A stretch of DNA of 64,000 nt from contig JAVTVX010000001.1 in the NCBI GenBank assembly GCA_033439265.1, forward strand, positions 13,658,608 to 13,722,607, read 5' to 3'. Below, in pieces: positions 1 to 64,000 of this stretch (position 1 is its first letter; every line of letters begins with the position of its first letter). A program made the position numbers and the translations under genes. The stretch comes from Dillenia suffruticosa. Its lineage: Eukaryota > Streptophyta > Magnoliopsida > Dilleniales > Dilleniaceae. Below the pieces are notes generated by a model. That model worked only from the letters and a program-made list of their open reading frames with translations. It was not told where the DNA came from and did no database searches.

Positions 1-755
1 TGTTATATGTATCTACCGCCTTTAGCAAGTTACAATTTTAATATTAAAAAAATTTCATATTAATGTTTTTAATATTACAAAAATCAATTCCTATTTTTGG
101 AGACATATTTTAACTAAAAAAAAAAGTAAAAAATCATTTTGCCTGAGAAACTTGATTTTATAAGTTTTATAATTAATTTGTTATACACATATATATCCTA
201 AACAATGACAATCTTGGGTCAAATCTTAACTTTTCTTTTTCTTTTTTCTTGATCGCTGGATTTGTTTCTTTTTTTTAATTCTTTAATTTCTTTTTTGATG
301 TCTAATTTAATATTATTTTATTTTAATTATTTAATTATTTTAATCAATTTATTATTATGTTATTATTTTCTATTTAAAATCCTTAATTTCAAATTTTATT
401 GATATTAATAAAAAATAATTCAATGATATCATTCAAATATATCGAAAAGGAAAAATTAATATGGAGTGAGGTAAGAACAGAAAAAAAAAAAACAGATTTT
501 TTAGAAATGACATTTAAGAAAATTTAAAAAATCAATTTAAATTTCATAAGATTAAAAATTTATCTTCATTGATACTCAAACTTAAGCTGAAAAATAAAAA
601 ATAAAAGCAAAATTAAAATCCCAAAAAATTTAAAAATTTCTTACTATATGAGCCCAGTGGATTGTCATTCAAAAGTTTTACAAAATTTTACAAAAAAAAA
701 AAAATTATTGACGAACACATAGAACTATGAAATTCTACTACTTAACAGAACATTG

Positions 756-805
756 TAGTTCTACTACTTCGCAGAACTATATAGTTCTGTTAAGTAGTAG
801 AACTA
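756..805. repeat. 50-bp near-perfect palindrome
   Basis: Outer arms TAGTTCTACTACTT and AAGTAGTAGAACTA are perfect 14-base complements. They enclose CAGAACTATATAGTTCTG, which is itself a perfect palindrome, with only a two-base mismatch step (CG/TT) on each side between the two. The whole could extrude as a long hairpin. Confidence 0.85.
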
Positions 806-1287
806 TAGCGGAATTTCATAGTTTTGTTATGTAACAGAACTATAGCAAAATTATAACAGAACTATAGCAAAATTTCATTATTCTGCTATTTAACAGACCT
901 ATGTAGTTCTGCTACATAGCAGAACTTTGAAGTTTTCCTACGTAACAGAACTTATATTTAAATATATACAAATATAAAATTAAAAAAATATTTTTCTTAT
1001 TTTAATATAATATATTTAATATTAAATAAATATCCAGATATTAAAACTAAATATCTAAATCTTTTTATTCTTATACAGTTTTAGATTACATAAAAATATT
1101 TATCAGTTTGTTTTAATTTATTGTTTAATATTTTTACATTTTATACTACAATTTAAATTTATATTCAGATCTTAAATATCTAAATATTAATATTTAAATA
1201 TTTCACGTTTGAAATTATTTTTAATACTAAAAAATATTTTAATATTTAAATTAATTTAGAAGAAATTATAGCTTCCATAATATCTAA

Positions 1288-1418
1288 CAAATTCTGTCCC
1301 GGCATCTGATTGCTCTTCTAAATTATGGAGGTGTCCCAAGAGAATATATTATGGATATTTGGAAAAAGATGCGTACAGTATCCATTCCAATAAACGTGCA
1401 ACTCTTAGAAGTAAGTTT
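1288..1418 (+). pseudogene. Fragment resembling a plant RNA-dependent RNA polymerase exon
   Basis: From 1288 the plus strand reads through residues including LIALLNYGGVPREYIMDI, then after a one-base frame shift near 1362 continues as EKDAYSIHSNKRATLR and runs into a GTAAGT-like donor. I recognise this as similar to a conserved stretch of plant RDR proteins of the RDR3/4/5 (gamma) clade, where a GGVP(R/E)E(Y/F)-type segment is followed by an NKRAALR-type end of exon. Only about 43 codons are present; no catalytic DxDGD segment was found nearby. The fragment is more GC-rich than its surroundings and is flanked on both sides by the AGTTCTGC palindromes, so it may have been captured by a transposon. 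Family assignment is from memory of the motif, without an alignment. Confidence 0.55.
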
Positions 1419-1419
1419 C

Positions 1420-1870
1420 TCTCTGTGATGCTATATTGACCTCACAATAGATAGATATTTTCTTTGTGTTTTACCTGAGAGATTCAGTTGTCACATTGAC
1501 TCTAGCTTTTGCTTTTGTTATATATGCCTGCATCCCTTTTTTAGAAAAAGAATAGAAATTGAGTCCACACTCCTATGTTGAGTTGTTTTTTGTAAATTCT
1601 TTCATAACTTGATGAGTTTTTCTTGAGAATGATGATTAATGTCTGCAACTCTTACTATTTCTGTACTTGATTCTTTGCCAAATTTTTTCTTATACCTTTG
1701 CCTTGTTTGGTTGGATTTTTCTATAGTTTCGTTAAGGTGTGGAGAGATGGACAATTTTAATATTGCTATAATGATTTTATCTTGAACACCTATACTCTCT
1801 ATGATGGATTCCATTTTCAATGTTCTCTTAAAAATGGTAGCCTTTTCCTCCAACCCAGAAACTTATGCTT
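1420..1870. other. Less AT-rich island next to the polymerase fragment
   Basis: This stretch is visibly richer in G and C than the flanking kilobases and may be intron or further exons of the same captured gene. An 83-codon open frame lies on the minus strand (1602-1853) but I recognise no family in it, and it has no supporting splice or start context. Confidence 0.3.
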
Positions 1871-2819
1871 GTACAGAACTACCAAATTATAGAGCTTGCC
1901 AAGGTATAGGATTACATGTGGATCTAATGCAGAACTACCAAAATACAGAACTGTAATTTTAGATTCTGTCAAAATTTCAAATATGAAAATATTAATATTT
2001 AAGTATTTCGTGTCTGAGATTACTTTTAACATTATAGTTGTAGTCATTTTATATGGTTCTGCATTGATAGTTCCGTACTATGTAGAACACTCTGCATAGT
2101 GCAGCACTGCTTGGTAGTTCTGCATAGCGTAGAACTTTATTGTTTTGCATGGCATAGATATACCGTAATTCTACAAAGCGCGAAACTACTTGGTGGTTCT
2201 ACATAAAGCAGAACTATCGATATTTTTATTAAAAATAAATCATTACGCTTAATATAAAAAATATTTGAAATTGATGACGTATAATAAGTTTACTATAATA
2301 TTATATTAATGCAAAAATTATAATTATGAAAATATTAAATGAAAAATATTTTAAGATATTTTTAAAACAAAACCAATTATAATAAAGATACGAAAAGATA
2401 TTATATAGATTCTTTTATTATATACAAAATATTTTTGCATATAACAAAAATACTATAGTATTATAATACGAATAAAATGATAATTTTATAATACTAAAAT
2501 ATAATATTTTGAAATTTAAGATTCCAAAATTTCTAAATATTAGTACTTAGATATTCTACTATTGAAACTATTTTAATGAATTGAATAGTATACCTTGCTT
2601 TATTATTTAATATTTTTACATTTTGTTTTTGCTCATTCCATGTGGTTCAAAGTTTGGTAGTTCTGCATAATACAGAACTATTTTGTGATTTTGCATAGTA
2701 CAGAACTACTAATATTTTTATTAAAAAAATATATAATTACCCAAAAATATAAAAAATATTTAAAATAAATGATATATCTCATTCCTTGTGATTTGAAGTT
2801 TGGTGGTTCTATATTTGAA

Positions 2820-3795
2820 ATCATTTAAATGTGATTTCTAAAAAATTTACACTATCACAACCCTAAACAAAATAAAGAAAAATATTTTCGGGTGTTTTAA
2901 AAATAATAATAATATTTTGAGAGATTAAAAAATAGCAGAATCATTAAGTTCTGTATAGCAGAACCATGTCGTTCTGCATAGCAGAACCATGTCGTTCTGC
3001 ATAGCAGAACCATGTCGTTCTGCATAGCAGAACCATGAGACTCTGCATAGCAGAATCATGTGGCTCTGCATAGCTGAATAATGTCGTTCTGCGTACCGCC
3101 TTGTTATTCAAATATTCAATTTTTTTAATATTAAAAATAATTTATTTAGATATTTGATATTTATTTAAATAAAATATAAAATTATAATATGAAATATGAA
3201 AATATTAAATGATGAACAAAACCAACATTATTAATATTTTTATTTAAATAAACGTATAAATATTTTTATTATTTAAAATTTATAAGAATAAAAATTAACA
3301 AATTAAATATATAATTTTTAATACAGAGCATGCACACCATGCACACTATAAGCTACCTTTTGTCACGCCTCCCTCTATATAGAAAGAAAGACCCCAAAAA
3401 TTAAAAAAAAATGAATATATAAGCACCCAAAAACAATTATGTCGTTTAGACATAACATTGCATAACATTACATAGATAATTTTTTTTCAGATATAATTTA
3501 TTTAATATCTAATTTATTTAATTTTAAATAAATATCTGCATATTTAAATTAAATATTTAAATTTTTTATTCTTATAAAATTTTAAATTGCATATTTATAT
3601 TTATAAGTTTTAGTTTTGTTTTATTTCTTAATATTTTTATATTTTATATTACGATTAACATTTTATTTGAAATTCCAATTTTAAAAACTTTTAATTAGAC
3701 AAAAATTAAAACTACTAGAGTAAAAATTTTAGATAAACAATAATTCTTTAAAAGATCAAAACTATAATTTAAAAACTCCATAGTTAACTATAGGT
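2820..3795. repeat. Diverged segmental repeat, copy 1
   Basis: This segment matches 4272-5155 over almost its whole length, with many substitutions and small indels. Shared landmarks include GTGATTTCTAAAAAATTTACA, the run TTTCGGG(T)G/ATTTTAAAAATAAT, and AGCTACCTTTTGTCA followed by CTCCCTCTATATAGA. Copy 1 additionally carries an expanded 23-bp tandem array. No coding potential is seen. Confidence 0.8.
2958..3090. repeat. 23-bp tandem repeat array
   Basis: The unit GCAGAACCATGTCGTTCTGCATA, or close variants, repeats head-to-tail every 23 bases for about five to six units; the first two start at 2958 and 2981. The first three units are nearly identical and later ones drift (ATGAGACTCTG, ATGTGGCTCTG). 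Each unit is an imperfect inverted repeat (GCAGAAC/GTTCTGC). Confidence 0.85.
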
Positions 3796-4271
3796 AAAAT
3801 TTATAAAATTAGATAACTTATATATAAATTGATCGAGACGAATTCATATATAATGCCTACCAAAAGAATATTTGATTTATTATATGAAATCTTTAAATAA
3901 CTAAATTATTTTTTGTATTTTTATACTTTACAAACCTTAAATTAAATATTAATATTTATGCATTTTTTAGACTTAAATTATTAAATATTATGATTTCAAA
4001 TTAATATTTATGTAATTTTTATTTCACACCAATATTAATGTTATATATGTTATGTCCATGTCTTTTTCATTTAAATTTAGAATGTTTAATATTAGATAAA
4101 TATTTAAATATTAGCTAACCTAAAAATGCAATCTATAAAAATTATAATTATAAAAATATCTACCATATTATGGTTTTTAATAATCTTTCACTTTTTTTGA
4201 AAAGATTTAATATTTATAAAAAAGAAAAACTATATTTATTTTATAGAAACAAATCGAATTTAAACTTTTTT

Positions 4272-5155
4272 AAATCATTTAGACGTGATTTCTAAAAAAT
4301 TTACACCATCACAACCATAAACAAAATAAAAATTATGTTTTCGGGTATTTTAAAAATAATAATAATATTTTGGAAGATTAAAAAGGTTTTGCTTTTTGGC
4401 GGGGAATAATAGCATAACCATGTCGTTCTGCGTATCAGAACCTTGTGGTTTTACGTACCACCTTATTATTCCAATATTCAATTTTTTATAATATTAAAAA
4501 TAATTTATTTGGATATTTGATATTTATTTAAATAAAATATGAAATTATAACATGAAATGTGAAAATATTAAATGATGAACTAAAACAATATTATTAATAT
4601 TTTTATTTAAATAGACTTATAAATATTTTTATCATTTGAAACTGTATAAAAATAAAAATTAACAGATTAAATATATAATTTTTAATATAAAGCACGTACA
4701 CCACGTACACTACAAGCTACCTTTTGTCATGTCTCCCTCTATATAGAAAAAAAGACCCAAAAAATAAAAAAAACAAGGAATATACAAACACTAAAAAACA
4801 ATTATGTCGTTTAAACATAACATTATATAGATAATTTTTTTTCGGATATGATTTTTTTAATATATAATTTATTTAATTTTAAATAAATATCTATATATTT
4901 AAATTAAATATTTAAATATTTTTATTCTTATAAAATTTTAAATTGCATATTCATATTTATAGGTTTTAGTTTTGGTTTATTTTTTAATATTTTTATATTT
5001 TATTCTACGATTAACATGTTATTTGAAACTCCAATTTTTAAAACTTTTAGTTAGACACAGACAAAAATTAAAACTATTAAAGTAAAAGTTTTAGATAGAT
5101 AAAGATTCTTTAAAAATTAAAACTCTAATTTAAAAACTCTATAGTTAAATAATAA
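4272..5155. repeat. Diverged segmental repeat, copy 2
   Basis: This is the second copy of the segment at 2820-3795, in direct orientation about 1.4 kb downstream. It keeps the AGCTACCTTTTGTCATGTCTC landmark near 4710 but has only a single degenerate GTTCTGC unit where copy 1 has the 23-bp array. No coding potential is seen. Confidence 0.8.
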
Positions 5156-5828
5156 TTTAGTTTTGGTTTATTATTTAATATTATCACATTTTGTTTCAAT
5201 TTAATATTTCAATCCAATATCAAATATCTAAATATACATATTCAAACATATCACATGTGGTTCTGAGAAACGTAGATCACCTTCTGGCTCTCCAAAATGC
5301 AGAATCACGTTGTGGGTCAGCGAAACACAGAATTTCGTTATCGTCCTGTACAGTGTAGAACTATTTTAAAAAATTAAAACCGATAAAAAAATAGGAAAAA
5401 AAAACATATTTAATTCTGTTTTAAACATTTTTTTGAGTTAACATATAACTTTTAATATGTAGCACACACACCATGCACACTATATTTTTAATATATACAT
5501 TTAAATCCAAATGTATTTAAATATACAACTTAAATCTAAATATGTTAAAATATAACATACTTTTTTTCTCATTCTAATGTATTTTTTTATTTTAATATAA
5601 TATATTTAATGTTAAATGAATATATTTAAAATATATTTCTCTGTCTTTTTTTATTTTTATTTTTTTGGTATTATAAAAAAAATTATATATATCACAAAAG
5701 TAAAATTAATATAAATTTTACTAAACTACACTGGACAACTCTCTTCATTTTGTAACCAAAATCAAAACTCTACACCGTGCATTGCGTGGTGTACACCTCC
5801 CGGTACTTATATGTATATGGTAAATGAG

Positions 5829-6009
5829 ACGTTGATATCGGCTTTGCATAATTACATTTGGAGGAAAACATTGACCCATCACACATTCATGAGATCTGAC
5901 GTGTTACAGACACACAAAAGTATCTGAGATTGATGCTGACGCTGCTCCAATGAATGAATTACGTGAGCAAATTACTTCAAATTTGATGAAAGCAATGAAA
6001 TTACAATAA
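5829..6009 (+). pseudogene. PIF/Harbinger-like transposase C-terminal remnant
   Basis: The plus strand reads TLISALHNYIWRK from 5829, then after a stop and a frame change reads EIDADAAPMNELREQITSNL and ends at TAA 6007-6009. An ALHN(Y/F)I-R segment followed by an acidic linker and a short (M)N-(L/V)R-xI-xxLM tail is the usual C-terminal layout of plant Harbinger/ALP1-like nuclease transposases. Upstream catalytic DDE segments were not found, so this is a decayed tail. Assignment rests on motif recognition only. Confidence 0.5.
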
Positions 6010-6327
6010 ACTATTTTTTAGGATTTGTTTAATTTATTTAAATTATTGTTATATAACTTTTTTAAATAGTTAAGAAGGGTCTTTTCTTATAAAGTCATGA
6101 ATGTTATATGAACTACTATTAATTAGATAATAGCAACGTGAAGAAAATTATTGTAAAAAATAAAATAGATATAACTAGCATATGCATATCATTTTTTGTC
6201 ATTTTATACATGAATATCAACTACCATTAATTAGATAATTGAATACTAATATTAATTACTAAAAACTATCGACCATTGACCATGGACCGTCAACCATCAA
6301 CCATTGGCCATTAGCAATTAGTTATTA

Positions 6328-8756
6328 CACTACAAAAAAACACGTTTTTAGTCATGGATTTTCACGATATAAAAAATTTATTACTATTTTACGATAAATT
6401 TAACGACGAAAAATAAGTCATGGCTATATTAACAATGGACACATTATTCGTAGCTAAATTTATCGCTAATTAGTGACAAAAATATTTTTGTGGCTAAATT
6501 CGTCGTTAATTGTTGACAAAATTTTTCATTACAAATTTTGTCTCTAATTAATGATAAATAAATTTTAGTAGCTAAATTTTACCACGAATATAGTTATCTG
6601 TAGCTAAATTTAGTGACAAAAAAAGCTCGTGACAAATTTCGTGACTAAATTTCACAACGAAAAAAGTTCGTGACAAATTCTGTCGCTCATTTGCTACAAA
6701 AATTTTTCGTCACTAAATTTGTCGCTAATTAGTCATAAAAAAATATTTGTCTCTAAATTTAGCAACGAACTCCAAAATTTTCGTTACTAAATTCATCGTT
6801 AATTAGTTACAAAAAATTATTCGTAACTAAATTCGTCGCTAATTTATTATCTATATTTCAAAATTTATGTATAATTGCATAACTAAATTTTTTCAATACT
6901 CGATTAGGAAATATTTTCAATCGTATCTCCCTTTTTAATCAATTTTGAATAATGAAATTGAATTAAAAATATAGTAAATATTATAATTCTCACTAAATTA
7001 AGAATTTTCAACAATAAATAATTCAATCAATCTGTAACAGACAATTTTAATAAGTCGCGATTATAGAGTTTACCATTTATATTTTTATCTTCTATATATG
7101 TTTGCTTCTCATATATAGTTCAATCGCCTTTGAAAATTCAGTTGTTCATTTTCATTCATTGTTGTCATCAACAAGGAAGATAATAGATGATACATCCATG
7201 TCTAACAATCCATCTCGTTTGACAAGTAGATCAAACATTAGTTTTTGAAAAATGACGATAATGATACGGATGGCAACTGATAGACGGCAATCCATTTATA
7301 AACTATTATATGGTTTCAAAAAAATAAAATAAAAATGAAAAAAAAATAATAAAATAAGAAAATAAAATATAAAATAAGAAAATAAAATATAAAATGCAAA
7401 TATATATTAAAAAAAGATTAAGTTAGCGACAGATTTAGTGACGAATTTATAAATCCGTCACTAAATTAGCGACGAATTAAGAAATCTGTTACTAATTTAG
7501 TGACGGATTTAAAATTTGTCGCTATTTTTGCGACGAATTTGAAATCTGTCGCTAAGTTAGCGATGAATTGAGAAATCCGTCGCTAATTTAGCGACAAATG
7601 TTCATATTCGTCGCTAAATTTAATCTTTTTAATTAAAATTTTATGCTTTTTTATTTTATTAATTTATATTAACAAATCATATTATTATTTTATAATATTT
7701 TAGTTTAACATTTTATATTATTATATTATATTTCATTTTTTTAAAAGAATAATATTATTTTAATCTTAAAAAATATAAAAACAAATCAATTTATTATGTT
7801 ATAATATTTTAAAATAGTATTTTATTTTATTTTTTTAATAATAATATTAATATATTTTTTAATTCATTTATTTTTTTTATTTTAAGTTAGCATTTTATTA
7901 TTTTTTATTTTATAAAAAATTATCATATTTATTATTTTTAATTAATATGTTATATTTTATTTTTATTTTTTCTTTTTAAAGAATCATATTATTTTGTTTT
8001 AAGTTAGCATTTTATTATTTTACAAAAAATTATTTTTTAAATTAATATGTTATATTTTATTTTTATTTTATAATATTAAAAATAATATTATTTTATTTTA
8101 AACTAAAATTTTATTATTTTATAACAAATTGCTATTTTAGATTATTTTATTATTATTAGAAAAATGTGATGGAAAGATAATAAGTAAAAAAATATATATA
8201 TAACAGAATCTAACATTTAGTTTGATGGTTATATGCTCTTAAAAGTTTACGCAAGTGCAAGAGTTCGAATCATGCTGAGGGCAAAGCGGGGGCATTTTCT
8301 AGGAATTAAGTGAGAGCGGGCGTGTGGGCAGGTGTGCTTGCAGGTGGGTGCTGGCGAGGGGGGCGGGCTCAGGTGCAAGCGAGAGCGCATTTTTTTTCCA
8401 TTGCTAAATTAGCGATGGATTTTAGCGATGAAAAATTATCCGTCGCTAAATTTAGCGACAAATTTTAGATTTTCGTCTTTAAATTTAGCAACGAATTTTT
8501 TTTCGTTACTAATTTAGCAATGAATTTTTTTCCGTTGCTAATTTAGTGACGGATAATTTTTCTTCGCTAAATTTTGCGACGGATTTTAACAATGAAAAAT
8601 TATCTATTCCTAAATTTAGCGATAGATTTTAGATTTTCGTCACTAAATTTATGAACGGATTTCTAATTTCCATCGCTAAATTTTTGCGACGTGTTATTAG
8701 CGACGAAAAATTTTTCGTCGCTAAATTTGTAGTTAAAAACGTATTTTTTTGTAGTA
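6328..8756. mobile_element. Non-autonomous CACTA (En/Spm-like) transposon
   Basis: The left end begins CACTACAAAAAAACACG and the right end is the near-perfect complement, ending CGTATTTTTTTGTAGTA. The terminal inverted repeat runs about 25 bases with two or three mismatches, one of them the outermost base. A 3-bp target duplication TTA flanks it (6325-6327 and 8757-8759), as expected for CACTA elements. Inside the ends are dense subterminal repeats of GTCGCTAAATT/AATTTAGCGAC in both orientations (about 6345-6860, 7420-7620, 8395-8740), the class of motif bound by TNPA-type proteins. The centre is plain AT-rich DNA with no transposase ORF, so the element would depend on proteins from elsewhere. 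Confidence 0.88.
8205..8395 (+). other. GC-rich insert with a tRNA-like head inside the CACTA element
   Basis: Within the AT-rich element lies a sharply GC-rich patch (8275-8385) rich in GGGCGGGC and GCAGGTG. It is preceded by a segment containing GAGTTCGAATC at about 8269, which matches an RNA polymerase III B box, and an A-box-like TAGTTTGATGGTTAT some 50 bases earlier. This could be a tRNA-derived SINE head or captured host DNA. It does not fold into an obvious complete tRNA by eye, so no tRNA gene is called. Confidence 0.4.
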
Positions 8757-8789
8757 TTAGCTCTTAGCTTTTGTTAAATCAAGCATGTC

Positions 8790-9600
8790 CTAAACAATTT
8801 CTTTCTCAAAACTTTGATTAAAAAAATTTAGATAAAGTCTCATATGTCATTGACATTGAGATTGAGATTTATAGAGATAGGGCTCAACAACATTAGGACT
8901 ATCTCAAAGGGCCAAGATTTAAGATGGCAAATCACAAATTTGCAATAACGCGTATTATTAAAGCATCAAGTTTTGTCAAGGTCAATGTCTATAGAATGCA
9001 AGAAAAAAAAAAAGAGCAAATAAAAGATATCACATATGCATATGTTGTATGTAGTTTGATGTATGCACAAGTTTGCACAAAACCTGATTTGGGATTTTCG
9101 GTGAGAGTGTTTGGGAGGTACCAAGGCAATCCATGAATAGAGCACTTGAAAGCTACTAAAAAGGTTATAAGGTACCTTGATGGAACGAAGGATTGCACAT
9201 TGAAAGTTTGTTCGAGGTACATGAAAGTTACTTCCCGATACAAAGTTATTTTGGAGGTGGTTGGTTATCCAAATTTGAATTTTGCTAGATATGTGGACAT
9301 AGAAAGGTTATTTAGGGATAAATCTTTCTTCTTGCCCGAATGGTAGTATTTTGGAGAAGTACTAAGTGAACTATTTTAGCATTGTCTACGATAAATATAG
9401 AATTCATTGCATGCTATGAAGCAATGATACATGCAGTTTGGCTGAAATTTTTCATTTCTTACCTTAAAGTTATTGGTTCCATTTCAAGGTCAGTGAGGAT
9501 TTTTTTTTTTTTTTTTGATAATTTGGTTGCTGGTTTTTATAAGAACCAATGAATTTTTTTTTTCAAAATATATATTTTTTTTATTTTGATTGAAGAGGAG
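8790..9600 (+). pseudogene. Decayed Ty1/copia pol fragment (reverse transcriptase to RNase H)
   Basis: Reading frames on the plus strand give, in the family order, SYVIDIEI with YRDRAQ (8838 on), YAYVVCSLMYAQVCTKPDL (9037 on), FGRYQGNP, then KATKKVIRYLDGTKD (9149 on) and a frame change. These match the second half of copia reverse transcriptase and the start of its RNase H. Several stops and shifts interrupt it, including one after QGNP, and no LTRs were recognised. It begins just downstream of the CACTA element. A weak continuation resembling the RNase H end is visible up to about 9540. It is non-functional. Confidence 0.85.
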
Positions 9601-10797
9601 TTCTTTTGTCTAGAAATGAATAAATAATATTCATTATTTGAAGTTGCTTTTTAGACATTTGTCTGGTAGATGTAATTAATTTGAATTTAATCAATTGAAA
9701 TATCTAGAATATAAATATTTCGTATTTATTCATCTGAATATCAAGCAAACTTTTCTTTTATTCTAATTTTTTATTATAATAGGAGTGGAACCATAATAAA
9801 TACATATAAAGGTAAAAAATAAATTAAGGAACAAGAAATGTTATTGAGCATACAAGCATTAAACTCATAATTGGAGATCCCATTATTAAAGCATTGCAAG
9901 CATAACAATATTAAATAAAGATAATGTGGGATGCATGGGACCCATTAGTCCGCAACGTTTAACTTCCGTTTCCTTGTGTCGTCTGGTCATGTTTCGTAGG
10001 TTTTCTCTTTTGGTATCTCGACTTGACTTTGTAATCGTTTAATATTCGAAATTTTATCTCGATTGATTTAAATCGATCTTTACAGGATTTATTTTGAGAG
10101 CAAGTCTCTTAATATTTATTTTTTTGTATTTAAAAAGAATCAAACTCCCGATCTGATTAAAAAATAAAAATATTTATTTTATCTACGTCAATAAGTATCG
10201 ATTATATTTGATAGATTTTCATGAACAAACTTTAATGTTTTATGCACGTGTGGTACTGTTTTGTCACATCCACACATATGATTGGAAGTTCATCCATAAG
10301 GTATATTTACTCATCAAATACTTGATTTTTCTTAAATTAAATATTAAAAATATAAAAGTAAATATCAATAAATTTAAATTTTATAATATTTAAATCAAAT
10401 TAATTAAATAATCGATCGATAAAAAAAAGCGTGTGTAAAGATACAACAACTATGATTCGTGTGTTGTGCTTTTTAATCTAGTGTTTTAAGCAACCATTTG
10501 CTATTTGCTATTATGATACTAATATGGTATTTATCAAATGCTTTTAACATTCCCTCAATTGTGGCTGAAAGTAACGAAGAGACGCCGACCAAACTTTTGT
10601 GGCACATTATTTTCGGCAGAAAGGTAGAGCACATGAGCGAGGTGTTAAAAAAAATAAAAAATAAAAAATATAACCGACGCACCACTACCCCCAAGCCCTC
10701 ATCGGACGGCTGACGCTTCATTAGAGAGAGACTGAAAACGACCAAAGAAAGCAACAGACTAAAAGAGAGACCCTTCTCTTCCTGCATCAAAACAGGC
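9601..10797. other. Intergenic, upstream of the ABC1 kinase gene
   Basis: This is AT-rich DNA without convincing coding sequence. The last ~350 bases become mixed in composition and probably contain the promoter and start of the leader of the downstream plus-strand gene. An open frame at 10473-10790 on the minus strand has no recognisable features and lies across this promoter area. Confidence 0.5.
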
Positions 10798-10803
10798 CAC
10801 GTG
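10798..10803. promoter_or_regulatory. G-box (CACGTG) upstream of the ABC1 kinase start
   Basis: A perfect CACGTG in the context GCCACGTGTTCC lies 175 bases before the ATG. G-boxes are bound by plant bZIP and bHLH factors in light and abscisic-acid responses, which would suit a plastid gene. Function is inferred from the motif alone, and its place relative to the transcription start is unknown. Confidence 0.4.
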
Positions 10804-10977
10804 TTCCTCCAGCGGCCAGACTTCCCTAAATCCCACTTTCATGCCAACAACGTGACCACAATTCACTCCCTCCACCAATTCTCCTCTCTCTCTCTAACAA
10901 CCTCTCTACTATTCTGTAAGCCCTCTCACACTAAGCTCCTGTGCACTGATACCGTCTCTCTCGAATTTGATTCCGCC

Positions 10978-13900
10978 ATGGACGCAGCGTCGCAGCTGTT
11001 CTACTGCGGAATCGAGCCTCTTCGACGGACCAAAACTCCTCTGCATCCTCATAGAGTTATCAACAGTCGCAATCTCGGAGCAAGAACTAGGGTTCGTAAA
11101 CCGGGCGGCGTCGTTTTCGCTGTAGCAACAGAGCCCAAACCGACCGAGAAAAGAGAGGGAGCTTCAAGACCACCTGAGGCCGTTAATGGATCCTCAAGAC
11201 TTTCTTCTTCCTCCTCCTCCTCCTCCTCCTCTTCTTCTTCTTCTTCTTCTTTTTCTTCGAATTCCAATTCCGTTAATGGCGTTTCTACGGTAATTAATTT
11301 GATTTCGATCGGTGAAATTTTCATTTCTCTCATTTATTTAGGGCTTTCGATTAAATAATTGCATTTCAAAGTGTATTGAAAAATAAACGGACGAAAATGT
11401 CAATAACATGAATAAGCACAAAGTAGTCACTTATCTGATTTTATTCTACATATTTAGCGTTAGGGTTACCATGGACTCAAAAAAAAAAAAAAAATTAGAG
11501 ATTTTGATAATTAATAGCTTGCAATGACATTTATAAGACGTTCTTGAAATTTGTTTTCATTTTTTTTATTTAGATAGGGGAAAAAAAAAACTGTATTAGA
11601 TGTAAAGAAGAATATACTACAATTCTAAAGATGAGAAATCCTAAAAGTGAATACTAATGAAGGACTGCTCTCAAATCCTTCTTCAACTCCTCTAGAATAT
11701 AACCTTTGTAAAACTCTGAAGCATGGCCTCTCGAAGAAGCATAATACACAAGTTTGTCCCAAATTATAGGAACCAATAGGTTAATTTATAAAGATTTTAG
11801 AATTCCACTAGCCACTTTGAAAATTCAGTAACAAGCTGACAAATTTTGACTTAATTTTTGCTCTATTTTTTTTTCCTTAATCCTTAAAATCCAGAAGTTT
11901 TTAGAGGTATTATTCAACATTTAAGACAGTTATCACTTTATTGTTTGTTGATGCCTTTGAATTAAGTGATTGATGGTTTGATTTTGGAAAATGCAGAGAA
12001 TGAAGGATGTCTCACAGGAGATTAAGAGGGTGAGAGCACAAATGGAGGAAAATGAACAACTGGCAATACTTATGAGAGGTCTTCGAGGGCAGAACTTGAG
12101 AGACTCTCAGTTTGCTGATGATAATATTAAGCTTCGCTTAGTGGAGGTATACTTGGGCTAAATATTGCATTTGGCTTAACATATTTTATTGCATCTGAAT
12201 GTCTTTTCTATGTATTTCATCTTTAAGGACTTAGCTGTCTAAGTTCTTATGATGTTCAATTACTAATTGCTTGTTAATTAGTAATTTTACAATTTAAAGT
12301 TGTAGTTGTTGTTTTTGGGCTTTTTTTTTATTGTGTTCCTAAACTGTGGATGAAGAGAACCAGAATTTGTTCAAGCAGTAGGTGACCACTTCTCCATTAA
12401 GTTAATGACTAAGCATAGGGTACTCAATGCAACTAAGCCTTATTCCCAACTGTTGTTGCATAGTTCATTGAAAAATTCCAATTTAGCTTTTGTTAGCTTT
12501 GGATTTTTTCAAGATTTAAACTCGTTGACTTTTGGGGATTCTATCTAGAGTGAAACATTTGTGAACCAGCACCATGTGCCAGATCATCTTTGCTGAACCT
12601 GATGATTATTAGTAAATTATGATTTTTAGCTTTGATTTGAATGGTTTCTCTTTCTACACCATTAAAAATATGAAGATGTTGGGAAGTTGATATGAGTCTT
12701 GGTATAGGATTTAGTCAATGGGTACTTTGCAGGGAATTTCTCTCTTCCTTTATTAGAGTTTTCCCTCTCTTAGACTCTAGGGTTGACGGCTGGGAATTTG
12801 TTCACTAACAAGTTTCCTACCACTTTTTTTTTTTTTAAATGAGAATTAAACTGATCTCTTTATTGATTATATTTCCTTTAAATAGGAAAAATTAGAATTT
12901 TCAATATAATAGATTTTCTACTTAAAAACAAACTACTAAAATCATTGCTAACATGAAGAATTTCGAAACTAAGGTGACAACTATTTTTAAAAAGATAATT
13001 ATCAACTAAAATAAGAAATTACTATTTTTCTAAAATATTTTCTTTTTACTGGTTTCCCAATGTTCTCGTAGAAGATCTCTTTCCAATGATATGCATTTTC
13101 TAAAATACTTCTTTCCAATGATATGCCTTGTACGTATCATTACTCCTCTCGTGGACAAAAAGCTTGTCCTCAAGCTCGAATTCAGCGTAAGCTTTCTAAC
13201 GATCCTGGGCGGCCTTCATCCGATTACGGATGATTCTTACTTTCTCTTTAGTTTTTTCCACTATCTCAACATTGCTAAGTCGCCTCTCACCTACCTCATC
13301 CCAACACAACGGAGTACGGCATTTCCTTCCATACGGAGGCATCCCAATACTGGCTTGATAGCTATTATTATATGCAAACTCTACCAACGGGAGATGCCGA
13401 TCCCAACTATCCCGAAAGTCCATAACACATGCTCTCAACATGTCCTCTACCATCTGGATGGTTCTCTTTGACTGACCATCGGTCTGGGGTGGTATGTGTG
13501 CTGAAACTCAGTCTAGTGCCCAATGCTTCCTGTAGACCATTCTGCAGAGTTTTCCATGACATTTGGCTTTGATACCTTATTGATATGCGCCCTAATACAA
13601 GATCTAGTCTATGGATACTGTGCAAAGAATTTCTTTCTTTCCTTGCTAGAGTTTTCCTTCTCTTAGACCTTAGATTTGATGGTTGGGAACTTGTTCCCTA
13701 ACAAGTTTCATTCTAATCTTCTTTTATGAGAATTAAACTTACCTCTTGATTGATGATACTCACTTTAAATAGTGAAAAACTAGGATTTACAATATAATAG
13801 AGTTTCTACTAAAAACAAATTTCTAAATCATTCATAATAAGAAGAATTTCAAAACTAACGTAACTACTATTTTTTAAAAAATAGCTATCAACTAAAGTAA

Positions 13901-16900
13901 GAAAACTACTATTTTTCTTATTATTAGTTTCTCAATATTCTCCTAAAAGATCTCTTTCCAATGATATGCATTTTTTAGAATAATTCTTTCTAATGATATG
14001 CATTGTGCATATCGGAAGTGTATGTCTCCCTATCGAAAATCTATTCCCAATTTTAATGTGTTGATTGTGTTCCCTTAGGTTGATGAGAGCAGTGAGTTTC
14101 TGCCATTGGTGTATGATCCTGCTAGCATTTCTGCATATTGGGGAAGACGGCCGCGTGCTGTGGCAACTCGCATTGTACAGTTATTGTCTGTTGCTGGGGG
14201 CTTTCTCTCTCGCATTGCCTGGGATGTGATCAACAAGAAGGTGAAAGAGGTAAAATTTTTAGTGCCTGGTGTTTTATGTTCAAGTCATTAATAGTTTTTC
14301 TCAGGCTTTTGTTATAATTGTAATATGCACAATTCCCAACTCTCGAAAGTTATTAATAGTTGGTCTAGCTTAATAAATATAAAACACAAATTGATTTCAG
14401 GCTATTTGATAGACTATGCAATTTGATATGCATCATCTGTTGGTCTCTAGCTCTGGTCGGCATGAACTCACACTAGTATACTTTTCACACAATAAAGGCC
14501 CTATAGATGACCAGTCAGCTTTGTTGATTCTGCCTGGGCTCCCTAGTGTTTATAAAATTATTTTCTCACCAAATAGAATTGTGATTCCCATCTTAGAGCG
14601 TTTTCATTGTCCTTCAAGACAAGCATGCACTGATATGATTATTGCATCAAAGATATCTGTCCTTGCAACTTCGAGTTGTACATCTTGTCTGATTTTCTTC
14701 TCACACGGTTACATAAAATCAGAATGAAGTTGCTCGGGCCATTGAACTGAGGGAGATTGTGACTTCTTTGGGTCCAGCATATATTAAACTTGGTCAAGCA
14801 TTGAGTATTCGACCAGATATACTTTCACCTGTTGCAATGACCGAGTTGCAAAAGCTTTGTGACAAGGTTAGGATGGTTGATTTATTTTCATCTTTCATAA
14901 TATTGAATAAATGTTCAATTTTCTTCTCAAATAAGCATGAGAGGCTGAGGAAAAGTAGGGTATTGCATATCCTGTTGTTTTATTTCTGTTGAGAGATATT
15001 ATTGCAGAATGCTGTACTTGTGACAAGCATTCCCCTTTATATTTGTGTGAATTATTTTAGCTGGCTTCTAATTACTTGAGGTAATAATGTATCTAATACA
15101 TTCAAATGAGAGAACTTCTAAGTTAAACTATTTATGGAGCAATGGAGATTTTGTTTTTTCTGTCAAATGTTGCAAGAAGCTTTTCCAAAATGGATTTAGT
15201 CTTTATTTTACTATGAAAAGTTTGTCCTACTGTTCTCTTAATATATGAATACTCATTTTTGTGGTAAAGAAGTTATTTTTATTTCTGAATGTATAGGAAG
15301 AAAATTTTCTGCGTAAGAATATAAAGTTGAACTGTTGCATCTTTGATAAGTAGATACTGTTTGCAGGTATGTGGTTGTCTCCTTACTGGGTTAATTCTAA
15401 CATTTGGCTCTGCTTGTTCTCATGCATTTTAGATATTGATTTCAAGCTGATCTTCTGTTTTATGACGTGTGAAGGTTCCTTCATTTCCAGATGATGTAGC
15501 AATGGCTCTAATTGAAGAAGAGCTTGGTCAGCCATGGCATGAAATTTATTCTGAACTTACTTCCTCCCCTATAGCAGCTGGTACTGTCATTCCTGGTTTC
15601 TACAGTGGAGACATAAAACTTGTGATATGCATTGCTGTGAATGTTCTGTTTATTTATTTTTTTTTTTTTGGTTCCTTGCTGTGAATGTTCTGTCTTACCT
15701 AACTGGGGATTCTTTGATTTGACTTTAATACTTCTACCATGGGGAATCTGTGGCAGCATCTCTGGGACAGGTATATAAGGGTCGGTTGAAAGAAAATGGA
15801 GATTTGGTGGCAGTTAAAGTGCAGAGGCCATTTGTTCTTGAAACTGTGACTGTTGATCTTTATATCATACGGAACTTGGGTTTGGCTTTAAGGAGGTTTC
15901 CTCAGGTAGTGTCATCTCCTTGGTTGTGGTTTACTTGTAAGCTATGCATTACTTTTTGTGAAAGTGCTTTCTTTATCACCAATTCCCATCTTTATTTCCA
16001 GATTTCCATTGATGTGGTTGGATTGGTCGATGAGTGGGCTGCCCGCTTCTTTGAAGAGCTTGACTATGTTAATGAGGGTGAAAATGGAACCCGTTTTGCT
16101 GAAATGATGAGAAAGGACCTGCCGCAGGTGAGCATGACAATCTTTATAGATTACCTGAACTATGTTAGAGTTTTGAAATCTCCTCTAATAATGACATGGA
16201 CTGCATTGAAAAAGATAACTACTCCATCTTGGCTTACACAATACTGTGGAATACCTTAGGAAAATAAGAACATTCTATATTCTGCTACCTAAAGACGCTC
16301 CATTTTTTATGGGGAAAAAAACCCCATAAAAAGGGACTTCCTAATTTTTCGTTGTTTCTTATGTTTGTTTGCTGAAATAAGTTTGGTCAACACAAAAAAA
16401 AATAAATAAAATAAAATCTAGTTAATAACAAGAAAAACAAAGCAAATTTAAGGAGAATTCTTCCCGAGCAAATCATCAAGTCATTTACACTTTGCTTACT
16501 TTCGGCAAAGAACATGTTAAAGAGTTCTAGATTAGTAATAGATAATAATATGTGATGTGGTTTTTCATTCAAACAATTGACAAATACATTAGAGGAAAAT
16601 GGTTTCCAGAAAAATATCTCTGGAAAAATGCTTTCTAGAATGGTAATTTTCAGCAAAATAAACCATGCCTCCAGCTAATTTCCCCTTAGGATATCTACTT
16701 TTACTGATGGTTTCCAATATCGCTTGTTGAAAAATGCATTATGCTTTGTAGTAAGTTTTGTCTTTGATTGCCAACTAGAAACTTGGCAGAGGGCTTTTTT
16801 GTTTTTTGGTTGTTTCTTTTTTTCTTTTTTGTATCTGGACTTCACTTCAAAATCCAGATAATACTCATGAAATTAATGCATTGTGATAAAGTTGAAAAAT

Positions 16901-19900
16901 GTGAATGCCTTCTATACAATTGTAGCCGGTTAAGTATCTATTCTTTCCACTTTTCTGAATTCTCATTTTCTGCAGACAAATTGGGAGTTACCTTTTAAAA
17001 AGTTTTCATTTGTTAGGTTGTGGTTCCAAAAACCTACGATAAGTATACTTCAAGGAAGGTGCTGACCACAGGGTGGATAGATGGAGAAAAACTTTCACAA
17101 AGCACAGAAAGTGATGTTGGAGAACTGGTCAATGTTGGAGTCATATGCTACCTCAAGCAGGTAATATGCTTTCTTGACTTTACATTGCAAGTGAAGCATA
17201 ATCGAGAATTATTATGCTTTGCAGTATTGGTGTTTGGGGTAGTCCTGCCCTATTAGTTATGCCTTGCTATGTTGAACTTATGCTGGGCCCCTCATGCATA
17301 TACTCTTCTTTTTTTTTTTTTTTTTTGGTTTTCATCACTGGTATTTTGGCTTTGCCCGACTAATCTGGTTCGAGCACTGTGGGGCCCATTTTAGGGGTTG
17401 GCTCTCCCAAATCCTTTTTTGCTATTCCCAAGGCTCGAACTTGACACATCTGGTTAAGGGGGTAGAGTACCCGACTACTCAACCCAAACAAGTTTGGTAT
17501 GCATATACTCTTCTATGTACTTATTTCTTGTGCATTCAAATTTGAGTTTATTTAACCTGAGATTTGATCAGCTTCTAGTTTTAATATCTAATAGGATTAT
17601 CAATTGTAATCAAGCAGTTTTTCTGGTTATACATAATCATGGATAAATGCAATTGATTATGCTTAATTAGGCTATAGTTTAAAGCATAATTTTTTTTTTT
17701 TTTTTGGGAGGTTTGAGCAATATTGCCAGTATTTCCGCTGGTATTGTGTGAAGTCTGACTGAACCACGCAAGGATCATTTACATGTGGAACTCCGGAAGT
17801 TTATCCTGCCATTTATGTAGCCTGTTTATGGAATCAAAAGGACTTTTTCTTTTGGCAGTTTTTATTTTAAATCTTGAGAACAGAAAAATTATAAAAAGAG
17901 GATAAGGCATCATTATTAAAGAGATAGTAGAGAGCCACGATGAAGAAATATTACTTTTGCAAAACTGATGCTTTTGAATATCCTTTTATTTCCTTTTGTC
18001 CTGTAATGGGAAAACTTTACTGGCCTAGAAGTTGAGAATCAAAAAGATGCAGGAGATACGGTTTTGTTCAATAATAACGCTACCAAAAGCTGTTGTTCCT
18101 TAAAACAGTAAATCCCAATGCAAAAGTTTTTTGCCTGCTATTATTTTCGACATTTGCTCTTGCCTTCTGTAATTTTTGGCAATATCCTCTCCATGCAATA
18201 TTATGTACATCCCCATGTAAGAAAAAGGTAGAGAGATGAAAGGAAGCAAGAGTTTGCTGATAATTCTTGAGGCTACGTTAACCTTCAAATTTAGTGCTTT
18301 AGAAAGCCTGCTCTAGAGTTGCTTGTGAAAAACTTGTAGTTGTTTGCAACCCCGAGTTTTTGCACCAATATTAAGCACACCAATGGCTGCATCGTCTTTG
18401 TTGTTGCTGAATCACACTTGGTTCTAACCTTGCTTTTCGGGCCTGCAGTTACTTGATACTGGCTTTTTCCATGCGGATCCACATCCTGGAAATTTGATAC
18501 GCACCCCCGATGGAAAGCTTGCAATTCTTGACTTTGGTAACACTTTATTTTATATGAGTATATCCTGAAAAAAATCTATCCTATGGTTAGTGGGGTTATA
18601 GTCTTTGCTTGTAGTAGTTTTCAAATGAGTATTAAATTTTCAATCTGTTAATTTTCTGAGTTACTCTTATGCTTAGGCATTTGTCATTGGGGTAATTTTA
18701 GAGTAACCCAAGTTGCGGTATTGTGAGATTTAGTCTGACCATTGATATTTTATGACCTGTTTTAAAAACTGTGTGAAGTATTTAACGCAAATTAAAAATT
18801 ATGTTTCTTCTTGCGCAGGCCTTGTAACTAAATTAACGGATGATCAAAAATATGGGATGATTGAAGCAATTGCTCATCTCATTCATCGGGATTATGATGC
18901 CATAGTTAAGGATTTTGTCAAACTTGATTTCATTCCTGAAGGTGTTAATTTACAACCCATCTTGCCAGTTCTGGCCAAAGTTTTCGATCAGGCTCTGGAA
19001 GGTGGTGGAGCGAAGAATATTAACTTTCAAGAACTGGCATCAGATTTGGCACAAATAACGTTTGATTACCCATTCAGAATACCTCCTTATTTTGCTCTTA
19101 TAATTAGAGCAATAGGTGTACTGGAAGGCATTGCCTTAGTTGGCAATCCTGATTTTGCAATTGTTGATGAAGCCTATCCATATATCGCACAGGTTTGAAT
19201 GTAGCATTCTCAGGCTGTGTTGTTATTCATGATCAATTTTCTTTTTCTTTATATACTTTACTGCATATGTCTAAACTCTTAACAGTAATGTTCCATGTTT
19301 CCTCAATCAATATTAGAGACTCCTGACTGACGAATCTCCAAGGCTAAGGAGGGCACTGCGTTATACAATATATGGAAAATCTGGAGTTTTTGATGCTGAG
19401 AGATTTATTGATGTCATGCAAGCATTTGAGAATTTCATTACAGCAGCTAAGAGTGGAGGTGGAGAGGGTTTGAATGGAGATATGGCTGAACTAGCTGTTT
19501 TGCAAAGTAAGGCAGGTTCTAATTTTCCTATATTCCCATCAGCCACATTTCAAACTGAGAAGCCAACTGAAACAAGAGCAGCCTTAACATTTTTGCTTTC
19601 CGATAAGGGCAATTTCTTTAGAGAATTTCTTCTTGATGAGGTACCTTGCGGCAGCATCATATTGCTTTTTTATATAAATAGTCATACATTGTGAATTATT
19701 TCTCTTGCCTGCAATTAATAGAGTACCACTTTTCTTTAATCTTCAAATAATATTTCTCACTTTTTTTTATTTGCTTGCTTATAGAAGCGAACCAGCATAG
19801 AAATGATTGCTGTCTTAAGAACCAGAGAGACTTAGAAACCTGTGATGAAGAAAAAATATGTTAACTATGATATAATTGTTGGTACTTTTAGATAGAACAA

Positions 19901-21501
19901 GAAGAAAAAGTTGGATTCTGGAAATTGTTTGTCTAGTTCGCACACAGGGATGTTGAATTGTGTGGGTATATGTTTCTCTGATGAATATCTGTTATGGCAC
20001 TTTTAATCTCTTCTCAAGCCAGAACTAATACCACTTAACCAATTCGAGGACTAGAAGAAAAATATGGAAATCGCAAAAATTTTGGCACTTTGTACTTAGA
20101 AAAGAGGCCTGGATGGAATAAGGATGTTGAGGTGTCTTGTAACTTCATTGAAAATAATACTATTCCTTTATAAGAAAATAGAAGTAGATGGAGTGGATGA
20201 TGAATCGAGTCCAATTGATTAAATGATCCAAAGAGGGGTGAACTTTATGGAAGATATGATCTTGTAACAATAGGATACCCAATAGAATGTGCTCAGTTTG
20301 TCATGGGAAAACCCATATTGACCTCTCTGTCGCTTGGTGTTGCCAGAGTAGAAACAGCTGCTTCAGAGTAGAGTTTACCCAATTCTATTTGCACAGTTTA
20401 CTACCGTGAAGAAAGTCAGCACAAATGATAATCTAGCTGATAAGATGAGTCTTACTGAGGATCTGATGGTTCTTGAGAATTGAGTCTTATCATAGGCCTG
20501 ATCACAATTAAAGTACAGAAACAGGGTTACTAGAAATTACTTGAGTACCTTCCATCAAAGTGATGACAGGAACAGCCTATTATTTTGGTGATAACCTTAG
20601 AAGCCTGAATTTTCATTGTTTGCGTTGTCTTTGTGGAGAAGTATATGATTTTGACACATGATTTTGACATGGCCAACAGATTGTGAAGGCCATCGATGCA
20701 GTTGCAAGGGAACAACTGGTACAAATAATGGCAGTTCTGGGAATCGGGAATACTGCCCCTGTTTTTAGTGTGATTCCTACTCTGGGACCCATTAAACCTA
20801 CAGCTCTTCTACCAAGCGTATCTGAGGAGGACCGAGTTATTTTAAATAATGTTCAGAAAATTGTTGAGTTCTTGACTGCAGGAAATACAAAACCCAAGTC
20901 ATCAAATCAGGTAAATGAAAGTAATTTTGCACTTGATGATTTTGTGCCGGTATCATTTGTCACACCTACCCACGAATTTTGAGTTCCAGTGCACCCCATC
21001 TAATATCTTATTATTTTGGCTCTTTTTCTTCGGGTTCTATGTTTTTGTGGCTCGAGTGCATCACAATGGAAGCCTTGTCTTTCTACAGACTATTTTGAAC
21101 AATTTTTTTTCCCCAGTAATTAGATAATCCACCTACTTAGTATTAATACACTTTTCTTACCCGTGTCTTTCTAAATATTTTGCAGGAGTTATAAAAAGTG
21201 CTTTATTTACTTAAATCATTGGAATTATTTACTGTGTATAGAATTACAAATACCGTATTATAATTGAAACTTATGTTGGTTGAGGATAATTAAACCAGCT
21301 ATTGGAAGTGTCTTTATTGAACATGGCTGTATCGAAAATCTCAAGTGTCTATGTTGTCATCAACAGGTAGTGGATATTACTCGGGTGGTACAGGAGCTTT
21401 TTCCAGTTTTACCAGGCATTTCAGCTACGGTGCTTCCAGAAGTGCTTAATAGGTTATCATCCCGCATATTGGCCCGCTTAATTCGAGATGCATTTTTGTA
21501 G
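10978..21501 (+). CDS. ABC1K6: Plastid ABC1-family atypical protein kinase (ABC1K6-like), 13 exons
   Basis: Exons: 10978-11289, 11997-12146, 14079-14249, 14723-14866, 15475-15580, 15757-15905, 16002-16127, 17017-17160, 18449-18536, 18819-19192, 19317-19640, 20680-20910, 21367-21501. All have GT/AG introns and the frame closes at 817 residues. The N-terminus is basic and Ser-rich, as in a chloroplast transit peptide, and includes a run of about 16 Ser. The kinase core shows KLGQ (233-236), the Ala-rich loop AAASLGQ (293-299) that replaces the usual glycine loop in ABC1 kinases, VAVK Lys315, [11 protein letters not shown] (362-372), HADPHPGN (442-449) and DFG (462-464), so all key residues are present. 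ABC1/UbiB proteins are linked to prenylquinone metabolism; plant ABC1K6 is known from plastoglobules. The ABC1K6 name rests on overall resemblance, length (Arabidopsis about 793 residues) and neighbouring COQ6, not on an alignment. The ATG was chosen because it opens the transit peptide after a pyrimidine-rich leader. Confidence 0.9.
11203..11259 (+). repeat. Coding TCC/TCT microsatellite (poly-Ser) in exon 1
   Basis: Consecutive TCC then TCT codons encode about 16 serines, then Phe-Ser-Ser-Asn, in the transit-peptide region of the ABC1 kinase. Two pure sub-runs (TCC)n and (TCT)n sit back to back, so length variation between alleles is likely. The tract lies outside the kinase domain. Confidence 0.9.
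12688..13139 (-). repeat. LTR (3' LTR in element orientation) of the gypsy element
   Basis: This direct repeat of 13581-14014 has shared landmarks GAGAATTAAACT, TTTCAATATAATAGA-like and GATCTCTTTCCAATGATATGCA. It is 452 bp against 434 bp for its partner, with many differences, so the insertion is old. Confidence 0.88.
13581..14014 (-). repeat. LTR (5' LTR in element orientation) of the gypsy element
   Basis: This is the partner of 12688-13139. The primer-binding-like sequence lies directly adjacent at about 13563-13578 on the minus strand, and the GAAGT target duplication follows at 14015-14019. Confidence 0.88.
17295..17500. mobile_element. Possible SINE or transposon fragment in intron 8 of the ABC1 kinase gene
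   Basis: After a T17 run, the sequence contains GACTAATCTGGTTCGAGC, GGGGCCCATTTTAGGGGTTG and GGTTAAGGGGGTAGAGTACC. This style of text is seen in dispersed plant repeats. A related stretch, GACTAATCTAGTTCGACC followed by CGGGGGCTC, occurs at 59750-59785, supporting a repeat family. No ends or target duplication were determined. Confidence 0.45.
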
Positions 21502-22618
21502 TCAACTATGTAGGTAAGTATGATAAATTCTAAAACTTAATTGTGCATATGTTGGTCAGTAGTGAAAAGATATGCACCTTTCCAAGTCACATATGGTTTT
21601 CTTCCTTCTAGCAACTGACCACTGGGCATATATGGTCCAAATTATTCTATAATTGACCAAGAGATGGGAGCTACAGGAAGCTTATATGGTCAATTGGGGA
21701 AAATATCAAATTGTATACATTTAAATTTACCATTGTCAATAATGATCAAGTTCAACCCGCATATGATAAATTGATGCATCATCCTTGCCCTCTTCAATTC
21801 CCCTGGTATTAGCGATGTAGTGGACTTTACGCCTATGTATTTGGTGAGCCACTCATAAATTAAAATCTGTGCGCACGGCCTAATTTTTGTGTGAGCCCAC
21901 TCGTCCAAAAAAATTTTTTGGTGCTACCGTTTCTATTGTTCTTGGAATTTTATATATATATATATATATAAAGACCAGCCCTTGTAACTAAGGTGCAGTA
22001 CATGATCCCACCATATTAAGAAAAGGAAGATAAGTTTTCACAGTGCGTATGGTTTATGGGGTATGATGTTTGTCAGATGAATTTTCCATTATTATTGTTC
22101 CAAAAAAATAAATAAATAAATAAAATCAAGTTCAACCCTTTTGATCCATGTTGCATTTGCACCCTAGAAATCAATGTAATCTAAGTTAATTTTGGCTGAA
22201 TGGCTAATTAGTCCAATTGAGTCCACAAGCCCTGCATAATTCGTTATGCTCGATACAAGGTATATTTTGCTTTAGTCTGCAGATTGGAACAGGTTGTGCG
22301 GTACAAGACTCCAAATCAATTTTTCAGCAACCGATAGCAATCAATCATCACTCTGTATCCAAGTGCGCTTAGCAATGAAACTTTTGAGCTGATATATAAT
22401 TTTTCCGGACTGGTGTTTGGCACAAAAATGATAAGTATTGAAGGATACCCGGAAATAATGAATGGAGTGAATTCTGCTAATGCTTTTCATCTATCCAACT
22501 CAAAAGCCTTATTGTGTGAGAGTGATGTACACAAACTGTTCAAAAAGATTTCACCTTTTTCTTGTTTAAGAAATTTATTTTGACCGGTGCACAAAGCTGG
22601 ATACTTCTGGGCTTGATC
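21502..22618. other. Tail-to-tail intergenic region between the ABC1 kinase and COQ6
   Basis: These 1.1 kb lie between the two stop codons and should hold both 3' untranslated regions. A short (TA)n run is present at 21950-21969 and an AATAAA-rich stretch near 22107-22125. An open frame at 21690-21908 on the minus strand has no recognisable features. Confidence 0.6.
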
Positions 22619-25600
22619 TCATGAGAATAGTGGTAGCTTCTGCTCCCCAGAAGCGTAGGAGATGATACTTCTTTTCAGCAATGGGAAATAATTTGCCCCA
22701 TTGAATGCAGCTGCACGCACTATATTCAGAGGCCCAAAATCGACAGAGTATGCTTTCTGAAAACCGTCAAGGATTGCCATCATCATGATATTTGCCGACT
22801 TTCTCTCCGCTTCATACTTTTTCAACAGAGATATCTGCAACCAAAAAATAGTAGGTCATCAAAATCAACCAAATTGTGACCAGATGCTAGTTTCAGGTTG
22901 AGATAACATTACATAATTTTATGCATGCTTGGATGGAGCAATTTTTTTTACTAGACACTACCTAAACTGAGAGATGATACTAAAACTGAACTAGTTAACT
23001 AGCATTGATCCCAAATTGGTTGGATTGCTTGGTTGGATTGCTCTTTCCATTCAGGAGACTTGATAGGAGTGAAAAGGGTAAAACATTAGTCCCCTAATTT
23101 TCACACCGTTTTAAAGCATGTTTGGCAAACAATTCCCCCATAAGAGGGGGCCACCATTGATGGATCCAACTTCCAATGACATCATAGCATCAAAGGCTAA
23201 AGATCCTCCTCTCTCTCTTTCTCTCATACTGCTGTTCTTCCTTTCAATCTGTCTCTACAGCCTTTTTCCCGGTTTCTCCATAGCGCTGTTCTTCCTCACC
23301 TCTCTATCATGCTACTCCTTTCTTTTCCTCACTCCACAATTTCAAGTGAACTCAATTCTCATCCTTAGTTGATTGTCTTACCTTACAGCAGACCTCACAG
23401 AAGCTCAGCGCAAATCTCTCTCCCTCTCGATTAATATGGTGAGATGCAACAGAAGTTTCATTTTTTGGGACTTTTGAAAAGTCTGATGTCAAACTTCACA
23501 GTTTGAATCCACTGGTTAAGTTTAATTTATATTATCATGTAGGACCAACTTTCCTAAAGTCTGCTTCCCTTCCTCTAGTTCTTGGATGTCATTAAGTTGT
23601 AAGCACTCACTAGTAACAGGTGCATCAAGGACCTTTGAACATGTCCTAACAACAACAAACTACGCCTTAATCCCACATTTGGGGTCGGCTATTTGGGAAA
23701 CAAATTTAGAGATGATTAAAAAATAAACAAATAAATAAATATATAAATATATATATATATATATTTAAAATATGTTGGTTTAATTTGTGCGAATTTTTCT
23801 GGTCACTCATTCCTATCAAAAGTCATTTTTTCGTATAAACCTTTGAACATATCCTAACCATCTTAATCTTTCTATTTTTTTTCCCTCTCTCATGTAGAGA
23901 TAAATATCATAAAGGAAGCTTAATGCATGCATCACAACTAGAGTATTTTGGTCATTAGTAGGTAAATAACAGTCTCTCACTGCAAGGTAACAAATATGTA
24001 TAAACTAAGCATAAGAGTTTAGCATGGGTACCTCTCCAATATCAGTGCCAACAGCAACAGCCTCAGCAATGACTCTTGCAAGAGCAGATGCATCTCCAAA
24101 GCCTAAATTAACTCCTTGGCCAGCCAAAGGATGCACAGTATGTGCTGCATCACCAATTAAAACAACGCGCTTTGATGCATAGCAATTCGCGTGCTTTAGA
24201 GACAAAGGAAACACCATTCTTTCAGAAGCCAGCTTTACTACTTTCGGTGGAACTTCAAACTGCTCACCAGAAGAAAGCTTCATTCCTGCTCCAAACCATG
24301 AAAATATGTCTCCAATACCCAGTGAACCAGGCTGAGGATGAGGACCATATCCATAATCCAGAGCATGGTTGACAGCATATATGAAGTCATCTTCAGTAAC
24401 AGACTTACGATCTGATGACTCTTTTGGACTCATAGTCCAAACAATATTACTATATTTATCACCAATAGGAAGAAGTGCAAGTGGACCAGTAGGTAGAAAC
24501 CTTTGCCAAGCACAATGATTTTCCACTGTATGTTCCACTGTGCAGATAATTGCATTCTGTGTGTAGTTCCATCCAGTCGTTTTTATTCCAGCTAAATCTC
24601 TCACAAGTGACTTTGACCCATCAGCTCCAACCTGTGATAGGAAACCTTCAAGAACTTTGTAATTTGTAATAAATATGACTAATCTCATTAACTGGAACCA
24701 CCCTCATTCTTTCATTTAAAGTTCCTTTCTCAACTTATATTATGATGTGAGAAAGAAAAAAAAATGGTCAAAAAGCACTCACCACTAATTTAGCAAAAAG
24801 GCTGCTGCCATTGCTCAGTTCCAGTTTCACCATCGATTGATGGCTTTGTGATTTTGTTCCCAGTGATGCACTGCCCTCCCCTTGGGATAACTTGCTTTGA
24901 TAAGACATGGATGTTACTCTGCTAGGGTAAATTGTCTTCTGTGAATTTTTCTCCTGTCAACATTATCTTCGTAACATAAGCAAAAAATAAGTCTCAAAAC
25001 AACATTCATAATGTAATGTTGATGGTGGAACTAGGTATCTTTCTCATGCCATTTCAGCAGCTACTGAAACCATCCAGCTGACAATCAATCTAAATGACCA
25101 AGTATAAAGCAGAAAAATGCATATTACGGCAACAATAGATGTCATATCACAACTTCTGAATATTTTTAGTTGTTCTCATCAAGTTGATTTTGCATATTAA
25201 GCTGTAAAATGGAAAGATTTGCTACTGGTAGATCCTTAAATTCACTAAAACATAGAAGAGAAAAAAAAAACACCATCTTATAGTAGTTTTCTGAATTAGA
25301 ATGTTGGATGCTCTGAGTCTCACTAGTTTAAGATAAACAAAATCCAGCCCGCTCTAATTCCCAGTTCAGTAAACACAAGAAGCACTTCAATGTGAAAACA
25401 GAGCTTTATTCTTCTGTTGCCATAGTACCAATCATGTCACAGAGATGCCAATTACTACTACATGGTTTTTTTTTTTTTTCCTGATGATAGTTTTTCTTCC
25501 CATAATGAGGAAGCATGAGGGAAGAAAATTTGGATTCTGACCTCAAGCTCCTTTTGTCTTTTCAGGGACAAAGGCTTGATACAAGCAAAGGTTCGATATT

Positions 25601-26271
25601 AAGCTGTTTATTATTTTTTTTCCCCAAAAGCATAAATTTTAGAATGAAAAAAATTCAAGAGTTGTCAGCTCGGAGAAGCTTAGTCACTTCCATTTTTTCT
25701 TTTATTTTTTTGCTTTTTTTTTGTTTTTCTTTTCTTTTTGCTTTTTTTCCTTTTCAACAAAAGAATCAATCCTTGCGGTCAATTTTCAAGGGAGAATTTT
25801 GTAGAATACTTTTCATGCTATATCTCTTTCTGGATCCTCCTTTCTTGAATTAATTTCTTTTGTATGAGTAGCACCACTTCATGCCCATGAAAAGAAACAG
25901 AGATGCTTTATAAAGGAACAGGAAATTTTAAAAAAAAAAAAAAATAGAATTGTGTTATATGCTATGAAAAAGCTTTAAAATGGAGAGTCAATAAATACCT
26001 GTAAACATGACAAAAGTGAACCTTGAAGTACCTTATTTTCCACTACGCACCTAAATCAAGTCCAACCAAAATTATCAGCCTTCGGTAACTTCCTAACTGC
26101 ATTACTGATGTTTTATAAATTTATTCAATTAAGCTTACCCAAGTACCTCCCTGTCAACATCTCTTGCATTGTATCTTGTGTAACCTAAGCCAGAATAATC
26201 CCAAACCTACAGGAAATGGTTAGAAAAAATCAACAGGAGAGAAATTAAAAATGAGTCCACAACAACCTTCA

Positions 26272-26320
<49 letters not shown>

Positions 26321-29300
26321 TTTTCTCTCAAGTTTCCGTATAATCCAATAATCCTGGGTTGATCAGTCCCATTTCCCATATGTTTTCACCCCTTCTTTTT
26401 TTCTTTCTTGCTTTTTTCTTTTGGGGGTGGGGGAGGGTGGCTGTGTGGGGTGGGTGGGGGGTTGTAGCCAAGTCCAAACCAAATTCTCACTTCATGCCAC
26501 AAGCCGGGAACTCTTGCAAGTAAGGGCTGTCCAGTGCTTGAACTGGACACCTCCAAGCAAGTCATCCCACTAAGAGATGAAGGCGTGGCACCCAAGCATA
26601 AGAAAAATTGCAAGCAAGAAGGCAACCACAAACTAATGCAAGCACAATCACAGAGATAAGACTGGGACATTGAAAGCTATTAAACTACTGAAAGCAAACT
26701 ACTGAAAATGGATGCTAGATGAGAAAGAAGAAAGGCCTAAAACATACTTTCAAAGGTGGATGGCCTTCAGTTAGTCACCTACCCACTCCCAGAAAAGTTT
26801 TTAGCCATTCAAAAATCAGCACAAGGGGCATTCAAGCTTTGAGGATTCTAACAACAAAAGAAAATAACATAAACATGAAACTACAAAAATATCTTTCTAC
26901 TGCATTGCTAAAGTTAAAGCACTCATCAAGAGGCTGGGCATAAAATATGAGCACAGAATCAAGTCATCCTCTCACTAGACAGACAGTAAGACCTTTTGTG
27001 TAGCAGCTTGTGACTGGGAAATCTAATGCCAGTGTCATAGGGTCCAATGAATTTGTTAAAGTTTGACGCAGATCTGACTCAATACGGATAATATTTAGAC
27101 CATTTTGTCATCCTGTTATCAACCTGTGATACCACTAACATACTAAGGCATGCTTTCGATCTTTCTCCGCTTTTATTAATCATCTGCTATCCTTTGCTCA
27201 ACAAAGCAAACTCTAGTCAATATTTGATATTTGTTCCTAGTCAAAAAAAAGACCCATTCCTTGATTATTGACTTAAAAGATAATAGATGGGAGAAAATTT
27301 CCTCTCGCACCAATCAACTCCCAACTGCACTGTTTCTGCATGAATAACTCATTGAGTAAAAATAAGATCAAATTGTTCCATTTATTTCCTTGAATTAACA
27401 AACTAACAAAACAACATAATCCTCTAAGAGATGAAAAACAAAGTTGAGAAAAATCAACTGGCGAAGAGAAAATTCATGAGACCTGCATCTTATCAAAGTA
27501 GGCGTGCCGCTGCTGTTGAACATACTGCCAAGCACCAACATCTGAAAAAGTAAATGAAGCATCATAGACAATGCCAAGCAATTGAATATAAGCTGCAAAG
27601 TTCCTGCCAATCAAAGCAACAAGAATAGTGCAAGGGGCTCCAGATCTATGCTTCTATGACACCCAAAAAGAATTTTATAGGATGGCATGCCCCATTTGGA
27701 TTTGAGGTTCACCCATCAAAATACTTTGGGATGCAGAGATTTAAGAGTGGAGCTTTCAGGAGTGTATGCAAGACCAAGCATGAGAAGCTAGAGTTGGCAC
27801 CAAATAAAAAGGAGAATCATCAAGATACCAAGATAAATACCTTTGAAAAGAGAAATAGTGGCAGGAGTGACTGTACTGACCCTTGGATCAGGGGGACCCT
27901 CTTTCTTAATGCTAGCAGCGCTTCCTAAAGCAGGATTACTATCAACAATGGCAATATTCAGCTGCTTCGTTAATGGCACGCTTGCTGCAAGACCAGAATT
28001 ACAAAAACAGTCCCTTCAAACTTAGAACTTGACCATATAGCCAGCAAAGTTCGACATTTTATTCATGAAAAGCATCAGCACATTTACATCCTTAAACCCC
28101 CCCCCCAAAAAAAAGAAAAACCTTTGCATGGAGAAGAGTTTATGAGAAGGGAGGGGAAAAGGTAACAGAAAAATCCATTTAGAGTTCAAGAAAAGAAAAA
28201 AAAAAAAAGAGAAGAAAAAGAAAAATGCACTCGCTGAATGCATGTTGAAAGTAAGTCATATCTAAATTCCCAAAAGCATCTATTCAAAAGTAGCATCTGT
28301 AGAAGAAATTGTCCTTCAAAATTATTAGAAACTCTTTTATAGCAGCACACGCCATTCAAAAGCAAGCATATAGAAACCTCTAGTTGTACTTGGAAGGGTT
28401 TTATCTCTATCACACATGTTTGAACGATACTCCCTTGATATAATTTTCTTTTCCACTTTCTTTGTGATAGGGATAAAGACTTCTATAAGAAAGAACAAAT
28501 TGATACTTTTCCCTCGAACCCCAAAGAAATTCATGAATTTTTTAGCATTTCAATGACTATAATATAAAATGAGAAAGAAGAATGGGAAATCGAAAATTGT
28601 TTGAAAAATTCAAAGTGATGTCACTGATCACATAGGATTGTAACATGATATATAAGATGTTGATACTGAAAATGGCTTCTATTCAAATTTACATCAAGTA
28701 CATGCATTTCTCAAATAAGTAAATAAACACTTTCGTATGTCCATAAACATACTACGATCAATTTTCCATGTGTGTCCATGCATGCAACTTGTACCCATCA
28801 TAAGAGTTAAGTTGATGGAGACAAAGTGCAATTTAAATGCAAGGATGACATCAGGATGGTGCCTACTACACAACTAGTGATTCGTTACTTTCTCAATCAT
28901 TTCCAGGTGCCAGAAGAGGGATGCACTAACCTGCACCTACTTTTCAACTTGAATCCGCAAAACAAGTACATGCATGAAAGGGGAGAAAGGAATAATGATA
29001 CCCACAAGACAATGAGAACTTGAATGTGAACCAAGACCAAGATGAATGAAAGTAGAAATAAAAGAGACGAATCACCAAGATATTGCAAGCAAATATGAGG
29101 GAGATATCTCGCATCATGCTTTATTCAGAAGAGGTGATTAGGAAAAAGAAAAGGCCGGAGAGTGATTGCTTCATCTTAGAAGTTTTTTTTTTTTTAATTA
29201 CCAGCAATGAGTTTAAAAAACATTTTCCAGGGATGAGATCCCTCAAAACAGGGGGTAAATGAGATAAGGAGGAAGTAGTGCCCATTCAACACATCAGGAA

Positions 29301-31660
29301 GGAAAGACAGGATGGCCTGAATCTGGAGCTTGATTCTGATACACCAGCAAGTGGATAAAGTATTATCACTAATTTTTTCTGTTTGTTTACAAAATGAGTG
29401 GCAGCTTCCATCATAACTCAGCTGGAAGGAGCAAAGACAAAAATTTAGAACCATAACCAGTACTCAGGAGACTTCCACAAGAAATGCCATTCATCATATA
29501 ATATTTAGTTCATCATGCAACATGGATGTGGTTATTATCAAGCATTAATTTGTCATACCAAAATAGAATTTCAGTAATATAGGCTTTTCAACAGCTGAAC
29601 ATAAATTTGGTTATGAGTGCCGATGGTAAAAAAAGTGGAATATTAAGGGGGAAAAAAGAACAAACTGGAAGTTTTGCAAACAGATTGAAATTTCCCAAAA
29701 CAATTTCTGAACCATGGTAATCTCTATGCACTTGATGTTCAGGTATGACCTTTAAAAAAAGACATAAGCAAGCTAACAAAGTTTTTCCTGGTATGCTGCA
29801 TATGGAGATCGGTATTAGAAGTTTTCTTTTATTTTCTTAAACACAGATCTCATACTATTTGCTTTTGACAAGACATAACGTATGACATGCGATGCATGAG
29901 AAATGACTGGGTTTTCATCCGAACAGACCCACCAAGGGAGATAAAGATAAATAGAAAAGAATATAAAACACAGAACACATACGATAGTGGCAAAATCTAA
30001 AAAACAAATTTCTTACCAAGAGAACAAGCCAAAGCCATTCCCACCATTCCTCCCCCAACAATAGCAATATCATGTGAGGAGGCATTACTATTTAGTCCAT
30101 GATTCTCCTCAGAATCCTAGGAGGTTGAAAAACATAAAATTAGGTTTCCTGGTGTAAAACAGAAAATATAATCACACGATTGAAAAAAAAAATGATGAGT
30201 AATAAATGATACATTAGAAATTTAGATCCAAAATTTAGACAAACATCCAAATAATACAATAACTTATAATGGTTGCAGATATAGCTAGGGTCACACTTAT
30301 TAGCTTAAAAGGTAGGAGAGACCAAATGAGGTCCAAATTCATTAAGCTCTTAATGCTATGAACACAAATGTACCCTGTAGTCAACGAGATACATCACTTT
30401 CTGACACTTAAAAGTAGGAGAGACCCTCCTTACTGGAGGATGCTTTGTGCTTGTCTCAAGTAACAAAGTCAAAGTCACTATTGCTTTTTCATCCCCACCT
30501 TGAATTTGCTCGAGATGGAGTGATTGTATTGATATTTGATATGTACCCCTCTTGAAGCATATTTACAGTTGAAATCTAAACATTTTTATAACAAAGTGAC
30601 CCAGGGACAGAAGGGGGGCTAACAGGTTCTTTTTTATTCATGATTTGATCTAGTGGTTAACACATGATATGAGAGTGACATGAAAGCACCATAGAAAATA
30701 GAAATCAGGTGCTACAGACATGGCAAGACTTTACACTACTTTCATACTTGATGTTGTACAATGAACTGGCTTAGTAGCTGTAATAACATTAATATGAATG
30801 TGAGAAAGTGATCAACAAATGCATAGATGGAGAGTCAAAATGAACCCTTTTACCAAAAGTAGATGTATACTTTGCAATATAAGATAAGACATGAAAACCC
30901 AAGTTCCAACATCTCTAACATTATTTTGGAAACCCATTTCCTTCATCAACATAATATGCAACAGAAAAGCAGCATCAGGCTTGGAAAAAGGGAAGGGGAC
31001 AAGACTCGAACCAGTACACTTGTATATAGATCCAAAGATGTTGGTCAACAAAATATAAATAGATATAATTAAGCATAAAATTAAAACAATAGATTCTGTT
31101 CTAGTCAAGTCAAGATAATCACCTTGGTGGGTTCACCAGGAGCAGGAGTAGATACTTGAGGAACTGCTTTACTACAAAATGTCTTCCTTAAAAGTCCCAA
31201 TTTGCTAACATTCGCAACAACTTTTCTGGAGAAAACCCTAATACCAACAATTAATGCATCAGACAGCAGAATCAAATGTGCAACAAACAATGTACGATTA
31301 CATAAAATCAATATAGTTCCACGAAAAGTGTGGATATGGATATTATCAGGGAATTCGATCTCCATATCTGCCCTTCGACTTTTTATCTATTCGCAGATGT
31401 AATCCGAGCAGCAGCTCACCAGAGACACCTCTTCCTATTAATCTTATCAGTGCATAAGAGAGCTACAAAAATCTTATGTCCGCAGGAAGAAGAGAAGGGG
31501 CCAGGGGTTTGGCGAGATGATTTACCAGAAAGTTTCGCTGGAGCGATTGTCCATTCACGGCGAATTGGGGAGAGAGGAAAGAATAAGAAGAAGAAGAAGA
31601 AGAAAGAAAGAAGAAGAGAGAATCAGTGAGAGCTCACCTGAAAAGCTTGGCTTCGTGCAT
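22619..31660 (-). CDS. COQ6: Mitochondrial ubiquinone-biosynthesis flavin monooxygenase COQ6, 10 exons
   Basis: Exons in transcript order: 31660-31638, 31237-31123, 30116-30017, 27984-27841, 27541-27483, 26206-26139, 26050-25999, 24953-24783, 24631-24032, 22834-22619. The frame closes at 515 residues, close to the ~500 of other plant COQ6 proteins. The N-terminus (MHEAKLFRVFSRKVV and on) is basic and free of acids after residue 3, as in a mitochondrial presequence. The FAD site shows DIAIVGGGMVG (GGGMVG at 67-72), the DG motif VGADGSKSLVRD (245-256), and the GD motif with LIGDAAHTVHPLAGQGVN (402-419). These are the three hallmark motifs of the UbiH/COQ6 group. COQ6 is known as the hydroxylase of the C5 ring position in ubiquinone synthesis on the matrix side of the inner membrane. 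The first coding exon is only 23 nt and is inferred from a donor and acceptor that restore frame; a start further upstream through splicing cannot be excluded. Introns total over 7 kb. Confidence 0.92.
23640..23885 (-). mobile_element. 3' tail of an RTE-type LINE, between COQ6 exons 9 and 10
   Basis: On the minus strand this reads a decayed end of a LINE reverse-transcriptase ORF (near KNDF..E.VT..IRTN stop), an AT microsatellite, then ATAGCCGACCCCAAATGTGG followed by GATTAAGGC and a TTGTTGTTG tail. The same end structure is found at 47630-47930. The tail GCCGACCCCA...GGGATTAAGGC...(TTG)n is characteristic of plant RTE-like LINEs. Only ~245 bp remain. Confidence 0.75.
26274..26312. repeat. 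(TA)n microsatellite in a COQ6 intron
   Basis: A pure AT alternation of about 19 units is followed directly by a T run. It lies in the intron between COQ6 exons 5 and 6. The same intron carries a G-rich stretch around 26423-26462 (GGGGGTGGGGGAGGGTGG and GGGGTGGGTGGGGGG). Confidence 0.95.
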
Positions 31661-33817
31661 TGGATAGTGAATGTAAGGTTTTTCACCTTCAAATGCTTCG
31701 TTTATTCAAGACCAGATTTGATCTCCTTAGGGTTTTTACTTTCAATCGCGGGAAACGGATAGTCTGTCCGTCTCTTCATTCGCAGAGTGAGAGAGAGAAA
31801 TGCCGATGCCAGCAAAACCTTGGAGAGAACCGGTAGGCTGACATTCGAACTTTTGTGAGTCGGGCTTTACAAAGTTAGCTTGGGCTCGATCTATTTAAAA
31901 TTTTCTAGCCCAAGAGTTTAACCCGAAAAAACTCAAAAAATCAATATTTAAACTCAAAAAATTAAAAAGATTTCGACAGATTTAAATTTAAATTAACCCC
32001 AAAAAATCCTAAAAGAGAGAGAGAGACCGGGAGGCGAATCAAGAGGCAAACTTCTACCGGCAGATCTGGCATCTTTATCTCTAAATTGATTTTCATCGGC
32101 AAAAAAGAAAAATAAAACATAAACGAGCATCCAATTTCGAGCTTTTTTGATGCCTCACCTCATAATCTTGTTAACTATTTTTTCTTTGATTAAAAACTCT
32201 AATTGTTAATCAGAAAATTTTGAAATTGATGAAAGAGAATGAAAAACGAAGTCAACAACTCCTAAATTTGGTTTTGAATGTTTAGATATGGGAGACAAGA
32301 GAAGGAGGTAGGGAAAACAGCATCATTTTAGGGATCATATCACCGAGTGTTTCGGCAAGGAGTGGATCAGAGATGTGAACCATCGTACATTACTTCCCTC
32401 CTTTAGCAGTTGATTCAAAGAATTGCAAAGGAAGTTAGAGAGAAAAATCATGTGAGTGCTTTTTATAGAGATAGTGTGTTATGAGAGTATGGAGGATAAT
32501 TATATGATATGATGAGAGAAGCAACTTAGGGCTCACGACATGAGAGCAAAGAGAGAGAGTGAGAGGAAAAAAAGAAGAAAATACCATGTAATGATTGCAA
32601 AGAGAGGATATGAGTCATGAATACATGTCACTTCTCTTCTCTTTGAAAACAAAAAAGAAAAACAAATATTTAATTTTAAACGTCCGTAATGGGTCTAAAT
32701 AATGGGTTTAAGTTTGATCGGACCCTAAAATGAGTTAGCTCAGCCTTTCAAAATAGGCCAAGTTTGGGCTGGCTTAACCCAATTGCCAGTCATAAGTATC
32801 GGAGGTTGTAGTTTTTATTTTTATTTTTGTTTTCATTTTTCTTAATTAGAAAAATATAGAAAAATAGAAATAGAAGACTTTAGAATAAGTTAAACTAAAA
32901 GTATAAGTTTTTGCATGTTTCTTAGGGTTCAAAATTTAAAAGATTCTTTTTAGGTGTTAACTCTTGTATAAATTCACAAATCTTATATAAATTATTTCGA
33001 TACTAGAGTTTGTTCGGTTTACATCATTATTATAATAACTACCTCTACTCCACTTACTTATTATTATAAATTTATCATCCGTTTGAAAGTTATATTTTTC
33101 GATTTATTCTATCTTTTCTGTACATTCTTTGTTCTTCATATCGGTTTTATATATTTAAAATACATTTCACTTATTATCCTATAATTATTAATTTTATAGT
33201 TTCAAATTATAATATTATTATTATTTTATAAAAAGAGAAAACCAAAATATCACAAATTGAATAAAAGAATATTAGTGGATATATGATACCTACGTAGTAA
33301 AATGAATTTGGGGCTAGAAAGTTTATTGGTGAACAAGTGGCATCAAATCTTATGGAATATATGGATCGAATTCGCATATGTATGTGATTATTTATTGAGA
33401 TACATCAATAAAATTTATGTAACTATTAATTGATGTATCACTTGATCATGCTACGAGAAATCAAGGCTGGCTCGTAGGAGCAAACTAATGTTAGTAGAAA
33501 ATTTATTTCTTTTCTCTATATTAGTCAAGGAGTGAGTGTTTAGATTTTGATCTTATTGAAGAGGATCATTAATCCAATAAACAAGGTTTAAATATGGCAC
33601 CGGATGGGACCCAGAGTCAAAATTAAAACATTTGTGGATCAATATAATGTCAACTACAATTTGATTTTTGGTATTTATGTTTGAATATAATGAAATTAAA
33701 TTGCTTATTAAAGCTATTTGTGTATCCTAATATTTATTTCATAATATTCATATTCATTTGTTAAAAGTATAAATAGTATTATAATAAAATATTACTGTTA
33801 TTTATAGTTATATAATC
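31661..33817. other. Intergenic, upstream of COQ6
   Basis: The first ~170 bases (to about 31830) are GA/CT-rich and probably hold the COQ6 leader and promoter. Beyond that, phrases such as GGGCTTTACAAAGTTAGCTTGG (31863 on) and, in related form, AGTTTGGGCTGGCTTAACCC (32760 on) suggest the two ends of a decayed repeat, but no clear terminal repeats or target duplications could be set. No gene is seen. A direct repeat starts at 33383. Confidence 0.5.
33383..33706. repeat. Direct repeat, copy 1, flanking the DUF4283 pseudogene region
   Basis: This matches 36966-37248 in the same orientation. Shared landmarks are ATGTGATTATTTATTGAGAT, GGAGCAAACTAAT, ATCCAATAAACAAGGTTTAA and TACAATTTGATTTTTG. Copy 1 has an extra ~35 bases near 33420-33455. 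The ends do not show clear TG..CA termini, so they are not called as LTRs. Confidence 0.8.
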
Positions 33818-33958
33818 GTGGTTATATAGATGCATTCAGGTATCCACTTCAAAGGAAACCCATCTAAAACCACCCACCCATCGGTGGCCCTGAGATGGAT
33901 GGATAGTTTTAGATAAGTTTCCTTTGAAGTGGATATCGGAATGTATCTATATAATCAC
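33818..33958. mobile_element. Foldback MITE-like element, 141 bp
   Basis: The left arm (33818-33870) and right arm (33906-33958) are complementary over about 53 bases with only a few mismatches, sharing TATCCACTTCAAAGGAAAC and ATCTAAAAC. They flank a ~35-bp loop containing CACCCACCCATCGGTGG. The size and near-complete hairpin are typical of a MITE. The target duplication is unclear, so the superfamily is not assigned. Confidence 0.8.
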
Positions 33959-35229
33959 TCTTCTGTTTTTAAGAGAACAGTTTAATAATACAAATCTTAT
34001 TCCCTCAATCTGATGATATCAGATTCATATTTTTATACAACAAAAAAAAAAAAACAAAAACCACTCCTTCTCTACCTAACGACGCATCTTTACATACCAA
34101 AAACTACGAAATGAATTAAAATGTTTTTTCTATTATTGATCGGTATAAATATCTTTCCATATCATAAATAATCGTAGAAAATCTTTTGATAACACGGATT
34201 CTTATATTTTATAAGATTATTTTTGTTGAAATTTATTTTACTCTGGCAAATGCACGAATTTTTTTGATAGTGTGTTTTGCAGAATTTCCGATGCAAGTAA
34301 TTGTCTTTAATAATTTTATATGTTTTGTAAAATCCCCAGCAATTGATGTAAATAATATTGTACATTTTATATTATGATTTATATATATATATATATGTAC
34401 ATACATCTTGTCTATGTTTCATGAATCTTGTGCCGCTAATGAAAATTCAATATGTAGCGTCTTTCTACACCATGCCTATAGGTTTCATGAGTCGTAGGGC
34501 TAATATATATATATATATATATTTATACCTTAACTTGGATCACTGTCTAGTATTTGAGATTTCGTCATCACGATTAAATCTTGACCGATTATTGTAAAAC
34601 CCACTTTTATAGAAGCAAGTCTCCCAATAAAAATCTTTCTGTTTTTATGAAAAGTCAAACTCTCAAATGATTAAGAGACAATAGATTTCTTAGCTATCAA
34701 TACCAATATTTGTTGGTGTAGTGTGGACTAATATATGTCTACGAAAATCCTATCAAAAGGGTGTTGAATTGCATAAGAAGTTCGAAATTTTAATTGGGAC
34801 CTACGTAATCTCCAACGTTTTTTAGAAATTTCCTATTTATTATCCATATAATCCGATTGTTATGTCCTTCCAATACACAATATATTACCAATACACTTCA
34901 CATCCATAAATTACATAAATTTATTTATTAATAGTGTTTGTTCCTAACAAATAAGTGAATTATGACATTTTTTTAGCGGCACTTGGATTTGGTTTTGTCA
35001 TTTATTATGTTGTTTGGAAGTAATGGGGTGATATGCTTTTTGGTTTTGATGGGTATAGAAATGTTATTGTTGGTGAGAAATTTGATTTTACATACTTAAG
35101 CTCTTGTAACTAAGAATTAATATTATCTTTAGGCTTATAATAATTGAAAGTTAGTTTATAATATTTCTAAATCTTATGTTTTTAGTGATTTTGATAAAAT
35201 TTTTCGTCATACTCTTGCGATAAAAGGGA

Positions 35230-35690
35230 AAATTTTTATACAAGTTAGGGGTTAAATTTGGTGATTAATTTGGGAAAAAGTTTTTAAGAGACAAATGTTA
35301 GAAAATCGCTGATTTAAGGAGATATATCAATGAAATGTTTGCCTTGGCAATTGATTTGGTGTATTACAGTGGAATCATAAATCAAAAGATTCTAATGTCT
35401 ATATGTTAAATATATTTTTCTTTTGTATAAAAACATATAATCAAGTAAAATTGAATCGGGAAAATGAAAATAGAAGTGGAGAGATTTTACCGTTTGAACT
35501 GTTCTTGAAAGACCTAGAGTTAGAAAATGATTTTAATGACATGTGATTAATTTATGAAAAATATTTTGAAAACGAAGTATAATTGTAAGGCTAATTTGAG
35601 GAGACATTTCAATCAATGGTTGTTTTGGCAATTGAATTGGTTTTACTATGGTACAACCATGGATCAGAAGATTCTAATGTCCACTATTAT
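35230..35690. repeat. Internal direct duplication upstream of the DUF4283 pseudogene
   Basis: Segments at about 35310-35400 and 35595-35690 are diverged copies sharing TTGGCAATTGATTTGGT/TTGGCAATTGAATTGGT and AGATTCTAATGTC. They may be the upstream part of the same decayed gene or transposon. No intact frame was found. Confidence 0.6.
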
Positions 35691-35734
35691 TGACTTGTTA
35701 CATAAGTATAGAGAAAAAGCTCGGACATGACCGC

Positions 35735-36515
35735 TCATGGGGGCAACCATGTGAAAAGACACTCTCTTTCAGAGAAAAAAAAAGTCTTTTTCTGATTTGT
35801 TTGCTAAGGTTTCGGATGCTGATGCTCCTAAACTCCTGATTAATACTTCTCCATCAGCACATAAAGGTGATTTGGCCATCATATTTCAACTTATTGATTT
35901 GGATTTTTTGCCACCCCTTTTCAGTTTTGCTCTTATGAGGTAGTTCTCTAAAGGGCGACCAAAAGTGGAAGATCTGAGAAAATTTTTTCTATCCCTCGAT
36001 TTGAAGGATACCTTTTTCTGTGGGTTTGCTTGATAATAGACATAGAATTTTCAATGAAATACAAATAGACTTTGATCGTATTTGGGTCTTGTATATCTTC
36101 AGGTGCACAATGAGGGTTTTCGCTGGTTGGCATATCTTTGGGTGCACGATTAGGGTTTTTCGCTGGTCCAGGTCTTTCCACGATGGTCATAAATCGTCCC
36201 TTGCATCGGCTTGGTTTTCGTTACCCAAGTTACCTTTACATCTTTACAATTAGCAATGTTCTTTTTTTTTTGGGGGGGGGGAAGGTCTTTGATCCTTTAT
36301 GCTATAACTATTAATTTCACACGCCCTAGTGTGGCTAGGGTTTGTATCGAAATTGATCCATTGATAGACTTAGAAAGCCTCCCCAAATATTGTATCAAAT
36401 GCTTTCATCAAGGTCACAATGAAGTTGCATATAGGGTTAGACATCTGAAGTTGCCTACCCTCAAACAGATGCCGCCTCCTTCCAATTTTGTAGAGAGAAT
36501 GAGTTTCGTGTAAAG
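35735..36515 (+). pseudogene. DUF4283/zinc-knuckle gag-like pseudogene (LINE ORF1-type)
   Basis: Across shifting frames the plus strand reads KVSDADAPKLLINTSPSAHK, FSKGRPKVEDLRKFFLSLDL, GLLDNRHRIFNEIQIDFDRI, RVFRWSRSFHDG, SSLASAWFSLPKLPLHLYN, TRPSVARVCIEIDPLIDLES and LPKYCIKCFHQGHNE. This is the order of the plant DUF4283 domain followed by its CCHC zinc knuckle, found in LINE-associated ORF1 proteins and many decayed copies. It has stops and at least two frame shifts, a small internal duplication around 36095-36165 (CTTCAGGTGCACAATGAGGG against CTTTGGGTGCACGATTAGGG), and a T8/G10 run (36262-36281) inside the domain. The fourth zinc ligand position is Tyr. It is non-functional. Confidence 0.8.
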
Positions 36516-36965
36516 AAAGATAACCAACCCTCAAGAATTCAGACCGAAGAAATCTGTTACTTTTTCTTTTGCAAGCACTGTTTCACTACCTACATATGTG
36601 AAATAAGGTTAAATCTCTATTTTTGGAAGAGGTGTTTCTAAATCTTCATATGCAGCTTTTGCTTCCAAATTGCTAAATAAAGTACTTGTTTCTAAATTCT
36701 CTTGGGGCCGACAATGGTACTAAATCTTTGAAGACGGCTTGATCTCTGAAACTATGATAAAAAACTCTGTTGTTAATACTCATCTATGAATTTAAATGCA
36801 GAGGCTGAGGAGGAGTCATTGGTTGCATGGTGCTTGGACTTTTACTTGGGTATGTGTACGTTTTTTATGAATAATATGAATTAGAAGTGGTTTTTATGTA
36901 TTTCTATTTTTTCTTGTAGTTATTTGTCTTGCAATTATTGCTTTTGATTTATGGTTTATGTATCC

Positions 36966-37248
36966 ATGTGATTATTTATTGAGATGCATTCATAAAATTT
37001 CTATAAAGGCAAGCTAGGAGAAATCAAGACCGACTCATAAGAGCAAACTAATCCTTCGTAGAAAATATTTTCTTTTCTCCATATTAGTTGAGATTATGGT
37101 GTTATCGAAGAGATTCATTGATCCAATAAACAAGGTTTAAATATGACATTCGAAGGGATTTAGGTTCGGGTCAAACATTTGTAGAACAATGTTAAATACA
37201 ATTTGATTTTTGCTATTTATATTTAAATATTATGAAATTAAAATGCTA
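36966..37248. repeat. Direct repeat, copy 2, flanking the DUF4283 pseudogene region
   Basis: This is the partner of 33383-33706, about 3.6 kb downstream in the same orientation, with substitutions and small deletions. The pair brackets the MITE and the DUF4283 pseudogene. Confidence 0.8.
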
Positions 37249-38466
37249 ATTTCCATCGACTATGGAAATATACAAATATATAAAGTTAACAGGTTCTTCC
37301 ATTATTCGTTGATTCTTAATGGTAAAGTGATAAAGAGTTTTTAAAATTTTTTATTTAAAAAAATTGAGTATGAAAATAAGTTAAAAATTACAATTTTAAG
37401 CTCTTATCCTTTATTTTCATATCATTTTTTGGGGTACAAAACAAATGCTTAAAAACTTTTGTGAAATTGTGATTCTGACACCTAATATATGTATATAGCT
37501 GACATATAATATAGTGCAGACATTGCAGCAGCCTTGGATCCCTTCTAGGGACTTTATTCTCTAAAACCCAGGTTGGGATATATATAACCAGGATCATTTC
37601 ATGGAGATCCACCCAATATGAACTAGCAAATACTTGAAGCTTAAGAGTAAGACCATCAAACTGAAGGATAATAAGCCAAAAGGGTAAGTTTGTTTTTGAT
37701 TAAATCAATTGGAGAGTAGTTGACCAACAGAGAGTTGATATAGTGAAAACAACGCTACATCTCTTAATCAAAATTCATATTTAACTTTTGAGAATCGGAA
37801 AAAATTATATTGGCAAAACTCATCTATGAAGGGTCTAACAGTAGGCTGAATTGAATTAGTCGGTATATAATTTTGAATATCGGTTGGTTAAGTAAAAAAA
37901 AATGGAGAGTGGTTGTTGTTGAGTAGCTACTTCAATTAATTAACACATTAATCATTGTTACCAACATAATTTGCTTGGAGATCACTAGCCGTTTTCTATT
38001 TCTATTTTTCCTTTTTCTTTTTAGTGTCAAAGAATGTGTTAAATGGGAAGGCCTGTGCACAACCATGGTAAAGCAAACATGGAATGAGGAAGAAAAGGAG
38101 TAGTTGCTCATGTCGCAGTGTTTTACTAACAATGAATACCCACCATACACCTCCCCAATTAACACTCAAAAAATCGTTTACTGTTTCTTTTTTTCCTATT
38201 TCTCTCATGCTTATTTTACCTTCACCAGTGAGTGCTAAAGCAGAAAGCAAAAGAGAGAACATCTCATAGTGGAGGGGTGAGGCAAGGAAAATGATTGTAC
38301 CGTAGCCATCCTTATGGATCCATCCACCTTTTCCCCAACCTAAAAATCCCACCACCCGACCCCACATCTCCAAAAGAATCTAAAACACCCCTCCAAACCC
38401 TCTTTTTCTATTCAATGCACAAACAACCATAATCATATACACTGATATATACCACATTCATTGATT

Positions 38467-38470
<4 letters not shown>

Positions 38471-38498
<28 letters not shown>
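38471..38498. repeat. (CT)n microsatellite in the leader region
   Basis: About 14 CT units precede TGTGCAGGTTGTC. CT runs are common in plant 5' leaders and could also act as a pyrimidine tract for the adjacent GCAG acceptor-like site. Confidence 0.9.
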
Positions 38499-38502
<4 letters not shown>

Positions 38503-38576
38503 AGGTTGTCATGGTATTGTTTTATAAAGAGAGGGTTTGAGAGATCATTGGTTTTTAGTACTCCTGGCGAACTCAG

Positions 38577-39485
38577 TGCAGAATAAGTGCACCGCTCTAG
38601 TGCGCACATGCTATGCACCGCAAAAGAGTTACAACAATGGTGAGGAGAGAAATAGAAGCATCACCACCGTCAATAACAGCAACAATGTTAAGAATAAGAG
38701 GCTTGTTGTGGAAAGTAAAGATGGGGTCATACAAGGACTTAGTAGCAATCATGAAATGCATGATCAAGGTAAGAGAGACATTACAAGAAATAGTGGGCCA
38801 AATGGGCTTCTTGTTGATCCCACACCTCTCAAGAGTAATCTCAAGAAAACTGCACTTGTGGTAGATCAGGAACAGCAACAAAGGGCACAGAGGAAAGTTA
38901 GTTGGCCTGATGCTCATGGCAAGGACATTGCTCATGTTCAAGAGTTTGAGCCAAGGTAAAGCCCCCAAAATTTTTTCTTTCTTTTTCACATTTTCAGGTT
39001 CAAAATAATTGAACCACATCTACCAGCAGAATTTGATCTCGCCTCGAGCCACTCTATACCTATGAAACCTCTCTCCACATGATGATCTCTCTCTCTCTCT
39101 TTCTCTCTCTTCCTTGTTTGATTAATTAATCCAATGATATTAGAAATTTAATAGAGTAGAAGAAAAATGACACTAGATATCTCAATCTTCGTTGCTTGAA
39201 AACAATGGCAGGGGATGAATTAGGTTAAATGAATTGAAAAGGAAAGTAAATAGGGACTGTTTGAAAGGGATAAAAAGGAAATAAAGTTCTTCTTTAGCAC
39301 ATAAAATGTGCACAAAAGGGGAAGAAAATGACTAGATTTGACTAATATGAATATGTTTCATAGGTTGAAGTAACTTACATCTCTTTAGTAGTATTTCACT
39401 TTTCCACCTCTCTCAATGTTGCAGTGTCTTGGAGGATGAAGAACTAGGAGGAGTAAGAAACTCTTGTGTATGTACAATTCAATAA
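38577..39485 (+). CDS. Small uncharacterised conserved plant protein with a KVSWPDAHGKDIAHVQEFEPS box and a CTIQ end
   Basis: Two exons are clear: one ending at 38955 and one at 39425-39485. The junction makes EFEPS-VLEDEELGG and closes at TAA 39483-39485. The protein (about 145 residues) is hydrophilic, with LKSNLKKTAL then RKVSWPDAHGKDIAHVQEFEP before the junction and a C-terminus SCVCTIQ. I recognise this as a plant-only family of unknown function in which the WPDxxG-type box and a Cys-rich end are conserved. The last four residues, C-T-I-Q, fit a farnesylation box and the Cys two before could be acylated, so membrane anchoring is a reasonable inference. The start is unresolved: no ATG precedes QNKCTALVRTCY in frame, and an in-frame TAA lies at 38525. 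An acceptor CTCAG|TGCAG at 38575/38577 would create ATG-CAG if the upstream exon ended in A. The coordinate given assumes that. Confidence 0.7.
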
Positions 39486-41320
39486 AATTGAGCATGTAAA
39501 GGTAACAGATTCCCCTATATCTCAGTTCTGAAAATTTTCTTTCTAAGCTAATGCTGCTTCACACAGACATTTTGGGGTTACACACATCTAAATAGAATTT
39601 CTCACATACAAAAGATCCTATGCCACATTCATACTTTGAACACATTGGTTGATCAGAGCAAACATAAGCATCGCCCGGTTCACCATTACTTGACTGGGAA
39701 AACGTATGACAGTAGATTCTATGCTCATCTGGGCACCAAAAATCATTTGTCAAGACTCATTGGTATTTATACATAGCAGATATGTTCTGTTCTTCTTGAT
39801 AAACGATACTGTACAAAGAAGAACATAGATCAACCATTGAAAAATGCATACATTTTGATGGAGAGGGTGTTCTGAGACACTATCTATCACGTCAAATGAT
39901 CAACAGCTCATGACATTCAAATGTAGAAGAAGAGGATGTTTTTCCTGAATACCCTTTTAAGCTAGATGATTTTTATCCATACTGGTGCCCTGGGAGCTCG
40001 TATTCAATATACCCAGAATTATGATTTATAAGCGCAAATGTGTAACTCGAATGGTATCTGTCATTCCACCATGAATTGTTTCCTATATATAAATTCTTGA
40101 GTGTTTCTTCATGATTTGCTTTAGCCTTTTATCGTCCAATTAAGTATTGGCTTTCGCTCTCACTCTCTTGCCGCTTGCAGGTGGGTATTTCTTTCAGGCA
40201 TTTGCGCTGCCCCGACATTTAGACAATTTTTCATTCAACCAATTTGCAGAACTCTAAAGATGTATGCCTTTTTATAAATGAAATTAACACATGAAGGATG
40301 ACAATGACGTAGCTTTCCAGCTAATCCCCTTCCTTCTTCCTTCGTTCTTTGTCTCCTCGTCCTTAACTTTGCAGTCAGCAATGTCTATTGGGTTAATTGA
40401 TATCTCTTGTTGTTCACCACATCAAATTTAAAGAAAAATCCCATTAAATTTCTTTGAAATTACTTTTCTGCAATTAAAGCCTAGGCAGGTAAGTCAGCAA
40501 AAAGGTTCAAAACATAGAAAAGTGCTACCAAAGTACTACCAAGAATAGAATTAGTAGTTGCTCAACCCTTGAACAATAAAAGAAGGTTAACCCGTCTAAA
40601 TACTGTCTTTCTAAACTTCACATACTGGGATGCTTCTTGCACCGGGTGACATTTATAAAGGATCAAAGAATTAAACACGTAAAATTTGAGAGAATCTCAA
40701 ACAAATAAAGTGAGAAATATACTACAAGTAAAACATAAAAAAAAATGGAGCTTGCATAGGGTTATTGTTCTTCGATTACATTTTAAGCTAGTATTTAGAG
40801 CCACGCCTGGGTGAGCAAGCTAACATGACAGCCCTAAAACTCTCTCCTCCACAGAACCAAACTCAAGAAAGGAGAAAAGAAGAGCATAAAAACCGAAATG
40901 CAAAAATGCAGGATATAACCGGGTTCCACCTATAATCCATAAATAAATAAAATAAATCACCCACTTCATCTATATAAGCAACACTCGAAAGAAGTCAGTT
41001 GCAAGCACAAAAGTGAATCAAGTAATGCATGGTGTAAACATTACCACAGTCGTTCTGTATGGTTTGCAGGCATTAGCAAGAATTACAACCGCATCTCCAT
41101 CCCCCCCCTCCACCCCAACAATCTCCATTTCACCCCCCTCCACCCCAACAATGATATACCATATATTTACGGAAAGATCTCTGACGTTAAACTAACACCT
41201 TGATTCTCTATTTCTTTCTTACACTTTACCGGATTGTGGAACTCAAAATTCATAGCAGTTAACCTTGTTGAGCAGTACGCTGTTTTCTTCTACAGAATCC
41301 CCAAGCGCTTGACATAGACA
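39486..41320. other. Intergenic region between two convergent genes
   Basis: This should contain the 3' ends of the small plus-strand gene and the minus-strand ankyrin gene. Two short open frames exist: a Cys-rich 64-codon minus-strand frame with no ATG (39559-39753), and 41013-41195 on the plus strand with duplicated CCCCTCCACCCCAACAAT units. Neither has other support. A TATATAAG-like box occurs near 40973. Confidence 0.4.
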
Positions 41321-44300
41321 TCAATGGTTTTGACTTCTTGTTCTCCTCGATTTGTTCTTTTCTTGCATCTTCCTTTTTTTAGCTTCGGCAGTAATCCACG
41401 TATACTCTGCAGGGATTGCAAATGGGTCTTGAAGATTTTCAATTCTGCTGCTTGAGCCAACCGCAGAAAAGGAAGGGCGTTGGTAAGGAGCTTTGATCCA
41501 TTGAAACCAAGAACTTGAAGACTGAGCTTTTGAAGGGCTCTCTCGACCTGTGGGACTTGAAGGTGGTGTGGCAAATTCATCCAGTGGCTGTAGTTCTTCA
41601 AATTTTGTGAAAGTAACTAACACCCTAATTGTAGGAACCACTGGAATGGCAATCTGGAGGTCGACCAAACAAAAGCATTTAGCACAGTGGACCCAACAAT
41701 ATGAATAGATGCACAGTTCGTTTATTTATCTATTTGTTCATTCTTTTTTTTTTCTTGGATAGAAGATGCACAGTTGTTCATTTCTCATTAAGTGCAGAAT
41801 TAAAGAAACACCCCTCCCCCCCCCCCCCAAAAAGGGTGTGGCATCCAGTTATATGGAGCACAACACCAAGGTACTCTGGATACACTGAGGTATTACTAAA
41901 TTAGGATCAGGACATTGCAGAGGCTAAACAAATATCAAGAACAATTTTAGCAGCAGAAGATGTGGTCTGATTTTACAAGTGAAAAATACCATAAAAATCT
42001 TCAATCAGGTCATATTCTAAACTCAAAGTTAGTTACAAGCTTCACGGAGAAAGGAAGATATTACATTTCTAGAAGTTCCCAAATAACCTTGAAATGACTG
42101 GTAAAAAGAACTCGAACTCCTTAAAAAAACTAAATAAACAAAATTATTGGTCTCAGCAGCTTGCTGTAATGCAAGAATATATTATGCGGTCTACCTTGTG
42201 GTATTCAACAATTACAACCCCTTCTCTAGGGGAAGCAAGGAAGTGAATCAGCCAAACATAGGTGGGACAAAGAAGGAACTGATTAGTGTGATTGCGAAAA
42301 TGAGCTCCAGAATTTTGATTGACTTCATTATAGATAATGAATTAATTCCTCTTGACTCTCATAGCCAGCCAAAAAGTACAAAGGCTGTACTAGCCTCATG
42401 TGCCAAAATGAAACTCACACCACATGCAATCTATTGACGAGTGGAAAGCAACACAATACTAGAGGTTAACATACCAGACAACCACAGGAGTTTCTATGGA
42501 GCCTAGATAAGGTTAGTCATAGATCCTTTGCAAAATTATATGGAACATTTGATAATACAGTTTATATGCCCATCAACATATGTCCTGTTGTGCTGACACA
42601 AACAACACATCTGTCAGGCAATCTGTGTACATAGCTGGGACATGATCCTTGGCATTGTCTACTGCAGCCAGGCTTGTCCAATCATTTCCCTCCTTTGAAC
42701 ATCAATCTAATCCTAACAGAGTATTTGCTATCATGAGACCAACCACTTAGAAGTCTAAGCACAAAATGATAAATCTTCTGTTAATGAAAGCCCCCTTTAT
42801 TTTTGGGAATTGGAAAAATGGAATTTTATTAGAGAAACAAAAGGGGATGCAGCAAGTAATATGTGCCAATCGTGCTGAATGTTCCAGAGAGAAATCATCC
42901 TCATGCTTTCTTTGGAGTTTTGGGGAGACAAGGGTTCATCAAGGAGAGCAGAGGATGAAATGCCAATTTGCAGGTTTCAATTTTTGTCAAAGGCAAAGAG
43001 AGTGACCTCCTCCCACCAAACCCCCACCTCCCCCCCCCCAAAAAAAAAGAAAGAAAAATAAATAAATAAATGATCAAAATTCAAACAAAAGAAAAGGCAG
43101 AAGGCACAAGAGTTGTTGGGATCTCCTTCTCCCTCTTCCCTCCTCTCTCAGTTATACTCTCTAACCTGTTCAGGGATTACATCTCCTCTCCTTGATCTCA
43201 TTCTCTTCTTCATGCCAACCCCTTTGGATTAAACACCACAGAGACCTAGAGAGGCAAAGAAGACAATTGCATTCCCAACACCTATCACAAGCACTTCTGG
43301 TCAAAGAACCTCGACTTGCTTTCCATCAAATAGCATCAAATTATCAAGAATCACACATGTAACTTCTATCCCCTTGGCCTCCCTTTCCATTTGCCTAACT
43401 CCTGCATTTAGGTTTAACACCTTTTATCTTTTTTCCTTTTTTCTTTCTTTTTTTTGGGGGCGAGGGGGAGGAGGCATAGCTGCTACTGCTCACCTGAAAC
43501 CATAAAAAAGCTGCTGTCTAGCAATTTAAGAGAAGGATGCCACAATGAGGAAACAACCCTGTTTGGCCTCTTACTTGTAACAAATGCTTGGTGACCACAT
43601 GCCCTGAATAGTATCTGGCCTTTGTTGCTAAACCATCATGGATTGCAAGATCACCTCTAGACAATGTTCATTAGCCTCATCAAAATATTCTAGATTCAAT
43701 GGAAACTTCCAAGTTCTCATCATGTAAGCAGTCACTAATTGAGCTCAGCTGACTCTTTGCTAACCCTTCACCTTTAGCTTCCTCTCGAGTCCTATGATCT
43801 CTATGACAAATAGCAACCTCAAGTGTCAATATTGGACTTCAAATCTATGCACCAATTGGATTTCTAGGGATTGGAAAACATCTGTATACTAGCTTTTTTC
43901 CCATGATGACTCATCTCATTAGTCTCTAATATAGAACTCAACACTACCAAAAGCTATCATATTGTGCTAATCCAAGCTCCTACACCAATATATAATGTAG
44001 AACAATACAAGTACAGTATGATGACAGGTCATATGTGCAAGTTATAAATGATGTACACAAAAACTTGATAAGTAGATTTTATCTAGTGTAGCAAGTATAT
44101 AACAATGAAAGGGCCGGTCAAGGATAAGTGTAAGGTTTGTGGAACTTTAAAACCTAAAGAATATCACAAGATAGCTCTGAAACCAGATTGCAGTAACTAA
44201 GTAGTTTATCCATGAAGAATGACAATCAAATTAACCAAGAATTCGTTTGAAGTGCAAGAAGATTAAATTATATTTGCACAAAACTAACATAGTTGCAAGC

Positions 44301-47300
44301 ACAAACTAAAAACCAAGCATATCTGGTAAAATCAATAAGAATCCTTAAAATAGAAAGATAAAAAGGAATTAGAACAACATGGAACTTATCAAAAAGGAAA
44401 AATAAAAAATAAAAAAGGAACTTGGATCCAAACAAGCAAAAAGTAAGGCAGCTTAAGACTAGATAGAATGAAAAAGAAAAGACAAGAATTACAATACAAT
44501 AGAATGTTGGAGAAATGTAATGCTATTGCGACGAAAGTGGTTAAACTTTGATGATGAAGATTAGGAGAAATGAGATGCAACAGAAATCGACAGTGAACTA
44601 AATACTTTTAAAATTGGTGGTTGTATTGACAAGATCTTCACACAACAAGTACATTAGCAATCTCTTAATCAACTTAAAAGCAAGGTATTGATGATACAAC
44701 ACATAAAAAAATAGTATCAAAAAAGATAAAAATAAAAAGTAAGACAATCTTTCAACAGGTAAAATACAATTCCTAGAAGCAGACCATGGCAAACAAATAA
44801 CTCGCTAGATATCATGAAAAACTCTGATGATCATCTGATTGGTAAATGTACATGTCAAAATCATCACAATCTCTATCAAAGTGACCCTACATGAAGCCTG
44901 ACTAGTGTCTACCTTTACATGGAACTAGAATAATGCCTGCAACCCTACAAAAAAAAAATGATGAAAAGATACAACATTTCTTCAAATTGGCAGATTGGGG
45001 GGGGGGGGGCAACAACTAATGTTCTAAAGTGAAGCATGTCACATTGGTGACCATGGGCTAGGTTGCACCCATTGACAATGGCACTTATACTGGCGCTAAA
45101 ATCAACAGCCAGAAGACCAGGCCTAGGCCCATCACATTCAAATTAGGGCTAGTCCAGTCCCTCCTTGGGCCATCCTAGGAAGGAAACCACCAACAAAGAC
45201 TTTTTGCTGAATTGCACCATATGTTTTACGAAAAATTCCAGATTCTCCAAGTTGACCAGAATAAAATGTACACTCAATAGTAAATATGCTTATGAAAACT
45301 GCACTAGTTGGAAGGTGCCACGCCATAGTAGGGATAAAATTAGTGGTCGTACTATTGTGACCAGCTGGGCAACCTTTGATTAAAACATTTATGAACCACC
45401 CAAAACTTTTAGAATGGACTTGCATATCCAGCAGTCAAACTTGGCATCATTTGAGTCCCAAACACATTTGTAGAGCAGTGTATGCTCAACATGCCATCAG
45501 TTGAATCCTGAGAACCTAGGTCATCAAAGTTTAAAACCTTAGCAGCTGCTCCAGGAAAAATTTCGATCTAAAAGACTACCCCCACAACATATTCTTTTTC
45601 TGTTAGGCATTGCATCCCAACCTAAACTGTTCCAGGCTTGACCTAAGTACCTTGCTTTGGGCTCTCTCAAGAAACAAGAATACAAAATGCCCTCCTCAGA
45701 ATTATGACAAGTCGATGCTTGCCATGGCCACTCCTACAAGTCGGTATTGACTTCTCCACAGGATAGATTACGATTCAACCCTAAGAGGGATCATTAGTGG
45801 CAACATAGGACTCAATAGTCTGGTCAGAAAAGAAGCTTCAGCCTTCATGCTTATCCTTAGTCACACAATCACATCAAAAATTGAAATGCAAGTTTTTGCT
45901 CATATCTAGATCACTAGCAACAAAAATAGATGCTAGAAGATGGTGCCAAAGCAGTCATTAACCGGTACCCATTACTTTTCCAAAGAAACATGCTCAGATA
46001 ATACAGGGTTCTTTTAAAACAAGAACTTTTCATTTTTCCACCACTTATGCTTTCCCTAATTTAATAACATCGAATTGCCCCTGAAGATAACTAGTGCACA
46101 GAAAAAATAGGCTCGGTGTTGCTGTTAAAGTCTAAGATAAGGCTAGTCAAATACCGCCATATTTCTCTTCCATCTAACCAAGATACAACTAGAAGGATTG
46201 ATCAAAAGATTCCGTTTTCTCCAAGTTAAACAACACTCCATGCTCTCCAAAACTAGACTTCAGAATTTGTTCAAATGGTATGTGCCTAAACTATCTTTCA
46301 CGATGAATATGGCAAGGTCCTATGAGTTCAGGTTCAAAGGAAATGCAATGCAAATGATCAAATCATTTTCGAATTACTTTGATAAAGTAGATATCTGCTG
46401 ACCGCTAAAATACCTCTTTTGGAGGATCTCTTGGGTTAAGATTTTGCACCCTCAAGGCAAACTCCTTACGAATAGAACCTAGATGCTCCACAGGAATAGT
46501 ATAGACCAAGCTGACACCATTCTACTAATCTTAAGTTGTGAGGAAGGATGAGATTTTTAAGAAACCAGTGCGGGGCTTATGAGCTGCTTCTACCTCTTGT
46601 ATGTTAAAATCTTCGATCAGGTTCACATATTATCCTCTTCATTTACCCATTGGAGAAACTAGATATACCTAGTTTTTGCAAGAAATTAATCCCAATGCCA
46701 CAATCTTAATCAGTACCTTCAAAGCTGGTTAAATATTTTTTTTCTTTACTAATTATTGTTTAATGGTTATAAAGATTAATATGATGTATTCTCCAGCCCT
46801 TCGGTACAACTACAAAATTCTAGCTACAATCACTAACAATTTGGATTCTTTCATTATAAAGCACGCTATTCTACCACCATGGGGCCTCTCAAAATGTCTA
46901 CCCAGCTAAAGACCTCCTACCCCTCCTCCAATACCTCCTCCGCAACCACCCCCCCCCCCAAAACCAAAAAAAAAAGGCGCAAAAGCAACATAAAACTTGA
47001 AGGATAGTGATTTTCAATTAACATAACACTGAAAGAAATTGTTAAAAATGGGATGTATAAGTGCATTCTTTCTAATGCAACACCATACTTCTGTGTCTTG
47101 TTCACTATTTTCACTTTTATGAAATTCAGCAATATAAGCATAGTGGGTTAGAAAATAAGTGAGACCGGAAAGGCACAAAAGCCCATGGAAATGTCTTAAT
47201 AAATGTCACCAGATGCAATGAAGTAAGGGTGGCCAGGATGCATATAATTTCATTGCTACATTAATTACTCTTGCATTTGAAAAGAAAATTTTATGAAACC

Positions 47301-49773
47301 GCGGTTAGATCTGCACTATTGTATGGTATTGAGTCGGCTATTAAATAACAATAAAAACAAAAAATGACCGTAGTATAAATAAGGATGCTTAGATGGATAT
47401 GTGGCAAAACTAGAAAAGATAGAATTAGAAACGAAAAGATTCGTAATAAATTGAGAGTTAGTTCAATTGTGGATAAGATACAAAATTGTCGTCTGAGGTG
47501 GTTTAGGCATGTGCAAAGAAGACCCATGGACGCACCGGTTAGGAGAACCGAGAACTTAAGTATACAAATCTAATAAAACATAGAGATAGACCGCTAAAAA
47601 TTTGGATGCAAATTATTCGTAAAGACATGATAGTTAAGGGTTTAGACGAGAAGATGACTTTGGATAGGACTGAGTGGCATAGAAGAATCCGCACAAATTA
47701 AACTATTATATTTTAAATCTATATATCTATATATTTATTTATTTTTATTTTTACTTATTTATTTATTTTTATTTTTATTTTTATTTTTATTTATTTATGT
47801 ATTTATTTACTCATTTATCTTTGTACTTATTTATTTATTTTCATTATCTTCATATTTGTCTCTCAAATGGTCGACCCCAATGTATTGGGATTAAAACTCA
47901 ATTTGTTGTCGTTGCTATTATTGACAGATGGTACATCCTTTCAAAGAAAAGAAAACTTCCAATTTCCCTATCTGCCCAAGTCCCAAAAGAGGAAATATTA
48001 TTCAATCATAGCAAAAGCAAGAAAGAGAATCTAAGTAAGAAAATAAATGATGGCAGAAATAAAATGTCAAGGACCTACTCAGAGCACCAAATAATGGGGA
48101 GAAACAAAGCTAGCATGATTAATTGTTTAAACCACAACTCTGTAGGAAGAGAACCAACATACCTTGACCGGAAAGGTCCCCAAAGGAAGTTTTGTAGTAA
48201 GCAATTCTCTTAAACGACGAATTGCTTTAACCTTGTTTGCTAGAATATCAAGCAGCGGCAGCAGTTCTTCTGTTCGTAAAGGGAAGTTTGGTGAAAGCCA
48301 GAGAATTGGCCTCAGTCCTTTCTTATACTCATTCTCACGGCCCCCTTCCTTGCGCCTATTTCCAGCATCTGAACTTGTAGAAGATGATGTTTTGTTATCC
48401 CTTCCTCTTCTGGTGTCATCTCTCACAACTACCTCCATGGAGTGTCTACCAGGTTTGTTCTGATTTGGGGAATCCCCGAGAAGATCACTTACTTTCTCAT
48501 CCACACAAAGTGAACTTCTTGGAGGAACAGTCTTCTTCGGCCCCTCATGCTTAACATCCTTTTTTCTCCAGCTACCAAACCAACCTTTCTTTTCCTGCTT
48601 AGTCTCTCCATTTCTACAATTATTTACATCTTCTATTGGTATCTCCCTTTGCTCATAGCAACTATGGCGATGCCCAATGATTCCATCGCCATTATCGGTG
48701 GTAAATTCTGATGATGAATCCAATTTGAGTGCAATTTCAAGCTGCCTTTTTTCTTCCTCTGTCAATAGGTCATCAAGATCCTCACTTTCAGTTTCATTCT
48801 CATTGCAAGAGGAGAAAAGCTCATCATCTGTCACAGCCCCTGGGACCCTCCTTGATTTGATGCTTACAACCACGTTATGCATGTCATAAACCTTAGCTTT
48901 CCATTGGCCAACCATTTCTATTCGTTCTTGCCTTCTCCAAGTGAGTTGTGGCAAAAGAACAGCCTGAGTAACATCTATACCGGGCCTAAATATATTAGTC
49001 TGTGACATTGCAGCCACTTCTTGCTGAACCTCCGCATCAGTTGCAGGGGCTCCAGCTCCATCCAAGGCATTCATCACTTCCTTATCCTTGTGAGAAATCA
49101 TGCACAGAGATCCAGGAGGGACCTTTCCATCATCAGATCCATCACCAAGAAAAAGAATACTTTGATCTGAACGCTGGATCCTAAATCCATCAAAGCCTGC
49201 CAAAGTCATATCTGCCCTCAAATTTGAACCCCTTTTCCAAATCTTGTAGGTATCAGAAGGTGCAATCCTTGAAATGAATGGAATTACGGAACTCTCAAAA
49301 TGGAATGTAATTTCCATATAGAAGTCCCTCATTCTTCTCATAGTCCCAATCAACCGTGGCAATCTTCTGCACCATTTTGCCCAAGCCAACGGCTGATAAT
49401 GTCTAACTATAATCATAGCGATCCCTTCTTCCCTGTTGCATATTGCTTCCTGCAGTGCACTCCATCCCTGCTCATTTTGCAAGCTCCAATCTGCACCAGC
49501 AACCATAAGCATTTCAGTTGCAGTTTCATCGCCAAGCTTAACAGCCAAGTGAAGGGGTGTATCACGGTTAGGGACATCACGGCAGTCAATCACTGCAGAT
49601 ATGGCATCGGCCTTCTCCTCCTCAATTAGTGATGCTGATTCTGTTTTGATCTCAGCTGGATCACAAAGGCATGGAAGACCCGCCAATATTTTCCTAAGAC
49701 TCGCATAATCCTTTGAGGCTATGGCCTTATGCACAGGACTATAAGAGTATTTCAGAACATCAATTCCAGCCAT
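41321..49773 (-). CDS. Ankyrin-repeat protein of the ANKRD13 / GPCR-chaperone type, 2 coding exons
   Basis: Coding exon 1 is 49773-48163 (537 codons) and exon 2 is 41653-41321, giving 647 residues; the junction reads GTFPVK-IAIPVVPTIRVLV in frame. The N-terminus carries ankyrin repeats: SPVHKAIASKDYASLRKIL (about 12-30) and DTPLHLAVKLGDETATEML, AGADWSLQNEQGWSALQEAI (about 70-112). A long region matches the layout of the GPCR-chaperone domain: RLPRLIGTMRRMRDFYMEI, FISRIAPSDTYKIWKRGSN, LRADMTLAGFDGFRIQRSDQ, then the VPTIRVLVTFTKFEEL segment in exon 2. Two acidic or basic low-complexity linkers lie between (NENETESEDLDDLLTEEEKR; KKGWFGSWRKKDVKHEG). Animal ANKRD13 proteins handle receptor maturation or ubiquitin-tagged cargo; the plant role is not established. 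The C-terminus is basic (AKKRKMQEKNKSRR). The start is the first ATG after a leader that itself contains a short intron. Confidence 0.9.
47283..47930 (+). mobile_element. RTE-type LINE 3' fragment in the ankyrin-gene intron
   Basis: The plus strand encodes a broken C-terminal end of a LINE reverse-transcriptase ORF: TAVRSALLYGIES, then after stops MLRWICGKTRKDRIRNEKIR, LRWFRHVQRRPMDAPVRR, and in another frame KDMIVKGLDEKMTLDRTEWH ending IRTN-stop near 47700. A (TATTT)n/(ATTT)n stretch follows, and the end reads GTCGACCCCAATGTATTGGG, ATTAAAACTC and TTGTTGTCGTTG. That terminal block is typical of plant RTE-like LINEs and matches the fragment at 23640-23885. It is antisense to the host gene, and 5'-truncated as LINE insertions usually are. 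Confidence 0.85.
47735..47845. repeat. ATTT-rich simple repeat in the LINE tail
   Basis: Repeated TTTATTTTTATTTATTTAT units lie between the LINE ORF end and the terminal GACCCCA block. A corresponding AT simple repeat is present in the fragment near 23.7 kb. Confidence 0.85.
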
Positions 49774-50700
49774 GCCTCAGGATTTTGATACAGAAGATCA
49801 ATCCAATTTACTACAACAAATCCAATCCCAGCACAATCATACAAAACACAGAACCAGCGAACAAAAACAGCAAAGCCCCTTTCCTCCAAAATCAACAGCA
49901 GGAAGAATCAATTGGACCCAGAAACAAAATTATTCAACAGCCATGAATTCAGCAACCGAAGAAGACCCAGTTAATAATTATTCCCAAAACTAAAGAATTT
50001 GTAGCAACTCTTCCCAGAAATGGGACAAACCCAGTTCAAAGGTATACCTAAAGAAAAACAAAATCCCAGAAAAGCAGGCACAAGAACCCATCAGAAAACA
50101 AAAAAGGTGGAAGAATCTGGGTAGGCCCAGAACAAGATCCAGAGATCAAGAAACCTTACCTTCTGCTTAGAGACCCAAAAGAAATTGGAACCCGAAAAGA
50201 AGTCAGCTGCCGAACCCCACCTCCTCTCTCTTAGCCTCTAATTCCTCTGTGTATAGAAAAAATAAACAAATAAATAAAACCAAAAAGAACAACAAGAGAC
50301 CCTTGTGATCCAATCCAGATCAGACAAACCCAAGAACATGCATGTGAGGAATTTTTTAATAAAAAAATAAAAGAAAAGGGAGAAGGAAGAGTTTAAATAC
50401 TGTAAAGAAACAACACCAAATATGTTTTTCTAAGAAAGGAAAAAAAGAAGTACATATGGAAAAGTAAGAAAACAAAAGGGATTGTGAGGAATCTAATAAA
50501 GAAGAAGAATCAAGAAAGGAAGTAAAAACCCCACCGTTTCTGCAAGGGCAAAATTGTTTATTCAAAAAAAGGAATAATCCCAAAAAAATTAAATAAGAAA
50601 GAGAGAATCAAATCAGATGAGGGAAAACTATTCTATTCTATTCAGTGCTCATAGAGATAGAGAGGGAGGGAGGGAGGGAGGAAGAGATACCAATATGTAC
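49774..50700 (-). promoter_or_regulatory. Leader and promoter region of the ankyrin-repeat gene, with a likely 5'-UTR intron
   Basis: On the minus strand a donor GCAGAAG|GTAAGG at 50160/50159 and an acceptor TTTTTCTTTAG|GTATACC at 50048/50047 would define a 112-bp intron wholly in the leader. The upstream part (50630-50700) is a GGGA/GAGA-rich tract on the plus strand, i.e. pyrimidine-rich in the gene's sense. The transcription start is not determinable. Confidence 0.5.
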
Positions 50701-52583
50701 AGGGGCAGAGAGAGCACATGGAAGAAGATTGTAAAAGAGTGAAATTGGAGTTGGAAGAAGAGGCGTTGAAGTATCATCCTTTTTCCCTTTTTTTTTTAAT
50801 TAGTTTTACTGTTACCCTGTTGAGAAAGAGAGAGAGAGAGGGAGAAGGAAGCAGAAATGGAAATGAAGAGTCAGAGAGGCAGAGGGCAGAGGGCAGAAGG
50901 GTTTAAAGGCTGAAGGCAACATGTGAGCCAAGAAAGAGGGAACTTAATTTTCCTTTTCCATTTTTTTTTTTTTTCTTTTCCCTCCTTATTTCTTTGGTTG
51001 ACCCTAATAGAAGTAATTACCTTCAATTTATTTTCTTTCTTAAATTTTAAAGGATTTCAGAGAAATTTCATTATTCTTCGAAAATTATACAATTAAAACC
51101 CAAATTTCCAATTTAATAAAAAAGATCATTAATCAAAGCAATTATTATTGTAAAAGAATTAACATGATTCAAATTAAATTTAATCGGTTCAACATAATTA
51201 ATATAATTTATCTAAATAAATTTATCAGAAAGAATTTAAATTTCAATTTTCCTTTCACCGGTTAAAAACGTGCCTCACTAAAATAAGCGACGGTCTGAAC
51301 TCATTTCTCATCTTTTTTTTTCCTTCCTTCTGGGTAAGAAAAGGGATCTTGGGTTTTTCTTTTAAATTGACAAAAAATCAGAATTTTATCATTTATATAA
51401 AATATTTTATTTCCCATATATTTTTTAGTTAAAAATTAGTTTTTTATTTGATTTTGAATTGACCAGAACAGACTTGAGCAAAGCAGGTGACAGAGAGAAA
51501 GTGAGAGAGAGGTCGACAGGAAGGGAGGAGGAAATCATAGTTCCGTGTACTAGTTTTGGTGATTTTTGGAATTTGGTTTGAGATACGAGATGAGAAGATT
51601 TTGCTTAAATTGGGTCAACCTTCTTTCTTTCTTTAATATAGTCAAACTAAATTTCTACGATCCTACTATTCTCGCCCTTGTTTAAAGACGTGACACTGAT
51701 TTTTTTGGGGGGCCCCGGGGGTGGTTCGTTGTTTTGAGGCCATTGCTCATTTAAATATGATTTTTTAAATTTATTTTTAATTAATTTAATTCGAATATTA
51801 TTAATTTTAATTAAATCTTGATCTCATTTAAATGTTGTATTAAAATCTAAATTGGTCGTGAATAAACTATGATTGAGTTATAATTTAATTATTTTTTTTA
51901 ATTCGTGTATTTTTTATGTACCAAAAAAATTAAATCAACCAAATAAATGACATAAATTAACAAGAAAAATGGATAATAGAGAGATTAGAAAGCGGAATAG
52001 AAAATAAAATATTTAAATATAAAATGAAGAATGAAAAGATGTATATATTTAAGACTCGATAATTGAGGAGGGTATTAAAGCATTAACTTTATAAGTAGAA
52101 GGGTATTAAAGCAATTTCAAAAGTACACCGCCGACAAAACTCAACATTACCTTAACTTGTATAATCTTTTTGTCACGTGCTTATTCGTAGCCCATGTCGT
52201 ATTTTTATTTTTTAATATTTTGATTATATAAAAATAATAAAAATCGTAAAAATATATATATGTATATGAAAATTCAAATATATAACCTCTGAAAAGATAT
52301 TTAAATAAGAATTTTTTATTATTTAAATATTTTTATAATAATTTTATTTTTATTTTTATTTTTCAAGACCAAAAATAGGGGGTCAAGTAACAAGATGCTT
52401 AAAGAAGTTTGTCCAGAAACAAACTTTGTCTTGACACTGGTTCTTGTCAATTTAAATATCTCAATAAAAATAGTCGACTACTAATATTCAATTTCTCTTT
52501 TTTTTTTTTCTTAAGTTTCAGCTCAAGTTGTTTTTATTTTTCTAAAAGCATAAAAAAAAATAAAAATATTATTTATTATATCA
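50701..52583. other. Intergenic, AT-rich
   Basis: GA-rich microsatellite-like sequence (50825-50880) grades into plain AT-rich DNA. A GC-rich spot, GGGGGGCCCCGGGGGTGG, lies near 51706. No gene, repeat pair or recognisable element was found before the LTR element at 52584. Confidence 0.5.
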
Positions 52584-53056
52584 TGTTGGCAAATACCATG
52601 TAAGAGTATTTTATCATAAAACTTAAATTTAAATCTTAAAAAGTGGGAATAATTTATGGTTACCATTATTCTTATTTACCCAAGTTATCTCTCCTTCTTT
52701 GTTTAGAGTTGGTGAACTTTGTAAGTCAGAATTTAAGGGTGATTCCCTCTTGAGAGTATATTGTCAAAAGATTGAGTTTGATTGATATACAAAATCTAGA
52801 GTGTGAAAGCTTAGAAAAAATTCCGAATAGAGAATTTTCTATATCATATTATTCACCGAATTTAGAATTGTGGTATCGTGGATCCATGGTGATGGATCGA
52901 TTTTATAATCACCATCCCAACCGAGCGATTCATATGAAAGAGTTTGCAGTTCGCTTAATTTTTGGAGACCCACACATTGAGCTATTTACCTAAAAATTCC
53001 AATCATTTAATTTCTGTGATTTTTCACACTTTCGTTGCATGCAATTAAATCTAACA
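52584..53056 (+). repeat. 5' LTR of the non-coding LTR element
   Basis: This is 473 bp with TG..CA ends. Landmarks shared with the 3' LTR include AAGTTATCTCTCCTT, AAGGGTGATTCCCT, GAGAGTATATTG and TTTTTGGAGACCCA. Confidence 0.92.
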
Positions 53057-54986
53057 TTAGTATCAAAACGATTGTTAAATTTTAAAAAAAAATGTCAGAA
53101 TTTTTCGGGTATAAAATATTGCACAAAAAAAAAATTGAAATTTGGATTACGGATAACTTTTGTAAATTTAATAACATCACGATATTATTCATGATTTGTA
53201 AATTACGAAAATAATTTTTTGGTATTTTTTGGAATACGTTTCGACCATAAAAAATAAGGTCGAAGTTTTCGGTACTAAATGGTGTCTAAAAATTAAAATC
53301 ATAGATCTGTCGCGTTATAGGACAAATTGATCGATGAAATTGGTACATATGTGTTCATCATGTCTTGATCTATATTTTGATATAGATATTATGTATTGTC
53401 GTTGCCAGAAACTAAGATTTTCAAAATGGTCGCGACGAAAATTTTATGATTCGCCGAGTTTAGGAATGAAATCCTCCTAAAATCGAGTCAAAAATATTTA
53501 AAAAATACCCAATTAAATTTCCGATCAAAAAATGCGTGAAAAATAGTCCGGAAATGAGTTTTCCGATAGCGGGGTCGTGATGACCCTATTGTAGACCTGT
53601 CGAGCGAAGAAAAATCGCTCCGACCCGCAGGCACGTGCAGTACACACGCAAGACGGCATGTAACTCACAGAGGGGTGAGCGCGTGAACAAAAAGAGTTGG
53701 GTTCCAAGTCAAGTTGACCTGGATTCGAGTCCAACCCATGTAGTGACGATTAAGTACTTTTTTATATGCAGTATGGTAGTTGATCTCTTCATAAAATCCA
53801 TTGTGAGAGATTCCTTTGTGAGACATGGAATTGTTAGGTTTGATATATTTTGACGTTTCTCATTATGTATTGTTTTTTATGGTTATTGATATATATGACA
53901 TATGTATATTATACAATCACAAATTTATTTCTTACATTTGTTTGTTGTCATATATTCTATAATGAGTTATGATAAAAATTATGTCAGGCATGTATGATAG
54001 ACTCTTTTACACGAGTAACCACCTCTAACTTTGAGTGAGTGAGAATGTGACAGTTTCTAGTCATAAAAGATTTTAAGAGTAGCTCTACTAAAACATGAGT
54101 CACTCTGATATATATTTAAAATGAGGTCATATATGTTAAGATCGACATAGACGTACCCACATCTATATTGTCTATGAGTAGTCAGATTTAAGATTTCAGA
54201 TATTATCTGCGTCTAGTGATATTATCTTTGAAATACTTTCTGTAAGATTTCTGGATAAAGTTTTATTGTAAACTATCTCATACCTGCATAATGTTAAGAA
54301 ATCTAAGATATGTCTTTTTGAGAGATGGAAGAATAACACTGTAATATATGTTTCATACCGCATGTGATAAAAAGACCATGAGATAGTGAAAACGATTATT
54401 TGAGACGATAATATGATCATAATCTCCGTTACTACTATATAAGAATCGAGATCCATTGGGTAGGATTTCTTATGCCTTTATTAATTTCTGTTATTTCTAA
54501 AAGTCTTGATTCAGTGTATATTACTTTAATCTGTTTACTTATAGTCCGAAAGATAAATTCAGGTATATGGGGGAGGTTTAAGAAAGCAACTAAATTGAGA
54601 CTGATAGTTTCGAGTTTGGAAAAAAGAAAACCAATGGACATTATATTATTGTATAGTATTCACAAATTGATCTGTTATATTAATCCATGTTGGGATTCAA
54701 ATATAATAGTGAATATACAGTCGAGCAAATGATTGGAGATCACTTTCGATAAGAAAAGTGACTCGATGGATATAAATGTGTTGAGTATGGGATACAACGA
54801 GTTCTTTTAACCATAACTCATCGATCATTCTAATAGGTATATCAATAAATCTTTGCTTGCAAGTGTAATCATCGGTCTCACAACGTCCAATCCTGTATGA
54901 AAGTCCAGTAGGGTGATGCGAAAGATCACATGAGTTGTGATTTTATGACGGATATAAAATACTCTCGTATACAAGTGAAAGATATT

Positions 54987-55449
54987 TGTAAATGCCCATG
55001 TAAGGGCATTTTACCATGGATCTTAAATTTAAATCTAAAAAAGTGGGGATAATGGGTGGTTACCGTTATTCCCATTTACCTAAGTTATCTCTCCTTGTTT
55101 CGAGTCGGTGAACTTTGTATGTGAGATTTTAAGGGTGATTCCCTGTTGAGAGTATATTGCCAAGAGATTGAGTTTGATTGAGATACAAACTCTAGAGTGT
55201 GAGGGTTTAGAGAAAATTAGTAAGGAAATTTTTATGTCATATTATTCACTAGATTTAGGGTTGCGGCATCATAGATCTGTAGTAGCGGTTCGATTTTATG
55301 ATCACCATCCCGACCGACCAATCCGTACAAGGGAATTCGCGACTTGATTAATTTTTGGAGACCCATGCATTGAGCTATTTACGCAAAAATTCTTATCATT
55401 TAATTTATGTGACTTTTCACATTTTCATTATATGCGATTAAATCTAACA
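54987..55449 (+). repeat. 3' LTR of the non-coding LTR element
   Basis: This is 463 bp and the partner of the 5' LTR, with scattered substitutions and short indels, for example TGTAAATGCCCATG against TGTTGGCAAATACCATG at the start. Confidence 0.92.
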
Positions 55450-55454
55450 TATCA

Positions 55455-56996
55455 ATTAGCTCAAAATTTAATATATGATATATAAATATTAGAAAGTTTT
55501 ATGAGTTTATTTTTAATGTATGAGTTAAATTTAATTATTAAAATCAGACACATTACAACATATTTTTTTATTTTGATCTCTTATTTTATTGGCAAAAGTT
55601 TCATGTTGACTGTCATTCTATAACTTTCTCCTTTACCCAAATTTGAGAATGTGTTAAAAAGATTTTTATTGTTTGAGATCAAACACCGGCAGAGTAAAAT
55701 GAGACATCAAAATTCAATTATTTTTCTTCTGATGTAATTTATATTAAAGCTTGTATGAAATTAGTTATTTGTACAATAATTTTTCCTAATATTTCAGAAA
55801 AAGAGGAAGGAAGAAGTAATACATACATTCGCAAGCTATGGATATTATGACTGTTATACAAACCAAGCAGAATTTGAGCCGAGTTTGAGCCGCTCAGTCA
55901 ACGGCTTAACTCGATTCAGTTTTAATCAAATTTGAGTCAATTTTGAGTAATAAAATTTTAAACTTGAAAACTCATTGAATAGTTTGATAACATATATTAA
56001 TATATATTATACATATTTATATATTATTATAATATAAAAAATAAAATAAAATAAAATATATATTCTATATACATAAATTATTGGTCGAGTTCAAGTTTGA
56101 GTTAAGAGATACTCAAAATCGACTCGACTCGAATACATCGCCGGTGGATATCATCTAACAAGCAGGCTCTTGTTAACAAAATGAGACATGATTAGTGGTG
56201 GAGTCACATGTTATTGTTGATGAGAAAATATTAAGTATTTAATATATTATATTTTGTAACCAAGTAAAATAAAAAATAACCTCTGCAACTCTAAAATTTT
56301 TAAGTTGAAGTTGAGATTTTTTTATTAAATATGAAATCATGTACCTATTATATAATCTATTTGATTTATTATACACATAAAATTTTAAATTTTAATTTTT
56401 TTTATTAACGTATTTAATTGATCTAGAGGGGTAGCATATTTATTTATTATCTATTTATGAGGAAATAATGAAATTTTAAAATTTTAACCAAAGAAAAATT
56501 GAATATAAATCTTTGGTAAGATTTGCATAACTCATATACTATAAAATTTACTATTGAAAATCAGATTAACAACTATAAATCTATTTACTAGTTCATTTTA
56601 ATGAAGATTGAGCATGGTTGAACTACTTAACGAAGGATACGAATATTATATGTATATTTTTTTTTATAAATTATCAGTATTTAATAATTACGTTGATTTC
56701 GATTGAATCCGATTTGAATCAGATTGAGTTTTTAAAAGACAAAACTCTCTCTGTATTTTTTTTTCACACAGAAAACTCGAAATCAATACTTTACTTAAGG
56801 GGTTGGTATATTATATGTATAAAAGAAAAAAAAAATTGAAGATGGTGTCATGCTTTTATTTGTTTTTGATCATACCCAAAGATATTCTTAAATTTCATCT
56901 CCATAGTCTGATTTTCAAATAAATTTAGAATATTTCAATAAAAACGAGAATACTACTTTGTGATTTTTTATTAAGTGGATATAAATTAATTGGCGG
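55455..56996. other. Intergenic, AT-rich, with inverted TCGAGT-type repeats
   Basis: Around 55870-55965 and 56085-56145 lie phrases rich in TTGAGCC, AACTCGA and TTTGAGT in partly inverted arrangement (GAGTTTGAGCCGCTCAGTCA against ATCGACTCGACTCGAA). This pattern is common in dispersed plant repeats. The ends could not be set. Nothing else is recognised. Confidence 0.45.
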
Positions 56997-57407
56997 TTAT
57001 GTCTCTTTATCATTCCAGGTCAAGCTCCGTTGTACTTTCACTAGTCTTTGATGTGCACATCGCAGAAACCGGTGAATATTTTGAACCAACACAGACACAG
57101 AAACCTTACTCTTATGAGCAAGAAAGAGACATGCAATGACAGCCTGGAGAGAAAAGCTAGACCTGGACATGGACTTTAAGGCAGCTGTTGATGGGTCTGG
57201 TTTTGGCATGGCAATGCTTTGATTGACTGACATAAATCTCACGTACAATGCAAATTGCTTTTGCCAAGATCTAAGTGTGTCTTCATTAGATTCTATTTGG
57301 GTTTCCGATTCACCACCTGTACTTCCTGATACACATGGTAAACTTTGACCAAGAGAAGAAATATCCTTTACTGAGTACAAAGAGATCACACATTTATAAC
57401 ATTGCAT
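56997..57407 (-). CDS. Unrecognised 136-codon ORF, possible exon or gene remnant
   Basis: An open frame reads through SGSTGGESETQIESNED, TLRSWQKQFALYVRFMSVNQ, SIAMPKPDPSTAALKSMSR and SSFSLQAVIACLFLAHKSK to VQRSLTWNDKET-stop. It has balanced protein-like composition and a higher GC content than its flanks, unlike most chance frames here. An acceptor-like TGTACTCAG lies at its 5' side near 57372. Just upstream on the same strand a short frame starts MAASKLIGARFNPKEEKGQ and stops, but no donor links the two. I recognise no family. It may be the last exon of a gene whose other exons are missing, or a displaced gene fragment. Confidence 0.3.
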   Translation of the reverse strand: MQCYKCVISLYSVKDISSLGQSLPCVSGSTGGESETQIESNEDTLRSWQKQFALYVRFMSVNQSIAMPKPDPSTAALKSMSRSSFSLQAVIACLFLAHKSKVSVSVLVQNIHRFLRCAHQRLVKVQRSLTWNDKET

Positions 57408-58975
57408 TGGCTGTCTAGTATCAATTATTTATGGGATTGCCCCTTCTCTTCTTTAGGGTTAAATCTTGCTCCAATCAACTTAGACGCAGCCATTATTCCA
57501 AAATTATGTATCCCAGCTGTGGCTCCCGTTTTAAATAGTTTTGATTTTGGTTTTGAATTCAGATTTTTCCGATTTTGATTTTTGAACAAGAATTAAAATA
57601 AAAAAAGAAGAAATTATAGTTTGAACTCAAATTTTTATTTCTAAAACTTGAGCTATCACTTTATTAATATTTATAAAAAAAAAAGGATTCACAGGTTTGA
57701 ACCAGTTGTTTTTTATTTTTTAAAATAAGAAATCGGAACCAAATTTTATATACACAATTTCGATTCTGATATTAAAATCATGAACCAATCCATAGTATTT
57801 TAGTAAGTTGAACATTATTTTATTCGATCCAATTTTACACTTCGATCTGAACCATAAATAGTAACCGTCTGATTGCGCCACATGCTTTTATAGATGAGAA
57901 ATCCTTTTTTTAATATTCAATGATCAAAATCAATAAATTAAATTTTATTCGTAAGAAATCATCTTTATCTAATATTCAGAGCACAAGAGGCTCTACTTAT
58001 TTTTTTTTTTCCAAGGATGAAAAAATTACATGTACCAATAAATAGTAAAAGCTTATGGAGTTCAACATGTAAATGATTAAAGTTGATTTTGTTATCACAT
58101 TAAGATGGATATTCTCATGACCACAACCAAGTTCAAAGCCCCAAAATAAAATTTAGAGTTGGTGGGGTTGATTCAAGAGCATCCTTGTATAAACACAACC
58201 AAAGTTCAACATTTCTTTTTTTTTATTTTATTTATCGGTATTTGAAATCATATTTTAACTATAAATATTTATCGGATCTGTTTTAGAAGATAACTTTTTC
58301 AACGTAATTTTTTTTATTATCAAATTTCAAATTTAAAATTTAATTAAACGACTTAATACATTTATCGGTACAATCCAACATGTATGGAGAGGCGTAATAG
58401 CACAAATTTAGACAAAAAGAGTTCAAACCACAGTTGATTTGGAAATTTTAAAACCTACATACCATGTTCTTTCCAATCCCATATTCATACTCCATAGCTT
58501 AGCATGCCTACTTTGTTTATTTCCCGGTCAATATGCATATTTAAATGTGAACTTTCAAAAAACTGTCCAAATATAATGCCAAAACTTCGGTTTTGTTTAA
58601 TGTTGTTAAGGAGTAGGAAGATTTAAATAGAGGATCTGCACCAAAAATTAAAAAAAAAAAAAAAGTTTTAAATAGAGGATAGCATAAGCCTATGGCTCTA
58701 ATTGGGCCAACCTAGTCCCTTTCTCTTAACAAACAAAAAATTGTAAGCATGTGGGGTAGAGCTGATTATGCAAAAACAACTTCTCGATCCAACCAAAGGG
58801 TATCCGAAATCCAATGAAAATGCCAGCTTTGGGTCAACATGCGCGTGCCATATGCTTGGTCCAATAGGCAGTTAGTGTGCATCATTATTGCAATCATCAA
58901 TCTCAACTTCCATGGTTTCTCCTCAGAAGAGAGAGAGAGAGTACCAATCGTTTCTCCTCAGAATATCCAATGTGC

Positions 58976-59006
<31 letters not shown>

Positions 59007-62000
59007 GTGCAAATGCCCCGGTGGGGTAGAATAATTTGGGGTGATTGGCTTTGCTTTGTTTCATCAATTTCATTGAACAAATGGAAATCTTCATGATTGT
59101 CGGTTGATTTATCTCATTATACATTTTTATACGTTATTTATTTTTGGATTTATTTTCTCTTTCATTTGGCTTACATCTAATCCTCTTGTAGGGGAGAGAG
59201 GTCGGGTTGGATCTCAGCATTGCCCAAGTTGAGCTTAAAGCAAACCTTGTTAGACCCAAACAACTCACGCCTATTTCTGATCCTTAACAAGTCCTAGAAT
59301 ATTTTCCTCGGCCTAGATTGGAAGGGTCAATTACTAACAAAAAAATAGTTCAGTTTTCATAGGAGGAGAAACCTTGAAAAACTCAAAAAAAAAAAAAAAA
59401 AAAAAAAAAGAACCCAAACTTTTGGATTGGACTCCATTGAACAAGCGGGCCCAAAAACCCACCTGGCTTCCATAAAAAGTGTATCAATCTAGCTCATTCT
59501 CAAATTTAGGTAAAAATTTTCACCAAAAAAAAAAAAAAAGGAAAAAATCAAGTCCTGTAGTAAAATTCTGAGTCAAGTTTCACACATTACTTTTTTATAA
59601 GGACATTAATAAAATATTGAATCATATTTTACATAAATATATAGTATTATTTATGAATTTACTATGAATTTGAAAGGCAAACTTTTCTCCTTAACAAGGG
59701 TAACCGTTTTTTTTTTAGTCCACGCCATTGGTATTTAGAATTATAATTTGACTAATCTAGTTCGACCGTCTACGGGGGCTCTATTTATGAGACGGCTTTC
59801 TTAGTACGGTTTTTTTTTTTTTTTTTTTTAAGTTTTGAATTTGAGAATTAATTAAGAGATTTAACATTTTATCCTATTAGACCCACTATCTGTTAATAAA
59901 TAAGACAATTGTTGTACTAATAAGAAGTTTTTTTTTTTTTTTTTTTCCTTTTGTGCTCATACTATCAATTCTTATTATATCCTATCGATAATTTTTTTGT
60001 ACTTTTATGATCCACCCTTTTGATAAAGACAATAATTAGACATAAAGATTATATCAACCGATAATAAAATAGTTTGTTTATGAGAAAGTTTAATAGTTCC
60101 AATTCATTACTTGTGCAAAACTTGTAGGGGGAAAAATGGGAAGTCGAAAGAGAGAGAAAATATTGTGGCATTGGCATGATGATTTGCAGCCAAAAAGATA
60201 CCATGATTTATCCAAAAAAAAAAAAAAAATGATGCTCTTAGCTTTTCATGTTGGTCTGTTGGTGGTAGGCATGGATGTATCACTAAAAATAGAATAAAAG
60301 TCAAATTTCAATAATGGATGTACGATGGAAGATATTTTCCTTTATAAATAAAAATTTTTGTATCTTAGTTTTTGATACCCTAAAACCTTCGATTAGTCAT
60401 GTTTCACTATTTGTCGAAGAGAAAAAACTATATTTCCTTATCTCAATTGGTCAAGAATAATTTCAGTAGTGTCCCTATCTTCTCCCTTCTCTTCTCACTA
60501 TTCTCTCTCTCTTTTTTTTCTTCTTGATTTGGTCACCACCCATAATCTGAGATTTCGTTTTTACTAATCTAAATTGATCCGTTGTTAGGTCCACTTTCAG
60601 AAAGATCTCCCATCGTGATTCCTTTTATTCTTATACCAAATCAAACATTGATTTGATTAAAGGATTTTAGCAGCATCCTTCCCACTGATCTAACCAAACA
60701 TCGATTCTCTCGCTACTCTCTGTCTCTCATGTTTGCTCTCTTCATGTTATCTCTCTTCTCCCTTTCCATCGATTTAATTTTAACTAGCACAAACTCTCTC
60801 CTCTCGGTGAGTAGGTGCAGCTGTGCCCCTAAAATTTGAAATAGAAAATATTTTTGTAATTTTACATTATAATCTCAACTGTAGTCTACACTACTTAATA
60901 ACCTAAGATTAGAATTTTAAAAACATAATATATTTTAGACCGTATAAATTTTTTTGTTTGTGGGTGACCGAGGGCCGCCGCTATCACTCTACTTTCTTCT
61001 CTCTTCTCTCCCCTCTTCCATATCTTCTCTCTTGTTTGTGCTCGCCTCCATCTCTCTCCTCTCTTTAGTCTTTTCTCGTCTCTCTCTCCATTAGCAAAGT
61101 CATAATGGGATCAAAATTATAATTAAATTCATATATATAGTTAGCATCCAAACATGCAAGCAACTACTTAACAAGATTTTAGTGATTATGACTTTTATAG
61201 ATATATTATTATTATTTGACATGAAAAAATGAATATAAAAGAAGAATAATCAAAATTTTCCTCTTCTATTTTACCCCATATGACACTTTGCCTCGTTTCT
61301 TTTAATCCATTCCTTTCTCTATCTTACCATACTATCTTACTGTGAATCAACAGTTTACCTTTGGGTTCACGTCAAGTTAAAAAGCCTAAAATGTCAAAAA
61401 TACCCTTTACAATAAATTTATTTATTTTTTTAATACGTTGATTGTTTAGTTTCTCTCTCCTTTTAATTAAAAAAAAATATAATAGTCCTTTTCCTCAATG
61501 ACTCCCTTTGCCTCGACTCTCTCCATTTTATCACTCCGTGTTTATCTTACTCATGACGATCATTCCCGGTTTCAAAGAATGTGATTTGTTATCGATAACA
61601 TGTAAATTTAGTTACAGGATGTTAAATTTATTTAAATAAAATTTTTAATTTTAATATTAAAAATAATAAAAAAAAGATATTGAAAGAATTATTCCTTAAA
61701 TTGAACTCATAAATAATTGAATCGGATTAATTAAATTTTTGAATATTTATGATAAAAAAAAAAGAATGTTATTTCTTGGAAGGGGGTAATTTGTGGGTTC
61801 ACTTAGAATGAGAGAGAACCCTTTACAAAATTTAGGGTTAGGATAAGTTTGAACGACTGAATTATTTAGGGGTAATAATTCTTATTCAAACAAGAAAAAC
61901 CAGTGTAATAGAAGAAAGGTGTTCAAGTGATATGATAATTAAGCTCATACATTTACTCAAAATGAAAATCCTTTTTCTTCACAATGTGGCGTTCATACAA

Positions 62001-62398
62001 GCCTTGCTTCTGTTTACCCTTTGTAGATTGGAAGGCATGCAGCATCTGAGCTTTTTAGCACTTTGTGTTGTCGATATGGATCTATGGCGGTGTCATATCT
62101 ATGGTGGGATGAAGGTGGTGTGTCCAGCAGGAACAAAAGAGATAAGATAGAAGAGAGAAAGGTAGAAGTAACAAAAATGTAAAAAATGTAAAAGGGAAAC
62201 AATATTCGTCATTTATTAAGGACTAAAAATTTGTAATTATATATATATACACAAACAACATATAGTAAAGGATATTTTTGAGATTTCATAAAAAATAAAT
62301 GGAATATTTAGCGGTATCATGTTGAATATAGAAAACAAATGTAATTAATCAAAACCAAAAAGAAAAATGAATTCTTATGTGAGGTAAAATAGAAGACC
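57408..62398. other. Intergenic, AT-rich
   Basis: No gene is supported in these 5 kb. Seen are homopolymer runs (A27 at 59383-59409; T runs near 59810-59831 and 59930-59946), a GA microsatellite near 58975-59000, a short piece at 59720-59810 related to the intron repeat at 17295-17500, and CT-rich DNA near 60470-61090. Open frames around 58839 and 61932 have no recognisable features, and the first is mostly the GA repeat. Confidence 0.5.
59720..59810. mobile_element. Short fragment of the repeat seen at 17295-17500
   Basis: ATTGGTATTTAG..TTTGACTAATCTAGTTCGACC followed by CGGGGGCTC parallels CACTGGTATTTTGG..CGACTAATCTGGTTCGAGC and GGGGCCC at 17335-17390. A long T run adjoins both copies. This is a weak similarity-based call. 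Confidence 0.4.
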
Positions 62399-62445
62399 TT
62401 AATTTAAAACTAGAGGCAGCTCCACAGCATTGTGCATAAAAAGGA

Positions 62446-62677
62446 AACTATGGTGATGTCCAATGATTCCATCACCACTATTGGTAGTAAATTCAAGCTG
62501 CCTTTTTTCTTCCTCTGTCAATAGGTCATCAAGATCCTCGCTTTCGGTTTCATTCTCATTGCAAGAGGAGAAAAGCTCATCATCTGTCATAGCCCCCGGG
62601 ACCCTCCTTGATTTGATGCTTACAATCACATTGTGCGAGTCATAAACCTTGGCTTTGATCCATTTGCCGACCATGTC
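62446..62677 (-). pseudogene. Displaced fragment of the ankyrin-repeat (ANKRD13-like) gene
   Basis: The minus strand reads MVGKWIKAKVYDSHNVIVSI, KSRRVPGAMTDDELFSSCNE, NETESEDLDDLLTEEEKRQL, EFTTNSGDGIIGHHHS, matching residues encoded at about 48659-48919 in the intact gene 13 kb away. Differences include one added Ile codon and a clean 30-bp in-frame deletion of IALKLDSSSE, with short repeats (AATT) at the deletion edges. The frame is still open across the copy, but neither the ankyrin repeats nor the rest of the domain are present, and the sequence on both sides is unrelated. It lies in the same orientation as the parent gene and is probably non-functional. Confidence 0.85.
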
Positions 62678-62759
62678 ATAAAGCTTCAGAAACTGGTTGG
62701 TTATATCAAAACAAAAAGAAAAAAATATATATATAGTTAAAATATGCAAAAGTTATGAG

Positions 62760-64000
62760 TCCCTCTACCCGTAGTTGTTCGAAGTCATCAATGTCTAAGT
62801 TTCTAATTATGAAAGGGTACTCCAACCCACGTAGAAACTTAAGTCCAAAATGGTCTTTGATATGGGATGGCAACTATAGGAGGTATTATTAAAAATGATA
62901 AGGGGTGCTAGTGATAGGTTAGTGGCGAATTTAGCATTTGTTGGGTGCCTAATGCAGAATTATGGGGATCATGGCATGGGCCAGAAGGGCCACTTTTGTA
63001 TTGCTTACGTGCTCTTTAGTTTTCTACCGAGAACATAAATTATAATAATGAAGTTATTATTATAATTCGTAACCCTTGTGTTATGTTTCCAATTTTATAA
63101 CTCTATGGTTACCATGATTCGTAACTCATGATTTCAATCCATAACTTGTGGGGTTCTATAACAATAGTCATTTAAATAAATAAATAAAACAAGGGATCTA
63201 TGGAACATATTTTCTTTAAGAATTATTATGTGCTATGACATGTTGGCACACGGAGCAAAATACACGTTCTTGTAAAGATACCCGAATAATAAAAAACTCT
63301 TACTCAAGTGTTTTCTTTAAGGTCTGATATTTAAATTTTCGTGAACGTATATATTTTTATGATTTTTGTGACTCTTATAAAAAAAAACACAAAATACTCA
63401 AGGAAAGATATTTCCTTTTAGTTTCAATAATACAGCAGATAAAACTTCTTTGATCCATTGTGATAGTTGGAGTCAGTTTTATGAGTAAATTTTCCTCATT
63501 TTGGCTTCGGTTCCTCGATTCGTCACTTACCTCATTCCACGGGTTGAATTGAACATTTTACGAATGACTAAAAATATTCAACGGCAATAGCTTTCCTAAT
63601 ATCTCTTTCCATTGTATTAGTTGGCCAATAAAAATGGGTCATGCACAATATGACATTTTAAAATGCAATTAGAGCAAGTACTCATTATTGACGCTTAGTT
63701 GGTTAAGTGACTAGATATTGATATCCTTTAAATAAAATTTTAAATTCATATTTCGTGTACAAAGAAAATAAGCATTGAATTCAAATTTTATATATAGAGA
63801 AAACAATTATTGAAAGTTTATTTTTTAAAAGTCAAACTCGACTCGAATCAAATTTTCAAAATGGTTTAGAATACAAGTAGTTTATTTAAAAAAAAATGGT
63901 AGGTACTTGTTTTGAGTATTATCATGAATCCACCGTAAAGTGTTCAATCTAATTCATAATTTTCAATATATTTCTTTATCATAAGCGATGATACATGGCC
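62760..64000. other. Intergenic, AT-rich
   Basis: No gene, repeat pair or recognisable element was found to the end of the window. Confidence 0.5.

Follow-up and report, generated by a model that had tools for sequence, protein, structure and literature searches.

The window analysed here is a 64,000-nucleotide stretch of contig C1 of Dillenia suffruticosa. Its first 6 kb carry short inverted repeats of one octamer, a duplicated pair of blocks, a probable gene fragment and a transposon end, listed by window position:

721 to 952, no strand assigned: palindrome patch 1, AGTTCTGC-6 bp-GCAGAACT, mostly with a 26-bp period (22-bp palindrome plus 4)
1288 to 1860, forward strand: probably a captured fragment of a host RNA-dependent RNA polymerase (RdRP) gene, two exon pieces and an intron, interrupted by a stop
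2055 to 2215 (sites from 1873), no strand assigned: palindrome patch 2, in which most loops are 5 bp and the steps run from 25 to 33 bp
2642 to 2709, no strand assigned: palindrome patch 3, 5-bp loops, 28-bp step, patch 2 repeated (2165-2277 resembles 2657-2772)
2814 to 3790, forward strand: block A, duplicated as block B, containing a 23-bp palindrome array at 2932-3092 (3-bp loops)
4268 to 5151, forward strand: block B, in which block A is repeated with a shorter array at 4409-4457
5254 to 5362, no strand assigned: decayed palindrome patch, 5-bp loops, steps of 27-28 bp
5771 to 5793, forward strand: terminal hairpin at the 3' end of the Helitron, its 10-bp stem including two G-T pairs and its loop 3 bases long (C1:13664380-13664404)
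5800 to 5803, forward strand: element 3' end, CCGG in place of the CTAG found in most other copies, the following T being 5804

The initial annotation had placed dozens of inverted octamer pairs between 700 and 5360. The exact octamer occurs nine times in the window, a count reached in none of 100 window shuffles, and seven times in that interval; with at most one mismatch there are 30 sites, whereas 1000 dinucleotide shuffles averaged 1.4 and never exceeded 7. Close convergent pairs number nine (at most one mismatch; shuffle mean 0.006). The field is thus far above chance, but 'dozens' holds for degenerate copies only. Most sites form 19-22 bp palindromes, AGTTCTGC-(3, 5 or 6 bp)-GCAGAACT, in tandem with a period of 23 to ∼28 bp, and are grouped in patches (∼721-952, 1873-2215, 2642-2709, 2932-3092, 4409-4457 and 5254-5362) with AT-rich DNA between them. 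If as many as 5 mismatches in 16 bases are tolerated, window positions 1-6300 hold 31 non-overlapping palindrome units, three of them isolated and weak (2431, 3742 and 5835). At the same threshold, the 55 kb of comparison DNA from 9001 on gave 81 raw matches, only 3 of which had 3 or fewer mismatches. Exact octamers at 12089 and 40246 are isolated and were rejected as members of the field, 1.24 being expected in the window. An Rfam scan of the window returned nothing at the gathering threshold, an IMG/VR scan with a 17-base palindrome gave no matches, and an exact pattern with a 1-base spacer is absent from the genome. Among the matches listed in a literature text search for the octamer, titles point to primers and unrelated sequence.

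The duplicated blocks noted earlier inside the field are real; they are 72-94% identical piecewise, with the minimum across the array. Taking blocks A and B as LTRs was rejected, as no TG/CA ends or primer site were visible by eye. The polymerase-gene fragment is probable, judging from its translation, in which we read exon pieces at ∼1288-1410 and 1735-1850. Its only Pfam match, to RdRP PF05183, is weak and does not reach the family cut-off (E 0.013 at best, with the two exon pieces joined). A related 418-bp stretch lies in the last 1.5 kb of 20 of the 30 3'-end loci that were fetched.

The extent of the field, like its count, differs from the first description. It continues beyond the start of the window, forming the right-hand part of an AT-rich domain that runs from ∼C1:13640600 to 13664410 and reaches ∼18 kb to the left of the window. 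A second motif-rich domain (D1) lies at ∼C1:13548600-13562600 and a weaker one at 13616-13633 kb. Unit counts, which depend on the mismatch threshold, were 97 in 14 kb (D1), 110 in 24 kb (D2) and 44 in 17 kb (Dm); control DNA held 77 in 84 kb and, in a further 52 kb, 59. Of the 251 units, 185 distinct half-pairs were used. D1 and the window domain, in opposite orientation, share their ending sequence and then diverge. Window positions 2804-4943 are 96% identical, inverted, to C1:13552675-13554771 in D1. Positions 493-1700, which include patch 1, are 89% identical to C1:958321-959520 in another copy (L021) and also align, inverted, with C1:13549439-13550640 in D1. D1 and L021 themselves can be aligned right up to the end, at 95.5% over 6,958 bp. 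The rearrangement proposed for the field is supported, with blocks common to other copies standing in a different order. As the block order of the window domain is unlike that of L021, that domain is either a chimera or the product of nested insertions.

The right boundary of the field is window position 5803, 10 bases after the hairpin. At the end of D1 the hairpin reads TACACCGCGC-AGC-GCGCGGTGTA and is followed by 6 bases, CTAG and T. Searched for as an exact pattern, the hairpin is matched at 72 places in the genome, while the control gave none. The 3' ends were read at 30 of these 72 loci: TCCTAG and then T directly follow the hairpin in 28, in L036 they come only after a duplicated half hairpin, and the window copy (L024) has TCCCGG and then T. 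A T follows the element end in all 30, and flanks differ by eye. Hairpin, CTAG and T recur at many loci with different flanks, which marks position 5803 as the 3' end of a Helitron. A CTRR terminus (mostly CTAG) followed by T is found in 29 of the 30 ends read, the window copy with its CCGG being outside CTRR. The short GC-rich hairpin expected ∼10-15 nt before a Helitron 3' end is here a 10-bp stem with a 3-nt loop, 10 nt from the end, and same-ended copies at unrelated sites are represented by the 72 exact hairpin matches. Folded alone, the L021 hairpin reaches -12.3 kcal/mol (0 of 200 shuffles as good), whereas the decayed hairpin of the window copy reaches -6.3 kcal/mol and is no better than chance (26 of 200). 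Two relatives, L036 and L046, match the window's end at 95-96% over ∼1.4-1.5 kb. Sixteen copies, picked as alike, differ by a median of 0.69% over the last 1,450 bases; L022, L042 and L045, which group with them and match the others at 95-97%, were not included.

The octamers are concentrated on the element side of these ends. Their density is 5.24 per kb upstream of ends (241 in 45,960 bases) and 0.38 per kb downstream (17 in 45,000), a 14-fold difference between samples whose upstream copies are related and hence not independent. Perfect palindromes number 391 in the genome and none in the control. Among the first 50 listed, 41 have a neighbour within 25 kb, although the mean spacing across the genome is 1.5 Mb, so the even genome-wide spread named in the initial annotation as a refuting outcome was not found. 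The other such outcome, that all copies belong to one repeat family, is largely but not wholly what we observe: 34 of the 50 lie within 30 kb of an exact Helitron terminal hairpin, every one on its 5' side, and the other 16, away from exact hairpins, may belong to decayed copies.

A far-end marker sequence gave 205 matches with up to 2 mismatches and none in the control; 100 were listed, all exact. Comparison of these exact listed markers with 44 of the 72 hairpins (those up to C19:9.63 Mb) placed a marker 5' of the hairpin, on the same strand and within 45 kb, for 31, and none of those listed was on the wrong side or strand. For the remaining 13, among them the hairpin of the window (C1:13664380), no exact marker is listed within 45 kb upstream. 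Marker and hairpin are 13.2-14.1 kb apart in 20 cases, 30-38 kb in 5, and at other distances (7-27 kb) in 6. Sequence ∼0.5 kb beyond the D1 marker has no second genome match with up to 2 mismatches and, being single-copy, looks like host flank. The 5' end is thereby bracketed within ∼0.5 kb in this one copy; position 13562562 was rejected as the end since its sequence is single-copy in the genome. A 5'-TC end preceded by A was not found; plant-Helitron-like 5' signatures searched for in 264 kb were uninformative.

We are thus highly confident that a large Helitron family accounts for the field, which would be the non-coding inside and the 3' portion of one of its old, rearranged copies. This family is present in many copies, partly very recent, in the same genome. 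The suggestion of an undescribed DNA transposon stands as to the class, but the end is of a known kind, that of a Helitron, and not a new terminal-repeat element. Between the motif-rich stretches, at C1:13636-13639 kb, are RepHel remnants (Helitron_like_N PF14214, 1.4e-30; PIF1 PF05970, 4.2e-32); they adjoin the window's element, lie on the opposite strand to it and are at best candidate members of the family.

Copying would proceed by a Rep/helicase rolling circle, with initiation at the 5' end and termination at the 3' hairpin. Within the element, the palindrome arrays may have grown and shrunk by slippage or unequal exchange during copying, processes that tandem units able to form hairpins promote. 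Repeated re-initiation could produce tandem 5' parts and perhaps the direct duplications too, and the polymerase gene piece would have been captured as DNA, with its intron, and multiplied along with the element. We take the arrays to be chiefly a passenger satellite of the element, and they may be no more than by-products of its replication; a role in cis is possible.

Two such roles were weighed within the Helitron reading. The palindromes could have been kept by selection as sites bound by a protein of the element itself, whether a transposase accessory or an anti-silencing factor, much as VANC proteins use motif arrays in VANDAL elements; we regard this as unlikely. The half-site recurs although loop length and period vary among patches and domains, but the units were chosen by similarity to the consensus, so that this retention is partly built in, and related copies have arrays in common by descent. 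The halves co-vary little (at pair 1, 21 compensated changes where 17.2 are expected; at pair 2, 9 where 3.8 are; the other six near expectation), a pattern more in keeping with a sequence site than with a hairpin that is required. VANC motifs sit in tandem repeats of non-coding transposon regions (PMC5735166), but there VANC21 motifs have one orientation, whereas the octamers are palindromic, and no binding protein was identified among open frames of at least 80 codons viewed by eye in two domains. It seems similarly doubtful that the palindromes act as hairpins, either in RNA that feeds small RNAs or in single strands that pause or end rolling-circle copying inside the element. Single-strand folding beats shuffles (2947-3092, z -6.0; 721-860, z -8.6; 0 of 200 as good in each), and PMC12628747 discusses palindromes in Helitrons as promoting such events; good folding is, however, expected of any palindrome array, compensatory change between halves is slight, and no internal 3' end was tied to an array palindrome. 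Less likely still is a recently active rolling-circle family whose multi-patch octamer arrays serve as a putative functional cis platform; the arrays would bind a DNA-binding or anti-silencing factor or control rolling-circle copying, and be kept while loop lengths and periods turn over.

A reading of the field as subterminal repeats belonging to a CACTA or other terminal-inverted-repeat element is very improbable. Such repeats of CACTA elements are described in PMC8978399 as 10-20 bp units, direct and inverted, and a CACTA-like element with such repeats adjoins the field at 6328-8756. That element, however, carries another motif and is bounded, outside the field, by ends and a TTA duplication of its own, and the boundary at 5803 is of Helitron type, matched at 72 places. 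CACT[AG][CG] occurs at 2105, 4708, 5729 and 6328 (window 1-9000, forward strand), with an inverse end seen by eye only for 6328; terminal inverted repeats with a 3-bp duplication were not found flanking the field, which the element at 6328 excludes. A local satellite or ancient host repeat without a transposon, for which tandem periods and a cluster stepping ∼1.1-1.3 kb at C1:11198333-11213498 could be cited, is scarcely credible, as dispersed copies have the same end and different flanks and that cluster lies upstream of a hairpin (L022, C1:11220875).

A Helitron can thus be named as the element behind a conspicuous repeat field, and its 25-base terminal signature is a handle for a large, partly young family with 72 exact ends. 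Copies ∼1% or less apart at their ends, varying in length and 5' duplication, are a natural series on internal satellite growth, and suit the question whether palindromes inside rolling-circle transposons do anything.

The family is a known kind of element, a Helitron, with arrays of one palindromic octamer. VANDAL elements are not Helitrons. They likewise multiply a short motif by tandem repetition in non-coding transposon DNA. In PMC5735166 the motifs have one orientation and binding is shown, whereas the palindromic units here are known from sequence. With canonical plant Helitrons, as portrayed in PMC6591975, the family shares the CTAG 3' end, the GC-rich hairpin just upstream, the T after the insertion and probable gene-fragment capture; unlike them it is large (typically 13-14 kb, in some 30 kb or more from marker to hairpin) and full of octamer palindrome arrays. 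Some Helitrons and Helentrons have central satellite-like arrays, DINE-TR1 reportedly being an example. Internal tandem arrays varying in length and orientation, and shuffled copies, are common to these (PMC12628747) and to our family, which differs in having multiple palindromic patches built on a single octamer, with loops that vary. PMC12628747 also describes tandem plant Helitrons (Xiong et al. 2016) in which more than one 5' end goes with a single 3' end; our family resembles them in placing several 5' parts before one 3' end, and differs from them in carrying palindromic arrays as well. On C11, five markers precede one hairpin in exact 1,520-bp steps, and in some other copies markers are repeated at 2.5-2.8 kb.

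The octamer is indeed concentrated in the field at 700-5360, with 7 exact sites and 30 when one mismatch is allowed, where 1000 shuffles average 1.4, and the majority of sites are paired as AGTTCTGC-loop-GCAGAACT. The palindromes form patches, separated by AT-rich DNA with repeated modules, part of them inverted:

731-952, 6-bp loops, period mostly 26 bp
2055-2215, loops mostly 5 bp, steps 25-33 bp
2659-2707, loops mostly 5 bp, step 28 bp
2947-3080, 3-bp loops, 23-bp period
5259-5362, decayed units with 5-bp loops

The field reaches beyond the window, which corresponds to C1:13658608-13722607. The genome comprises 596 Mb in 37 contigs, and in the 200 kb upstream the octamer background (≤1 mismatch) is mostly 0-4 per 2 kb, with one bin of 6. 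Three octamer-rich stretches of contig C1 stand above it (≤1 mismatch), of which D2 runs from beyond the window into the field:

about C1:13548600-13562600, octamer-rich stretch D1
C1:13616-13633 kb, weaker octamer-rich stretch
about C1:13640600-13664410, octamer-rich stretch D2, terminating in the window's field

D1 and D2 have blocks in common, matching at up to 96% over 2.1 kb, and the best of these are in opposite orientation. The left edge of D1 aligns with window 5695-5800 and diverges thereafter. The end common to both has a hairpin, after which D1 reads CACCTC, CTAG and T and the window's copy a decayed version of this series; a truncated second copy of the 3'-end region lies inside D1 (13551976-13552155). 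This shared end is the Helitron 3'-end structure described in the available parts of PMC6591975 and PMC4778049. The exact hairpin pattern occurs at 72 places in the genome (control, 0). The proposal of an undescribed DNA transposon is supported as to a transposon, but its type of end had already been described. The junction TCCTAG/T (slash, element end) is present in 28 of 30 fetched 3'-end loci, and the sequence beyond it varies among the 30, as judged by eye. In locus L036 TCCTAG/T follows a duplicated half hairpin, and the window's copy has TCCCGG/T.

On the element side of the 3' end the octamer density is 5.24 per kb, versus 0.38 per kb beyond the end. Perfect palindromes number 391 in the genome; of the first 50, 34 have an exact hairpin no more than 30 kb away and are without exception 5' of it, and 16 have no exact hairpin within that distance. 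The octamers therefore belong to the Helitron element. Upstream of the hairpin of locus L022, 28 perfect palindromes occupy 15 kb (C1:11198333-11213498) in repeating steps of ~1.1-1.3 kb; this cluster is a strongly amplified copy. Internal arrays and palindromes are already known in Helitrons, according to the available part of PMC12628747; among the papers listed in literature searches, judged by title and start of abstract, none was recognised as a description of the octamer or the family.

Copy size was approached with a marker, a far-end sequence near the right edge of D1 with 205 genome matches (all of the 100 listed are exact). Of 44 hairpins, 31 have a listed match upstream and on their own strand and 13 have none; no listed match is misplaced. 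The distance, again for the listed matches, is 13.2-14.1 kb for 20 hairpins (with an extra marker at 10.5 kb for C15:24339851 and two at 15.6-15.9 kb for C8:5147173), 30-38 kb for five and otherwise 7-27 kb for six. Since D1 sequence ~0.5 kb outward of the marker is single-copy, these distances give a typical copy of ~13-14 kb, provided that the stretch from marker to 5' end is as short in other copies as it is in D1.

Within one subfamily, sixteen copies chosen for being alike have a median divergence of 0.69% across 1,450 bases, with a range of 0 to 1.2%; 21 of their 35 rare variants are G>A or C>T. A different subfamily comprises the window's copy, L036 and L046 (95-96%). The window's copy has no marker within 45 kb upstream among the matches listed and differs in block order from the L021 copy, features that make it an old chimera or nest.

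The polymerase-gene fragment noted within the field is probably a captured gene piece; Pfam support for it is weak. In translation, window 1288-1860 reads as two RNA-dependent RNA polymerase exon pieces and the intervening intron; the first piece gives E 0.086 (0.049 in L021), the two joined 0.013, and the second alone no Pfam match. Of the 30 fetched loci, 20 carry a 418-bp stretch of it within their final 1.5 kb; the other ten include the locus of the window's copy, because the piece sits further upstream there.

The ends, copies and orientation of the element are established, as is the presence of the palindromes inside it. Copying would proceed by rolling circle with the hairpin as terminator, as the available part of PMC4778049 describes for Helraiser. 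At C11:17510260-17516364, five markers in exact 1,520-bp steps precede one 3' end 32-38 kb away; such tandem 5' parts may stem from re-initiation, and they agree with what Xiong et al. described, as relayed in the available part of PMC12628747. The palindrome arrays could have grown by slippage or unequal exchange. The G and C positions of the octamer, CAG/CTG (CHG) positions included, change most often by C>T and G>A, which would fit methylated, silenced DNA; the outer A/T pair shows the reverse (A>G and T>C). Palindrome halves vary mostly independently, with compensated change slightly in excess at pair 2, which lends little support to a maintained hairpin. Two patches fold far better than shuffles, as expected of any palindromes.

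Just past the Helitron end, 5811-6006 holds a decayed coding piece (ALHNYI, ELREQITSNLM) that we take to resemble the C-terminus of PIF/Harbinger transposases, and 8897-9343 is, by eye, presumably a copia polyprotein fragment; neither has a Pfam match. Between them, at 6328-8756, lies a non-autonomous CACTA-like element with an end CACTACAAAAAAA and GTAGTA as its inverse end; TTA flanks it on either side, and its subterminal repeats are of the TAGCGACGAAA type. On the minus strand at C1:13634581-13640751 (L019, L020), a broken Helitron Rep/helicase gene, with Pfam matches in two of seven frames searched (PF14214, PF05970), lies between two motif-rich stretches and may represent an autonomous relative.
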